Positions 1 through 64,000 of a stretch of 64,000 bases of DNA are shown here, in pieces (position 1 is the first letter of the stretch; each line of letters begins with the position of its first letter). Source of the DNA: Candidatus Peregrinibacteria bacterium HGW-Peregrinibacteria-1. Its GTDB lineage: Bacteria > Patescibacteriota > Gracilibacteria > UBA1369 > LOWO2-01-FULL-3. Location: contig PGYE01000001.1 of the NCBI GenBank assembly GCA_002839505.1, forward strand, positions 395,995 to 459,994, given 5' to 3'. A program made the position numbers and the translations under genes. The notes under the pieces were generated by a model. The model was not told the origin of the DNA and did not search any database. It saw only the letters and a program-made list of their open reading frames with translations.

Positions 1-3000
1 ACTCAAATCATTGCTGAATGCGATATCGCTATATCCTTCCCCTGAAGCATAAGGTAAATAAGCATCTTCTCCAGGAATAATACACAGCATCTCCAACAAT
101 ATTTTCACAAACTCCGCCCTCGAGACATCCCTATTAGCATTAACAAAGAATTTATCTCCTACCTGCTCTCCCTCAAAAATACCCTTCCTGCTCAAATCTA
201 TGACAATACTCTTCAAACTCTCATCCAAATCCTCAAAATCATCATACTTTTCTTGATAATTAAAAGCCTGCTCTACAAGACTCTGAGTTGGTCGTTGTGG
301 CGTTTTGTAAGGCACATCATCTCCTCCCACAAAACTGAAAACGCCACCCGTATCAATATAAATATCCGCAATCAACTCATCCCCACGCATCATCTCGAGC
401 ACCAACGGATCATCTGTGAAATTATTATTTTTCACCTTCAAGCTCAATTCATTATTCACCAATAGCACATTGCCACCAGTATCAATATAAGACCATTTAC
501 CACCATCAGGCCCATTTAAGACCGCCCCTCCAGGATAACTAGCATTATCCGCGGGAATTTTCGTGAATACAAATCCATCCCCAACCTTTCTATCACTCAC
601 ATTAACCCCCCTGAAACTGCTCAAATCACCCACAAATGCCACATTACTCCACAAGCTAACATCAGTATTCGCATCGGACACCAAATACATTGTTCCCAAA
701 AGGGTATTATTTTCATAAATTTCAATATTCAATGGGCCATCGGGTAGAGTCGCCGCATTAACAACCAACTCAATATCATTGCTCAAAGTATCAATCGCTC
801 CGGTTCTTGGATTAACCCTCACAACCACTTCTCCCAAAATGTTTGTTACAGATATTAAATCACTCGTATCCAAATCCGTAACAGCAAAATTACCATTAGA
901 ATCTGTCCGATATCTTTCATCATTCCCAATAGAATCCGTAGTAACAAAATTACTTTCCACAATCGCCTTCAGTTCACCCCCCACTGACCGGTAAACTAAG
1001 CGATCACGAGCAAATGCCAGCGGGAAATCACCCAATGCAGGGACCAATCTTCCGGTGATGGCCGGATCACTATAATCAATACGATTCATCTCAATCTCTG
1101 GGACAAAGACTTGAACCGTAATCTCCTGTTTCGAACTGTTCCCCGACTGATCCACGACATGGAGCGTGAAATTCTTTCTTTCTAGCTCATCGAAAGGTCC
1201 AACTTTAAATAGGGGATTTGTCCGATCATTATCAGGAATTCCATCTCCATCCTCATCAAAATTAACATTCAAATCACTCCAGATTTCCCTACCATCCTCA
1301 TCAACCAAATAATAGCTCACCACCTCACCAGATGGATCCACCGCACCACTGGCATCAATCTCTCCCTCAGTAAATATCGGCAGCAATATGTTACTACTTT
1401 TCAGTGCCGGCAAAGGGGCATCTTTATCTGCACATTCACTCGGTGAAATCAAAATACTGGTCGTCGCATTACCCTGAACGCCATTAGTTATTGGCATCAC
1501 TCTCGCATAATAACTTCCATTATCAATATTCAAAGAAACACTTGGCCTCTCAGAATTTGCCAACACCTTAACTCGCTCGGCATCAAAACCATCCGGCACA
1601 TCCTCCACGCTGGCCACAACCACATAAAGATCTTCCAAATTATAATCTCCACTCAATGAATCTTTGATCCACAACTCATAGTAATCAACACCTTTGACCG
1701 CATCCCAACTCAGATCCACGCGTTCATGATTTTCATAAACCACCGCAAAATTATTGATCGAAGGTTCCCCCTTAGAAAAATCCGACACATTACCAGCAAC
1801 CGCAACACTTCCTCTCTTCATATCCGGACTGTTTTTGTGGCTCTTCTTCAGATAAATATCTCCCCCCATAATCATTAACATATCCTCATCATCGTCATTA
1901 TCCACATCTATAAACAGCGTCTTCAATCCACCATCCACCTCATCACCATAATTCAAGACACTCTCATTACTATTTCCAAAAGCAATATATAGACCCTTAT
2001 TCCCACTTGAACTGTTAGAAACAGTATTATCAGTGGAAGCTTCGCCACCCGTACTTGTCGTTGCTGCTATCCAATTTTCACGCAATTTATCTCCTGCATC
2101 TTCAAGCTCAGAGCCCACATCATCACCCAAAAGTTTACCCCCAACCTCACTTATTTCCATTGACCTTTCGCCAACATCATTCAATCCGACATTGGCCACA
2201 AGCGATTTTTCATCAGAATTATTGTCCACCAGAATTCGCCCAAAATCTTGAATCGAAGCACCATTCAACATCAAATTCTCAGAATTCAAGTTTTTAGTAT
2301 AGGCTATTAAGTTATCCCTAAGTTCCGCCATTTCTTTCAGCTCACCCTCATAATTAGTGTTCTCACTTGCAATCCGATACTCTATTTCTTCCAAAGACCT
2401 CTGCAATATAGGATCATCGCTTGATAAATATCTTGATGTTCCCATCAGGTGATAACTTTCCGGAGTCGTAATCTCCACCGAATTTTCAACCACCAAATTA
2501 CTAATGACATTGGAAATCAACACTGAATCCCTATAAACATTTTCCAACACCGTACCGGCAAGCATCTTTTCGACATCCGCTGCGGATGTTATCGGATTCA
2601 ATGCAGACAGCGCCTCTTCATTTTCAGGCAGAACCTCTGCTCCACCATCATCCGCCCCCCAAGATCTAAACAGATCGATCAAATCAACATCAGTTTCCTG
2701 ATTAATCTCATTCACCAAATCATATACAGTCTTATTCCACTCCTCTATACCCGCCCGCGCCGCCTCAAAAATAGCTGAAGTACTGATACCCAGATCCAGT
2801 TTTGCCTCAACTCTTATTTGTTTAACATAATCATATTCAATACCGGGCATCTCCACAGCAAGCCCCTTCAGTATCGAAGTCGCCGCCTTTATGTTCGGTT
2901 GTGTCAAAGTTTCAATCTCAGTCCCCAATGCTATCTCTGGCACCGGAATCATCCCTGTCTTCAAAAGACATAAGATTTTAAATATTGGTCCCAATGTTCC

Positions 3001-6000
3001 TGCAATATCACCCACAAACTCGGGCAGCTGTGGAATTTTTGGAGGTCTCGGTAAATCCGGCAACTCCGGAATCGGCAATGGCGGTAAATCTGGCAGCTTT
3101 GGCATCGTGAATTCTGGAAAATCCGTGATCCAATCCGGGACCTCAAACCCTTCTAGCTCCAAACTAATTCTCGTATCAAGCTCAGGTAATGAAAGTTGAT
3201 GTTGTAAAATCAAGCTCGGTAAATCCGGAGACAGATTGATATCCGGTAAAGACGGCAACACAATTGGTTCCGGTAAAAATACAATATCCGGCCATAATAT
3301 CTCGGTACCCATCTTCACCTGCGAAATATCAAACACAATATCCGGCCACTTAGGGAATTGAATAATTGGAGGTGTCGGAATAACCGCGAAAAATTCCATT
3401 AAGATGCCCAGTTTACTAAACCGATCATTTTTACACTCATCACAAGACTCTTGATAATCTACCATTAGATTCAAAAGCACGCTCCAATCTGAAATAGTCT
3501 TGGTTACTTCAGTTGCAGCATCCAGCCAAGCTTCCACAGTCTTCTGCTGGCGGTTAATATAGCCACCAGTCACCTCGGTAATCGTATCCAAATAAGAAAT
3601 CAGTGCAGTTGCGTATTTTGTCTGAGCATGACGCAAATCCAAGATTTCATTTGGAAGTCTTGCCAAACTATCCAGCTTATCCATCAATAAATTCATCGAT
3701 GCGATAAAGTCATTTATTTTCAATGTAAACCGATCACAAAGAACCTTCCGATGATCATTCTCATCACACAACCAGAACTCCGGCAATTTAGCCAATTGAG
3801 CTTCTTGAGACTTAATCCACAACTCCACCTGTCTCTTATACTTCTCCACCTCCGCATAAGAAATAGCAGGAATCTTCACCACAATCTCCTTACTTTTCAG
3901 ATTAATCAGCGGCAAGCCGTTCAATGCCCGTAAAATATCATTCATACTTTGAAACATCGATACATCGCCAATATTATCGCCAACGCGACTGAGATCTTTG
4001 GTGAAATCATCAATAACCCCGCCAAAATCAGGATAAATAAAATAGAAATCTGGCAGATCTAAAAGCTTATTGAATATTTCTTCAGTTTGCGCGTCATACC
4101 AATCCACCAAGAATGATGGGAATCCTGGCACTTTCACATTCACACTTCCACCTCCACTAACCGGCACCGCCGGATCACTAAATGTTCCGCCACCATTAAT
4201 AACGGTATTATCGACACTACCACTACCCCCATTTCCATCGGACACAATCGTGGTCAAACCACTGTCAGGATCGGCATTTACATTTGTCGCATTGGCAATC
4301 TCACCACTAATATCCTCCAAAAAGTTAGGACACTCTCCAAAAACCGACGGCGGAATTGCAAATGCATAGCACACCCCTCCCACCGGAGTCGGAGCACCAG
4401 TACAAATAGCCGTACCAAGTCCCATACTCAAAGTCGGACTAACATAAAACCGCACCGATGAAACCTGATTTGAAGGGTAGAAGAAAGAAAATCCTAAGAG
4501 AGTAGGTGTACCCAAAGCAAACACCGCCACCCCCGGTGTCTCACCATCCGGAACAAAAAAGGCTTTGTTAAAAGGTAATGGCGAACATCCGCCACCCGAA
4601 CATCTAAAGCTGGCCGCCATACCCTCAACATCATTGGCCAGTCCAGCCGCAAAACTTTCCGAATTTCCGACTGGACCATTGCTCCAACTATCAGGGCACC
4701 CATCATTATCCAAATCCTCAAACATATTGTCATAAAGGCCACCCGTCACGGCTTGCAAATCACTAATTACATCCGGTGAAAGGCCACTATCTCCATTTAA
4801 ATCATTCTCATAACTATCCTGAATAGATTGATATTCATCCAATTCACTATCTGCGAGTAACACACTTTCCTTAGCAACTTCTTGCAATTGATAGAGCACT
4901 TCACCGCGTTCATTAAGCCCCGCATCCGACATCAGATAATACAAAGCTCCCGTCGGATTAAGGCTTGGCCTAACCCTTATATCCAGATAAAAATCATTTG
5001 CTCCCACTCTGCTACCATTATTTTTCACAAAATCTCTTCCCAAATCAAAACTAACCGCCGGAATACTTCTCACCACCATATCAAAGCTAATCGTTCTTTT
5101 TCCACCTGACGGGACACTAATATTAGTAATCACCGCGCTCCTCAACCCGAGGCCAGTAGCTTCAAAAGTAAGATCATCATTACATCCAACATCCAAGCAC
5201 TTCAGACTATCAGGTTTGATCTCCATACTTGCCGGAATCAAGTCCGACAACACCATATTATTTATCGCCGGCCCACTATTCGCCAAAGTTATTAAATAAC
5301 GAATCGTATCACCAACCGCCACACTTCCACCATTAACATCATTTACCGACTTCTTGGAATTTAACCCCAAACGGCCATCAGCAGGCAAATTAACGAAAGA
5401 TTCATTATTACGGATTCCCTGATTATTTAGAATCCCAATCTCCAGACTCGTCGCACCTTCAGGCACACTAACTCCCGGATAAAACACAAACAAACTACTC
5501 TTCGCCTCCACCTGATTATCGATTTGATAACCGAAATTAAAACTACCGCCATGATTTTCACTCAACCCCAGACAACGGTTACCGGATTTTTGATTATAGA
5601 AAATTCGTACATTCGCCGCCTCATCAGCCACCACCAGATCCTGACATTGATCATTATTCAAATCAGCCACCTTAAGCTCCGTCACCTTACCGCTAACCGC
5701 TGGCTCAAAATTCGATCTTACAAAGACACCATTACTATTTTCAAACAAAGATAAACACTTATCACCAACAGTACATTCCTCCTCCGTACTCACCAAAAGA
5801 TCATCAAAACCATTACCATTAAAATCTCCCGTCACAGCGCTTCTTATTCCTCCCACAGCTCTCAATATATTTCCCCGATCTTTAAATCCTCGATTACCAC
5901 CTTTATTTTCCAAAAGCCCAATATTACCATTTTCATAAATCACCAAAGCATCCATCAAATCATCGCCGTTATAATTGAACTCCAAAAGCTCCAACGGCTT

Positions 6001-9000
6001 ACTATTACCAGTCGCAACCAACTTACCTACATCTCTACCAATTCCCGACAAATCACCGTGCAAATCCGTATCTTCCTCAACCTTTAATCGTATATTAGGA
6101 TCACCGTAAACTATTCCCACCTCCGAAGCATAAAACTGATTCGATTCACCGACGGTATTTCCTGCGGCAAAAAGCAACATATGCTTATTGTCCCCCTGGA
6201 ATCCTGCTCCACTATTATTACTAGCATCATCTGGAGAATCATACCCCAACCCCGGCATCTGATCCGCCGAAATACTTCTACTATTATCAACAATTGTCAC
6301 CCCTTTCGGATTCTTAGTCGAATTCCCCGAGAAGGTAACCTTGGTATCTAAATTCAAAGCGTCTGATCTCACAAAATAAACTCCCGCCCCGTTAATGTTA
6401 GCTAAATCATCCACCACCTTCACACCCTGATAACTCTCCACAAACTGCAACTTACCGACCAATCCACCATTATGGAAGAACCCCAAATTGAACCGACCAT
6501 CATCATTTAACCAACTCACAGTCAGCTTGCTGTTACCAATTTCAATTCGTCCAAAAGCATCAACCCTAATCAACAACTCGTCACCATTTTTTAAACTCAT
6601 ATTATTACCCTCCACTATCCAATCCAAAGCCGAATCATCCGTCAGCATATCAAAAACCACAAAAGAAATATCTCGCTCCGCCAAAATATCATCTACTTCT
6701 TCCATCGACTCCACCAAAGCACCACCATTCAAATCACTGACAAAAGTAAACTCCCCAATCTCACCACCACCGGCAGAAGCACTCATTAATTTAACTCGGT
6801 GATGTCCAAACGATGAATTACTGATAATTGTCTCAGCTACAAGCCCCGATTCGATTAACTCTAAATAACCATTCCCATCAAGGAACAGTAAATTTTTGGC
6901 CCCATCATTTCTCTCCATTACACTGCTAACCGCCTGCACTTGACCACCGTCAGCAAATAGCATCTGTTGCGCCAGATTATTTTTGACTCCAAAACTTCCC
7001 CAATCAGAACCCAACAATGAAGTATAAAGCACCCGAGGTACTATACTTCCCATCTCACTCGCACTGATTTTATTAACAACATTTAAACTGTATGTTTCTT
7101 CAAATTGTCCAGACTGAGCTCTAACAACAACACTACCAGAGCGATCCAGACCTCTCACCCCCACCATTGCCTTACCATTAATCATCGTCACCCTACCATC
7201 ACCTACAATTCCTAAGATTTCAGTATTATTCACACTAAATTCCACAATCCCACTACCATCACCAATAAAATTATCATTTTTATCAACCATAACGACCTCC
7301 AACATCGCCTCCCTTCCAGACTCCAAAGTCACTGGACCACTAATATTAATAGCAGCAGGAGCTCCGGCCTTAATATCGATTCTAACCCGATCTCTCACGA
7401 AACCTGGTACATTGACCTCAATTTCCGCCATACCGCTCTTTAAACCAGCTTCAAACACTAAATTAATAGGGTTCAACTGCCCATTCACCATACGCGTTGG
7501 CACATTCCCCAAGAAACCACCCAACTCCGGATTTTTAACCTTAAATTCAATATTTCCGACATAACTATCTACCACATTACCTTGATGAAGCATCTTCACC
7601 CCGATTTGCAGACGATCGCCACCTTCCGAATTAAGATATTCCTTACTAAGATCAAAACTAAGGTCCACCTTATTCACCAAATCAAAACTCTTCGCCACAC
7701 CAACAGCCTGACTTAAATTAATCGTACTCCAGTTATTATTTGCTCTCACAAGCTGCTCCTCTAACTCATAATCCAATAAAATCGCCGTCACACTACCAAC
7801 ACCCACCGTCAAACCACTTACAATAGTCGCCCCACCACGCCCCTCGTTAATATTTATCTGAGTACCAATTAGAGATGGATTCAAATCATCACTATCCTTA
7901 AATCTCACCAAATCATTTGTAAACAACGACAGCTTGCCAAAATAATTGTTGGCAACATTCCCATATCTATCCTCAACCACAAATTGTAACTTAGTCTCAG
8001 AAAGACCATTAGCAACCAACAAATCAGAACTACTAACTACCCTCACACGAGACGCCTCATTCGCAAAAACTCCAAAAGTCTTCCCCAGCTCCGCATACCC
8101 CAAATTCACCGTTCCGTTCGTATTTAATACTTTGAATTTCAAATTTACATTACCAGCTACCGTTCCTGCACTAGCTCTAAATACAGCCCTTCCATTATTG
8201 ATAGCAACAATACTTTGATCAAATATCACACCATTATCTCTATCTGAAACCACCTCTACAAAACCACTCGCCGTAGAAACTAAACTCTTATTAATATCCA
8301 AAAGTTGCACCTCAAAAAGAATATCCTTATCACTACCCGCCACCGCTCCAACACTTGCCAGCCTCATCTCCTCACCCTCCAACTCAAAAACATCATAATT
8401 CATCACACTCAAAGAATTACCCACAGCACGAACGGCCACGCTATTACTCCCCACACCACTCGCGCCGATAACCTTCAACACCGCGATACCACTGTTCCCG
8501 GCGCTCCTCACCTCAAACTCTTGCACCCCTCCTACCACAAATTTCTCATCATTTCCGACAACTTCCAACACCGGATTATTAACACTTTGCTCAATATCTA
8601 ACCTCACCGACTCATTTATATTCTTCTCAACCAATAAATTATTACGATCAAAATAACTAAAACTCACCGTCACCTTATCTCGGCCATCCCCATTAATCAC
8701 CGTTCTATCGACCTCTAGCTCCAAGCTTAATTCACTGGAATCAACATTGATATCGACACCCTCGCTAGATACACACGCCTCCAAATCATCGCCATCACAA
8801 GCCCCGATAAACCTCGGCGGCCTCGAAAAATAACTAATAAAATCATAAACTTCCTGCAAAAACTCATCTAAATCCACAAAGCGATCATCATCTCCGTTAC
8901 CATTGTTGTTACTACCACTTCCAACACCTGATCCCGCATTATTCCCAGATGTAGAATTTTGATCAGCAGCATTGCCACCATCACCATCACTATCACCACT

Positions 9001-12000
9001 ATCATTTTCCCCAACAGCAGTCACAGTCTCATTTTCCAAACTCAAAATCCCGGCCCCGTCATCAGCACTTTTATCGCGATTAAATCCAAGCTCAATCTGC
9101 TGATCATTGCCTTCAAACACCAAGTAAGCCGCCTCATAACCAAGCCCTTGTTCATAACCTGAGTCCGCCGGAAACAGCGTCGAATCATTCACAAAGGCGT
9201 TTTCACTGCCACTTAAATAGCGTTTTAAGGCATATTCATGTTTATCATCCAAGCTCAAACTCTTCCACATAATCGCATCTACCAGCTTACGCTCCTCAGC
9301 AACATCCAAATCAAAACCGCTTTCTGGCACATCAACCGCCCCCTTCACCACAGGAAGTAAATAATTATCATAAACTGCATCATAAATTTCCTTACAAACC
9401 CCTAAACTATTCGCCGGAACACTACAATCAGTTCTACCCATACCATTCACCAACTTATAACTTCCCGGTAATCTCACCACTTCCCAAGCAAATTGATCCA
9501 GCAACACCATCAATTCCGCCTCATTATCAACATCAAATAAATTTGGATAAACTATCTTGCTAAGCTCACCAGGAAAATAATGAACAGTACGATCCAATTT
9601 TGAAACAATATCATCCACATCTATATCATTATTGATTGGAGCAGGCTGAGGATATGCTGGCAGGGGAGTGAACTCACTCAAAAACGCCACATATCTCGGA
9701 TTATCAATTGGCAAACTCTTCGCCCCCAAAGACTGTACCTGCTTAGCAATCGTATCTGCAGTTGGCTCCTTATGCATCACCATACTCGATATCGATTTAT
9801 CGACATTATTATCTGTTTTATAAGGATCCACAGTAACCCTCAGTACCAAATCACTACCAAAATCATTACCGGGTAGCCCCGCCGGTATCACAAACTTAGA
9901 ATTATTACTCAGCATCTTTCTCGCAATCTGATCCATATCCCAACTTGGAATACCATAATCAGAATTTGCCTCATCAAAATCAATAAATTTTTGTTCGTAC
10001 ACGCCATCTTCATCGGCATCTCTCCATTCATAATCACGAATACCATCATTATCGTTATCAATACCGTCCCACAAACCATAACGATCCGAAAACTCCTTCA
10101 GCGTCACAACGCGGCCGTTAACATTATTCACCACAATATCGCCAGCATCTCGGCCGCTCCACTCATCCCACACCCCTAACTCCGTAGCTGAAAACTCCGT
10201 TCTATTACCATAATCCCTCACAAAGAACCCTATGTTTCGCAAAAATTTGCCCCAAAAATCATCTCCTGATATCTCATATAAACGACTACCACCATAAGTA
10301 CCTGAATCCAAAACATGTCTAAACGGATTTGCATCCTCATCCAATGGTCCCAGCCCACTCACCCCGCTATAACAAGCATTAATAATCAACTCATCAACAT
10401 CCTCCAAGCTGCGCGCTTGATGACTTTCGACCCCGGGAATTTGAAATTGCAAAGCGCGCCCCCCATACCCATCATCTCCTACCCTCTCAGCAAACATCAG
10501 CTCCTCACTACCATCATAAACCGTCTTCAACGGCATCACTGCCCCCCCGGCATCTTGCACCGGATAAGTCGCCACCGGATAAAAACAACGATCACTATTT
10601 TGTGCCGTATTTGCAAAATTACAACCCGCCTCCGGCCCATAACCATTCCCTGCATAACCACCTATCTGTGAATTCAAAGTAAAAATCGCCGCATCACTAC
10701 GATTGGCATCATTAAAAAACACAATATCAATATCCTCTGGAAGAAAACGATTGTAATAAATGTCATCCAACACATCATCATTAAAACTATAGCCTTCATT
10801 ATCAAACAAAATCAGCATCTGTGCATTTCCATTATCTGCAACCCCATCACGCCCTAGCGTAAAGCTAATCAAGGAGGTTTTAAGCTCACCATCTGAATAA
10901 TACTCCACCTCAAAACGCGCCTGCGTCGAACGGATATCAGCAGGATTACGACGCTTATCTGGCCTCAAGAACACCCTTTTAGGATCCTCCTTTACGCGCT
11001 CCCATCCGCCCTCTTTATTAACTTCACCCAACAACCTATTTGCCTCCGCATAGAGATCATTTATTGCTCTCTCAAAGCGATAACTGCCATCAATTACCTT
11101 GCCGTTCACCCGAGTAATCACATCACCTTCATTCATCAACTCCTCAAAAATAGTCCGATAAGTAAATCGATATGGATTATCTATAAAAGCCGGCAAATTC
11201 TTTTTCAAATCATCCTCGATAATCTCACCGTGACTCACAGCATCCTCGGTTATTGTCATAGCCTCCTCCGCCGTCAAAAGTCGCGTCGTCACACCGGCGG
11301 TCTGCACCGGCATCGAAGTGATCGGATTATCCGACCTCAAGGCTCTTGTCAAAATCGAATAATCTCCACCCACCGCCTGCGGATTGTAATTCAAATTCTC
11401 ATCGTAATATTCACTCTTCGTCGAACCCAAATAGACACTACATTGCTGCGCATTATAGAGAATATCGGCCTGTATCCCGTTTTTATAGTATTTTCCAGTC
11501 GCCTCATTTAGATACATAAATGGCAACCGCACCGATGTTGCCTCCTTTGGCATAGGCACAGTACCGTAATTCGCATCCCTTGAAGTATATTCCACTTTAA
11601 ATTGCTGCACATTCCCCAAACTATTAACAAACTCTCCCGACAAACGACTACCTTTCAAAACCGGCAATCTACTTTCAATCTTGGAAATCATTCCATCTAC
11701 CGCTTTTTCTAAAGCATCATTCACATTTTTCAGATAAGCTTTAGTATATTCATCTTTCACCCCGATCAACACCGGCACCGTATCAACCGGCATCGGATCA
11801 TTTTGGCTAGGAAGATATCGACCGGTATTCGCCGCAAAATCATTCACTTCCGAAATATGACCTTTCACCACCTGATAATACGGAATCAAAAACTGATCAA
11901 TAACATTTTTCGCATAAATATCCGGCATATCAGTCATGCCCACATCTCCCAACTGACTCAAAAAGTTTTGTCCCGCCTCAGTTCCGCTCTCAAATTCCAA

Positions 12001-12849
12001 ACCACTCATTACTTTTCCTGACAGCTCATTGGCCCAAAACTTATTAAATCTCATGTAAGCCAAATCCTCCCATTCCTCCAGATACTCCAGATAAAACTGT
12101 ATTACATTTTCATTAATACTCTTTTCTTCATCAATAAAATCGGCATAAAACATCTTGCGCTCAAAATCCGCGTATTCCTCCACACCCTGATAGAACAGAT
12201 GATTCTTATCAAAAAACTGCGCCAAACTCACCAATCCAGGATTTCCAGTCGCCGGCGCCGTAATCACACCATGCCAGACCTCCTGCTTGGGAAAAGAAAC
12301 CGCACTATTATAAACAAAATCTTCCCCATCAATGATATAAACCTGATCCACAAAGTCCACATATGGGAAAATACTAGCAAAACGATTTCCATTTTTATTA
12401 ACCACCGGCAAAGGAATATCACCGATCAATACCACTCCCACCATATCGTAAGAATTGTTTTCACCCTCCACATAAATATTCTGAAGTGCCTTAGCCAACC
12501 CAATCACATCATCTCCTTCATTAAAAAACACTGTCCTCACCTCGGTCCCATCGTTACTATCTCTCAAATCCCACGCATAACGATCAATTCTTTGCGACAT
12601 TCGTCTCTCACTCAACAAACTCGGATAACTGCTGCTCAATCCGCTAAAAACTCCGGAAGTTTCATACAAATCCCTATCAACCACCACCACAATCACATCA
12701 TTCACAACATCCTCATTACCATCTCCAAAAGCCGCGAATTGCACTGCCACAACCTCCGCAGAAGGTATCACAGCATTAACTACAACTGCCAAAAACAGCA
12801 ACAAAACGAATTTTTCCTTCCCCCAATTTGCAAATTTCCTCCAAAACAT
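1..12849 (-). CDS. Giant secreted multidomain cell-surface protein, >=4283 aa, C-terminus truncated by window edge
   Basis: Manual reverse-strand reading from ATG at 12849 (MFWRKFANWGKEKFVLLLFLAVVVNAVIPSAEVVAVQFAAF...) stays open to position 1 (12849 = 3 x 4283). N-terminal hydrophobic signal; Ig/invasin-like repeats; FG-GAP/VCBS-like segment (DFNGNGFDDLLVS, DLNNDQCQDLVVAD); DUF11-like segment (NDVNGGSVAVGDTIRYLITLANSGPAINNMVLSDLIP); FnIII-like segment (VDLSWDAVKGVDYYELWI); SLH-like end (LSRKGIFEGEQVGDKFFVNANRDVSRAEFVKILLEML). Absent from the ORF track because no stop lies in the window. Confidence 0.9.
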   Translation of the reverse strand, partial: MFWRKFANWGKEKFVLLLFLAVVVNAVIPSAEVVAVQFAAFGDGNEDVVNDVIVVVVDRDLYETSGVFSGLSSSYPSLLSERRMSQRIDRYAWDLRDSNDGTEVRTVFFNEGDDVIGLAKALQNIYVEGENNSYDMVGVVLIGDIPLPVVNKNGNRFASIFPYVDFVDQVYIIDGEDFVYNSAVSFPKQEVWHGVITAPATGNPGLVSLAQFFDKNHLFYQGVEEYADFERKMFYADFIDEEKSINENVIQFYLEYLEEWEDLAYMRFNKFWANELSGKVMSGLEFESGTEAGQNFLSQLGDVGMTDMPDIYAKNVIDQFLIPYYQVVKGHISEVNDFAANTGRYLPSQNDPMPVDTVPVLIGVKDEYTKAYLKNVNDALEKAVDGMISKIESRLPVLKGSRLSGEFVNSLGNVQQFKVEYTSRDANYGTVPMPKEATSVRLPFMYLNEATGKYYKNGIQADILYNAQQCSVYLGSTKSEYYDENLNYNPQAVGGDYSILTRALRSDNPITSMPVQTAGVTTRLLTAEEAMTITEDAVSHGEIIEDDLKKNLPAFIDNPYRFTYRTIFEELMNEGDVITRVNGKVIDGSYRFERAINDLYAEANRLLGEVNKEGGWERVKEDPKRVFLRPDKRRNPADIRSTQARFEVEYYSDGELKTSLISFTLGRDGVADNGNAQMLILFDNEGYSFNDDVLDDIYYNRFLPEDIDIVFFNDANRSDAAIFTLNSQIGGYAGNGYGPEAGCNFANTAQNSDRCFYPVATYPVQDAGGAVMPLKTVYDGSEELMFAERVGDDGYGGRALQFQIPGVESHQARSLEDVDELIINACYSGVSGLGPLDEDANPFRHVLDSGTYGGSRLYEISGDDFWGKFLRNIGFFVRDYGNRTEFSATELGVWDEWSGRDAGDIVVNNVNGRVVTLKEFSDRYGLWDGIDNDNDGIRDYEWRDADEDGVYEQKFIDFDEANSDYGIPSWDMDQIARKMLSNNSKFVIPAGLPGNDFGSDLVLRVTVDPYKTDNNVDKSISSMVMHKEPTADTIAKQVQSLGAKSLPIDNPRYVAFLSEFTPLPAYPQPAPINNDIDVDDIVSKLDRTVHYFPGELSKIVYPNLFDVDNEAELMVLLDQFAWEVVRLPGSYKLVNGMGRTDCSVPANSLGVCKEIYDAVYDNYLLPVVKGAVDVPESGFDLDVAEERKLVDAIMWKSLSLDDKHEYALKRYLSGSENAFVNDSTLFPADSGYEQGLGYEAAYLVFEGNDQQIELGFNRDKSADDGAGILSLENETVTAVGENDSGDSDGDGGNAADQNSTSGNNAGSGVGSGSNNNGNGDDDRFVDLDEFLQEVYDFISYFSRPPRFIGACDGDDLEACVSSEGVDINVDSSELSLELEVDRTVINGDGRDKVTVSFSYFDRNNLLVEKNINESVRLDIEQSVNNPVLEVVGNDEKFVVGGVQEFEVRSAGNSGIAVLKVIGASGVGSNSVAVRAVGNSLSVMNYDVFELEGEEMRLASVGAVAGSDKDILFEVQLLDINKSLVSTASGFVEVVSDRDNGVIFDQSIVAINNGRAVFRASAGTVAGNVNLKFKVLNTNGTVNLGYAELGKTFGVFANEASRVRVVSSSDLLVANGLSETKLQFVVEDRYGNVANNYFGKLSLFTNDLVRFKDSDDLNPSLIGTQININEGRGGATIVSGLTVGVGSVTAILLDYELEEQLVRANNNWSTINLSQAVGVAKSFDLVNKVDLSFDLSKEYLNSEGGDRLQIGVKMLHQGNVVDSYVGNIEFKVKNPELGGFLGNVPTRMVNGQLNPINLVFEAGLKSGMAEIEVNVPGFVRDRVRIDIKAGAPAAINISGPVTLESGREAMLEVVMVDKNDNFIGDGSGIVEFSVNNTEILGIVGDGRVTMINGKAMVGVRGLDRSGSVVVRAQSGQFEETYSLNVVNKISASEMGSIVPRVLYTSLLGSDWGSFGVKNNLAQQMLFADGGQVQAVSSVMERNDGAKNLLFLDGNGYLELIESGLVAETIISNSSFGHHRVKLMSASAGGGEIGEFTFVSDLNGGALVESMEEVDDILAERDISFVVFDMLTDDSALDWIVEGNNMSLKNGDELLIRVDAFGRIEIGNSKLTVSWLNDDGRFNLGFFHNGGLVGKLQFVESYQGVKVVDDLANINGAGVYFVRSDALNLDTKVTFSGNSTKNPKGVTIVDNSRSISADQMPGLGYDSPDDASNNSGAGFQGDNKHMLLFAAGNTVGESNQFYASEVGIVYGDPNIRLKVEEDTDLHGDLSGIGRDVGKLVATGNSKPLELLEFNYNGDDLMDALVIYENGNIGLLENKGGNRGFKDRGNILRAVGGIRSAVTGDFNGNGFDDLLVSTEEECTVGDKCLSLFENSNGVFVRSNFEPAVSGKVTELKVADLNNDQCQDLVVADEAANVRIFYNQKSGNRCLGLSENHGGSFNFGYQIDNQVEAKSSLFVFYPGVSVPEGATSLEIGILNNQGIRNNESFVNLPADGRLGLNSKKSVNDVNGGSVAVGDTIRYLITLANSGPAINNMVLSDLIPASMEIKPDSLKCLDVGCNDDLTFEATGLGLRSAVITNISVPSGGKRTISFDMVVRSIPAVSFDLGRDFVKNNGSRVGANDFYLDIRVRPSLNPTGALYYLMSDAGLNERGEVLYQLQEVAKESVLLADSELDEYQSIQDSYENDLNGDSGLSPDVISDLQAVTGGLYDNMFEDLDNDGCPDSWSNGPVGNSESFAAGLANDVEGMAASFRCSGGGCSPLPFNKAFFVPDGETPGVAVFALGTPTLLGFSFFYPSNQVSSVRFYVSPTLSMGLGTAICTGAPTPVGGVCYAFAIPPSVFGECPNFLEDISGEIANATNVNADPDSGLTTIVSDGNGGSGSVDNTVINGGGTFSDPAVPVSGGGSVNVKVPGFPSFLVDWYDAQTEEIFNKLLDLPDFYFIYPDFGGVIDDFTKDLSRVGDNIGDVSMFQSMNDILRALNGLPLINLKSKEIVVKIPAISYAEVEKYKRQVELWIKSQEAQLAKLPEFWLCDENDHRKVLCDRFTLKINDFIASMNLLMDKLDSLARLPNEILDLRHAQTKYATALISYLDTITEVTGGYINRQQKTVEAWLDAATEVTKTISDWSVLLNLMVDYQESCDECKNDRFSKLGILMEFFAVIPTPPIIQFPKWPDIVFDISQVKMGTEILWPDIVFLPEPIVLPSLPDINLSPDLPSLILQHQLSLPELDTRISLELEGFEVPDWITDFPEFTMPKLPDLPPLPIPELPDLPRPPKIPQLPEFVGDIAGTLGPIFKILCLLKTGMIPVPEIALGTEIETLTQPNIKAATSILKGLAVEMPGIEYDYVKQIRVEAKLDLGISTSAIFEAARAGIEEWNKTVYDLVNEINQETDVDLIDLFRSWGADDGGAEVLPENEEALSALNPITSAADVEKMLAGTVLENVYRDSVLISNVISNLVVENSVEITTPESYHLMGTSRYLSSDDPILQRSLEEIEYRIASENTNYEGELKEMAELRDNLIAYTKNLNSENLMLNGASIQDFGRILVDNNSDEKSLVANVGLNDVGERSMEISEVGGKLLGDDVGSELEDAGDKLRENWIAATTSTGGEASTDNTVSNSSSGNKGLYIAFGNSNESVLNYGDEVDGGLKTLFIDVDNDDDEDMLMIMGGDIYLKKSHKNSPDMKRGSVAVAGNVSDFSKGEPSINNFAVVYENHERVDLSWDAVKGVDYYELWIKDSLSGDYNLEDLYVVVASVEDVPDGFDAERVKVLANSERPSVSLNIDNGSYYARVMPITNGVQGNATTSILISPSECADKDAPLPALKSSNILLPIFTEGEIDASGAVDPSGEVVSYYLVDEDGREIWSDLNVNFDEDGDGIPDNDRTNPLFKVGPFDELERKNFTLHVVDQSGNSSKQEITVQVFVPEIEMNRIDYSDPAITGRLVPALGDFPLAFARDRLVYRSVGGELKAIVESNFVTTDSIGNDERYRTDSNGNFAVTDLDTSDLISVTNILGEVVVRVNPRTGAIDTLSNDIELVVNAATLPDGPLNIEIYENNTLLGTMYLVSDANTDVSLWSNVAFVGDLSSFRGVNVSDRKVGDGFVFTKIPADNASYPGGAVLNGPDGGKWSYIDTGGNVLLVNNELSLKVKNNNFTDDPLVLEMMRGDELIADIYIDTGGVFSFVGGDDVPYKTPQRPTQSLVEQAFNYQEKYDDFEDLDESLKSIVIDLSRKGIFEGEQVGDKFFVNANRDVSRAEFVKILLEMLCIIPGEDAYLPYASGEGYSDIAFSNDLS

Positions 12850-12868
12850 AATGAAAATTAATCTCACT

Positions 12869-12877
12869 ATTATAGCA
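12869..12877 (-). promoter_or_regulatory. Putative extended -10 promoter (TGCTATAAT) for the giant surface-protein gene
   Basis: Reverse strand reads ...TTTTATGCTATAATAGTGAG..., a perfect TATAAT with TGn extension, 20 nt upstream of the ATG at 12849. Confidence 0.5.
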
Positions 12878-12964
12878 TAAAACAGCCATCAAAGGCACCC
12901 ATCAGAGTGATAAAAACACAAGAACCAATTGACAAAAACCGCCACCGTTGTCTTGCTGAAAAAC

Positions 12965-13543
12965 CTAAGCTACGCCATCCACTTTCAACCTCCCATCCAA
13001 CCACAGCAAACCCAATAAACCCGTCTCTCTCCCACTAATATCACCATAATAAATATGATTTTCAAACTCCTCCCTGCTCATCTTCACCAACTTCAAAAAC
13101 TCATCTTTCTCCGGTCCCATCCTGCCTGTCTCCTCACAATCCAGAAGCAAGAAGTGATACCTAATCATTGTTGAATAAGGATCCGCATTCGTCTGCCCCA
13201 AAAACACTACTTTCCCCGCGCGATAGCCAGTTTCTTCCTCAAGCTCCTTCACCACAGTCTCCTCCGGAGTCAGATCCTCATCTATTATCCCACCAGGAAG
13301 CTCTTTTTTCACCACCTCCAACCCCACCCGAAACTCCTCCACCAGCAAAAACTCCCCCTCTTTCGTCACCGCCACGCATTTAACACCCTGCACATCACCC
13401 TTCACCTGAAATACCTCTTCCACGCCATCAGGCTTCAAAAACCGCTTCTCCCTTATCTTCACAAACATACCCTCAAACACCACCTCTTCCCCCACCTTTT
13501 GCCACGGTTCCATCTGCTCCCCATCTCGATAAAATATACCCAT
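12965..13543 (-). CDS. NUDIX hydrolase (ADP-ribose pyrophosphatase-like)
   Basis: Nudix-box-like PGGIIDEDLTPEETVVKELEEETGY in a 192-aa ORF. Confidence 0.85.
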   Translation of the reverse strand: MGIFYRDGEQMEPWQKVGEEVVFEGMFVKIREKRFLKPDGVEEVFQVKGDVQGVKCVAVTKEGEFLLVEEFRVGLEVVKKELPGGIIDEDLTPEETVVKELEEETGYRAGKVVFLGQTNADPYSTMIRYHFLLLDCEETGRMGPEKDEFLKLVKMSREEFENHIYYGDISGRETGLLGLLWLDGRLKVDGVA

Positions 13544-13558
13544 ACGAAATTTATGAAA

Positions 13559-14086
13559 TTATCTTACAAATACCGCGTAACAATAATCATCACTACCATC
13601 CACCACCGCACTTTTCACATGAGGCTGCGCAATTAAGGTACTACAACTGGTATTGGCATTCGGTTTGTTTTCCAATCGTCCATATATTCCAAAAGAATAA
13701 AGGTTGCCGCCCCCCGGATTATATAAATAATTATAAGCTCCACCACTCGTACAATTTAAAGCGCCCACTTGCAACCCTACAAAATCATCACCCAAGGGAT
13801 CAATCGGAATCAAACCCTCTCCAAAATAACTCCTCTCCACAGCCGTATCAAACACACCACCTCTTACCATACAGTAATTCGAAGTCTTATATGCCACACC
13901 CTCAAGCCTCATCTCCTCTAGTACCGTCGCCCACATCTCAATATCATTAATTCTTTTGGTATCACGAGATTTTGAGGGCGCATTCAGCAAGGTCGGCACC
14001 AAAAATAGCAACAATATCCCGATAACCACCGAAGATATCAATATCTCGATCAGTGTAAAACCCCTCTTATTTGCAAAATCTTTCAT
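13559..14086 (-). CDS. Type IV pilin-like protein
   Basis: Prepilin motif RGFTLIEILISSVVIGILLLFLVPTLL followed by APSKSRDTKR. Confidence 0.88.
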   Translation of the reverse strand: MKDFANKRGFTLIEILISSVVIGILLLFLVPTLLNAPSKSRDTKRINDIEMWATVLEEMRLEGVAYKTSNYCMVRGGVFDTAVERSYFGEGLIPIDPLGDDFVGLQVGALNCTSGGAYNYLYNPGGGNLYSFGIYGRLENKPNANTSCSTLIAQPHVKSAVVDGSDDYCYAVFVR

Positions 14087-14096
14087 AACAATTTCA

Positions 14097-14627
14097 TTAT
14101 TTGGCAGTCAATCCATAGCAAAACTTACCGGGAAAGTCCGGATCCAGATCAGCTTGAAAGCTAAATTCATCCAGCAGATCACAATCAATATTAGATTTAT
14201 CTACCGTCTCCATCTTCGCATACACCGCAAAAGCCGGACTTGTACCGGGTGGATTTGGATAATACATATACTCATTCTCACACACCACCGGATCCTCCGA
14301 TGTTTCCGCTAACAATTGCCACGGATCATCTTCAATCGGATCTTTTGGAACCGTCCCCCTAAAATCAACCAAATAATCAGCCAAAGTAACATCATTTATA
14401 CAAATAGCCTCACTCGGGTAATCCCGCCCCACCAAAGACCCCTCATAAATCACATCCTTAATCCTCGCCACATCATTAATCCGCTTACTATCTCTCGTGC
14501 CAGGCCCCGCCTTAAAAAACACCGGCAAAAGAGTCGCCATCAGCACGCCTATAATACCAATCACCACCAGCATCTCCACCAGTGTAAACGCCCTCCCACT
14601 ACGACTATTACTATTAGAATCGCACAT
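14097..14627 (-). CDS. Type IV pilin-like protein
   Basis: Prepilin motif RAFTLVEMLVVIGIIGVLMATLLPVFF, then GPGTRDSKR. Confidence 0.88.
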   Translation of the reverse strand: MCDSNSNSRSGRAFTLVEMLVVIGIIGVLMATLLPVFFKAGPGTRDSKRINDVARIKDVIYEGSLVGRDYPSEAICINDVTLADYLVDFRGTVPKDPIEDDPWQLLAETSEDPVVCENEYMYYPNPPGTSPAFAVYAKMETVDKSNIDCDLLDEFSFQADLDPDFPGKFCYGLTAK

Positions 14628-14670
14628 CTTTTTATTTTACAATCTTACTTCCCCAATCTACCATAACCAC

Positions 14671-14703
14671 AAAAAAAGACCACCCATACGGGCGGTCTTT
14701 TTT
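14671..14703. terminator. Bidirectional intrinsic terminator between pilin genes
   Basis: AAAAAAAGACCACCC-ATAC-GGGCGGTCTTTTTT: long stem with one A/C mismatch flanked by A and T tracts. Confidence 0.8.
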
Positions 14704-14740
14704 ATATAAGACTTTTCAAACAGATCTATAGTAAATGATA

Positions 14741-15301
14741 CTATAGAGATTGAAGGAGACCAAAACAGTTTCCTGAACCTGCTAGAGCATCTTCGGCATC
14801 AAGATCCCAAGGATCCACATTTGGATCACCTAGTGCTTCAAGAGTACATGCCATGTTACCGGCATCAGTATTTTCAACTGTAGAATACAAACCGAAATCA
14901 TAAGTACCTGTTGCTCCTGGATCACTCAAGAAGAGGTAGGTACCAGCACAATCAAGTGTACCATCAGAAACTGTTCTTCCACTTGGGTCAGTAGGTAGAG
15001 TACCTCCTAAATCCGGAAGAAGAGGTTCCCATGCACCTTCACCTGGCTCCAAGATTCCACCTACAGCTGTAGCAGTAGGATCCAGACAAGCGTCTGCACC
15101 TGGAACTGGCACTCCCTGAAGACTTCCCGCTACCAATACTTTTTGGATACGGTTCAAGTCTGCAAGACGGGCTTGGTCACGAGCTTTACTCGGCGCTCCA
15201 AATACCGTTGGCAAGAAAGCCACGGCCAGGATACCGATAATCAAAATCACGATAAGGAGCTCAATGAGCGTAAAACCTTTTGTGTTTTTATTTTTATTCA
15301 T
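14741..15301 (-). CDS. Type IV pilin (candidate major pilin)
   Basis: KGFTLIELLIVILIIGILAVAFLPTVFGAPSKARDQARL. The ORF track starts at 15337, but the putative promoter -10 at 15348-15353 favours the internal ATG at 15301 (MNKNKNTKGFTLIEL). Followed by a terminator. Confidence 0.88.
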   Translation of the reverse strand: MNKNKNTKGFTLIELLIVILIIGILAVAFLPTVFGAPSKARDQARLADLNRIQKVLVAGSLQGVPVPGADACLDPTATAVGGILEPGEGAWEPLLPDLGGTLPTDPSGRTVSDGTLDCAGTYLFLSDPGATGTYDFGLYSTVENTDAGNMACTLEALGDPNVDPWDLDAEDALAGSGNCFGLLQSL

Positions 15302-15347
15302 AGATAAAAATTTGTTATAAAATTGTGAATTGATCAATCACATGCAT

Positions 15348-15376
15348 ATTATAGTATAAAACGGTTTTTTAAGCAA
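15348..15376 (-). promoter_or_regulatory. Putative promoter of the candidate major pilin
   Basis: Reverse strand TTGCTT - 17 nt (AAAAAACCGTTTTATAC) - TATAAT. Confidence 0.6.
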
Positions 15377-15420
15377 ATATTTTGCCAATTTAAATCTTTC
15401 AAGAAAGACCAAATATTATC

Positions 15421-15930
15421 TTACAACTTTTGCAAAACACCGAAACACTCACCGGGACCATTATTAGTAATAGTATGAGTATCGGTTAATACGCCATCGG
15501 GACAAGCCATATTACCATTTTTAACGACCTCCATCCTTGCATATAAACCAAAATCATATCCAGTTGTTGGATTAACTACGAAAAGGTATTCACCGTCACA
15601 CGCCAGTGTCTCATCAGGATCTTCAATGACCCAAGAAGTTTCCAGAGGATCAGAAGGGGCCAATCCTCCCATCATTGCCAAAGAAGCCATCTCAAAACTA
15701 CCATTGTTAATACATTGACTCGTTAAAGGAACTGCTATTCCATTTACATCACTAGCAATGATAATGTTTTGGATTTTGCGCAAGTCACTAACCCTGAGAG
15801 TATCCCGACTATTTCTTGGTTCTCCCAGCACCATTGGTATAAAGATCACAGCCAGCAAGCCAATAATCAGAATAACCATTAAGAGCTCAATAAGCGTAAA
15901 ACCCTTGATATTAGTTTTTATTTTAAACAT
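15421..15930 (-). CDS. Type IV pilin-like protein
   Basis: KGFTLIELLMVILIIGLLAVIFIPMVLGEPRNSRDTLR. Confidence 0.88.
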   Translation of the reverse strand: MFKIKTNIKGFTLIELLMVILIIGLLAVIFIPMVLGEPRNSRDTLRVSDLRKIQNIIIASDVNGIAVPLTSQCINNGSFEMASLAMMGGLAPSDPLETSWVIEDPDETLACDGEYLFVVNPTTGYDFGLYARMEVVKNGNMACPDGVLTDTHTITNNGPGECFGVLQKL

Positions 15931-16011
15931 TTGGGGAATTTAATAATTTCCACCCTATTAGACTACAATAAAAGAAATAACGCAAATAAAATTCCAAGCT
16001 ATAATTGCTCA

Positions 16012-17262
16012 CTACATCGATCCCGCTAAATCCGTAAGCGACATTATCGGAAGCATAATTGCCGCTACCACTGCCCCTACAGTCAAACCAATAATAACAA
16101 TCACCACCGGCTCAATAATCTTTGCAATACCGTTTACCGCCACATCCACCTCTTCCTCATAAAAATGCGCCACTTTTACCAGAATCGTGTCCAGTTGAGC
16201 TGTCTTTTCCCCGACATCCACCATATTCACCAACATTGAAGGAAACAAAGGACTATCCGTAAAGTTTTCCGCCAAAGTAATACCCTGCTTGATATCTTCC
16301 GCTGCCATGAAAATTCGGTTCTTATAGACCTCATTACCAATCGATCTCGCCGTTATTTCCAGAGCCGTCACAATTGACAAACTACTATCCAACAAGCTCC
16401 CCAAAGACCTCGCCAGTCTCGCTACATACGATTTTTGAATCAAACCACCGAAAAGTGGCATATGAATCTTTATGTTATCTAGGTAATAAGCCCCACTCTC
16501 AGTTTTTTTGATGAACTTAAGCGCAACAAAAAAGGCAATGATCAAACCTATTAACACCATGTAGTAGTTGACCATAAAATCACTTATTCCTACTACAATT
16601 TTCGTAATTAAAGGTAAATCAGCACCCTCGGATGCAAACAGTTCCGTCATACTTGGAATTACAAATATCATCATTCCTGAAATGACCAATACCAAAAGCA
16701 CAAATACCACCGTTGGATACATCAAAGCACTCTTAACTTTTTTTCTGATCGCCGACGCCTTTTCCAAATCTATAGCCAAGCTATCCATCGATTTATTTAA
16801 ATGTCCCGAAGCTTCACCGCTCCGGACCATTCCCAAATCCTGCTCTGTGAATACACCCGAAATTTCACTAGCCATAGCTTGAGACAAGCTCATACCAGCC
16901 TCAATTTTTGTCGCCAAATCCATAACAATCAGTTTAAAGCGCTTATTTTCTTCTTGGGACCCCAGAGACCTCAACGCCTTAACCATTGGAATACCGGCAT
17001 TAATCATCACCGACAGAAGATGGAAGAATGTAGCCTTTGTATCAGGCTTAATCTTCATCTTTGAAATCAGATAGTTATTTATCCTCGCCATAATACTTAA
17101 ATCTGCATCATCTCCGGACTGCATCAAAATAACACCATCATTATTGCTGTCATCAATATTAATAATAACCCTCCCTCCATTTTCTGGAGCTTTTTCCTCT
17201 AATCGAAAAGACTCTGTCCCTACCTCCGAAAAATTATTTTTATCTTGAATTTGATCAGCCAT
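16012..17262 (-). CDS. pilC: Type IV pilus/type II secretion inner-membrane platform protein PilC/GspF family
   Basis: Duplicated T2SSF-type helical segments, e.g. FFHLLSVMINAGIPMVKALRSLGSQEENKRFK; adjacent to the pilB ATPase. Confidence 0.9.
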   Translation of the reverse strand: MADQIQDKNNFSEVGTESFRLEEKAPENGGRVIINIDDSNNDGVILMQSGDDADLSIMARINNYLISKMKIKPDTKATFFHLLSVMINAGIPMVKALRSLGSQEENKRFKLIVMDLATKIEAGMSLSQAMASEISGVFTEQDLGMVRSGEASGHLNKSMDSLAIDLEKASAIRKKVKSALMYPTVVFVLLVLVISGMMIFVIPSMTELFASEGADLPLITKIVVGISDFMVNYYMVLIGLIIAFFVALKFIKKTESGAYYLDNIKIHMPLFGGLIQKSYVARLARSLGSLLDSSLSIVTALEITARSIGNEVYKNRIFMAAEDIKQGITLAENFTDSPLFPSMLVNMVDVGEKTAQLDTILVKVAHFYEEEVDVAVNGIAKIIEPVVIVIIGLTVGAVVAAIMLPIMSLTDLAGSM

Positions 17263-17278
17263 TTTAAGTTAATTGAGA

Positions 17279-18685
17279 TTATTCGTCTTTATTTGCTACT
17301 CTAAACACCTCTTCCAAGGTTGTTTTCCCCTGTAATACCTTGATCACTCCAGCCTCTTCCAATGTGATCATTCCGTTTTTCTGCGCGGCCTCCTTCAGAT
17401 CAATAATAGTTGCACCACCTGAAATCAACCTTCTAAGCTTATTATTCATCTTAAAGACCTCATAAAGACCGATACGACCTTTATAACCAATATTGTTACA
17501 ATCCGGACAACCCGGAGCTTCATAAACCTTTAAATTTTTCAGATCAATACCCTCAAGTTCACTCTCAAGACCATGTTTTTTCAGTTCAATAATGACATTT
17601 TTAATTAGTTCCGCCATCTCCGGACTAACCTTAGAAACTTTTTTACACTTATCACAAATTTTCCTCACAAGACGCTGAGCCACTATCATTTCAATAGTTG
17701 ACACCAAAAGATAAGCCGGCACCCCCATATTAAGCAGACGCGTAATCGATTCTACTGCACTGTTCGTATGCAAAGTAGAGAACACTAGATGTCCTGTCAA
17801 AGAGGCTTCAATAGCCGTATCGGCAGTCTCTTTATCACGAATCTCTCCCACCATTATAATATCCGGATCTTGACGCAAAGCCGCCCTCATACCCATTGCA
17901 AAGCCATAATCAATATCATGATGCACCTGACTCTGGCTTAAGCCATCCAGCTGAATTTCCACCGGATCTTCAATCGTCATAATATTCACATCCACCTTAT
18001 TCAATCTCGTCAAACAACTATACAAAGTGGTGGTCTTACCACTACCCGTCGGCCCAGTATTAATGATAATTCCATTTGGAGAGTTCAAAGCCGTTAAAAC
18101 ATTTTGTAAACTTATCCCCGAAAAGCCCAAATCCATCAGATCAGGAATTTTTCTCGACTTATCTTGCAAACGCATCACGACCTTTTCTCCATTTACAGTA
18201 GGTAAAGTCGAAATACGCAAATCCATATCTCTACCATCTTGAGTTGTTACATCGGCACGACCATCCTGCGGAATACGCTGCTCATCAATCTTAAGATTCG
18301 ACATGATTTTAATCCTCGAAACCACCGCCGGATTCAAATTAAGCGGGTACTCTACAATGTGCCTCAGCACACCATCCACACGGAATCGTACGCGCACCCG
18401 ATTTTTCAAAGGCTCGATATGAATATCACTACTTCCAAGATCCAACGCATAGCTAATCGTCAGCATCACCATCTTAGGAACATTCGCCGCCAAAATCGCA
18501 TTTTTGAGCCCTTCCAACATATCATCTCCATCCTTCCCCACATCCTGTTGAGCAAGATCGATGCGCGCACTTTCCTTCGCCGTATCACTTAAATCATCAT
18601 ATTGATCTATTACCCCACTGAATGTCTGGTCGGCATCGTTTGGAGCAACGCTGGGATCTATATTTTTATTGATATCTTCGGCCAT
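17279..18685 (-). CDS. pilB: Type IV pilus assembly/T2SS ATPase PilB/GspE family
   Basis: Walker A GPTGSGKTTTLYS, DPDIIMVGEIRDKETADTAIEASLTGHLVFSTLHTN, C-x2-C ... C-x2-C zinc motif (CDKC...CPDC). Confidence 0.95.
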   Translation of the reverse strand: MAEDINKNIDPSVAPNDADQTFSGVIDQYDDLSDTAKESARIDLAQQDVGKDGDDMLEGLKNAILAANVPKMVMLTISYALDLGSSDIHIEPLKNRVRVRFRVDGVLRHIVEYPLNLNPAVVSRIKIMSNLKIDEQRIPQDGRADVTTQDGRDMDLRISTLPTVNGEKVVMRLQDKSRKIPDLMDLGFSGISLQNVLTALNSPNGIIINTGPTGSGKTTTLYSCLTRLNKVDVNIMTIEDPVEIQLDGLSQSQVHHDIDYGFAMGMRAALRQDPDIIMVGEIRDKETADTAIEASLTGHLVFSTLHTNSAVESITRLLNMGVPAYLLVSTIEMIVAQRLVRKICDKCKKVSKVSPEMAELIKNVIIELKKHGLESELEGIDLKNLKVYEAPGCPDCNNIGYKGRIGLYEVFKMNNKLRRLISGGATIIDLKEAAQKNGMITLEEAGVIKVLQGKTTLEEVFRVANKDE

Positions 18686-18691
18686 AATTAT

Positions 18692-19303
18692 TTATTGAAA
18701 ATATGCGTTTAACGAAACTGTAAAATTAATAATCTCATTATTCTTAGTATTTGCTCCGCTTGGAAAACTCAGCCTTACCGAGGTTAAATCCATCAACCTG
18801 GTCTCCGCATCAAAATCCCCTGAATTCTCAATCAACTTCAAGAAATTATCAAAATTAACCAAAGAACTTGCTATCGTAACTCGCACCGGCAAGATCGAAT
18901 AATCTTCAAGATAGACCGGTTCTGAAAAGACAAGGTTGGATATTTGAAAGGTATTGGTCAATGTTGCAAAAGAATCTTCAATATAATCAAACTGCCTTGT
19001 TAGAAGGATATAGTTGTCTGCCACTGGAAAAATATTCTCCATCTTCTTATTCAGACTCTCTAAGAAAGCGGAAAACTCTCCTTTCACTGACTCATACTGC
19101 GCTCGTTCAGTTGCCGCCTCCAACTCCAAATTGCTTATTAGTTCGTCACTTTCAGCTACAATCTCCTGTAGAGCCAAATACTCTTGAACTCTCACATAAC
19201 CATAGAAACCAATCACTGCAACCAGCACCAAGCACAATAAAGAGTATACCTTCACCTGGAAATTCTGCTTACTGACCTCTACATAATATTCTACGCTTGG
19301 CAT
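18692..19303 (-). CDS. PilO-like type IV pilus assembly membrane protein
   Basis: Single N-terminal TM plus coiled coil and C-terminal alpha/beta domain, next to pilB. Confidence 0.55.
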   Translation of the reverse strand: MPSVEYYVEVSKQNFQVKVYSLLCLVLVAVIGFYGYVRVQEYLALQEIVAESDELISNLELEAATERAQYESVKGEFSAFLESLNKKMENIFPVADNYILLTRQFDYIEDSFATLTNTFQISNLVFSEPVYLEDYSILPVRVTIASSLVNFDNFLKLIENSGDFDAETRLMDLTSVRLSFPSGANTKNNEIINFTVSLNAYFQ

Positions 19304-19304
19304 A

Positions 19305-20585
19305 TTAATTTGTGTTATCGATTAGAGCTTCTTCACCTTCTTCCTCGTCTTCTTCAAGACTTAAAACCAATCTCACGCTTGAAGAATACCCAGTACTCAA
19401 GTCCCCAGACTTACTGAAGGACCTGATTTCACCATCTTTAAACAAAGGCGAAGAATTTAGGGAAATAACTAAGTCGGCAATAAACGAAAATAGTTTTGTG
19501 TCCAAAATTTTTGTCTCACCGACAATTGATATTTTTCTTCCAACACTATCAAAATCATAACTGGTCCAACGAACACCACCATATTTGTCGAATTCTCCCG
19601 AAGAATAAAAATTATCAACAGAAATTGTCCTAAGTTCAATTTCCTTAATGATATCTGACAAACGAATTCTTTCCTCTTTTATTTTCTGCATTGTACTGAG
19701 ACTGTTTGTCACAGTATCGTTCACCTCATTCAAAAAACTCATCAGTTCTAAATCATTGAGCGCATCGAAATCAGTTTTGATTATCAGATTTTTCAGACTA
19801 TTGTTTTCCACCAATCTTACCAAATGACTCACCTCACGCGAACCGGCCACACCAGCATCATATTGTCTCAAACTCACTGTTAGACTTTCTTTAAAAGTTT
19901 CCATGATATCAGCATCGGACATAACCATTACACCATTCAATATTGGTTTTGTGATGTCATGACGGTAAAGATCTCGCAATTCTAGAAAGTATGCTCTCAA
20001 ATTTTCTCGCATCAGAGTCATCAAACGCGACGCATTATTCCGTTCACGATCCGTACTGGTGCTCGATGTATAGATCTTATAATTGTGCAAGTATTGATCA
20101 CCGTTAAATGTGAAATGATCCAAATAGCCCTTGATCTGCAGATACCGATAGGTATTTACATCCGTCTGCTTGTCCAAAAGGTTTTCATTCATATCAACCA
20201 CCTTGTTATAAAGGCGTTCGACTGGCTTATCATCTTTCAAAAATGTGAACTTATTGTCCAAATGGTACTGGAAAAAAGCCACTGCCATCCCACCTACGAC
20301 CATCAACGACACAAAACAAATGCGTAATATTGTCAGCGCGATACTCTTCGGTGCTACAACATTATCCAACAATGATTCATCCACCTCGGGGACAATATTC
20401 ATGAATTCATCCCCCGAAACTTGCTGGCTTCCATCTTTGGTATCAATCACACCTTTGATAATACCCTCAGCCTCCGGAGTACCTGGTGGAGGAGTCAGTA
20501 TTGGCTTTTTCAAGGCAGGTTCACTCGCTGGAGCAGCAACTGCCTTCACCGGTTTTTTCTTTTTAAAAATGTCTAGCAAACCCAT
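19305..20585 (-). CDS. Type IV pilus-associated membrane protein (PilN-position)
   Basis: One TM segment (IALTILRICFVSLMVVGGMAVAFFQYHL) and a long extracytoplasmic region; start is 1 bp from the PilO-like gene. Confidence 0.45.
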   Translation of the reverse strand: MGLLDIFKKKKPVKAVAAPASEPALKKPILTPPPGTPEAEGIIKGVIDTKDGSQQVSGDEFMNIVPEVDESLLDNVVAPKSIALTILRICFVSLMVVGGMAVAFFQYHLDNKFTFLKDDKPVERLYNKVVDMNENLLDKQTDVNTYRYLQIKGYLDHFTFNGDQYLHNYKIYTSSTSTDRERNNASRLMTLMRENLRAYFLELRDLYRHDITKPILNGVMVMSDADIMETFKESLTVSLRQYDAGVAGSREVSHLVRLVENNSLKNLIIKTDFDALNDLELMSFLNEVNDTVTNSLSTMQKIKEERIRLSDIIKEIELRTISVDNFYSSGEFDKYGGVRWTSYDFDSVGRKISIVGETKILDTKLFSFIADLVISLNSSPLFKDGEIRSFSKSGDLSTGYSSSVRLVLSLEEDEEEGEEALIDNTN

Positions 20586-20661
20586 TTTCCTTTTGTTTTT
20601 AGCTGAATTAATCCGTCAATTATATCATAAATTAGACACTTAAAGCAATTAGTGATTTTAC

Positions 20662-20695
20662 AAAAACCGCCTTAGATTTCTCTAAGACGGTTTTG
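20662..20695 (-). terminator. Intrinsic terminator downstream of rplL
   Basis: Stem AAAACCG.CTTAGA / TCTAAG.CGGTTTT, immediately 3' of the rplL stop. Confidence 0.75.
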
Positions 20696-20725
20696 CTAGA
20701 AAATCTTTTTAATAGACCTCGTAAA

Positions 20726-21139
20726 TTATTGCAACTCAACTGTTGCTCCAGCCTCTTCAAGCTTAGCTTTCATTTCTTCAGCTTCAGCCTTCTCTAGACC
20801 TTCTTTCACTGGTTGTGGCGCACCATCTACTAGATCCTTAGCCTCTTTAAGACCAAGTCCTGTAAGCTCACGAACTACTTTGATGACAGCAATTTTCTGA
20901 CCACCTGCAGCTGTAAGAACTACATTTTTCTTGCCATCTCCAGCGTCTGCAGCCCCAGCATCACCACCGGCTACAGCACCTCCAGCCATCATCATTGGAG
21001 CAGCAGCACTAACTCCAAACTTCTCCTCAAGAGCCTTAACCAAGTTTGCAAGCTCAAGTACTGGCAAAGCCTCTACAAGATCCATAATTTTTTGAGCATC
21101 CTTTCCGAGCTCTACTGTTTTTGTTGTTTCTTCAGACAT
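20726..21139 (-). CDS. rplL: 50S ribosomal protein bL12 (L7/L12)
   Basis: Hallmark C-terminal sequence [56 protein letters not shown]. Confidence 0.98.
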
Positions 21140-21172
21140 AATTATTAATTAGTTAAATGAATTATTGATAAA

Positions 21173-21706
21173 TTAAGCACCAACTTCTTTCTTCTCCCTG
21201 ATGGCATTAAGCGCTCTAACAAATCCTGATAGAGTATTGTTAAGCACACCATGGAATCCTGAAATTGGAGACTTGATAAGGTAAATAAACTTCCCAACCA
21301 ACTCTTCGCGCCCTGGCAAAAGAGCCAAAGCTTTAGTCTCTTCGAGAGAGATTACACGCCCCTCGAAAAGAGCACCTCGTAGTTTTAGGTGTTCATGTTC
21401 TTTCGCAAAATTGTACAGTGTTTTCGCTACTATCAAACCATCCTCAGCTGAGAAAGCCGACCCCACGGGCCCCTCCAAAAGTTCATTTGGAATCTCGCTG
21501 AATCCGGCCTCGGTTGCCGCTCTCTTGATAAGCGTCTTCTTCGCCACCTGGAATTTCACTCCATGTTCTCGAAGTTTTGCACGCAAATCATCAAGCTCAC
21601 TAACTGAAAGACCTTGATAGTCCGCAAAAACCACAGCATTAGCTGCCTTGATACGATCAGCCATCTGCTGTATCAAGCCCGCCTTTTGTTCTCTGTTTAG
21701 TGGCAT
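21173..21706 (-). CDS. rplJ: 50S ribosomal protein uL10
   Basis: MPLNREQKAGLIQQMADRIKAANAVVFADYQGLSVSELDDLRAKLREHGVKFQVAKKTLIKRA; adjacent to rplL. Confidence 0.97.
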   Translation of the reverse strand: MPLNREQKAGLIQQMADRIKAANAVVFADYQGLSVSELDDLRAKLREHGVKFQVAKKTLIKRAATEAGFSEIPNELLEGPVGSAFSAEDGLIVAKTLYNFAKEHEHLKLRGALFEGRVISLEETKALALLPGREELVGKFIYLIKSPISGFHGVLNNTLSGFVRALNAIREKKEVGA

Positions 21707-21718
21707 TTTTGTTGAATT

Positions 21719-21749
21719 AAAAAAACTTGGTAATTCACAGACACCAAGT
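21719..21749 (-). terminator. Attenuator hairpin upstream of rplJ
   Basis: Reverse strand ACTTGGT-GTCTGTGAATT-ACCAAGT followed by a T tract, 12 nt before the rplJ start; perfect 7-bp stem. Confidence 0.7.
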
Positions 21750-21860
21750 ACAAAAGTATTTACGACTATTCAACTATTGTCTCGGCGGGACTTAACACTT
21801 TTCAGCTGCCCAACGTCTATGACTAGAGAAATCTACCAAAATTTTCTGATAAGTCAAACT
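21719..21860 (-). ncRNA. Candidate ribosomal L10 leader (r-protein autoregulatory mRNA leader)
   Basis: Region immediately 5' of rplJ; reverse strand contains GGGCAGCTGAAAAGTGTTAAGTCCCGCCGAGAC followed by a terminator-type hairpin just before the rplJ ATG. Confidence 0.6.
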
Positions 21861-21957
21861 TAATTTTATTTTCAATGTAACCTTTGCGATCTCACCCCAT
21901 AGAAGGTAAAATTTCCACACTTCTAAGCCATTGATTCCATCAATAAGTTAAAATCGC

Positions 21958-22881
21958 ATGAATCAGTTCCTCACAAAAATCACAGAATTCATTCAGTCAG
22001 ACACAAAAAAGACCAAAGTGATAACAATCCTGGGCCCTACCGCAAGCGGCAAAACTGCACTTTCAATAAAAGTTGCCAAGCTTTTTAACGGAGAAATAAT
22101 ATCAACCGACTCGCGCCAAATATATCGCCAAATGCCAATTGCCACCGCAGTTGTAACCGTTGAAGAAAGACAAGAAATCCCTCACCACCTGATTGAAATA
22201 TTAGAGCCTGACCAGATACTGACCCTTGCCGAATACCACCAGCTAGCCACACAAAAGATAGAAGAAATCACCAGTCGAGGCAAAATACCGATACTTACTG
22301 GCGGAACCGGACTCTATATTTCCGCAATTCTTGAAAACTACCAAATACCCCTTATTCCTCCTGACGACAGCCTTCGCGCCACACTTCAACAGGAAAAAAG
22401 CGAAAAAGGCAGCGAGCACCTTCACAAACTTTTACAAGAACTCGACCCCGAAGCCGCTGAACACATCCACCCAAACAACGCCCGCTATCTTATCCGGGCA
22501 ATCGAGAAATCCAAAACATCGCACCAAAAACCGCAAAAGGGCAACTCGCCTTACGAAAGTTTCAACATAATAATTGACTGGCCACGAGAACAACTGTATC
22601 AACGGATTGAAGACCGCGTCGAACAACTCTTTCAAAATGGAATTGTCGAGGAAATCCAAGCACTAGTATCAAAAGCAATATCGCCCGAACTACCATCAAT
22701 GAGTGCCGTCGGTGTCAAAGAAATTATTCCTTTCCTCGAAGGCAAGTCCACATTAGAAGAAACAAAGAACCTGATTAAGCGAAATACTCGCCGATACGCC
22801 AAACGCCAGCTTACCTGGTTTCGAAGATTTCAAGACCTGAATTATCTCACCCCCGACCAGCTTAAAGAGCTCTTAAAATAA
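21958..22881 (+). CDS. miaA: tRNA dimethylallyltransferase
   Basis: VITILGPTASGKTALSIKVAKLFNGEIISTDSRQIYRQM ... ILTGGTGLYISAIL. Confidence 0.96.
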   Translation: MNQFLTKITEFIQSDTKKTKVITILGPTASGKTALSIKVAKLFNGEIISTDSRQIYRQMPIATAVVTVEERQEIPHHLIEILEPDQILTLAEYHQLATQKIEEITSRGKIPILTGGTGLYISAILENYQIPLIPPDDSLRATLQQEKSEKGSEHLHKLLQELDPEAAEHIHPNNARYLIRAIEKSKTSHQKPQKGNSPYESFNIIIDWPREQLYQRIEDRVEQLFQNGIVEEIQALVSKAISPELPSMSAVGVKEIIPFLEGKSTLEETKNLIKRNTRRYAKRQLTWFRRFQDLNYLTPDQLKELLK

Positions 22882-22888
22882 ACAAAAC

Positions 22889-24559
22889 ATGTCAATTAGA
22901 GGACAACAATGGCAAATAATCAACACTGACTTTCAAGGGACGGCATTGGAAAAAATAATGTCACAGCGCATGCAAAACCTCGCCCTGGATCTTGAAAAGT
23001 ATCACGACCCCTACTGCTTCACTGACATGAAAATCGCCGTAGATCGTATCGAAACAGCTATAACAAAAAATGAAAAAATCATAATTTTTGGCGACTATGA
23101 TGTCGACGGAATCAGTGGAACCGCACTTCTATACAAAGAATTAGAGCAGCTCGGCGCCAATGTCTCATACCGCATACCGAACCGCATGAAGCATGGATAT
23201 GGCCTCACAATGCCATTTGTCGAGGAATTTATTGAGAAAAAAATTGATCTCGTGATCACTGTCGACTGCGGAATATCATGCACCAAAGAGGTCGCCGAAG
23301 CCGGAAAACATGGGATCGACATAATTATCACCGACCATCACACTATCCCTGAAGCAATTCCACAAGCTGTCGCCATCATTCACCCTAAATATGATAATCA
23401 ATATCCATACCGAGAGCTTACCGGTTCCGGAGTAGCCTTTAAACTGGCTCACGGACTCATCCAAAGACTTATGCCTAAGGATGCCGAAGAAACACAATTA
23501 AAGGAATTAGTTGATCTTGCCTCCCTCGGCACAGTTGCCGATATGGGGCCTCTCAGCGGAGAAAATCGCCACATTGTCAAACAAGGACTACTTACACTTT
23601 CGAATACTCAATGGCCGGGATTAAAACAGCTACTTATCAACTCTGGGATTGATCTCGAGAGGGACCCGACGGCCGGCGATATTGGCTTCAAAATAGGCCC
23701 AAGAATCAACGCCGCCGGCCGCATCGACGACCCCTACATCGCCCTGCAACTACTACTCCAAAATGAAACCAGCCGCATCACCGAGCTCGGCAATGCCCTT
23801 GAAAAAATCAACATCAAACGCATCGAAATGCTTGAAGAAGCCCTGGCATCCGCCTCTCTTGAAATAGAATCCTTATCAGAAATACCGCCAATAATCATTC
23901 TTGAAAACAGCGATTGGCATGTCGGAATTCTCGGACTCATAGCCAGTCGCATATCTGATAAATACCACCGCCCCACAGTTATTCTACAAGTCTTTGAAGA
24001 GTTTTTGACCGCCTCCGCCCGCAGCCCCGAATACTTCAACATCATTGAAGCCCTCACCCACAACTCCCAATACCTCGAAACCTTCGGCGGACACCACTGC
24101 GCCGCCGGATTCAAAGTAAAGAAAGAAAAATATCCCGAATTCAAATCCTCACTCACAGACTATTCTCGTAAAACCATCACCGAAATACCACAACCTGTTA
24201 TCAAAATTGACTGCGAAATATCACCCGACGAACTCGACCTCCAATTCGAAAAAGAAATTTCCAAACTCGCCCCCTTCGGAATCGGAAACTCCCGACCAAA
24301 ACTGCTTTTGACCGGAATATCACCACAATTTCCTCAAGCCATCGGCAAAGACAACAAACACTTAAAATTCACCGCACAAATCGGCAACAAAACCTTTAAC
24401 ACTATCGCCTTTAATATGGGAGAACACCTCGAAACAATCAAAGGAGAATCCACCATTGATCTTGTCTTCTCCCCCGAAGCTAACAACTGGCGAGGCAACA
24501 CCTCACTCCAACTACAAATCCACGACATTAGGGTAAACGAACAACCCACGCATCTCTAA
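22889..24559 (+). CDS. recJ: Single-stranded-DNA-specific exonuclease RecJ
   Basis: IIFGDYDVDGISGTALLY, VITVDCGIS, IITDHHTIPE, and DHHA1-like GGHHCAAGFKV. Confidence 0.96.
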   Translation: MSIRGQQWQIINTDFQGTALEKIMSQRMQNLALDLEKYHDPYCFTDMKIAVDRIETAITKNEKIIIFGDYDVDGISGTALLYKELEQLGANVSYRIPNRMKHGYGLTMPFVEEFIEKKIDLVITVDCGISCTKEVAEAGKHGIDIIITDHHTIPEAIPQAVAIIHPKYDNQYPYRELTGSGVAFKLAHGLIQRLMPKDAEETQLKELVDLASLGTVADMGPLSGENRHIVKQGLLTLSNTQWPGLKQLLINSGIDLERDPTAGDIGFKIGPRINAAGRIDDPYIALQLLLQNETSRITELGNALEKINIKRIEMLEEALASASLEIESLSEIPPIIILENSDWHVGILGLIASRISDKYHRPTVILQVFEEFLTASARSPEYFNIIEALTHNSQYLETFGGHHCAAGFKVKKEKYPEFKSSLTDYSRKTITEIPQPVIKIDCEISPDELDLQFEKEISKLAPFGIGNSRPKLLLTGISPQFPQAIGKDNKHLKFTAQIGNKTFNTIAFNMGEHLETIKGESTIDLVFSPEANNWRGNTSLQLQIHDIRVNEQPTHL

Positions 24560-24576
24560 GAAAATTATTATGTGGC

Positions 24577-24905
24577 ACAATCTTATTCTGATTGGGCGTA
24601 TCGGAGCCTTTGCGGGCCGGTGCCACCTACAGACTGAATTCAGGATAATCTTCACCTATTACTTATTTTGCGTCATTATTACGATTATGTCGAGCGATCA
24701 TGCATCGCGAGACATGGGCAAGGCGTACATGCTAGCCGCAGCCCATTTAATCGCTGAAAGCAAAATAAGTATGGTGAAGATTACCTAAAAGGCGAGATCT
24801 GAGGTGCAATTTCCCGCCGGGGAAATTGACACCGTCCCAAATAGAATAAGATTGTCCCCCGCAGCCCACTTAATCGCTGAAAGCAAAATAAGGATGGCGA
24901 AGATT
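24577..24905. repeat. Nested imperfect inverted repeat plus 47-nt direct repeat (palindromic/structured intergenic element)
   Basis: Outer arms 24577-24596/24836-24855 (18/20 complementary); inner arms 24646-24671/24760-24783; central hairpin 24687-24715; hairpin CAATTTCCC-GCCG-GGGAAATTG at 24807-24828; direct copies 24736-24782 and 24859-24905 with 3 mismatches. Confidence 0.85.
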
Positions 24906-24969
24906 GCCGCACCCTTGACTAAAACACAAAAAAGAATTATAATTACAAAATAATATTTTTCACAACCTA

Positions 24970-26463
24970 ATGGGTTACGAACAAACAATCAATCAGATTA
25001 TATCGCTCATCAACAGGAGTCAGCGCATCCTAATATTACCATCGACACCCGTTGACGGAGACTCCGTTGGCAGTGCCATTGCCTTCTATATCGTACTCAA
25101 GAAACTCAATAAAGATGTGACCGTAGTTTGCAACGACCCCATACCCGATGTTCTCAAATTCCTGCCAAAAATTTCCAGCATTAGCCAAAACATGAACTCA
25201 TCCAATGATTTCATTATTTCTATTAATGACCGAGAAATAGAAATAGCCAATCTTCACACAACCCGAGAAGGAGATAAGTTTAATATCGTAATTACCCCAA
25301 AAAATCGCAATATTACCCCCGACGATGTCACATTTTTGCGAGGAGAATCTGAGTATGACTTGATCATCACAGTTGACTGCGCCGAATTAAAACAGCTCAA
25401 AGGCATCTATGAAAACAACACCGAACTCTTCCACAGTTTACCAGTAATCAACATCGATCATCACATCTCAAACACCAACTACGGAAAAATAAACCATGTC
25501 GATGTCATGGCCTCCTCCGCCACTGAAATAATATTTTCCATCCTTAAACGGCTATCAGAAGAACATAACACTCAGCTCATCGATGAAGATGTTGCCACGC
25601 TCCTGCTCACCGGAATCATCACCGACACCGGAAGCTTCCAAAACGCCAACACCACACCCCGCTCCTTCGCCAAAGCCGCTGAACTCGTCGCATACGGCGC
25701 TCGCCAACAAGAAATCATTCAACAAATTTACAAAACCAAGCAACTCAGCCAGCTCAAGCTCTGGGGCCGAGTTTTATCAAAGATCCAAACCGATGAAACC
25801 CACAAAATAGTTTGGTCCGTTGTAACTCAACAAGACCTCAAAGACACCGAAAGCCTAATGGAACAAACTGGCGACATCATTGATGAATTGATGACCAACG
25901 CTCCAGGCGCTGAAGTCATAGTTTTAATCAAAGAAAAGGAAAACGGCCAAATATCTGGAAGTATCAGAACGACACATGCCAGCGTCGATGCCTCCGCAAT
26001 TGCCGAACATTTTGGTGGCGGGGGACACACCCAAGCTGCCGGATTTACCATGCAAAACACCACTCCCTCAGACGCCGAATACAAAATCATCAACCACATC
26101 AAAGACTACCAAAAAAATCATCTTAACATTAAAGATGGAGCCAAAGCGCCTTCCTCAAAAAAGAGCCAAAAACCTATTATTGATGTCCAAAAACTGATTG
26201 CCAAGATCAAAGAAGTCCAAAAAGTTAACCAAATAATGCCAACTATTGATGACTCCTCCCACCTTAAAATCTATCAACCAGAAGATACTGCTGATCAGGA
26301 TGACCTGGATCAAGAGGAATCCGCACAATCAATAAAAAAAGCACCAGAAAAACAACCAAAATCTTCCGCCAAAAACTCCATTAAAAGCACTCCTTCACCA
26401 AAATCCGAGCCACCAAAAACCGCGACCGATATTCACAAAAACACCTATCGCTTTGAGGAATAA
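24970..26463 (+). CDS. DHH/DHHA1 phosphoesterase, NrnA-like
   Basis: PVDGDSVGSAIAF, VINIDHHISNTNYG, GGGGHTQAAGFTM; C-terminal low-complexity Lys/Pro/Ser-rich extension. Confidence 0.88.
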   Translation: MGYEQTINQIISLINRSQRILILPSTPVDGDSVGSAIAFYIVLKKLNKDVTVVCNDPIPDVLKFLPKISSISQNMNSSNDFIISINDREIEIANLHTTREGDKFNIVITPKNRNITPDDVTFLRGESEYDLIITVDCAELKQLKGIYENNTELFHSLPVINIDHHISNTNYGKINHVDVMASSATEIIFSILKRLSEEHNTQLIDEDVATLLLTGIITDTGSFQNANTTPRSFAKAAELVAYGARQQEIIQQIYKTKQLSQLKLWGRVLSKIQTDETHKIVWSVVTQQDLKDTESLMEQTGDIIDELMTNAPGAEVIVLIKEKENGQISGSIRTTHASVDASAIAEHFGGGGHTQAAGFTMQNTTPSDAEYKIINHIKDYQKNHLNIKDGAKAPSSKKSQKPIIDVQKLIAKIKEVQKVNQIMPTIDDSSHLKIYQPEDTADQDDLDQEESAQSIKKAPEKQPKSSAKNSIKSTPSPKSEPPKTATDIHKNTYRFEE

Positions 26464-26471
26464 AGGCGCAA

Positions 26472-27611
26472 CTATTTGACCGCTTCAGCTACTGCCTTCG
26501 CAACACCCTCATCAAATACACCGGGAATAATACATTCAGCACACGGTTCAGCCACAAAATCAGCCAAAGCCTGCGCTGCTTTTAGTTTCATCTCCACAGT
26601 AATTTTTCGTTTTCTCGCATCTAATACCCCCCTAAATAAACCAGGGAACACCAAGACATTATTAATCTGATTTGGGAAATCACTACGACCAGTTGCCACA
26701 ATCGCCGCCCCGCCCGCTATTGCCTCATCCGGCATAATCTCCGGCACTGGATTAGCCATCGCAAATACAATAGCATCACGATTCATTGTTCTCACCATTT
26801 CGGTAGTCAAAACACCAGGTCGCGAAACGCCCACAAACACATCAGCTCCTTTAACCGCCTCATCCAGCCCCCCTTTCTTCATTTCTAAATTAGTAGTCTC
26901 AGCCAACAAATCCTTAGTTTCATTCATCTCACCTCTTCCCTTATAGATCAGCCCGACACTATCCACTATCGAAATATGCTTGATACCATATGCCTGAAAA
27001 AGCTTTACGATCGCCACCCCCGCCGCTCCGGAACCATTAACCACCACCTCAATCTCCTCCGCCTTTTTCCCAACTACCTTCATCGCATTTATCAACCCCG
27101 CCAAACAAACAATCGCAGTACCATGTTGATCATCATGAAAAACCGGAATATCAAGCTCTTCGATCAATCTTTCCTCAACCTCAAAACATCTTGGCGCACT
27201 GATATCCTCAAGGTTAATTCCTCCAAAAGACGGCGCAATGCCCTTAATTATTTGAACTATCTCATCGACATCCTGCGTTGCCAAAGCAATTGGAAAGGCG
27301 TCCACTCCTCCAAACTCTTTAAATAGCACACACTTCCCCTCCATAACTGGCATTCCCGCCTCAGCCCCGATATTCCCCAACCCCAAAACCGCCGAACCAT
27401 CTGTAATAACCGCAACCAAATTACCTTTAGCCGTATATTTATAAACATCATCTTTATTTTCAGCTATCTTCAAGCAAGGCTCTGCGACACCGGGAGTATA
27501 AAATACACTCAAATCATCACGGTTCTTCACACTCACCTTACTCTCGACACTGATTTTCCCTTTATATTTTTCGTGCAACTCCAAAGCCCGCTTCTTGACA
27601 TCACTGGTCAT
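26472..27611 (-). CDS. Malic enzyme (NAD(P)-dependent malate dehydrogenase, decarboxylating)
   Basis: VFYTPGVAEPCLKIAE, VAVITDGSAVLGLGNIGAEAGMPVMEGKCVLFKEFGGVDAFPI, FHDDQHGTAIV. Confidence 0.95.
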   Translation of the reverse strand: MTSDVKKRALELHEKYKGKISVESKVSVKNRDDLSVFYTPGVAEPCLKIAENKDDVYKYTAKGNLVAVITDGSAVLGLGNIGAEAGMPVMEGKCVLFKEFGGVDAFPIALATQDVDEIVQIIKGIAPSFGGINLEDISAPRCFEVEERLIEELDIPVFHDDQHGTAIVCLAGLINAMKVVGKKAEEIEVVVNGSGAAGVAIVKLFQAYGIKHISIVDSVGLIYKGRGEMNETKDLLAETTNLEMKKGGLDEAVKGADVFVGVSRPGVLTTEMVRTMNRDAIVFAMANPVPEIMPDEAIAGGAAIVATGRSDFPNQINNVLVFPGLFRGVLDARKRKITVEMKLKAAQALADFVAEPCAECIIPGVFDEGVAKAVAEAVK

Positions 27612-27641
27612 GCTAGAATTTATTAATTTTTAAATCGATTC

Positions 27642-27890
27642 TCACCCATCAATAAGCACTTCCGGCGGTGCATAAGTTGGCGTCATCAAAAATGGTGGAT
27701 GCGTAGGCACCGCCCCTCCCGGTGACATCAACTCAATCCCCTCAAGGCTGGTTGGATAGGTATAATTATCAACACTCGTCTCACTACCAAATATAATTCC
27801 TGAAAGCACCTGCACAATGATAAAACCCAACGCCAATAAAATGGCTATCACTATTCCGAAGTACTCACCTAGATTTTTGTTTTTGGACAT
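27642..27890 (-). CDS. Small single-TM hypothetical protein
   Basis: 82-aa ORF with TM segment FGIVIAILLALGFIIVQVLSGIIFG, between coding genes on the same strand. Confidence 0.5.
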   Translation of the reverse strand: MSKNKNLGEYFGIVIAILLALGFIIVQVLSGIIFGSETSVDNYTYPTSLEGIELMSPGGAVPTHPPFLMTPTYAPPEVLIDG

Positions 27891-27910
27891 ATTTTATCGC
27901 GTTTAAAATA

Positions 27911-29260
27911 TTAAAACTGACTACTGCTTCCTGTGCGTTTATCAAGTATCACATCAGCGGCACGCTCATATTTGAAAGTATAACCCACCTCAGCACTATA
28001 ATAATAATCCACCGGGCCCGTACCTACTCCAATAACATCCGTCTCAATAATGACTTTGTCATCTAGTAAATTCAAACTTTCCATTCCCTTACCTTCTACC
28101 AAAATATTAGCAAAAACCTTACTCAAAATATCCGTCGTTGAATCACTTTGTTCTGCATCTTCCACACCACAATTAACGCTACTTTCATCACACTCAACCG
28201 CCCCCACAACCAAGCTCCTCAGCATCGCTTCAATATTTTTCTTGATCTCACCACCAAGTACTCCCTTTCCAAATTCCGTATAAACCACCAAGAAACTACC
28301 GTCAGGCATTGCTATATACCAATCCACACGCCTCTCTGTCGGGAAAACCAATTCCAAGGCATCACGACCACTAATCACAAATTCTTTTGCCGCACCACCA
28401 GAGAAGATACTTTTTATATTATTGAAATACTGATCTTTAGATTTCTCCGAACTATTCTTATCAATTGTAAACCAAATCCGCCCTGAATTATCATATATAA
28501 GACCAGGAGAAAACTGGTTATTCAGCCCATCAGCTCGCCAAAAAATAACATCCTCTTCACCACTGTTAACGCGCCAAACACTATTATCAAGATTTAATTT
28601 AATACCCAACTCCGGTTTAACAAATGACTCCCAAGTCTTTTCAACCCTAAAAGCATTACCACTCTGCTTCACCTCCATCATGCGATACACAACTTCCGCG
28701 ATCTCTCCTCGCGACATAAGCTTATCAGGAACAACTTTTCCCTCAAGATTACTCTGGATAATATTATTATCTCGCCCAAAAACGAAATAACCAGCAAACC
28801 AATCAGAAGAACGCACATCACGATAGACATCACTACTAACACTGTCCGGAACTTGAAATTCACCCGCAAGTAATGCCATTTTCAACGACTCCGCAAAATT
28901 AACGGTCTGCCCAGGCTTAAAGCTACCATCATTATAACCACTGACCACAGACCTTGAAGCTGCCTTCATCACAAAATCATAAAACCAGTCCGTTGACCTA
29001 ACATCTGGAAACGCCCTTACCTCGCTTCCACTTGGACTCAGAGCAAAAGCCAAAGCCACCATTTTAATCGCCTCAGCTCTATTAACCAAAACATCAGGCT
29101 TAAAAGTACCATCAGCATAACCATTGACTACACCCTTTTCGGTCAAATATTCAACCGCCTCATAATACTTAGAGTCGGTGCTCACATCCTTGTAAGATTC
29201 AGCAAAACCAACAGAGGCACCAATCAAAAACAGAGATAAGAATAAGATTAAATTTTTCAT
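27911..29260 (-). CDS. S-layer homology (SLH) domain-containing secreted protein
   Basis: Signal peptide; SLH repeats YKDVSTDSKYYEAVEYLTEKGVVNGYADGTFKPDVLVNRAEAIKM, FPDVRSTDWFYDFVMKAASRSVVSGYNDGSFKPGQTVNFAESLKM, and a third repeat. Confidence 0.92.
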   Translation of the reverse strand: MKNLILFLSLFLIGASVGFAESYKDVSTDSKYYEAVEYLTEKGVVNGYADGTFKPDVLVNRAEAIKMVALAFALSPSGSEVRAFPDVRSTDWFYDFVMKAASRSVVSGYNDGSFKPGQTVNFAESLKMALLAGEFQVPDSVSSDVYRDVRSSDWFAGYFVFGRDNNIIQSNLEGKVVPDKLMSRGEIAEVVYRMMEVKQSGNAFRVEKTWESFVKPELGIKLNLDNSVWRVNSGEEDVIFWRADGLNNQFSPGLIYDNSGRIWFTIDKNSSEKSKDQYFNNIKSIFSGGAAKEFVISGRDALELVFPTERRVDWYIAMPDGSFLVVYTEFGKGVLGGEIKKNIEAMLRSLVVGAVECDESSVNCGVEDAEQSDSTTDILSKVFANILVEGKGMESLNLLDDKVIIETDVIGVGTGPVDYYYSAEVGYTFKYERAADVILDKRTGSSSQF

Positions 29261-29355
29261 AGGAGTTTAAGGTAAGAATGATACTTAGAATATAGCACTA
29301 CCAGACAATCGCACCAAACAAAACTATCGAATCGGAACTTCGCGTAACCTCGGTT

Positions 29356-30708
29356 TTATTCCATCGTCAACTCACCGGGAGTATATCGATCTAGATTATC
29401 CTCTCCTATCAATTCCACCATTCGTTCAACCACATCCACCAAAGGCACTCGCACCTGCGTCCCCTTGGTCATATCTCTGATTATTGCCATCTCATCTTTC
29501 ACCTCGGTAATACCCATCAAAATCGTGTAAGGAACCTTGAATTTATTCGCGATACCAAGCTGCTCATTGATTGAACCCTTTCCAACAGCACCCATCGCCT
29601 TCACTCCCACTTTGTGCAACTGACCAATCAGACCGATACATTTCTTCTTAGCTTCCTTCCCCAACTGTGCCACAAAAACATGCAAATCATCTTTCATCGG
29701 CACTCGAATCTTAGCGCGCTTCATATTCACCAAAATTCTATCCAAACCACCGGCATAACCGACCGCTGGACGGGGTTGTCCACCTAGTAATTCAACAAGA
29801 CCATCATAACGACCACCGCCTCCTACCGCGTTTTGAGCACCTTTATTCTTATCCCAAAACTCGAAAACTGTTTTATTATAATAATCCAAACCACGCACCA
29901 AACTTGGGTTCTCTTCATACTCAATTCCAAGCTCATCTAAATAACTCAATAATTCCTCATGGTAGGCCAAAGAATCCTTATCCAAATAATCTTTCATCAC
30001 CGGTGCCATCTTTGCCAAAATCTGTAAATCCTCATCTTTATCGGATTTATCTAAAAGGCGCAAAGGGTTTTTATGAATCAAATCACGGAATTCCGCAGGA
30101 ACCGCCCGTTCCTTCCCGACATAAAAATCTTCCAAAACTTCAACATATTTACGACGAGCTTCCGGCGAACCTATTGTGTTCACCTGTAACCTAAACATGT
30201 CACCCAGACCAAGGTCTTCGTGAATCTTCGTCACCAAAAAAATCAACTGTGCATCCAATGCCGGATCACTTTCTCCGATAATCTCAAAACCAAACTGCCA
30301 AAACTGCCTATAACGCCCCTGTTGCGGTCTATCATAGCGGAAATTTGGCTCAATATAATAAAGCATCACCGGCTGTGCCAGCTGATTCATCCCATTTTCA
30401 ATATAAGAACGCACCACACCAGCGGTACCCTCAGGTTTCAGCGCCAACTTACGGCCTTTTTTATCTTCAAACAAATACATCTCTTTCGAAACCACATCAG
30501 AATCATTCCCTAAACTTCTACTAAATAGCTCAGCATACTCAAACATCGGCGTCGTAATACGGCGAAATCCGGCCTGCCTGGCACGATGTCTCACTACTTT
30601 TTTGATATATGTATGGTAGGAATGATCATCCGGTAACACATCATGCACCCCTTTAGGTGTCTGAAACGCCTCATATCTCTTTTTTTCATCATCACTTTTC
30701 GCTGACAT
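29356..30708 (-). CDS. hisS: Histidyl-tRNA synthetase
   Basis: Class II motifs: FQTPKGVHDVLPDD, LALKPEGTAGVVRSYI, GRYRQFWQFGFEIIG, GRYDGLVELLGG. The ORF track start at 30732 is an alternative to the internal Met at 30708. Confidence 0.95.
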   Translation of the reverse strand: MSAKSDDEKKRYEAFQTPKGVHDVLPDDHSYHTYIKKVVRHRARQAGFRRITTPMFEYAELFSRSLGNDSDVVSKEMYLFEDKKGRKLALKPEGTAGVVRSYIENGMNQLAQPVMLYYIEPNFRYDRPQQGRYRQFWQFGFEIIGESDPALDAQLIFLVTKIHEDLGLGDMFRLQVNTIGSPEARRKYVEVLEDFYVGKERAVPAEFRDLIHKNPLRLLDKSDKDEDLQILAKMAPVMKDYLDKDSLAYHEELLSYLDELGIEYEENPSLVRGLDYYNKTVFEFWDKNKGAQNAVGGGGRYDGLVELLGGQPRPAVGYAGGLDRILVNMKRAKIRVPMKDDLHVFVAQLGKEAKKKCIGLIGQLHKVGVKAMGAVGKGSINEQLGIANKFKVPYTILMGITEVKDEMAIIRDMTKGTQVRVPLVDVVERMVELIGEDNLDRYTPGELTME

Positions 30709-30799
30709 ACATTTAAAATTATTAATAAACAAGCTACAAAGATACTACCAGATCACCATGCTATTTCAAGCACAACCATCTTCGGAACCAAAATAGACC

Positions 30800-31816
30800 T
30801 TACAACTCCATTGAACTATCAGCCACGACATTCTGCACCTCCAAATTGCTTTTAACAAAAAAAGCCGCCCCTGCAATCATCGCCGCATTATCAGTACAAA
30901 ACTCCAGCGATTTTGGATAACGAAACACAACCGCCTCAGGCTTCTTCGCCAAAATCGCCTCCCTCAGCGCCAGATTTGCACTCACACCACCTGCCAAATG
31001 AATCTCCTTTACATCAGAATGCCTCTCCAGTGCCCACATCAACTTTTCACTCAACACCTCAACCACAACTCTCTGAAAACTCGCTGCCATATCCTTTTGA
31101 AATTTTTGCCACTCCCCAGACGACTCATCAATCTCTCCAAACGCCTGCACCTCCCTCAAAACCGCACTCTTCAAACCCGAAAAACTAAAATCCAAACTAC
31201 CATCCGACAAATACATATTAGGCAACTGAAAACGCTCCGAGTCACCATCCATAGCCAACTTCGAAATCACCGGCCCGCCCGGATATCCCAGCCTCAACAA
31301 TCTGGCGACCTTATCAAAAGCCTCTCCCGCAGCATCATCAAGTGTCTCACCAATCACCTCAAAATCATCATGCCCCTTCATCAAAATCAACTCATTATGC
31401 CCGCCCGAAACCGTCAAAATCAACACCGGAAACTGAATCTCAGTATCCGTCTCAAGCCAATTTGCATAGATATGACCGACAATATGTTGCACCGGTATCA
31501 AAGGTTTATTAAGCACATGAGAAATAGTACTTGCCGTCACCGTCCCCACCACCAAAGAACTAATCAAACCAGGACCTTGAGTCACCGCCAGAGCATCAAT
31601 ATCATTCCAAGCGACTCCAGCCCCTGAAAGCGCCTCCTGAAGTGCCGGAATAATATTCATTACATGTTCCCTCGCCGCCACCTCCGGCACCACCCCACCA
31701 GTCAGCGCATGTATATCAATCTGCGAAGCAATCACATTACACAGCACCCTCTTACCGTCCTCCACCACCGCCACCGCAGTCTCATCACAAGATGTCTCAA
31801 TCCCCAGAATTTTCAT
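30800..31816 (-). CDS. tsaD: tRNA N6-adenosine threonylcarbamoyltransferase TsaD
   Basis: MKILGIETSCDETAVAVVEDGKRVLCNVIASQ, VQHIVGHIYANWL. Confidence 0.97.
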   Translation of the reverse strand: MKILGIETSCDETAVAVVEDGKRVLCNVIASQIDIHALTGGVVPEVAAREHVMNIIPALQEALSGAGVAWNDIDALAVTQGPGLISSLVVGTVTASTISHVLNKPLIPVQHIVGHIYANWLETDTEIQFPVLILTVSGGHNELILMKGHDDFEVIGETLDDAAGEAFDKVARLLRLGYPGGPVISKLAMDGDSERFQLPNMYLSDGSLDFSFSGLKSAVLREVQAFGEIDESSGEWQKFQKDMAASFQRVVVEVLSEKLMWALERHSDVKEIHLAGGVSANLALREAILAKKPEAVVFRYPKSLEFCTDNAAMIAGAAFFVKSNLEVQNVVADSSMEL

Positions 31817-31945
31817 TGGTCTGAATTTTATATTTCAAATATTAGTGTAACAGTACCTATGAACATTTTCTACACCTACCATCCCCTCCGCATCAACTTT
31901 TTATCAGTGTGGATTTGTGATATACTTAACCAGTTTAAAATTCCT

Positions 31946-33313
31946 ATGAAATCCACCTCCCTCGAAATCATCGCCCAGCTCAAAGAACACGGACACCAGG
32001 CCTATTGGGCCGGTGGTTGTGTCAGAGATATGCTTTTGGGAATTGAACCGAAAGATTTTGACATTGTCACATCAGCACTACCAAATCAAATCGAAGATAT
32101 CCTCGAACACACCATTCCAATCGGCAAAGAATTTGGCGTCATACTTTCAATAAAAGACGGCAACAGCTTTGAAGTCGCCACCTTCCGCTCAGACAGTGGA
32201 TATTCCGACGGCCGAAGACCCGATGCCGTACTCTTCACCGATGCCAAAGAAGATGCCCAGCGCCGCGACTTTACCATCAACGGACTTTTCTACGATCCCA
32301 CAAATGACCAAGTCCTGGACTTTGTCGATGGAAAAAAAGATCTTCGAGACCGCCTCGTTCGATTCATCGGAGACCCCGAAACCCGCATCAAAGAAGATCA
32401 CCTCCGCATATTACGAGCCGTCCGTTTCAAAAACAATTACGATTTTCAATACCACCCCGACACCTATCTCGCAGTCAAAAACAATGCCGAACTAATCAAA
32501 AAGATCTCCACAGAACGCATCCGTGACGAACTCAACAAAATGATCACCGGAAACAATCCTGCACAAGCCTTCGAAGAGCTCTATGAACTAGGAATACTCG
32601 AACACATAATCCCCGAACTCACCCAACTAAAAGGACTCGCCCAACCGCTCCAATACCACAAAGAAGGCGATGTCTGGGATCACTCCCTACGAACCCTCAC
32701 CGCACTCAACGATGAAGAAGCCAGTGGCGACCCACTCTCGCCCTACGCCCCTTCCCTCGCTCTTACCTGGGCAACACTACTCCATGATATTGGAAAACAT
32801 GAGACCTTTCAGCAAGACGGAGAACGCATTCGCTACGACGGACACGCCGAAAAAGGCGCTGACACCGCCAAGAAAATTCTCAAACGACTCAATTTACCTA
32901 CCCACATCATCGATCGCGTCCACTGGCTCATATCTCATCACATGATGATCGTACCACTACTCGAAATGCCCGATGGCCGCCGCCGCCACTGGTTCTTACA
33001 GCCCGGATTCGAAGAACTACTAGAGCTTTGTCGCAGTGATTCCATGGGTACCCTCCCAAAAGATTTAACACTCTATCACAAGCTTCTAAAACGCTATCGC
33101 AGCGAAATCGCCAAACTCAAACTCCTCCCAAAACAGCTCCTCACCGGGGATGACATCATGGCTACTTTGAATATTAAACCCGGACCAATAGTGGGGGACA
33201 TCATGAATAAAATTCGAGAACTCCAATTAGATGAGCAACTCACCACAAAAGAAGAAGCCTTAAACTGGCTCACCGAAAATCAAGAGAACCTTTTAAGGCT
33301 AAAAGAGAAATAG
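31946..33313 (+). CDS. CCA-adding tRNA nucleotidyltransferase/poly(A) polymerase family with HD domain
   Basis: AYWAGGCVRDMLLGIEPKDFDIVTSA, RRDFTINGLFYDP, WATLLHDIGKHETF. Start placed at ATG 31946; the ORF track start at 31664 lies inside tsaD on the opposite strand. Confidence 0.92.
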   Translation: MKSTSLEIIAQLKEHGHQAYWAGGCVRDMLLGIEPKDFDIVTSALPNQIEDILEHTIPIGKEFGVILSIKDGNSFEVATFRSDSGYSDGRRPDAVLFTDAKEDAQRRDFTINGLFYDPTNDQVLDFVDGKKDLRDRLVRFIGDPETRIKEDHLRILRAVRFKNNYDFQYHPDTYLAVKNNAELIKKISTERIRDELNKMITGNNPAQAFEELYELGILEHIIPELTQLKGLAQPLQYHKEGDVWDHSLRTLTALNDEEASGDPLSPYAPSLALTWATLLHDIGKHETFQQDGERIRYDGHAEKGADTAKKILKRLNLPTHIIDRVHWLISHHMMIVPLLEMPDGRRRHWFLQPGFEELLELCRSDSMGTLPKDLTLYHKLLKRYRSEIAKLKLLPKQLLTGDDIMATLNIKPGPIVGDIMNKIRELQLDEQLTTKEEALNWLTENQENLLRLKEK

Positions 33314-33327
33314 AGGCATAACAACAA

Positions 33328-34449
33328 CTATTTCTTTTTACGACTGGATTTTCCTATTGGCATCTGAAGCATTCCTCCAATACCGAAAAGCATCACCATA
33401 AATACCACCACCCAGCCTATCCCGGGAATAATTGAAATCAGGCTAAGTCCCAACAAACACAGCACAGTCATCCCCAGCAGTGGCCATCTTGTCACTTCTT
33501 TTTTCGAGCGCCCGATGATAGCTAAAGCGATCCACATTGCTCCCAAAGTACTTCCTAGCAAAAATAGCAGCCCCAAACTAAACAGCATCGCGAATCCCAG
33601 CTTCACACCGACAAAAGTCCCAAACATTAAAATCGGAATAAACATCAAGCCCAATACCGCAAACAATCCCGCACCAAATGTCAGCAGTGGTCTTTTTAAG
33701 GCGTCATTGCCTCGCCCTATCAAAAACTTCGGCATTATCAAGAGTAGCACCAACGCTAAAACCGCATTATTGACAAAACTGAAAGCCTTCCATGCCATCT
33801 TAATAACAAACCATTCCGCTCCTCTTAACTCATCAGTCTTTGTAAATACAATATCTCCCAAAACAAAATTCTTCTGTATTTGAGCATCCTCCTTCGCGCT
33901 GTAACGCAAATTCCCTCCCACAGTCGATGACGGACCCATCCAGAAAGAATGAACTTTGGCTTCTACTTCACCACTAACTAGACCATGCAACTTCAAACTG
34001 CGTCCTTCAAAATAAAAATGACTATTGATATATCCATGGAGTACAAAATCTTCGGCAATACCATAAACGCTGCCACCAATTATCGCACCATCAGCAATAA
34101 GCACCTTACTGGCAGTAACCAACAGATCCTCCTCAACATTACCATTTATCGTTACCGTATTTCCTAAAATCCTCACATCACCCCCTACATCGCCATCAAT
34201 AATAATTTCATTCCCAACAACAAACAAATCTTCCGCTACATTTTCTTTAATTACGATGTTGTTTCCCAATAAAAACAAATCTCCCTCCACCGGCTCCAAA
34301 ACTCTCGGATTCTCCTCAATTAAATACACATCACCATTACTCATGAACTTACCTATCTCTTTATCTTCAAAATCGCTTGCCACAGCACCTAATGCGCCAA
34401 CAATACTAACCTGTAAAGCAACCAGTCCTAAAACCAATAATCTTCTCAT
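33328..34449 (-). CDS. Bactofilin-like beta-helix protein with C-terminal TM segments
   Basis: Repetitive VEGDLFLLGNNIVIKENVAEDLFVVGNEIIIDGDVGGDVRILGNTVTINGNVEEDLLV followed by several hydrophobic helices. Confidence 0.65.
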   Translation of the reverse strand: MRRLLVLGLVALQVSIVGALGAVASDFEDKEIGKFMSNGDVYLIEENPRVLEPVEGDLFLLGNNIVIKENVAEDLFVVGNEIIIDGDVGGDVRILGNTVTINGNVEEDLLVTASKVLIADGAIIGGSVYGIAEDFVLHGYINSHFYFEGRSLKLHGLVSGEVEAKVHSFWMGPSSTVGGNLRYSAKEDAQIQKNFVLGDIVFTKTDELRGAEWFVIKMAWKAFSFVNNAVLALVLLLIMPKFLIGRGNDALKRPLLTFGAGLFAVLGLMFIPILMFGTFVGVKLGFAMLFSLGLLFLLGSTLGAMWIALAIIGRSKKEVTRWPLLGMTVLCLLGLSLISIIPGIGWVVVFMVMLFGIGGMLQMPIGKSSRKKK

Positions 34450-34508
34450 AGAAATTTTAGATTAAAATAAAGCTCACCTCACTTAAAATAGCAAAAGCCT
34501 TAAAATTA

Positions 34509-35909
34509 TCAAGCGCCAACCTTTTCTATTAACACAACATTCTCCACATGATAAGTCTGCGGAAACATATCCACCGGCTGCACATAATTCACCTTATACC
34601 CATATTTCAAAAATTCTCGACAATCCCGCGCCAAAGTTGCCGGATTACACGAAACATAAACCACCCTCGCAGGACTAAAATCATTAATAATCTCTACCAG
34701 TTCAGGAGCTAATCCTGCCCGCGGCGGATCAACAATTATCACTTCCGGATGGCCACTTACCTCCGCCGCCACCCTCTTCGCATCGCCCACCACAAATTCA
34801 ATGTTCTCAATCCCATTTTTCAGCGCATTCTCCCTCGCAGACTTCACCGACTCCTCATTCAACTCCACCCCCACCACCTTATCCACAAACTTCGCCATAA
34901 AAAGCCCAATAGTACCCGTCCCACAAAACAAATCCATCACAAAATCCGACTTTTTAACCCTCGCCGCCTTCAAGGTTTCACCATAAAGAACCTCCGCCTG
35001 CATGGTATTAACTTGGAAAAAGGCCTGCGGCAAAATATCAAAACTCAGCTTATGCGCCTCTCCACTTTCATCGGTCACCACCATATTCTCCGTCAAAAAA
35101 GGTTTTCCAAAAAGTAAGTTTTCAATTCGCCGTTTTCGTTCACCGCGCTTACTGATAACCTCCGTCCAATAAAGCGATGTTATGTCACCCCCAAAACCCT
35201 TCATAATTTCAATAAATTCCTCCAAACCCTCATCAAAATTCTCTGGCAAAAACTGACTAGTCACCAAATTCACCAAACGCTCTCCGGTCCTCTCACCCTC
35301 ACGAATATACAACGCCTTCAAAAACCCGGTCCCATCCGAATACTTGAATGGTTCCCACCCCAGCTTCTTCATCACCTCACGAGTTGCTCGCAAAATGTCA
35401 ACCGCCACCTCCGACTCCAAAAAACACTCCTCCACATCCAAAATATCAAACCGCCTCCCAGGCACATGCAATCCCAAAGTAAAATTCATCGCCTCATCAT
35501 AACCAAAAGAAAATTCCATCTTATTGCGATAATAATATTCCTTTTCATTCGCAATGATCGGCAAAATATTAGTCCCTTCAAACCCTCCAATTCGCTCAAA
35601 ACAATCTCTAACAAATCCCTCCTTCAACTTCAACTGGTCATCATAACTCATGTATTGCAGCTGACACCCTCCACACTTCTCAAAGTGCTTACAGGCCGGC
35701 TCAACACGCTTTTCCGAAGGCCGCACCACCTCAACCACCCTCGCCTCATAAAACTTCTTCTTAAACCCACTAAACTCCACCAAAACTACATCTCCCACCA
35801 TCCCCTCATCCAAAAACACCACCACATCGCCATATTTGGCCATTCGCTTCCCCCCAAAAATTATTTTCTCCACCGTCAACTCCGCCTGATCACCTTTCTT
35901 CAACTGCAT
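34509..35909 (-). CDS. 23S rRNA (uracil-5-)-methyltransferase, RlmD/RumA family
   Basis: TRAM-like N-terminus, Fe-S motif ACKHFEKCGGCQLQYM, FCGTGTIGLFMA, DPPRAGL, VYVSCNPATLARD. Confidence 0.93.
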   Translation of the reverse strand: MQLKKGDQAELTVEKIIFGGKRMAKYGDVVVFLDEGMVGDVVLVEFSGFKKKFYEARVVEVVRPSEKRVEPACKHFEKCGGCQLQYMSYDDQLKLKEGFVRDCFERIGGFEGTNILPIIANEKEYYYRNKMEFSFGYDEAMNFTLGLHVPGRRFDILDVEECFLESEVAVDILRATREVMKKLGWEPFKYSDGTGFLKALYIREGERTGERLVNLVTSQFLPENFDEGLEEFIEIMKGFGGDITSLYWTEVISKRGERKRRIENLLFGKPFLTENMVVTDESGEAHKLSFDILPQAFFQVNTMQAEVLYGETLKAARVKKSDFVMDLFCGTGTIGLFMAKFVDKVVGVELNEESVKSARENALKNGIENIEFVVGDAKRVAAEVSGHPEVIIVDPPRAGLAPELVEIINDFSPARVVYVSCNPATLARDCREFLKYGYKVNYVQPVDMFPQTYHVENVVLIEKVGA

Positions 35910-35932
35910 GATAAAATTCCTTTAATTAAAAT

Positions 35933-38026
35933 CTAAGACTCAAACTTATCCCTAAAAAACCATTTAATCAAATTCCAATTACTATCGCGTGGCAAAAGCG
36001 TATAGGCTTGATTGCCGGTCTGGCAAGAATGCGACCCACCGGCCTCTTCTGACAAAACTGCACAATTTTCCTTTGTTATATACGGTGGTACAAACAAAAT
36101 ATTCCCAGAAGACATTACATCATTAGAAACAATCTCATAATTTTGATAACGGAAAAAATAAGAGATCGCCTCATCAATTGACATGTCCGTTTCAGTTTTA
36201 TCCAAAACCGACCGTCCAATCTGCCAAATAGTATCCACATTCCCGACCCCAAAATTTCGCGCCTTCGCTTGAATCGCCTCCAAAATCTGTTGCTGCCTTT
36301 CTGCCCTAGCAAAATCTGAAGAAGTTTTTCGGCTTCTAGCCAGCCTCAAAGCCTCCACACCACCCAGATGATAAGTCCCCGGCTCATAATGCAAAGTCCC
36401 CACCACACCATTATCGACAGTTCGATAAGAAGGATCGATAAGCGCCCGTTCCAAAGTAATATCAATACCACCAAGCAAATCTACCACATCAATAAAAGCA
36501 TACATATCCACGACGATGTATTTATGTACCTCGTAGCCTGTAATTTTCGTCAAAGCCCTCTTGAACTCCGGCATCCCATAAAAGTAGGGGAATGAATTAA
36601 TCTTTCTCCCCTGATAATGCAAATCCCGAGGAATACTGATCATCTTAACTGTCCCATTATTCTCATCTACATGCGCAAAAATCATCGTATCCATCAGATT
36701 ACCATTCTTTCCTCCGATCAAAATATTAAAAGTACCATCGTCCGCGACCACCTCATCCCCATAATTGGGAATAACATCAGGCAACTCTAGATTTTTTTTT
36801 TTGTCATCTCCCGACTCGAAAGTCAGCAGACCATCGGTGGTCACACCACTGGGATCCGTAATATTCACCATACCAGTCGCCTTTTCGATCACTACCGACC
36901 TGAGCACCGCCCCATTCGCATCCAAAATATCATAATAATAACGAGCATCATCTTCCCGAGCCTCATCACCCATCGAAAGCCCGACTTGGTTTAACATCGC
37001 CCTGAAACCGCTATCTTTCAGAGTTTCATCCAGCTCCGCTTTGGCCTCCTCCACCTTTCTGGCAATCACCGAACGCGCATCCAACTTGCCAAAGAAATCC
37101 TCAAAACTCTCATTAAAATTGACATCCTGCGCTCTTTCACCACTCTTCAAATCAATTAAATCCACACGAGAATCTTTTTTATAAAGCTTCACCTCGCCAA
37201 TTATCTCCTCCGAGCTGTTCAAAATCCCATAAGTTATCACTCCGGCCTGCTCACTACCGTCTTTCAAAAACGAAACACCTTTTTCACTGGCAACACCGCT
37301 GCCCTCAAGCTCCACCATCGCACCCGCAATCATATCTTTCGCCGCATTCAACTCCATCACCGCCTTTTCCAATACTGCACCCCGATCCAGGACAGCAGCC
37401 TTCACCTCCACCTGCAAATCACCCTTCACCTCTCTCTCATCAAGCATCGTCACAATCATCAACCCACCATCCTCTGCCACAACCACCTCACCCAACAAAA
37501 GCCCTTCATCACTACTGAATTTCAAACTCTCATCATCTCCCCCAAGCACCAATCCTCTGGATCCGACACCACTCAGAAATGCCTCATTAGCTCGCAAAGC
37601 CTTAACCTCCGCTAGATTTTTACTTTTACGCTCACTAATCTCCTTTTCATCCCCTAAATGTTGCAAATAATCGAACAACGCCAACTGCAACTGATTAGTA
37701 TTCCGCTCTCCATTTGCCATCACATCTCCAGCCTCCAAATCACTACCCACCGCCGAACCATAAGTCTTCACTGGCAACCTCAAAAGTCCTCGCACCTCAT
37801 TCAAATCCGTCGCAAACTCCCTCACCGCCGCAGCATCATCCACCAAAGTAGAAGTCTTTCTTTCCAAATTATCCACAGCAGTTCCCAAGCTCAAAACACT
37901 AAAATATTGCACCAACAAAAGCAAAATTACCGCCACCGCAAACCCCTTATTCACAATAAACCGCACCACCTTACCAAAACTCGCACGATCAAAATTCACC
38001 TTATTCTCATTATCATTTTCTGACAT
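35933..38026 (-). CDS. LytR-CpsA-Psr (LCP) family protein with long N-terminal extension
   Basis: MISIPRDLHYQGRKINSFPYFYG ... YIVVDMYAFIDVVDLLGGIDITLE ... GVEALRLARSRKTSSDFARAERQQQILEAI; N-terminal TM. Confidence 0.88.
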   Translation of the reverse strand: MSENDNENKVNFDRASFGKVVRFIVNKGFAVAVILLLLVQYFSVLSLGTAVDNLERKTSTLVDDAAAVREFATDLNEVRGLLRLPVKTYGSAVGSDLEAGDVMANGERNTNQLQLALFDYLQHLGDEKEISERKSKNLAEVKALRANEAFLSGVGSRGLVLGGDDESLKFSSDEGLLLGEVVVAEDGGLMIVTMLDEREVKGDLQVEVKAAVLDRGAVLEKAVMELNAAKDMIAGAMVELEGSGVASEKGVSFLKDGSEQAGVITYGILNSSEEIIGEVKLYKKDSRVDLIDLKSGERAQDVNFNESFEDFFGKLDARSVIARKVEEAKAELDETLKDSGFRAMLNQVGLSMGDEAREDDARYYYDILDANGAVLRSVVIEKATGMVNITDPSGVTTDGLLTFESGDDKKKNLELPDVIPNYGDEVVADDGTFNILIGGKNGNLMDTMIFAHVDENNGTVKMISIPRDLHYQGRKINSFPYFYGMPEFKRALTKITGYEVHKYIVVDMYAFIDVVDLLGGIDITLERALIDPSYRTVDNGVVGTLHYEPGTYHLGGVEALRLARSRKTSSDFARAERQQQILEAIQAKARNFGVGNVDTIWQIGRSVLDKTETDMSIDEAISYFFRYQNYEIVSNDVMSSGNILFVPPYITKENCAVLSEEAGGSHSCQTGNQAYTLLPRDSNWNLIKWFFRDKFES

Positions 38027-38199
38027 ATTTGAAAGTTAATTTAACAAACGCAATTCTATTCAAAACCACCCCTCCCCGCAAACCCTCATATTAATAAAGA
38101 GTGAAATCATCTTGTCAAAAAACACAACTATTTTTTAAAAATTACTTGAAAAAAGCCCCACACTACTATAAATTACCCCCGTTCGAACAAGCCAAACAC

Positions 38200-38274
38200 G
38201 CGGGTGTCGTATAATGGCTATTACCATAGCCTTCCAAGCTATTGACAGGGGTTCGATTCCCCTCACCCGCTCCA
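38200..38274 (+). tRNA. tRNA-Gly (anticodon TCC), CCA encoded
   Basis: Acceptor GCGGGTG/CACCCGC, anticodon arm ATAGC-CTTCCAA-GCTAT, T-loop GGTTCGATTCC, 3' TCCA. Confidence 0.96.
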
Positions 38275-38278
38275 TTTC

Positions 38279-38309
38279 AAATCCCTACGAAAACAACCGG
38301 GATTTTTTT
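38279..38309 (+). terminator. Intrinsic terminator after tRNA-Gly
   Basis: AAATCCC-N13-GGGATTTTTTT. Confidence 0.7.
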
Positions 38310-38389
38310 GCATATGCGGCACAATCACTTGCTAGAAAAAACAAAAGTGCTAATACTTAGAACCGCTTATTTACCAAACCACACATATC

Positions 38390-39655
38390 GTGAAAAAAAG
38401 AGCTGAAATAATGGCACCTTGTGGATCTTTTGAAGCTATGGAGGCCGCGATACAGGCCGGCTGTGACAGTATATATTTTGGAGTTACCCAGCTCAACATG
38501 AGGGCAAGAGCCAGCCATAATTTTGAAATATCCGACCTTCCGCGAATCGCCCAAAGAGCCAAAAAAGACAATGTCAAAACATATATCGCACTCAACACCC
38601 TACTCTACGATCACGACCTCAATTTAATGAGAAAACTCATTGAAGAAGCCAAAAAGGCCGGCATCGACGCAGTAATAGTCGCAGACATGGCCGCCATGCA
38701 ATACGCTAAAGAAGTCGGCATCTCCATCCAAGCCTCCACCCAACTCTCAATTTCCAACTACGAGGCCGTCAAATTTTATGCCAACTTCGTGGATACGGTG
38801 GTATTAGCCCGAGAAGTCGATCTCAAAATGATGAAAGTAATATGTGACAACATCGAAAAAGATCAATTAAAAGGCCCAGCCGGCGAACTCATCAAAGTCG
38901 AAGTTTTTGTTCATGGAGCTCTATGCATCGCCCAAAGCGGACGCTGCCAAATGAGTCTTTTGCAAAACAACACCTCCGCACAGCGGGGTGCCTGCCTGCA
39001 AGAATGTCGCAAACGCTACCGCATCATCGACGAGGAAACCGAAAAAGAAATGGTCGTCAATGACGGCTACATTATGAGCCCCAAAGACCTCTGCACCGTC
39101 AGTTTTCTTGATGAATTACTGGCAACCGGTGTCTCAATCCTCAAAATTGAAGGACGCGGCAAATCTGCCGATTATGTCGATACAGTAGTGCGTGTTTATA
39201 GAGAAGCCGCCGATGCCGTCTATGAGGGCGTTTATACACATGAAAAAGTAGCGCAATGGCTGGAAAAACTGAAAGAAGTTTACAATAGGGGATTCACCGA
39301 TGGCTACTATCTCGGAAAACCGCTACCTGATTTAAGCAACGGCCCCGGTAATCAAGCCAAATCTGAGCGAGTCTTTGCCGGATTGGTCAACCACTATTTC
39401 CCCAAAGCCGAAGTAGCCGAGTTAACCCTCCAAGCATCACCCTTAAAACTTGGCGACAAAATCGTCATCATGGGATCCACCACCGGTGTGGTCAATGAAG
39501 AAATTACATCTATTATTCAAAATGAACAAAGCCTCCAACAAGTCCAAAACCCTGCGATGATCACCATTAAAATGCCCAAACAAGTTCGCAAAAATGACAA
39601 AGTTTACATCTTAAAAAGCCGCAACCTCAATGAAGAAACACATAGTTGTTCATAA
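38390..39655 (+). CDS. Peptidase U32 family protein (RlhA/TrhP-like RNA hydroxylation family)
   Basis: EIMAPCGSFEAMEAAIQAGCDSIYFGV, HGALCIAQSGRCQMSLLQNNTSAQRGACLQECRKRY (conserved Cys set); GTG start. Confidence 0.9.
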   Translation: MKKRAEIMAPCGSFEAMEAAIQAGCDSIYFGVTQLNMRARASHNFEISDLPRIAQRAKKDNVKTYIALNTLLYDHDLNLMRKLIEEAKKAGIDAVIVADMAAMQYAKEVGISIQASTQLSISNYEAVKFYANFVDTVVLAREVDLKMMKVICDNIEKDQLKGPAGELIKVEVFVHGALCIAQSGRCQMSLLQNNTSAQRGACLQECRKRYRIIDEETEKEMVVNDGYIMSPKDLCTVSFLDELLATGVSILKIEGRGKSADYVDTVVRVYREAADAVYEGVYTHEKVAQWLEKLKEVYNRGFTDGYYLGKPLPDLSNGPGNQAKSERVFAGLVNHYFPKAEVAELTLQASPLKLGDKIVIMGSTTGVVNEEITSIIQNEQSLQQVQNPAMITIKMPKQVRKNDKVYILKSRNLNEETHSCS

Positions 39656-39863
39656 ACGCGATAAATGCATCGGTTGCAACGCCTGCGTAACCATTGCTCC
39701 ACAAAACTGGACAATGGACAAAGAAGATGGTCAAGCTAAGCTACTATTTGCCAAAAAAAAGAACGACATCTACATTGGAGAAATATTTGATGAAGACTAC
39801 GACGCCAACATGGAAGCATCTCAAGCCTGCCCGATGCGAATAATCAAAATCGAAAAAAGATAA
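39630..39863 (+). CDS. Ferredoxin, single 4Fe-4S type
   Basis: KCIGCNACVTIAPQNW ... SQACPMRIIKIEK; overlaps the 3' end of the U32 gene by 26 nt. Confidence 0.9.
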   Translation: MKKHIVVHKRDKCIGCNACVTIAPQNWTMDKEDGQAKLLFAKKKNDIYIGEIFDEDYDANMEASQACPMRIIKIEKR

Positions 39864-39872
39864 ACGACCTCT

Positions 39873-40091
39873 CTACAGATTCCTAGTTGCTGTTTTTTTG
39901 ATATCCGCCACCAACAACTTAACCAGTTCCTCACCGGCATCCAGCTTCGCCACTCCATCCGGCGCCTCCAATTTTGGTATCTGATCGGGTCCTTCTAGTC
40001 CTTTTAATGGTTTTGCCGCATCCAACAGGTTTTTTTTATTTTTCATAAACATATAAATTAAATTCAACTCGCCCTGAATTATACAACACAT
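39873..40091 (-). CDS. Small hypothetical protein
   Basis: 72-aa ORF; likely shorter start MKNKKNLLDAAKPLKGLEG; little further support. Confidence 0.35.
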   Translation of the reverse strand: MCCIIQGELNLIYMFMKNKKNLLDAAKPLKGLEGPDQIPKLEAPDGVAKLDAGEELVKLLVADIKKTATRNL

Positions 40092-40173
40092 TGCGTATTA
40101 AGGCAACTCTTGCCACCATTGCCAACCTCCATATTTCCAACTAAAATTACATTAACAAATAAAAAACAACAAT

Positions 40174-40569
40174 ATGAACATCCCTACATGGTATCAAGAA
40201 CTCATAAAACCTGAATGGTCACCACCGGCTTGGCTATTTGGCCCTGTTTGGACAGTTCTCTACATTATTATCGCCATTACATTTGGCTATGTCGTCCGCC
40301 TATTTGTACAAAAAAAGATAAAATTCATTATTCTTCTCCCCTTTATCCTCAATCTTGTCTTTAATCTAGCCTTCAGCCCCATCCAATTTGCCCTCCAAAA
40401 CAACATCCTTGCCGCTATCGACATCATTTTAGTACTAGCTACCCTAATATGGGCCATGATCAGCATTTACCCCCATGCTCGCTGGGTCACATACGCCAAC
40501 ATTCCCTACCTCCTCTGGGTATCTTTCGCTACATTCCTCCAACTCAACATCACCTTTCTGAACCTCTAG
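40174..40569 (+). CDS. TspO/MBR (translocator protein) family
   Basis: WYQELIKPEWSPPAWLFGPVWTVLYIIIAITFGYVV and five hydrophobic helices. Confidence 0.9.
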   Translation: MNIPTWYQELIKPEWSPPAWLFGPVWTVLYIIIAITFGYVVRLFVQKKIKFIILLPFILNLVFNLAFSPIQFALQNNILAAIDIILVLATLIWAMISIYPHARWVTYANIPYLLWVSFATFLQLNITFLNL

Positions 40570-40587
40570 GGCTTAAGAAAACCATTT

Positions 40588-41520
40588 TCAGTCTTTCAAG
40601 ACTTCCAAATTTGGATATAGGTCCGGATCAATCGTCCTCTCAAAACAGGTACGACCCACTCCGTGTTCCCAAGTCGGTCCTCCCTCGACATCACGGTAAA
40701 AATATCTATCCCCATATCTTTTAACATTATGGGCATCACCCTCCGTCTCAAATTCTGCACACAACTCAAATGACAAATTGGATATGACATTGTACTCATA
40801 TGGCACCTCAGTCACAGGATCAACGGTTGAATAATAATATCCCATCATTGTGACATCATTCTTCATCACCTCCAATGATTCCGGTAGCACCTCCTTCATC
40901 TCCCAATAAGCAACAACTTCCTCCTGAATTGCTGATAAATCGTTCACTCTCTGGATATCAAACCGTACCTTTCTTTGATGCGCTGGAGATCCAACAATCA
41001 AAAAGCCCGCCACCAAAGAACTCAAAACCACTATCGAAAGCCCAACAGCATAAACCCTATTTCTCTTTATCTTCCCAACCATATCTCTCATATAATACAG
41101 GAACACCAAGCCCATAACTACCAACAACACCAGTGACTTCAAAGCAAATAAAAGTGTCAAATCCCCATTATAAAAATTGAAAACCAACCTCATCAAATCG
41201 ATAATCATCGTAATAGCTGCAATAAAAAGCGTCAGATACACCAACCATCTACGAACACCAGATTCCTTCACCTCACTATGTTTCTTCATATCCTTACCGA
41301 TAGCCGCATTCATCAGCAAGAACACTGGAAAACTAACCAACATCACCGCCGAACTCCACCGAATTGTATAACTTCTGTCAACATAATAACTCAGCTGATC
41401 TGGAAACAGAACATCCAAATATGCAAACCACAAAGCCACAAAACTAATCACCATCGCATACATCATCGACATCATCAAAAGATGAAAAAACACATTTTTT
41501 GGAGTTGAATACTTACTCAT
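40588..41520 (-). CDS. Multi-TM membrane protein (DUF5671-like)
   Basis: Several N-terminal TM helices followed by a soluble segment; resemblance to DUF5671 is from memory only. Confidence 0.6.
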   Translation of the reverse strand: MSKYSTPKNVFFHLLMMSMMYAMVISFVALWFAYLDVLFPDQLSYYVDRSYTIRWSSAVMLVSFPVFLLMNAAIGKDMKKHSEVKESGVRRWLVYLTLFIAAITMIIDLMRLVFNFYNGDLTLLFALKSLVLLVVMGLVFLYYMRDMVGKIKRNRVYAVGLSIVVLSSLVAGFLIVGSPAHQRKVRFDIQRVNDLSAIQEEVVAYWEMKEVLPESLEVMKNDVTMMGYYYSTVDPVTEVPYEYNVISNLSFELCAEFETEGDAHNVKRYGDRYFYRDVEGGPTWEHGVGRTCFERTIDPDLYPNLEVLKD

Positions 41521-41600
41521 AATTAAATTGGTTAATTCTGAATTTTAAAACCTATGCCTCAAATCATAACACCACTCAAAATTTCCTCCAAAACATATTA

Positions 41601-42452
41601 TTGTCCACTCAGTCTACCTCCAAAACTTTAAAAATCATCACAAACGCTTTAGAATCAAACAATGAAAGATATAATAACAGTATGACTCGGCGAAAAAACA
41701 GTGTTCTCATTCACAACTTTCCCAATAATTATCCAGTGCACAGGAAAATGGTCGCCAACATTGTGAATCTCATTGGGCTCACCACAATCAGAGTCCACAA
41801 AAATCTTCTGCACAAGGAAAATTATCACCAATTTCGCAATAATGTTCGAAAAGGGGACATTGTACTGGTCGGACAATTCCGTCGAGCCAGTAGCTTTTTT
41901 GTCAGCGGCCCTATAAATCACGCCCTCATCTACATTGGGAAAAACAAACTTATTCACTCAATAAGAAATGGTGTACAGACAACCACCTTTGATAATCTTT
42001 TTCGAGAATACGACACCATGGTTATCCTTCGCCTCCGCAACGCTGATTTCAATCAAATAAACAATGCTATTGAATACGCCCGCAACTGCCTTGGAAAACC
42101 ATTCAACTTCGACTTCAAAAAGGATAAGCACGAAAAATACTACTGTAGCGAACTGATTTATCGCGCCCTCGACCACGCCGGAATCAAATTCACACTCAAC
42201 AACCCGCACCTCTACTCAACAGCCCTCAAATTTATCTTACGCCGAGACAAAACACTTCACCCGATGTGTTACCTAAATCACGATTTCAAGATCGTCATGG
42301 CCTCTTCCAACCTCGACATCACCGATAGCGATAACAAAACCATAAATCTCCGCCTACTTAACGAATCTAAAAATCGTCACCTAAATCAACTTCCTCTCCG
42401 TAAGAAGGTATATAGACATCTTCTAGACCGTTTGTTGCCAAAGCCTCTTTAA
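41601..42452 (+). CDS. YiiX/YebB-like permuted papain-fold (NlpC/P60 superfamily) protein
   Basis: VRKGDIVLVGQF ... GPINHALIYIGKNKLIHSI ... YYCSELIYRALDHAGI (His/Cys pattern of permuted papain-like amidases). Confidence 0.75.
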   Translation: MSTQSTSKTLKIITNALESNNERYNNSMTRRKNSVLIHNFPNNYPVHRKMVANIVNLIGLTTIRVHKNLLHKENYHQFRNNVRKGDIVLVGQFRRASSFFVSGPINHALIYIGKNKLIHSIRNGVQTTTFDNLFREYDTMVILRLRNADFNQINNAIEYARNCLGKPFNFDFKKDKHEKYYCSELIYRALDHAGIKFTLNNPHLYSTALKFILRRDKTLHPMCYLNHDFKIVMASSNLDITDSDNKTINLRLLNESKNRHLNQLPLRKKVYRHLLDRLLPKPL

Positions 42453-43788
42453 ATGCGTCCAACTGGGTCTGTTCACCATGCACTAGGAATATCTTTCGGT
42501 TCTTATTAGTCTCTTGATCACCTCTGGCAATAAAATCTAACAGATCGCTACGATCGGCATGCCCTGAAAATGCATCCATTACATAGATCGACGCCTTTAC
42601 CTTATGAGGATCGCCAAAAATATTAACTTCCTTATACCCCTCAACCAGCTTTCTTCCCAAAGTATTCGCTGCCTGATAACCTACGATCAACACTACATTT
42701 TTCCTATCTTCAATATTATTTTTCAGATGATGCAATATCCTACCATGCTCGCACATTCCTGAAGCCGAAATAATAATCATCGGCCCCTGCTTTTCATTCA
42801 AAGACTTAGATTCCTCTACCGTTCGCGTATATTTCAAGTCATTAAAACCAAACGGATTATCTCCATGCTGACTGAATTCCTCGCGGGTCTCCTCATTAAA
42901 ACAATCTAAATGTCTCTTAAAAACCTGCGTCACATCCGTTGCCAAAGGACTGTCCACATAAATTGGAATTGGCGGAATTAAGTTCTTCTTTCGCAATAAG
43001 TTCAAATGGTAAACGATTTCTTGAGTTCGTTCCAAAGCAAAAGCCGGAATAATCAATCGCCCGCCATCCGCGAGAACCTGATTAACAATGACAGCAAGAT
43101 CACTCTCCACCGTCGTTAAAGATGCATGTAAACGATTTCCATAGGTAGTTTCTGTAATGAGCACATCTACATCCGGAATTTCATCAGGGGGATTCAGTAA
43201 CGGCAGACCACGACGCCCCAAATCTCCAGTGAAACAAAGTTTTTTCACCGTTCCGGATTTTGGATCCGTCATCTCCAGGACGATAAATGCCGCTCCCAAA
43301 ATATGACTCGCATTATAGAATTTTGCTTTGACGCCTTCCACGGGCTCAAATTCCTCATGATACGGAACCGCCTTAAACCTCAGCATCGTCTCCACTACCT
43401 CCTCCGCACCATAAAGAGCTTCCGGAGTTACGCCTTCTTCGAATTTCTTTTTCTTTTTTAACCATTCCACCTCACGCTCCTGAATATACGCACTATCCAT
43501 CAACATGAAATTACATATATCTTTTGTCGCCGTAGTACACCAAATGTCACCTTCAAAGCCATTTTTCACCAGATAGGGGAGAATACCACTATGATCCATA
43601 TGGGCATGCGACAGAATTACCACATCAACCTCCTTTGGATCCCAAAGAAGTTTACGATTCTTTTCATCGGATTCCTGCCTTCTTCCCTGAAAAAGACCAC
43701 AATCCAGCAGGATTTTCTTACCATTAAAAGTAATCAAATGCTTTGATCCAGTTACCTCACCTGCTGCACCACCGAATAATATTTTCAT
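42367..43788 (-). CDS. MBL-fold/beta-CASP RNA-exonuclease-like metallohydrolase
   Basis: ILFGGAAGEVTGSKHLITFNGKKILLDCGLFQG, LSHAHMDHSGILPYL, IISASGMCEHGRILHHL, FSGHADRSDLL. Preferred start MKILFGG at 43788; the ORF track start is 43821. Confidence 0.93.
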   Translation of the reverse strand: MKILFGGAAGEVTGSKHLITFNGKKILLDCGLFQGRRQESDEKNRKLLWDPKEVDVVILSHAHMDHSGILPYLVKNGFEGDIWCTTATKDICNFMLMDSAYIQEREVEWLKKKKKFEEGVTPEALYGAEEVVETMLRFKAVPYHEEFEPVEGVKAKFYNASHILGAAFIVLEMTDPKSGTVKKLCFTGDLGRRGLPLLNPPDEIPDVDVLITETTYGNRLHASLTTVESDLAVIVNQVLADGGRLIIPAFALERTQEIVYHLNLLRKKNLIPPIPIYVDSPLATDVTQVFKRHLDCFNEETREEFSQHGDNPFGFNDLKYTRTVEESKSLNEKQGPMIIISASGMCEHGRILHHLKNNIEDRKNVVLIVGYQAANTLGRKLVEGYKEVNIFGDPHKVKASIYVMDAFSGHADRSDLLDFIARGDQETNKNRKIFLVHGEQTQLDAFKEALATNGLEDVYIPSYGEEVDLGDDF

Positions 43789-43888
43789 ATTTTTATGTTT
43801 ATTTTCTACGACACCTAACATTTATCAGTATACCCTAAAACAGGCTCTAAATCCACATCCACATAATGCTATTTCCAACTCCTCTACT

Positions 43889-46800
43889 CTACAATCCATT
43901 AATCACAGTTCCCTTATAGAAATATGTCAGGATTTCCTTATAGTTTTTTCCAGCCTCAGCCATTCCTTTTGCTCCACATCCACTCAGTCCCACCCCATGT
44001 CCTAGGAATTGATCTCCCTTGCAATAGGTATCGGCTACAGACACTAAGTGAGGAGTATCGGTCCAACCCCAGACTTCTTGCGCACTTTTGGTTGATGTCC
44101 CGTCACTTTGATTGAAATAAGCTGTTTTTACTACTTCTCCATTTAATTTAACCACCTCACCACGAGTTGCTTCTACCCCTATGCTGACATTTGGCGATCT
44201 TTTTGTCAGACCATACCCAAGGTATTTTTGACTTCTCTCAGGAGAATCATCCAAATGGTAAGGTTTACCGGCGAACTTTTCAGCCTTGGTCATATAAAAC
44301 ACAGCATAGGTTCTGGCAGCCACCATAATCGCCTTTATTTTTTCCGGATGTTCACTATTTGAAACCTCTCCAAGACCCTTGAGGTAATCTTCAAGCGGTA
44401 GCTCATTGATCACAATCGGCTTGAAGTTTTCTTTATTTACCTCCAAAACACCCAGATAAGTATTGTCATTCAAACTCGTATTCCATGCTGGTCGATTGTC
44501 ATAGTTTTTAATTTCCATTATCACCCCAGAATTTGGCACAAACCTTACTGGTCCCGACATTAATGCCACGGTTGTCCCATACTCCACCCGATAATCATTG
44601 CCCCTCATCGACACTTTCACTGTCTCTCCTGCACTGAAATTACGCACAGACTTGTTGCCGTCATACAACTGAAAAACTCCATTTGCTGTGATCTCAGGAT
44701 CACCAGAAAAACCTAACTTCACTCTAAAATCTTCCAATGAGACATTAGAAGTATTGCTATTAACAACAGGTGTTGGCACTACACTCGGTGTTTGAACTGG
44801 CGAACTAGGCCTTGGCACGGAAGCCACCGGCACCGCTGTATTCTCCACCACACGATAATTAACAGTTAGCGCCTGTTTATAAAGGTTGATTCCATTCACT
44901 TTTGGCATAACTCTTAGCATTCCATCACCGGCCTTCGCACCCGCCACCGGCTTCGCCACCAAGCTTAAATTTGCCGTTTCCCCAGGCTTAACACTGGTTG
45001 GCAAGAATTTTTTATCCCGGATTTCAATACCGGTCGCTGACTCTACCTCCAATGTGAAATTTTGTGCGGTCCAAGTTGTACTAGTCTCATTCATGACCTT
45101 AATTCCCACACGATAAGAGCGATTTCTCGTCCAATCTGCCTTTGAAGCGACCCGCAACACCTCCGCCTCCCCAAGACCTGCATTCATCGGGTTATAAACA
45201 TTCACCGCGAAACTCAAACTATCATCCTTCAGATAACCGATACCTGAGATAAACGGAACAAAATATTCATTATAACTACCTGTTTTATTAGGCGCCACAA
45301 GGTTCAAATTAAAAGTACCCACATCTCCAGGCTTCACCTCACGCTCTCTCAAAAATGCAATTGTATCGGAACCAGATCTCGAAAAATCAAAATTTCTACC
45401 TACATCTCTCGCAGTCTTCAGGCTAATTTGATTTGCCCCCGACTTATGCCATGTAACATTACTAGTGTTTTTAAGCTTCACCCAGCCCTGAAAAGTCTCC
45501 CCATGCTTCATGATTGCTGGAGGAAAATTGGCATCCACAAAACTATAAGAAGGCATCACACTCTTCACTATCACCGGAATCTCAATCCTCTTACTTGTCT
45601 CAAACCTCCCATCAACCTGCAATACAAACTCTGGATAAACCAATTGCCCGGCTCCCAAAGCCCTTATTGCTATTTTGAAATTACCTGTTCCTCCTCGTTC
45701 CACAGCCCCCTCACTCATAGAGCCTCCACTGACCTCAACTTTATTGGCAAGATCACCGGCATTCTTTATTAGCAACTTGGTCCCACTTCCCCAGCTCTTT
45801 CTACCGATATTCACCAGCTGAAGCTCAAGATTTACCATTCCTCCGGGATCCATCGTCAAATATTGCGCTCCCGAAACATTATTAAAGTCATAAGCATTCG
45901 ATGAATAATTACTGCTATTTGAACTTGTTTGGACAGCTAGAGAACGAATAATTGGCAAACGGTCATACAGAAAAGTACCCGGACAGGTGGTACTAGCGAC
46001 ATCTCTATGGGCGATAACATTACTCATTACTTTTCCTTTCCAGTCCGAAGTACCATTTGGATCGACATTGTGAGTTTTGGATTTTTCACCTATTAGTCGG
46101 CCCAATGCATTGATTACCGCCTCCGGCACCTCCCCGTTTTCATAATTACCCAAAACTGCAATCCCTATTGATCCGTTATTTGCACCCAACGCATGACCTG
46201 CCACCACTCCCTCTCCACCATATCGCCCCTCATAAATATTCCCATTTTTATCAATAATATAATTATATCCAATATCCCCCCAGCCTCTTGAAACCGCATG
46301 ATAATAGTAAATATCTCTAATAGCCTGCTTCGGATTATCTAGATTGTTACTGGTTGCGGTGTGATGAACGACAAACCGATCCACCTTATAAGAATACTGC
46401 AAAGGCCAGACATATTTATCACCTCTGGTATCTTCTTTTATCTCTAAAGCATAGGCTGATACATCATTATCCTTTGAAACATCATCGGCTCCATTCAATC
46501 CATTTCCGGAGCTATCTTGCACATCTTTTTTTTGATATCTTAAATCCTCATTTGCCCCCCATTCACTCCTCGAAATAATCCCACTTGTGGCCGCATTAAC
46601 CGTCAAATTTCTCACCATTGCAGTCGAAGAAGAATTCCCATATCTCGGCACGGCATAATTTTGCTCGCCCTTATCTTCCGTGCTCTTTACAAAAGTCCAA
46701 CTCGGACTTTCCACCTTTGGTGAACTGATTCCATCACCCAATAAAACAAATTTATACTGCATCGCTGTTGCCGGATTAGTTGATGCAAAAGCATATTTAT

Positions 46801-47185
46801 TGACCGTTAGCGAATTTCCTTCATTATCTTGATGCTGATCATCTTCCGTCTCTACATCAATCCAATTCTCCCAATTTCCATCAACTTGAAACCTTACCTG
46901 TACCTGCACTGCAGTATTTTCCGGAGTATATTGCACCCAATCTCCTCCTACCGAAGTAAACACAAAATCCGACTCCACCACCTCCGATATGAATATATTT
47001 TCGCTCTTAAAAGGCGCTATCAATAAAGAATTTGAACTCATTCTATTACTATCGATCGTCCAAACCGTATCACTATTAACAGTACTAGACATATTGCCAT
47101 CCACAGCTGCACCTCCAAAACCAAACAAAAACGCACTAAGCAGAGCAAACCCCACACTTGCCACAACCACTTTAAATTTATTCAT
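43889..47185 (-). CDS. Secreted PGRP/N-acetylmuramoyl-L-alanine amidase (Amidase_2) fused to a SpoIID/LytB domain
   Basis: N-terminal signal; ISRSEWGANEDLRY ... RFVVHHTATSNN ... GDIGYNYIIDKNGNIYEGRYGGEGVVAGHALGANNGSIGIAVLGNY; C-terminal INELPLEDYLKGLGEVSNSEHPEKIKAIMVAARTYAVFYM ... GHGVGLSGCGAKGMAEAGKNYKEILTYFYKGT. Confidence 0.92.
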   Translation of the reverse strand: MNKFKVVVASVGFALLSAFLFGFGGAAVDGNMSSTVNSDTVWTIDSNRMSSNSLLIAPFKSENIFISEVVESDFVFTSVGGDWVQYTPENTAVQVQVRFQVDGNWENWIDVETEDDQHQDNEGNSLTVNKYAFASTNPATAMQYKFVLLGDGISSPKVESPSWTFVKSTEDKGEQNYAVPRYGNSSSTAMVRNLTVNAATSGIISRSEWGANEDLRYQKKDVQDSSGNGLNGADDVSKDNDVSAYALEIKEDTRGDKYVWPLQYSYKVDRFVVHHTATSNNLDNPKQAIRDIYYYHAVSRGWGDIGYNYIIDKNGNIYEGRYGGEGVVAGHALGANNGSIGIAVLGNYENGEVPEAVINALGRLIGEKSKTHNVDPNGTSDWKGKVMSNVIAHRDVASTTCPGTFLYDRLPIIRSLAVQTSSNSSNYSSNAYDFNNVSGAQYLTMDPGGMVNLELQLVNIGRKSWGSGTKLLIKNAGDLANKVEVSGGSMSEGAVERGGTGNFKIAIRALGAGQLVYPEFVLQVDGRFETSKRIEIPVIVKSVMPSYSFVDANFPPAIMKHGETFQGWVKLKNTSNVTWHKSGANQISLKTARDVGRNFDFSRSGSDTIAFLREREVKPGDVGTFNLNLVAPNKTGSYNEYFVPFISGIGYLKDDSLSFAVNVYNPMNAGLGEAEVLRVASKADWTRNRSYRVGIKVMNETSTTWTAQNFTLEVESATGIEIRDKKFLPTSVKPGETANLSLVAKPVAGAKAGDGMLRVMPKVNGINLYKQALTVNYRVVENTAVPVASVPRPSSPVQTPSVVPTPVVNSNTSNVSLEDFRVKLGFSGDPEITANGVFQLYDGNKSVRNFSAGETVKVSMRGNDYRVEYGTTVALMSGPVRFVPNSGVIMEIKNYDNRPAWNTSLNDNTYLGVLEVNKENFKPIVINELPLEDYLKGLGEVSNSEHPEKIKAIMVAARTYAVFYMTKAEKFAGKPYHLDDSPERSQKYLGYGLTKRSPNVSIGVEATRGEVVKLNGEVVKTAYFNQSDGTSTKSAQEVWGWTDTPHLVSVADTYCKGDQFLGHGVGLSGCGAKGMAEAGKNYKEILTYFYKGTVINGL

Positions 47186-47403
47186 AGGAATAGAAAATTA
47201 ATCTTGAAATTATACCACACCTCAATTATTAGCACAAAAAGTACAATAATGACTACTGTTTAAAACCCCAAAATCCTAGAAATGTTTCATAAATTTTTCA
47301 TTGCCAAAACAAATTTTATCACCTAAGATCTGCGCAAAGAGTACTCTCACCGAGCACACACACCTTTTATTAATGTTCATAAAACTCTAAAAGATCTTAA
47401 TTC

Positions 47404-48669
47404 ATGCAGGTTTCTTATAATGCTCGTTACCGCAAGACCACTTTCGGGAATCGTTCCAATATCGACAAGGAAGGAGAAATAATAATTTACTCCAAAGGCT
47501 TTCGCCTTAAAGGAAAAGGCGCTGGCGACCAAGGGGATCTTATAAATTTTGCCGAAATCAAGGAATTCTATTACCGTGATCAGGCAATCATTTTTGTCAC
47601 TTTCGCCAAGGAAAAATACATCATTGACGGTACCGGTAATCTCTTTGAACAACTTCTGATCGACATTTACAAAGCGCGCAATGAATTCCTTATGGACGCT
47701 CTTTTTATGAAGCGTGGAAAGTTAAAAGGCCAGTTTGAAGGAGAATTTGAACGCACCAGTAAGTTTGGCAAACCGATCAACAAAGGAAATGCCCAGATCC
47801 GACTGCATGAAGGTGGCATGATAATAATTCCCCGCGACCAAGATGCCTTCGCACTAAATTATGATTTCATCGGATTCCACGAATTTGATGATCTCGAATA
47901 TTATTGCAAAATTGTCATGGACGATGGCGTAAACATAATTTTCTCTCGACTTGGCAATGACTTTGAATCTTTCCAAACCAACTTGGTTACAGCACTAGGC
48001 AATATGTACGACCGCCTCATCAACGGATTCTTAAAAATCATTTTTCCACAATTTCACGCAACCGTCCTACTGAAACTTGCTGCAAAGATTAAAGGTGGTA
48101 AGGCCCTAAGCCTCAAAGAGATAACTAAAATTGATGTTGAACTCAAAGATGCCATCGAGGAATTTATCTTCGAAGACGACACATTTAAACAAAAGATATC
48201 GGTAATCGCTGAAAAAACATCGCCCGAAAACACCTATTATGGCATCGCTCGTAGTGAAACCGACCATGACATCATAATAAAATGGGTGATTTACGCGCTA
48301 CCCGAAGAAAATGCCGTGGTATTTTCAATCCTTCCCAAATATTCCTCCACAAACCAACAACCAGAAAAACACCCCTTGTATTTTTACAGGATCATTATGG
48401 AAAAGGGCACTCCCGCGGACAAACTCAATGATAAAATCCGTGAAATCAACCAAGCGCTTATAACTCTCAACTTCGTTACCGACCCTTGTTACATGGATAA
48501 GCGCCAACTCAAACACTCTCCATATAAATACGCATTAAGGAAAATTCCATACCTTCGCATCCTCCGCCGCTCCTTCTGCGACATGGTCTCACATGAAGAT
48601 ATTACAACCTGGCAGCAACAAGCTCTGAAATTTCTTACCAAGTGCAAAGAGAACGAATCCGCGGAATAG
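47404..48669 (+). CDS. Uncharacterised 421-aa protein, possibly with tandem PH-like domains
   Basis: Long ORF without a shadow partner; two beta-rich segments each ending in an amphipathic helix. Confidence 0.7.
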   Translation: MQVSYNARYRKTTFGNRSNIDKEGEIIIYSKGFRLKGKGAGDQGDLINFAEIKEFYYRDQAIIFVTFAKEKYIIDGTGNLFEQLLIDIYKARNEFLMDALFMKRGKLKGQFEGEFERTSKFGKPINKGNAQIRLHEGGMIIIPRDQDAFALNYDFIGFHEFDDLEYYCKIVMDDGVNIIFSRLGNDFESFQTNLVTALGNMYDRLINGFLKIIFPQFHATVLLKLAAKIKGGKALSLKEITKIDVELKDAIEEFIFEDDTFKQKISVIAEKTSPENTYYGIARSETDHDIIIKWVIYALPEENAVVFSILPKYSSTNQQPEKHPLYFYRIIMEKGTPADKLNDKIREINQALITLNFVTDPCYMDKRQLKHSPYKYALRKIPYLRILRRSFCDMVSHEDITTWQQQALKFLTKCKENESAE

Positions 48670-48775
48670 CAGGCCGTAAAGCCATCCGCGCCATACCACT
48701 TGCCGGTTCTATTGCATTTACTACCGATTGGTAATATCCTCAATAAACACTATATTTTTTTAACCAAATCAATAT

Positions 48776-49087
48776 ATGGCACATATGTTCACGACTGAAA
48801 ATTTCGACGAGGAAGTGACGAAGTCCAGCCAGCCAGTAATGGTTGATTTCTACGCCGAATGGTGCGGCCCTTGCAAAATGCTAGGACCAATTATAGAAGA
48901 ACTTGCTACCGAACACGCCGACAAATGGAAAATCGGTAAAGTTAATATCGACGAAAACCATGAATTGGCTGCAAAATTTGGAGTGCAAAGCATTCCGACA
49001 ATTGTTTTCATCAAAGATGGAGAAGTTGTTGATAAAGTGGTCGGATTTCAAAGTAAAGAAGCTCTTACCGCAAAACTAAACGGCTAA
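48776..49087 (+). CDS. trxA: Thioredoxin
   Basis: VMVDFYAEWCGPCKMLGPIIEELA ... VQSIPTIVFIKDGE. Confidence 0.97.
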   Translation: MAHMFTTENFDEEVTKSSQPVMVDFYAEWCGPCKMLGPIIEELATEHADKWKIGKVNIDENHELAAKFGVQSIPTIVFIKDGEVVDKVVGFQSKEALTAKLNG

Positions 49088-49121
49088 CACTTACAGCATT
49101 GTAATTGTAAGGAATCGGCAA

Positions 49122-49159
49122 AATATAAAAGCACTTTCATAAAAGAGTGCTTTTATATT
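49122..49159. terminator. Bidirectional terminator between convergent trxA and rnhA
   Basis: Perfect AATATAAAAGCACT-N10-AGTGCTTTTATATT palindrome. Confidence 0.85.
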
Positions 49160-49575
49160 AATCTTCTTGCCTCTTTCTGGGCCAATTCATCCACTCTATT
49201 ATTTGTCTTATTATTAGCATGAGCCTTCACCCACACCCATCTAATATTTGCAAACCCTCTGACCTTGTCGATCTTCTCCCATAAATCCAGATTCGCTTTT
49301 CGTTTCCAACCATCCGTTAAAGTCTTGACGATCAGATTTGAATCGCTATAAATCGTTATTTTTGCATTATTAAAATTATCCAGCCTATCCAACCTATCTT
49401 TCAGCCAATTCAACGCCTCAATCATCGCCATCATCTCCATGCGATTATTGGTGGTATCAGGTTCGTTTCCACTTATCTCATATTCAACGCCATCAACATT
49501 TATTATCGCCGCCCAACCACCAGGCCCCGGATTCCCTATACAGCTACCATCAGTATAAATATCAATATTCATCAT
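49153..49575 (-). CDS. rnhA: Ribonuclease HI
   Basis: IDIYTDGSCIGNPGPGGWAAII ... TTNNRMEMMAMIEAL ... IYSDSNLIVKTLTDGW. Confidence 0.96.
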   Translation of the reverse strand: MMNIDIYTDGSCIGNPGPGGWAAIINVDGVEYEISGNEPDTTNNRMEMMAMIEALNWLKDRLDRLDNFNNAKITIYSDSNLIVKTLTDGWKRKANLDLWEKIDKVRGFANIRWVWVKAHANNKTNNRVDELAQKEARRLI

Positions 49576-49628
49576 AGTAAAAATAAATCAAATTTGTTAC
49601 ATTGTAACAGCATATATTCTCATTCCAT

Positions 49629-50096
49629 ATGAAAATAACCATTATTGAAATAGGGAAAACCAAGGCCGGCTGGATTGAAGAAGGCGTTAAATCCTTGGAA
49701 AAACAGCTTGCACCTTACGCATCACTCTCCAAAATCGACCTCAAAGAAACCCGAATTGCCAAAACATATACCCTCGACCGCGTCATTATCGAAGAAGGAC
49801 AATCCATATTAAGGCATATTGATTCGACACATTTTACCGTTGCCCTCGACGAGACTGGTGAACAAATGAACTCCCTCAAATTCGCAGAATTACTCAAGCA
49901 AAAACAGGATCTTGGAACACCGATTACCTTTATTATTGGCGGCCCTTTTGGCTTATCCGCTGAGGTTAAATCTCACGCAAACCTTATCCTCTCTGTTTCA
50001 GAGATGACCTTCACTCATCAAATGATCCGACTGTTTCTTTTGGAGCAGATATATCGCGCTACCACTATTAATCTCGGCAAAGAATATCATCACTAA
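49629..50096 (+). CDS. rlmH: 23S rRNA pseudouridine(1915)-N3-methyltransferase RlmH (SPOUT)
   Basis: TFIIGGPFGLSAEV ... LSVSEMTFTHQMIRLFLLEQIYRATTINLGKEYHH. Confidence 0.95.
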   Translation: MKITIIEIGKTKAGWIEEGVKSLEKQLAPYASLSKIDLKETRIAKTYTLDRVIIEEGQSILRHIDSTHFTVALDETGEQMNSLKFAELLKQKQDLGTPITFIIGGPFGLSAEVKSHANLILSVSEMTFTHQMIRLFLLEQIYRATTINLGKEYHH

Positions 50097-50100
50097 AATC

Positions 50101-51699
50101 ATGCAAAGGCACCTATTATTAACCATGCTCATTGTCAGTCTGACCTTTGTCGGCTATTCCAACATTGATTTTGACGCAAGCCAAACCTCTGTTCTTTTAT
50201 TAAACCGGATCGGCACCGACCTCATCCCTTCAAATACCCCGCCCAAGCTCGACTCGCCATTTGACATGATTGAAAGTTTAATAACAACAGAAAATCCTTA
50301 TGGAGCAGTGATCAACACGACATCGCAACAACATTTGGACGAATTATTTGAAGCGTATAGTAGCCCCGGAGATTTTATTCTGCTTCTTAACCGCGAAAAC
50401 CCCAATGTAAACAACCAAGTTATCACTTTCAAAAAGGCTCTCCGCCAGCACCATCCCACATCCAATATCAAGGCCATCTACTATGATAAGACAACCGACC
50501 CCGAGCAACTACTTAAAAAACTCCAAGAAGAAACTCTCACCAAAGATATTGTCATCGCAATAGCCGAATTTTCACCGAGCATGGATCAAAATATTACCGA
50601 TTTTCACAACCACCTCGCCCAAAATGTCTTCAACACATTCGATTCCGACGCGGCCACTAAACTCGATACCAACGACCATCTCGGCATCGAAACTCTCATG
50701 AGTTACCTCAAGGATAAAGATGCCATGAATGCCGACATCTGGGGTATGGAGTCCAATCCTGATCACACCTCTTTCTTCGTCAATTTTCACAAGGGACTTC
50801 CATCTGAAAACGAACGCGATCTCACTATTCTTGCCTTTGGAGATGTGATGCTTGGCCGTCATGTACGGACCTTAATGGAACGGAACGGTCTCGACTATCC
50901 TTTTAGGGCAATTGCAGGTCCCGAAAACCGTTTTCTCAAGGGCAGCGACATCGTATTTGCCAACTTAGAGGGGCCAATTCGAGGGCAGGGTAGTAAAGGC
51001 GGCACATCAATGGTCTTTGCCTTCAACCAAGACATTGCCCCACTTCTCAAATCCTACGGCTTCAATCTTCTTTCAATCTCCAACAACCACACCTACGACA
51101 AAGGCGCCGACGGCTACAACGAGACAGTGCAGACATTGAATGAAAACGAAATTGGCTGGTGTGGAGACTATCACTACGCCAACCCAGACAGCGTATATTA
51201 CGGCACCCTCTCCGACACAAAATACGCCTTCATCTGCGTTCAAGATGTCACAGTCCGTCTCGACATTGACGAAACAGTCCGACTAATCACCGAAGTAAAA
51301 TCAAATGTTGATTACCTTATCGTCAGCGCCCACTGGGGCAATGAGTATCAGCACACCCCAAATACCTCAAAACAAATCGAACCGGCACACAAATTTATTG
51401 ATGCCGGCGCGGATTTAATTTTGGGACACCACCCCCATGTCGCACAAACAATTGAAGTTTACAAAGATCGATATATTTTCTACTCTCTCGGCAACTTCAT
51501 ATTTGACCAATACTTTTCGACAGCTACTCAACAAGGACTAGCCGCCGGAATCGTACTAAGTAAAGGAGACGACGGCGAATTGGAAACTAAGGTATATTAC
51601 TTTCCGATGCAAAGTAAAAACTCACAGCCGGATCACATGCCAGAAAACTCTCGAGGATGGCTTCCAGAATATTTAAAAACACTACAGCAGCAAACATGA
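50101..51699 (+). CDS. CapA/PgsA-family metallophosphatase-like protein with N-terminal Memo-like domain
   Basis: C-terminal LTILAFGDVMLGRHVRTLM, DIVFANLEGPI, SISNNHTYDKGADGYNETVQTL, DLILGHHPHVAQTIE, YSLGNFIFDQ. Confidence 0.85.
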   Translation: MQRHLLLTMLIVSLTFVGYSNIDFDASQTSVLLLNRIGTDLIPSNTPPKLDSPFDMIESLITTENPYGAVINTTSQQHLDELFEAYSSPGDFILLLNRENPNVNNQVITFKKALRQHHPTSNIKAIYYDKTTDPEQLLKKLQEETLTKDIVIAIAEFSPSMDQNITDFHNHLAQNVFNTFDSDAATKLDTNDHLGIETLMSYLKDKDAMNADIWGMESNPDHTSFFVNFHKGLPSENERDLTILAFGDVMLGRHVRTLMERNGLDYPFRAIAGPENRFLKGSDIVFANLEGPIRGQGSKGGTSMVFAFNQDIAPLLKSYGFNLLSISNNHTYDKGADGYNETVQTLNENEIGWCGDYHYANPDSVYYGTLSDTKYAFICVQDVTVRLDIDETVRLITEVKSNVDYLIVSAHWGNEYQHTPNTSKQIEPAHKFIDAGADLILGHHPHVAQTIEVYKDRYIFYSLGNFIFDQYFSTATQQGLAAGIVLSKGDDGELETKVYYFPMQSKNSQPDHMPENSRGWLPEYLKTLQQQT

Positions 51700-52349
51700 T
51701 ACTTGGAATAAATACCGCCTCATCCACCACAGAGTTGGCCCTTATTGACAACAACAATCCCACCTCGGAACTTTTGCTCTACAAATCATGGAAAAGTGAC
51801 AACAATGAAGCCACGATCCTTCTTCCCCAGCTTCATGAAATGCTCAAAACTCTCAATAAAAGCTTTCAAGACATCACCGAATTAATATTAATCACCGGCC
51901 CCGGATCATTTACCGGACTTCGCATCGGAATCACCGTTGCCAACACGATTGCCTACCTGCTAAAAATCCCAGTAAAACCCCTCAACACCTTTCAATATTG
52001 GTGGCTACTCAGTAAAAACCAAGAGACCACATTAGATAATAAAGCCCTATTGATATTTGCCGGAAAACAAGGAGTATATATTAGCCCCACCGCTGAAGAA
52101 ATCGGCAAACTTTACTCACTCGAACAGGCCGACATCTACTTGAATGAAAATAATATCAACCACATTTTCGGAGACCTCACCAACGAGCAAATAGCTTTTT
52201 TCCAAAGCAGAAAATTTCACGACATTAAGCCCTCACTAGGGGACACCATCATCTCAAATCACACCTTACTTAACGACATCAAACCGCACAAGCGACCCAT
52301 TGCGCCTCTCTACATAAAAGATCCGGGAATCACCACCCCAAAACCATAA
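51696..52349 (+). CDS. tsaB: tRNA threonylcarbamoyladenosine biosynthesis protein TsaB
   Basis: MILGINTASSTTELALID ... LILITGPGSFTGLRIGITVANTIAY; start overlaps the CapA stop (ATGA). Confidence 0.92.
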   Translation: MILGINTASSTTELALIDNNNPTSELLLYKSWKSDNNEATILLPQLHEMLKTLNKSFQDITELILITGPGSFTGLRIGITVANTIAYLLKIPVKPLNTFQYWWLLSKNQETTLDNKALLIFAGKQGVYISPTAEEIGKLYSLEQADIYLNENNINHIFGDLTNEQIAFFQSRKFHDIKPSLGDTIISNHTLLNDIKPHKRPIAPLYIKDPGITTPKP

Positions 52350-52383
52350 AAAGTCATAATATTTCACATCATCCACAATTAAT

Positions 52384-53079
52384 ATGCTCTATATCGTCTC
52401 CACTCCAATAGGAAATTTAAAAGACATCACTATTCGCGCCCTAGATACACTCCAAGAAGTCGACTATATTGCCGCCGAAGACACCAGACACACCGGAAAA
52501 CTCTTAAAACATTATGAAATCGACAAACCCCTACTCAGCTATCATTCCCATAGTGGGTTTGCCAAAATTGAAAAAATAATACAGCTCCTCAAAGAAGGTA
52601 AAAAAATTGCCGTTGTCTCCGATGCCGGCACCCCGGGAATATCCGACCCCGCCTACAGCCTGATCCAAGAAGCAATCAAAGAGCAAATATCAATTATCCC
52701 AATTCCCGGAGCATCCAGCTTGCTTGCAGCAATAGTGGCCAGCGGAATGCCAATGAATCAGTTTCTCTATTTAGGTTTCTTACCTCTCAAAAAGGGCCGC
52801 CAGACAATCCTCAAATCACTAGTTGATGAAACACGCACCGTCGTCATCTTTGAGTCTCCACATCGTATTGTAAAGACCCTCACGCAACTCCACGAATACT
52901 TAGGAGATCGTCAAGTGGCGCTCTGCAGGGAACTTACCAAAATATATGAGGAAGTCCTTCGCGCCCCCCTCTCCACCCACATCACCTACTACAAAACCAC
53001 TTCGCCCAAAGGCGAATATGTATTAGTAATCGCCCCCGACAACTTCAGAGCACGCTATGAGAATCCACAAGCCCATTAA
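52384..53079 (+). CDS. rsmI: 16S rRNA (cytidine(1402)-2'-O)-methyltransferase
   Basis: MLYIVSTPIGNLKDITIRALDTLQEVDYIAAEDTRHTGKLLKHY ... VSDAGTPGISDPAY. Confidence 0.97.
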   Translation: MLYIVSTPIGNLKDITIRALDTLQEVDYIAAEDTRHTGKLLKHYEIDKPLLSYHSHSGFAKIEKIIQLLKEGKKIAVVSDAGTPGISDPAYSLIQEAIKEQISIIPIPGASSLLAAIVASGMPMNQFLYLGFLPLKKGRQTILKSLVDETRTVVIFESPHRIVKTLTQLHEYLGDRQVALCRELTKIYEEVLRAPLSTHITYYKTTSPKGEYVLVIAPDNFRARYENPQAH

Positions 53080-54391
53080 GGATTTGCTCCACCCAACTAC
53101 CACTAATATCATCTTTATCCCTTATTTCTGTAACTGACGGATAGCTGACTACCCCAGTTGATGTCAGTGCCGTGGACACCACTGTCTGCATCTTAAACGG
53201 CTGAAATTCCCCGGGATGAGCCGCCTTTGCAGCAGAAGATAAATCAAAAGTTGCCATAATAGTTATCGAGGGATGCCCTCCCTCCGCATTTGCCTCATCC
53301 GTTCTTTCCTGAAAACCTTTATATGGGTCTTCAATGGGGTAAATTATAAATTTCAAATCGGTAACATTAGTTCTCAAAGGTGATATCGGCATGAAATCAA
53401 CCTCCTCCAACGGTGTGTTATCAATTGTCACCCCGTCACCAAAATCAACCTGATCCTCAAAAGCTATCTCCAAATCTGCCATTTGCGGAACCGTAATATT
53501 GTTATCATTAATTAGTGTTGCCACCGTGACACCGGACGGTTCCACCGCCGCCGCTGGCCCTACTAAATGAGGCATTCTTGGAGCCATAACCAACGCATCA
53601 TCATAACAATAAAAATCACTATTATCACAGCTGAAAGTATCTATTACCCCATTACTATCAATATCAAATCCCTCCATCACGACCTTACCGATCGCATAAT
53701 CTCCCACATTTGTGATTTTTTTTCGCCCCAACATTGTCTTTTTTGTACCAGTAATGTCTATCAGAAAAAGTTTATCAAGTGTTACCCCTGGCGTGAGCTC
53801 ACAATTACCGGCCCCATTCAATATGCCTCTGTTCGTATCGCAAAAAGCATTTGCAACCCTGAAGTTAGACACAGACCCCACAAAAGGATTCTGCCCAGTA
53901 TTGAGATCCGTAGAAAGGCCATAAATAATATCACACCCGTCAATACCACCTCCTGTCGTATAGCCATCTGCCAATCCCATACTACATTCCAACCCCAAAT
54001 CCAACGGGTTTTCAGCCGGACTTGGCGCGTTTTGACTTTGCCCAGGATTAAAAAACCGCGAACCATAGACCCCATAATTTATCCCAAACCACACATCAGC
54101 GGTTTCTGACTGACCAAACGGCACATCTCCACCACATGAGGTCGGATTCTGCACCACGCAAACACTATAGTACTCCTCATAATCCACCAGCCCATTTCTT
54201 ATCTCATAAGCCAGCTGTGACATAATAATTCTCGCATCTTCATACACCGCCATCTGAAGAGCCGTTCTCTTATCCGCCCTCACAATTCCTACCAAAAGGC
54301 TCGAAGCCGTCACCGCCGCCACTGTAAACACGGAAATCGCCACTAAAATTTCCACCAAAGAAAACCCCGATTTATTTTTTACAAACATCAT
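53045..54391 (-). CDS. Pseudopilin (PilW/GspJ-like)
   Basis: KSGFSLVEILVAISVFTVAAVTASSLLVGIV prepilin motif; long C-terminal domain. Confidence 0.8.
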   Translation of the reverse strand: MMFVKNKSGFSLVEILVAISVFTVAAVTASSLLVGIVRADKRTALQMAVYEDARIIMSQLAYEIRNGLVDYEEYYSVCVVQNPTSCGGDVPFGQSETADVWFGINYGVYGSRFFNPGQSQNAPSPAENPLDLGLECSMGLADGYTTGGGIDGCDIIYGLSTDLNTGQNPFVGSVSNFRVANAFCDTNRGILNGAGNCELTPGVTLDKLFLIDITGTKKTMLGRKKITNVGDYAIGKVVMEGFDIDSNGVIDTFSCDNSDFYCYDDALVMAPRMPHLVGPAAAVEPSGVTVATLINDNNITVPQMADLEIAFEDQVDFGDGVTIDNTPLEEVDFMPISPLRTNVTDLKFIIYPIEDPYKGFQERTDEANAEGGHPSITIMATFDLSSAAKAAHPGEFQPFKMQTVVSTALTSTGVVSYPSVTEIRDKDDISGSWVEQILNGLVDSHSVL

Positions 54392-55059
54392 TCTAAATGA
54401 TTATAGAAAGTAAAATCTTCAGTAAGTGTCATCACCTTTACTCCGTCCTTCCATTGTACCTTCGCCTTAAAAGTCGCATATTGCTGGTTCTGAGCCGAAG
54501 GATAAAACGCTAATACTTCCAAGCTTCTATAGTACCCTGTTGGTGTCGGTAAAGTCCCTGAATCGTCTTTATGCCCCCAATATCCTGTCGCAGTATTTTC
54601 CCACAATTGATACTTGTTTACAGTATCCGAATGCAATGGCTTGTTCAGTAGATCGAGACTTCCACTACCAACCACATCCACCTCTTTCGCCTCCCATTTA
54701 CCATCAGCCCCGTATCTTAACGCATAACTGTGAGCCGCTTTTAGCTTAATAATATGAGATTGTGAATCACAATTATTTGGAGCTCCCTGATGATATGGAT
54801 TAGCTAGAGACCAGCAGTGCGGATGACTCGGATACTTCAGCCAACTTGTGTTTCTCATATTTGTCAAAGCTTCCACTGTTTCGTTTAATATTCCCGATGC
54901 CGTCATATAATTTCTCGCATAGGTAATACCGTCAACACTCGATCTTATCAGATTCGCGGTTACAATCGAAGCGATTGCTAGCACCATTATTGCAATCAAG
55001 GCCTCAACCAATATCGCCCCATCCTTATTTTTAAAAGAATACCTCATAACAATTATCAA
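54388..55059 (-). CDS. Pseudopilin (PilV/GspI-like)
   Basis: KDGAILVEALIAIMVLAIASIVTANLIRSSV; 4-nt overlap with the downstream gene. Confidence 0.7.
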   Translation of the reverse strand: MIIVMRYSFKNKDGAILVEALIAIMVLAIASIVTANLIRSSVDGITYARNYMTASGILNETVEALTNMRNTSWLKYPSHPHCWSLANPYHQGAPNNCDSQSHIIKLKAAHSYALRYGADGKWEAKEVDVVGSGSLDLLNKPLHSDTVNKYQLWENTATGYWGHKDDSGTLPTPTGYYRSLEVLAFYPSAQNQQYATFKAKVQWKDGVKVMTLTEDFTFYNHLE

Positions 55060-55700
55060 TTATTGTAAATATCACCTATCGGCTCAGCTATCCCGGAAGC
55101 CCTTAGCAGCATTATATCTTTATTAAACTCTTGATCACTATTGCTAAACCTAAAAGCCAAAACATTCTCCTGTTTTGCCATCGCATCAATCAACTGGACA
55201 TTATCACTACCAAAAAAGCTTACCTCACCTGAATTTCCCTCATAGTAAACATATATTGGCCAGTCCACCGCCGCCGGATGTAGTAATTCCAACATGTAGT
55301 CATCGTATTCCAACCTAAAATCACCCAACAGAGGATTTTGACTATAGCTAAAATAGTTATCACCTAGCAGTAAATCATCATCGTCCAATTCATATGATAT
55401 CGTACCGCTATCGACAAAAGCCTCAATCGCAATCCCATCACTACCATCCAGTACTATCCCAATTCGCTGCTCACCAAACTGATCGCTCTCCACAGCATTA
55501 CTTATCGCCAACGACCTAGAATTTCGCATGAGCTGAATCACCGACTCATAACTTCGAGTAAAACGCACCTTCTTAATTGTACTGAAATAATTTGCCGCCA
55601 AAACAAGCCCCATAAGAGCCATTAACGCAATAACCACCAGCAACTCCACCAGAGTAAAACCAAATCTACCCTTTTCATTATTGTTTAAGTTTCTCAGCAT
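55056..55700 (-). CDS. Pseudopilin (GspH/FimT-like)
   Basis: RFGFTLVELLVVIALMALMGLVLAANYFSTIKKVRFTRSYESVIQLMRNSRSLAISNAV. Confidence 0.82.
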   Translation of the reverse strand: MLRNLNNNEKGRFGFTLVELLVVIALMALMGLVLAANYFSTIKKVRFTRSYESVIQLMRNSRSLAISNAVESDQFGEQRIGIVLDGSDGIAIEAFVDSGTISYELDDDDLLLGDNYFSYSQNPLLGDFRLEYDDYMLELLHPAAVDWPIYVYYEGNSGEVSFFGSDNVQLIDAMAKQENVLAFRFSNSDQEFNKDIMLLRASGIAEPIGDIYNN

Positions 55701-55820
55701 GCCCTCATTATAATGATTACCAAAAGCAATGAAACACCGAAACTGGAATTAACAACCAACAACAAAATACATCAACCCAAAATAAAAAAGCCGCCTCTTC
55801 AAAAAAGCTCCCTCCATTTT

Positions 55821-56339
55821 CTACCTCGGGATCTGACTTATCACCTGTATTGAAAATCCGGCAACATGCAAAATATCTCCTTCTTTGAGGTTATCTCCCA
55901 CAGCAACATTCTCTTCAAAATAGCCTTCTGCCCCAATTGACACATTTCCCTCGCTTATCTCCACGCCCTGGCGTTGAACACTAAAAGGAATTCTACCACT
56001 GTTATCAGCAAAACCTCTCAAACTAAATGTCGGATTACCTGGACGAGAGCCTACACTCAAATTCCTCACATTCACTAATGGCAAAGCCTCAACATCATCA
56101 ACATGCGCACTCGGCTCATCATCAAACTTCTTATCAAAATTATCACAAGAGCCAAACATGGCACCTGCCGCCAAAACTGCAGCCAATTTACCTTTAAACC
56201 CAAAAGCATATTTCTTCACCAAAACCCCCTCTTCAGACTGGCGCTCTTCCGCCCCCCCCGAATCCTTTGCGGGACCAACATCTTCAAATCCTGATTGTTG
56301 TCTTTTTTCTGATGACATGATCAACATATTATTGTCCAC
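55821..56339 (-). CDS. Hypothetical envelope-associated protein
   Basis: 172-aa ORF with hydrophobic segment GKLAAVLAAGAMFGSC and beta-rich C-terminus ending VGDNLKEGDILHVAGFSIQVIS. Confidence 0.6.
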   Translation of the reverse strand: MDNNMLIMSSEKRQQSGFEDVGPAKDSGGAEERQSEEGVLVKKYAFGFKGKLAAVLAAGAMFGSCDNFDKKFDDEPSAHVDDVEALPLVNVRNLSVGSRPGNPTFSLRGFADNSGRIPFSVQRQGVEISEGNVSIGAEGYFEENVAVGDNLKEGDILHVAGFSIQVISQIPR

Positions 56340-56392
56340 CTAGAAAATATACCACTTCCTGAGACCGTGCAACTTTTTTTCAACAAATTGTC

Positions 56393-56421
56393 TTGTTAAT
56401 CAATGACAACGCTCATAAAAT
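56393..56421 (+). promoter_or_regulatory. Putative promoter for the 56451 gene
   Basis: TTGTTA - 17 nt - TAAAAT, 29 nt upstream of the ATG. Confidence 0.45.
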
Positions 56422-56450
56422 GCCCCAGCGAATTTTTAATCTAATTTTTA

Positions 56451-57329
56451 ATGGGAAATAGTTATAACAACCCCGATGGCGGTAGTACTGATACAACCGG
56501 AAGCGATGTGATCGGTGATAGTAATATAGGAGAGCTCGACTGTGTTTCGTACCAACCTGATCCAATGATCCAAGAAATGATATCGGGGGTAATAGGGAAT
56601 ATAAGAAAGGTAGAAGAGGGAACCCAGTGCAATATCATCGCTGTCCCAGCCAATGGATGTTCCACTATTGGTGGTGTTTTCCCAGGTATGTTGACGGAGT
56701 TTCAGGGGAGAGCACATACAACTACCACTACACACGACACCTACTATAATCTTATTGGCGATGGGCAAATGGTGGCTCAGATAAGTGATGATGGATGCGA
56801 AGCACCAATAACTCATACCCATCTTGCTCTGAAGGGTATGAATATTACTCTCGATAGAGCCAAGGGTGGAGAAGGACTGTTTGTGGCCGAAGTCAACGGC
56901 AATAATGTTCGCGTAGATGTTTTACGGGGCAATTGGAATATTGTCTCTCAAGATGGGGCTAGAATGATATCATCCGATGATCTCAAGGCCGGGATAACGC
57001 TCAAAATGAATTCTGATACCTTTACAGTCGAAGAAGCTTATTATGCCAACCCTGAAGAAAGAATCCAACAAGTCGGAATCCTCCAGCAACCTGAAGAAAG
57101 CATCCATAGCGGATACACTAGTTCCAATATTGGTGTCCCTGTTAACCATCAAGTTGGATGCAACGGCGCAGGAGGATTTGATGTCGGGCTTTATGCCGCC
57201 GCCGCGATCGTCATTATCAGCGGTGCCTGCACAAGAACGATAGTATCTACGGTTAGAGTAAGCTCGCTAATATTCACCACACCGATCAACCGCATCAGAA
57301 CAACACCAGACCGCAACGATGACAAATAG
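56451..57329 (+). CDS. Hypothetical protein with possible C-terminal TM segment
   Basis: 292-aa ORF preceded by a promoter-like sequence; hydrophobic segment VGLYAAAAIVIISGAC near the C-terminus. Confidence 0.65.
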   Translation: MGNSYNNPDGGSTDTTGSDVIGDSNIGELDCVSYQPDPMIQEMISGVIGNIRKVEEGTQCNIIAVPANGCSTIGGVFPGMLTEFQGRAHTTTTTHDTYYNLIGDGQMVAQISDDGCEAPITHTHLALKGMNITLDRAKGGEGLFVAEVNGNNVRVDVLRGNWNIVSQDGARMISSDDLKAGITLKMNSDTFTVEEAYYANPEERIQQVGILQQPEESIHSGYTSSNIGVPVNHQVGCNGAGGFDVGLYAAAAIVIISGACTRTIVSTVRVSSLIFTTPINRIRTTPDRNDDK

Positions 57330-57544
57330 CACTCAGCCTTGCCTCAACCGTTGCTAAAAAACAGACAACCAACTTTTTTAGCTCACTGCAAACAAAGGAA
57401 TCGGTTTTGAAAACCACAGTTTTCGCAAACCAAATAATCCGCGATACAGTCACAACCAGTCAGCGGTTAATTAGTTGAAATCCTGAAGCCGGAACTATCC
57501 AATCAAGAGCTTCAATGCGATTTCCTGATAGACCGCTGCCACCT

Positions 57545-59938
57545 CTACCCCACTATTATATTCAGAATGCGTCCCTTAACATAAATCACCTTCAAAATTT
57601 TCCCCGAATCAAGATATTTAGCGACGGCGGCATTGTCCTTAGCCAATTTCATCGCAACATCTTCATCCGCCTCCACCGACAACTCAATATCACCACGAAC
57701 CTTACCGTTAATCTGCACGCCAATCTTCATCACATCATCCACCACCAAAGCTTCATCATACTCCGGCCACTTCGCCTTAACCACACTATCCTTCTCCCCG
57801 AGATATTCCCAACATTCCTCAGCTAGATGCGGAGCAATCGGCGACAGAAGAGCAACAACGACCTTCTTGCCGTCTGAATCAATACCGTTTTTCGACACAA
57901 AATTCACAAACTCCATTAATGCCGCCACAATCACATTAAAATGCATCTTTTCAATCGAATCACTCACCTTTTTAATCAACTTATGGAGATTTTTCTCCAG
58001 CAACCCACGATCTTTCACCGCACTTTCCGCCGTAACCATATTCCAAAACTTCTCGACAAACCTCGCGACGCCGTTAATACCGTTATCATTCCACTCACCA
58101 CCAGCCGTAAACGGCCCCATAAACATCAAATACATTCTCAACACATCACTGCCATATTTATCCACAAACTCATCCGGACTAACCACATTACCTTTTGACT
58201 TACTCATCTTTGCACCATCCTTTGTCACCATTCCCTGATGCACCAATTTTTTAAACGGCTCCTTCACCCCGACAAAACCCATGTCATGAAGCGCCATATT
58301 AATAAAACGAGCATACAGCAAATGCATACAAGCGTGTTCCGGCCCACCGATATACATATCTACCGGCAACATCTCATTCACTAAATCACTATCAAACGGC
58401 TTATCCTCAAGATTTGCCGACGGATATCTCAAAAAATACCAACTACTACACATAAAGGTGTCTAAAGTATCCACCTCCGGCCTCCAGCCTTTACCAAAAA
58501 TCTCTTCCGTCCTCTTTACAAATTCTTTAGACTGAGCCAGCGGAGACTCTCCATCCGGCTTAAACTCAACATCTTCCGGCAACATCCACGGCAGTAAATC
58601 CTCAGGAACCGGATGCGCATTCCCCTCAGGATCATACACCACCGGAATCGGCGCCCCCCAATATCTTTGGCGCGAAATAAGCCAATCACGAAGCCTGTAA
58701 TTGACCTTGGAAGAGCCATTTTCATTCTTTTCAAGCGCCTCGGTTATTTTCACCCGCGCCTCCTTACTTTTCATCCCACTAAAGTCATCAGAATTTATCA
58801 ATACTCCATCCTCCGTCATTGCACCCGTACCATCAAAAGGATTCTTAGCATTCTTCACAACCTCCAACACCTCAAGGCCATGCTTCTCGGCAAACTCAAA
58901 ATCCCTCTCATCATGAGCCGGCACCGCCATGACCGCCCCCGTACCGTAGTGACCAATTACATAATCGGCTACCCAAATCGGCACACGATTTCCATTGATT
59001 GGATTAACCGCATAACTACCTGTGAACACTCCACTTTTTTCCCTGCCCTCTGCCAATCTTTCGATGTCGCTCATTTTCAGCGACTTATCAACATAGCTCT
59101 CCACTTCACTTCTCCTTTCCTCAGTCACCAACTTACTCATAAACGGATGCTCCGGTGCAACCACCACATATGTACAGCCAAACAGCGTATCTATTCTCGT
59201 CGTATAAACTCTGATTTTGTCGACAACTCCCTCAACCCCAAAATCGATCTCGCTTCCCTCACTTCTTCCAATCCAGTTTTCCTGCATCGCAATTGTTTTT
59301 TCTGGCCAATCAACCGCACTGTAATCCAATAAATCCTCAGCATAATCTGTAATCTTCAAAAACCACTGCACCAGATTCTTTTTAGTCACCTCACTGCCAC
59401 AGCGTTCACAGCAACCATTATCAACCTGCTCATTTGCCAACACCGTCTGACAGCTCGGACACCAGTTCACCGGCGCCAGCTTCTTATATGCAAGCCCCTT
59501 GTTATATAACTGTAAAAACACCCACTGAGTCCATTTGTAATACTCTGGGCTGGAAGTACTGACCGTCTTATCCCAATCCCATAAAGCTCCCATATTGGTT
59601 AGCTGCTCAATCATATTGTCCACATTGGACTTTATGCTGATTTGCGGCTTGATTCCTGTCTTGATCGCATAATTCTCCGCTGGCAGACCAAAACTGTCAA
59701 AACCCATCGGCTGAAAAACCTTGTACCCCTTCATCCTCAAATAGCGCCCCCAGCTATCCACCGGCCCATAGTTGAACCAATGCCCCAAATGCAATTTATC
59801 GCCTGAAGGATAGGGGAACATCACCAAATTATAGTACTTTTTCTTGGTATCATCGTGAAAGTCAGTCTTCGCCAACCCCTTATTGCCCCAAAATTTTCGC
59901 CATTTCTCTTCCACCTTCCGAGCATTGTACCTCATCAT
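57545..59938 (-). CDS. leuS: Leucyl-tRNA synthetase
   Basis: NLVMFPYPSGDKLHLGHWFNYGPVD (HIGH region), DGAKMSKSKGNVVSPDEFVDKYGSDVLR (KMSKS), C-terminal LeuRS-type sequence. Confidence 0.97.
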   Translation of the reverse strand: MMRYNARKVEEKWRKFWGNKGLAKTDFHDDTKKKYYNLVMFPYPSGDKLHLGHWFNYGPVDSWGRYLRMKGYKVFQPMGFDSFGLPAENYAIKTGIKPQISIKSNVDNMIEQLTNMGALWDWDKTVSTSSPEYYKWTQWVFLQLYNKGLAYKKLAPVNWCPSCQTVLANEQVDNGCCERCGSEVTKKNLVQWFLKITDYAEDLLDYSAVDWPEKTIAMQENWIGRSEGSEIDFGVEGVVDKIRVYTTRIDTLFGCTYVVVAPEHPFMSKLVTEERRSEVESYVDKSLKMSDIERLAEGREKSGVFTGSYAVNPINGNRVPIWVADYVIGHYGTGAVMAVPAHDERDFEFAEKHGLEVLEVVKNAKNPFDGTGAMTEDGVLINSDDFSGMKSKEARVKITEALEKNENGSSKVNYRLRDWLISRQRYWGAPIPVVYDPEGNAHPVPEDLLPWMLPEDVEFKPDGESPLAQSKEFVKRTEEIFGKGWRPEVDTLDTFMCSSWYFLRYPSANLEDKPFDSDLVNEMLPVDMYIGGPEHACMHLLYARFINMALHDMGFVGVKEPFKKLVHQGMVTKDGAKMSKSKGNVVSPDEFVDKYGSDVLRMYLMFMGPFTAGGEWNDNGINGVARFVEKFWNMVTAESAVKDRGLLEKNLHKLIKKVSDSIEKMHFNVIVAALMEFVNFVSKNGIDSDGKKVVVALLSPIAPHLAEECWEYLGEKDSVVKAKWPEYDEALVVDDVMKIGVQINGKVRGDIELSVEADEDVAMKLAKDNAAVAKYLDSGKILKVIYVKGRILNIIVG

Positions 59939-59997
59939 TGTAAATTTAATAAAATTCCTACAATGAGAATACTATAAAAACCTAACCAAATCCAAGC

Positions 59998-60663
59998 CTA
60001 CCTTCGCGCCGGAATTATTTTAGAAAAATCCAAACTTAGCACCGTCCTATCAAATAAAACTGCGACCGTTTCATCACTAGTATCAATGTTTTTTTCATCT
60101 TCTTGGTCTTGCATCAAATCATCCACCTGATCCGACAAATCCCTTACCATGAAGATGATATTCTCCACATCGTCGTCTTTTACCACCTTATATGCACTCA
60201 GCAACACCAAACTCTCCTTATCTCCTTTCGAAAATCTAAATGTACCAAACACTTCATTATCCTCTCTTTCACTCAATAATTGCGCGTGAGAAGCGATAAA
60301 GCGATGAAGGTCCTTTGTATTTATATAATCAAAGATCATTGTTTGCTTCACTTGATCACAATCAACGGCAACAAGATCACAAAAAGTCGATCCAGCATAT
60401 AGAATTTTACCTTCAGCTTTGGTTATAACCAGTGGCTGGTCATATTTTTCTTCCAACGCTGCATAAACCTGATCCAAACTGTCATCTTCGTCGTCAATTG
60501 CCTGGTCGCCCTTCTTGTCATGATGAGCATTCAGAACATCAGCTTTCAGGTTTTCAATACCCCCAGCACCGCCTTGCAGTAAAAACATCATTATCACGAA
60601 CGACAAAATAAATATCAGCAATGCCGAAACTGCAATTTTCTTATTTTGTGCAATTAATGTCAT
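59998..60663 (-). CDS. Membrane-anchored protein with PAS-like domain
   Basis: TM VSALLIFILSFVIMMFLLQGG followed by PLVITKAEGKILYAGSTFCDLVAVDCDQVKQTMIFDYI... Start preferred at 60663 (MTLIAQNKK). Confidence 0.6.
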   Translation of the reverse strand: MTLIAQNKKIAVSALLIFILSFVIMMFLLQGGAGGIENLKADVLNAHHDKKGDQAIDDEDDSLDQVYAALEEKYDQPLVITKAEGKILYAGSTFCDLVAVDCDQVKQTMIFDYINTKDLHRFIASHAQLLSEREDNEVFGTFRFSKGDKESLVLLSAYKVVKDDDVENIIFMVRDLSDQVDDLMQDQEDEKNIDTSDETVAVLFDRTVLSLDFSKIIPARR

Positions 60664-60755
60664 TTTTTTATGTTTGTGTTTATTTAACCAAAGATAATTA
60701 TAGAACAAATAAGCACATAAGTCAACCAAGGTCTTTCAAATAATACGCTTGTCCA

Positions 60756-61700
60756 CTATGCTTCTTTACTTTCAACCTTTGATCTTGCTGCAACTTCTTC
60801 TTGTTCTGTTAGTTCAAGGAAAGTAAAAGTCCACACACTGTAAGAAAAAACATCGACAATTCCGTTTAGATAAGCCGTCATGATTAGCACGATAAGCCCC
60901 AATATCACACCGACAATCACCGCCGGAACTATTGAAAACAAAGTAGCAATATAACCCGAAATGAAAAGAATCACCGCCGGCAATAAAAACACTACTAATG
61001 CCTGTATTACAATCCGTAAGCCGATTAAAAGCATCAACAGCGTCACCAAAAAAGTATGTTTCCAATTATAGATAACCAATCTCGTACTTTTGCGTATTGA
61101 AGTAAAAACATCCTCACGATCTATCACAATAAAAAATTCCGCGTAGGTAAATAGCAGGGTCATGACCAGACCGGCAATCAATATCAGCCCAAACAGTGGC
61201 AACATAAAGGTCAAAGTACCAGGTCCAAAATTACGCACAACCACCGAAACCTCATTCACAATCGTCAGCACCGAAAAAGTCGCCACCAGCAATTTATACT
61301 GTAAAAGCGGTAAAAATGTACCAAAAGCGTACTTTAATCCATCTCCAAGACTCAAAGATTGTCCGTTTCTCTTCCTTGCTATAATTTGAATTGCTGTTGC
61401 CTTTGCCAATATTGGATACAAAAGATAAAAGATTGCAAAGAAAATCCCCACAATAATTATCGGAATAATTATATTTGTGTGCCCTGTTATATAATCCCAA
61501 ATAAAGATAAAGATATCACGATATATGCCCTCTTGTGCCCCAAAGAATGGTGAGTTCTTAAAAGCAATGTACTGATAAAGAATCATACCCACCGCCACAA
61601 TAGTGGTGAAAATCGCCGGAATAAATCCAAACCAAATTATCAGTCTTTTACTATTCTGAGTTAACGCCCAAGCGTCCGATATAATCTTTCTGTATTCCAT
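60756..61700 (-). CDS. Multi-TM membrane protein
   Basis: Six or so hydrophobic helices; preferred start MEYRKIISDAWALTQNSKRL at 61700 (ORF track start 61781). Confidence 0.65.
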   Translation of the reverse strand: MEYRKIISDAWALTQNSKRLIIWFGFIPAIFTTIVAVGMILYQYIAFKNSPFFGAQEGIYRDIFIFIWDYITGHTNIIIPIIIVGIFFAIFYLLYPILAKATAIQIIARKRNGQSLSLGDGLKYAFGTFLPLLQYKLLVATFSVLTIVNEVSVVVRNFGPGTLTFMLPLFGLILIAGLVMTLLFTYAEFFIVIDREDVFTSIRKSTRLVIYNWKHTFLVTLLMLLIGLRIVIQALVVFLLPAVILFISGYIATLFSIVPAVIVGVILGLIVLIMTAYLNGIVDVFSYSVWTFTFLELTEQEEVAARSKVESKEA

Positions 61701-61844
61701 AATGTTTGAGTGGCTATCCACAGATATAACACACCACTCACCGACTAAAATCAATAGCAAACAACACCTGCAAATTAGCATTTTGCATTTCTCTTACATC
61801 GAGGATATACTGGTTGCAATTAAGACCCCTCAGACTCAAAACCT

Positions 61845-62777
61845 ATGGCAATAAACAAAAAAATTGGCAAAATAAGATTGGCAAGTACCGGTTTCACATG
61901 GGTGGATATCGTACATCCCACCACCAACGAAACAGCCTATCTCAAGCGTAACTACAAATTTCACGATCTGGATCTAGAGGATTGTCTTTCCAAGAATCAG
62001 CGCCCCAAGATCGACGAATATGAAGACTACCTTTTTCTGATCTTGCATGTCCCATATCGCCAGCATAATGGGCAAATAATTAGTCATGAGATCAACATCT
62101 TCGTTGGGCTAAATTTTGTTATTACCCTACATAACGACCACAAGTATCTAAAAAAACTCTTCGATAAAGCGCGGAAAAACAAAGAGATCAAGGAAAAATA
62201 CATGGCACGAGGCAATGGCTATTTTCTTTACATGGTAATCAATGAACTTTTCGAAAATTGTTTTCCAATTTTGGATGAAATTGGTGAGCAAATAAATGAC
62301 CTGGAAGAAGATGTTTTCCATTTCAGTAACAGTCGCGACAGGCTAAAAGAAATACTAATGCTCAAGAAAGACCTGATCAATTATCGCCGCATTATCATTC
62401 CTCAAAGATCAATCATTGCTCAGTTGGAACACAAAAGGAAGGATTTTCTGTCGGATAATCTCGAGATTTACTTTGATGACATCGTCGATAAAATCGAAAA
62501 AATATGGAACAACCTTGAAAACTACCAAGAACTGACCAGGTCTTTGCAAGAGACTCATGAAGCCATCATTTCGCACAATACCAATAATGTCATTAAAATC
62601 CTTACGGTCTTCTCGGTGGTTATGCTTCCACTAACATTTGTAACGGGGTTTTATGGTATGAACCTCAGCGACCTTCCCTTCGCGGAACACAGCCATTCTA
62701 TCTACATTGTTACCGGACTAATTGCCATAATTATGGTCTCAATGATCGCGTTTTTCCGATTCAAACGATGGATTTGA
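61845..62777 (+). CDS. corA: CorA-family Mg2+ transporter
   Basis: LTFVTGFYGMNLSDLPFAEHSHSIYIVTGLIAIIMVSMIAFFRFKRWI (GMN motif and two C-terminal TM). Confidence 0.94.
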   Translation: MAINKKIGKIRLASTGFTWVDIVHPTTNETAYLKRNYKFHDLDLEDCLSKNQRPKIDEYEDYLFLILHVPYRQHNGQIISHEINIFVGLNFVITLHNDHKYLKKLFDKARKNKEIKEKYMARGNGYFLYMVINELFENCFPILDEIGEQINDLEEDVFHFSNSRDRLKEILMLKKDLINYRRIIIPQRSIIAQLEHKRKDFLSDNLEIYFDDIVDKIEKIWNNLENYQELTRSLQETHEAIISHNTNNVIKILTVFSVVMLPLTFVTGFYGMNLSDLPFAEHSHSIYIVTGLIAIIMVSMIAFFRFKRWI

Positions 62778-62831
62778 TAACTCCATAAATCACTTGGAAT
62801 CATAAAAAAACAAATAAAACAACAAATCACC

Positions 62832-62860
62832 TTGTCAAAAAAAGCTCAAATATGTAAAAT
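62832..62860 (+). promoter_or_regulatory. Putative promoter of rpsO-pnp
   Basis: TTGTCA - 17 nt - TAAAAT, 45 nt upstream of the rpsO ATG. Confidence 0.6.
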
Positions 62861-62904
62861 CTCTCACGCTGACAATTATTTTTAACCATTGATAACCACC
62901 CAAA

Positions 62905-63168
62905 ATGCAACGAGAAGAAAAGAAAACACTAATCGGTAAATTTGCTACCCACAAAGGAGATACAGGATCTTCTCAGGTACAAGTTGCAATCCTGACAACT
63001 CGCATTAACGAACTTTCAGAGCACCTTGTTGAGCACCCAAAAGACAATCACTCTCGCCGAGGACTCATCGGACTTGTCGCTAAAAGACGAAAACACCTGC
63101 AATACCTAAAGCTTAATAAGCCTGAGGTCTACGAGGAAATTTTGAAGAATTTAAGCCTTCGAAAATAA
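62905..63168 (+). CDS. rpsO: 30S ribosomal protein uS15
   Basis: GDTGSSQVQVAILTTRINELSEHLVEHPKDNHSRRGLIGLVAKRRKHLQYLK. Confidence 0.98.
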   Translation: MQREEKKTLIGKFATHKGDTGSSQVQVAILTTRINELSEHLVEHPKDNHSRRGLIGLVAKRRKHLQYLKLNKPEVYEEILKNLSLRK

Positions 63169-63187
63169 TTTTACAAAAACTCATTTT

Positions 63188-63260
63188 GGAAAACTTAGTA
63201 ACAAGCCTGAGATCATAAACACAACTGTTTTGGTTTCGGGCTTGTGTTCTAAGAGTTTCC
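63188..63260 (+). promoter_or_regulatory. Extended imperfect hairpin in the rpsO-pnp intergenic region
   Basis: Stacked helices: GGAAA/TTTCC, CTTAG/CTAAG, ACAAGCCTGA/TTCGGGCTTGT (10 bp incl. one G-T), apical AAACA-CAAC-TGTTT. Confidence 0.75.
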
Positions 63261-63290
63261 GGATGGGATTAATAATTAACCCATAAACAT

Positions 63291-64000
63291 ATGGAAATAA
63301 AGGAACTGCAAATGGACCTCGCCGGACGGACTTTAAAAGTCACGAACGGCCCTATTCAAAGTGGTGCCGATGGTTATGCCATCATATCACTCGGAGAAAC
63401 TGTCGTACTCGGTAATGCCTCAATCAGCCCTCAAGGAAAACCTGGTGCCGATTTCTTCCCGATGGTAGTTGACTACGAAGAGAACATGTATGCTGCCGGA
63501 AAGATTAGTGGTAGCCGATTTATCAAGCGAAGTGGCAGACCATCAGAGAGAGCTATCTTAAACTCTCGCCTTATCGACCGCCCAATCCGACCACTTTTCC
63601 CAAAGGGAACAACAAACGAAGTTCAAATTATCTGTAGTGTATTGTCTGCAGATCTTGAAGTTGATCCCGCTACAACCGCTATGAATGCCGCATCAATGGC
63701 CTTGTTGTTAAGTGGTGCACCTTTTGAAGGGCCTATTGGAGCTGTACGAATCGGTTACCACAACGACAAATTGATCGTTAATCCGACCTATCAAGAGTGT
63801 GAAGAAGGACGCCTTAATCTTATTGTAGCAGGTACTATTGATGCTATCACCATGGTGGAAGCTGCCGCCTCAGAAATTGAAGAGGAGACCATGCTGGAAG
63901 CTCTTGACTTGGCCCACAAGTACATCCGTGAAATTTGTGAATTTCAGTTGAAATACGCTGCTCAATTCCAAATCAATAAGATTGAAGCGGAAATTGCTCA
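63291..64000 (+). CDS. pnp: Polyribonucleotide nucleotidyltransferase, 3' truncated by window edge
   Basis: MEIKELQMDLAGRTLKVTNGPIQSGADGYAIISLGETVVLGNASIS...DFFPMVVDYEENMYAAGKISGSRFIKRSGRPSERAILNSRLIDRPIRPLFPKG; absent from the ORF track because its stop is outside the window. Confidence 0.97.
   Translation, partial: MEIKELQMDLAGRTLKVTNGPIQSGADGYAIISLGETVVLGNASISPQGKPGADFFPMVVDYEENMYAAGKISGSRFIKRSGRPSERAILNSRLIDRPIRPLFPKGTTNEVQIICSVLSADLEVDPATTAMNAASMALLLSGAPFEGPIGAVRIGYHNDKLIVNPTYQECEEGRLNLIVAGTIDAITMVEAAASEIEEETMLEALDLAHKYIREICEFQLKYAAQFQINKIEAEIA

Follow-up and report, generated by a model that had tools for sequence, protein, structure and literature searches.

Nested families of palindromic hairpin elements in Peregrinibacteria, candidates for mobility as folded single-stranded DNA

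The attC sites of integrons are long imperfect palindromes in which the fold is conserved more than the sequence, and they are used, like the attP site of the CTX phage, as folded single strands. REP and BIME sequences, which are associated with RAYT (Y1) transposases, are palindromes dispersed between genes and presumed to move in hairpin form; REPs measure 20-40 bp and carry a GTAG or CGTC tag at one end, and the CGTC-tagged REPs occur without a dedicated transposase (PMC3733652). The IS200/IS605 elements transpose as single strands on the lagging strand, by way of folded hairpins and in an orientation tied to replication (PMC6006769). ERIC/RU-1, NEMIS, RUP and other MITEs are 100-200 bp long, intergenic, strongly palindromic and present in many copies (PMC2229807), and MITEs mostly have terminal inverted repeats and target duplications.

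The two families described here, A and B, resemble each of these systems in part. They are dispersed intergenic palindromes like REPs and BIMEs, and lack a dedicated transposase like the CGTC-tagged REPs. However, they are three-way-junction hairpins of about 135 nt with conserved loops and variable feet, no tagged unit of 20-40 bp was found in them, and their source genome has no cognate Y1 transposase. Their size, palindromy and copy number are those of ERIC and similar repeats, whereas conservation is confined to the centre and the ends vary. With IS200/IS605 they share the replication-tied orientation and, in the mechanism proposed below, the folded single-stranded hairpin, but A and B appear to contain no coding sequence and the source genome has no TnpA Y1 gene. 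As in attC sites, the fold is conserved over the sequence, but cassette arrays and conserved R and L boxes were not seen in A and B, whose ends, read by eye, vary freely between copies. On this comparison, A and B would use the folded strand much as REP, IS200/IS605 or attC hairpins do, while lacking the defining features of each. The literature on repeats or one-directional replication in the lineage yielded no description of such elements, and A and B are probably undescribed families of Peregrinibacteria.

Organization of the locus and of its two families

The window, as we call the 64,000-nucleotide stretch of DNA that was analysed, is part of a single-contig genome of 998,424 bases. Between the genes for a RecJ-type protein (DHH, DHHA1, RecJ_OB) and a DHH/DHHA1 (NrnA-like) protein, both as first described, lies an intergenic palindrome of about 335 nt (24574-24908), which is a pile-up of A and B hairpin elements. 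The original prediction of nested inverted arms and a direct repeat describes its geometry well. The outer arms (24574-24596 and 24836-24858) are 23 nt long and 87% complementary, the inner arms lie around 24646-24671 and 24760-24785, and the direct repeat, given earlier as 47 nt, extends over 50 nt (24736-24785 and 24859-24908, 92% identical). The two small ORFs (24570-24788 on the + strand and 24785-24988 on the - strand) are present as reading frames, and both lie in repeat DNA. In a shuffle test the predicted folding energy was -130.2 kcal/mol (z -7.55) for one strand and -137.2 kcal/mol (z -8.04) for the other, and no shuffled sequence matched the native energy on either strand.

Read along the + strand, the locus begins with A positions 1-50 (24574-24624), which comprise the left arm of an A element and the left portion of its core and are 98% identical to the A consensus over 24578-24624. 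A linker follows (CACCTACAGACTGAATTCAGG; 24625-24645) that is like those of the A[B] composites L002, L003 and L004, and then a complete B element nested in A (24646-24785), 93% identical to the B consensus over its full length and with an R1 core match of 100 bits at 24672-24762. The A element continues at 24788-24858 with a hairpin (GGTGCAATTTCCC/GGGGAAATTGACACC) and the right arm, and is 97% identical to the A consensus over 24788-24854. The last part (24859-24908) is the right half of a second B (B positions 88-137), 94% identical to the B consensus, and is taken as the remnant of an outer B. The 50-nt direct repeat is therefore explained by the two B sequences of the locus, one complete within A and the other reduced to its right half. 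In the original suggestion of a MITE-like or REP-like element with a duplicated end, the dispersed palindromic element is borne out, and the duplicated end was dropped in favour of two nested families with half of a further copy. The end of the repeat abuts a predicted sigma-70-like promoter of the downstream DHH gene (TTGACT-17-TATAAT, 24915-24943, + strand, 11 of 12 consensus matches), which is context outside the element.

Searched separately, A (about 135 nt) and B (about 137 nt) were found at 18 intergenic loci of the source genome. The elements stand alone, in pieces, as A in B (L008, L009, L013 and L015) or as B in A (L001-L004), and in being small, apparently non-coding, dispersed and palindromic they are MITE-like. 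Since 17 further intergenic loci carry the families, the position between two DHH genes, which had seemed noteworthy, is incidental. The gap between an element and a right-hand + gene is often 60-73 bp in this genome, with the element just upstream of the promoter of that gene.

Conserved fold and covariation

The A and B elements have the same build, in which long, variable, complementary arms close a three-way junction with two hairpins and conserved unpaired letters. Hairpin 1 of the nested B (24688-24714, + strand; TGTC-GA-GCGAT-[CATGC]-ATCGC-GA-GACA) carries the conserved CATG loop, and hairpin 2 (24715-24745, + strand; TGGGC-AA-GGC-[GTACATGCTA]-GCC-GCA-GCCCA) a loop that reads GTACATGYTA in 44 of 51 parsed sequences. 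Across the 55 distinct sequences of the B core alignment both loops are near-invariant, while the sequence of the stems and arms changes in almost every copy. Each of the 24 stem pairs changes on both sides, with 95.8% of cells paired. The covariation score of B is 0.915, against 0.181 +/- 0.012 in shuffled and at most 0.123 in slid controls; the alignment was fitted to the structure and its counts lean that way, although the margin over both controls is very large. For A the score is 0.568 against 0.182 in the control. The stems of both families thus covary across genera, and on the three points where the original prediction might have failed (copy number, conservation and stability of the fold) the locus proved to be multicopy, conserved and stably folded. 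The arms of B are paired yet unrelated in sequence between copies, so that the centre is conserved and the ends are not, even within one genome. A kissing interaction between the CATG and ACATG loops was considered and rejected, since both loops of one copy read CACG and in other copies a single loop is changed, so that complementarity is not kept. In family f15 (L155, L156 and L195), the loop of B hairpin 1 holds an extra stretch of about 40 nt with a hairpin of its own (TTTTGCGAAGCAAAA-like).

A structured RNA had been among the first proposals, and a complex conserved fold with near-invariant loops would suit a multi-copy non-coding RNA whose core is transcribed and whose loops act in the RNA. 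RNA folding also slightly favours the motif strand (42 of 55). However, G-U pairs are common intermediates in structured RNA, and in the B core they are nearly absent, at 18 of 1272 cells (1.4%) compared with 33 of 530 pairs (6.2%) in 25 tRNAs from the examined loci. The genes beside B elements in relatives occur in all four arrangements, so that the direction of transcription appears immaterial, and the element strand follows replication instead (see below). The rarity of G-U pairs and the four arrangements together favour a process at the DNA level. Rfam searches at gathering and relaxed thresholds returned no family for the elements and, at gathering, nothing but one tRNA; a weak match to RT-3 (E 0.17) was not seen in the relatives searched. 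An RNA is therefore an unlikely explanation.

Distribution and comparison of filled and empty sites

A first search with B gave weak matches in other genera. With a covariance model built from a six-sequence alignment, the B core was found in 23 of the 89 genomes of the order, at 1-9 copies per relative, and in none outside the order among 292 genomes sampled from the class, a search in which weak matches may have been lost to stricter filters. When 85,462 species were scanned for a B pattern, 21 stretches matched, and each came from an assembly named Peregrinibacteria, Peribacteria or Gracilibacteria. The A family has covarying relatives in three other genera, and phage and plasmid records held no match to the elements.

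In one genus (g3), flanks that are 80-94% identical allow sites to be compared directly. At the first locus G002, G025 and G028 carry an element and G020 has the empty site; at the second, G025 carries an element and G002 has the empty site. The search for empty sites and target-site duplications proposed at the outset thus yielded the former in related species, with no duplication evident at the two empty sites examined. Transposition was not seen directly, and the empty sites could be losses. At the first locus the element of G025 differs from that of G002, and in G028 a G002-like element has next to it the left arm of one that resembles the G025 element, which indicates that nesting or replacement recurs beyond the genome of the window. 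Recent spread is seen in the source genome alone, because the copies in G002 have arms unrelated to one another. These sites also bear on whether A and B are ordinary MITEs, that is, leftovers of DNA transposons moved in double-stranded form by a transposase that reads terminal inverted repeats. Size, palindromy, intergenic siting and dispersal fit bacterial MITEs (PMC2229807), but the ends are not conserved even among the copies of one genome whereas the centre is, the two empty sites lack a duplication, and the orientation of the elements is biased. We consider this explanation quite improbable.

Template switching between hairpin arms is a described way to keep stems perfect (PMC8794818), and it would produce paired changes in one step. 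In orthologous elements, 15 of 22 and 10 of 16 changed pairs are compensated at two sites and 3 of 17 at a third, and three further pairs are unclear, so these sequences support template switching unevenly.

Comparison of G020 (L176:2069-4135) with G002 (L165:7133-7283) revealed in G020 a stretch of about 1.9 kb that holds a gene for a cysteine-rich protein of 549 aa, with a B element directly behind the stop codon. Both the gene and its B are missing from G002 and G025, and the two may have been gained or lost together.

Replication strand, candidate enzymes and a proposed mechanism

Every substantial match to A or B lies on the + strand of the source chromosome, and the few matches on the - strand are short arm matches, as expected from palindromy. 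The strands of the neighbouring genes at the 18 loci are (+,+) at eight, (-,+) at seven, (+,-) at three and (-,-) at none. By the usual rule the leading strand is G-rich, and the exposed lagging-strand template would then be the complement of the motif as written. GC skew was measured along the chromosome (samples L095-L134) and within the window. It is negative in 37 of 39 samples outside the window, in every segment of the window and also over the final 13 kb of the chromosome, whichever strand the genes are on, at about -0.1 to -0.47; the two exceptions, near 185 kb and 535 kb, have small positive values. The pattern suggests that the chromosome is replicated mostly in one direction. Skew of one sign over the whole chromosome, independent of gene strand, has been described in the Microgenomates order UBA1400 (PMC7143001), which the present chromosome resembles in its continuous skew; it belongs, however, to the Peregrinibacteria, of which earlier complete genomes show normal skew (PMC4736985).

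The GC-negative (C-rich) strand carries 43 of the 53 B cores found in relatives (one-sided binomial 3e-6 if independent, although the counts are not fully independent and include shared inheritance) and 9 of 10 A elements. Measured on the element strand, the skew at third codon positions is -0.188 for genes that lie on that strand and -0.210 for genes opposite, and this likeness links the bias to replication and not to transcription. The f15 genomes have the opposite orientation trend, with small skews. At one seemingly orthologous site (L166 and L182, element near 4001), the elements of G002 and G025 have opposite orientations, as could result from a template switch that inverted the centre.

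Replication bias and conserved loops would also suit a host DNA site, whose folded strand might serve for lagging-strand priming or protein loading under mostly one-directional replication, or as a gene insulator. The near-uniform skew of the source chromosome and the vertical inheritance of several loci in g3 agree with such a role. However, most genomes of the order, the near-complete G012, G022 and G027 among them, gave no B match, relatives have only 1-9 copies, empty sites exist, and nesting destroys older copies. A host site is thus improbable, though no more so than an RNA.

No mobilising enzyme was found. The Y1 (RAYT-type) transposase (PF01797) is absent from the source genome and occurs in 5 of the 23 B-positive and 21 of the 66 B-negative genomes of the order; it was rejected as a partner, as its presence does not follow B. 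Tyrosine recombinases occur in 88 of the 89 genomes, with two in the source genome, and being nearly universal they are uninformative as candidates. Their ubiquity, and the precedent of attC and CTX attP, would accommodate integron-like attC sites or other folded single-stranded sites used by Xer, and in G020 a tyrosine-recombinase gene is followed, after about 110-150 bp, by a B element (L175, G020:C4:18584-19347). Yet the arm ends have no conserved boxes, the elements are scattered and not arrayed as cassettes, and element-free genomes have the recombinases equally. This is the least probable of the explanations, and a very unlikely one.

We lean, by a small measure, towards A and B being non-autonomous mobile hairpins whose folded single strand is used in step with replication. 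This strand, exposed as the fork passes, would be the form recognised, presumably by a protein that reads the loops. Every new copy would then take one orientation relative to replication, and the insertion site would often be the hairpin of an element already present. Template switching, selection for the hairpin, or both would keep the arms complementary, and only the unpaired letters would then be conserved over time. A more far-reaching proposal, which we hold to be possible but doubtful, is that A and B represent a new class of mobile DNA. What defines it would be the shape of the folded single strand, with its fixed loops, and not the sequence of the ends; its members would be moved by a non-Y1 enzyme and locked to the replication strand, and would comprise at least two families that parasitise each other.

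The nearly wobble-free covariation of these elements is a warning that strong covariation need not mean RNA. If the proposed mobility is correct, mobile elements can be conserved by shape alone while their arms change freely, and ordinary repeat finders would miss them across species for this reason. In that case the strand bias of the elements would also show directly in which direction the chromosomes of uncultured bacteria are replicated, and the source genome would be one of a small number whose skew keeps one direction along almost the entire chromosome.
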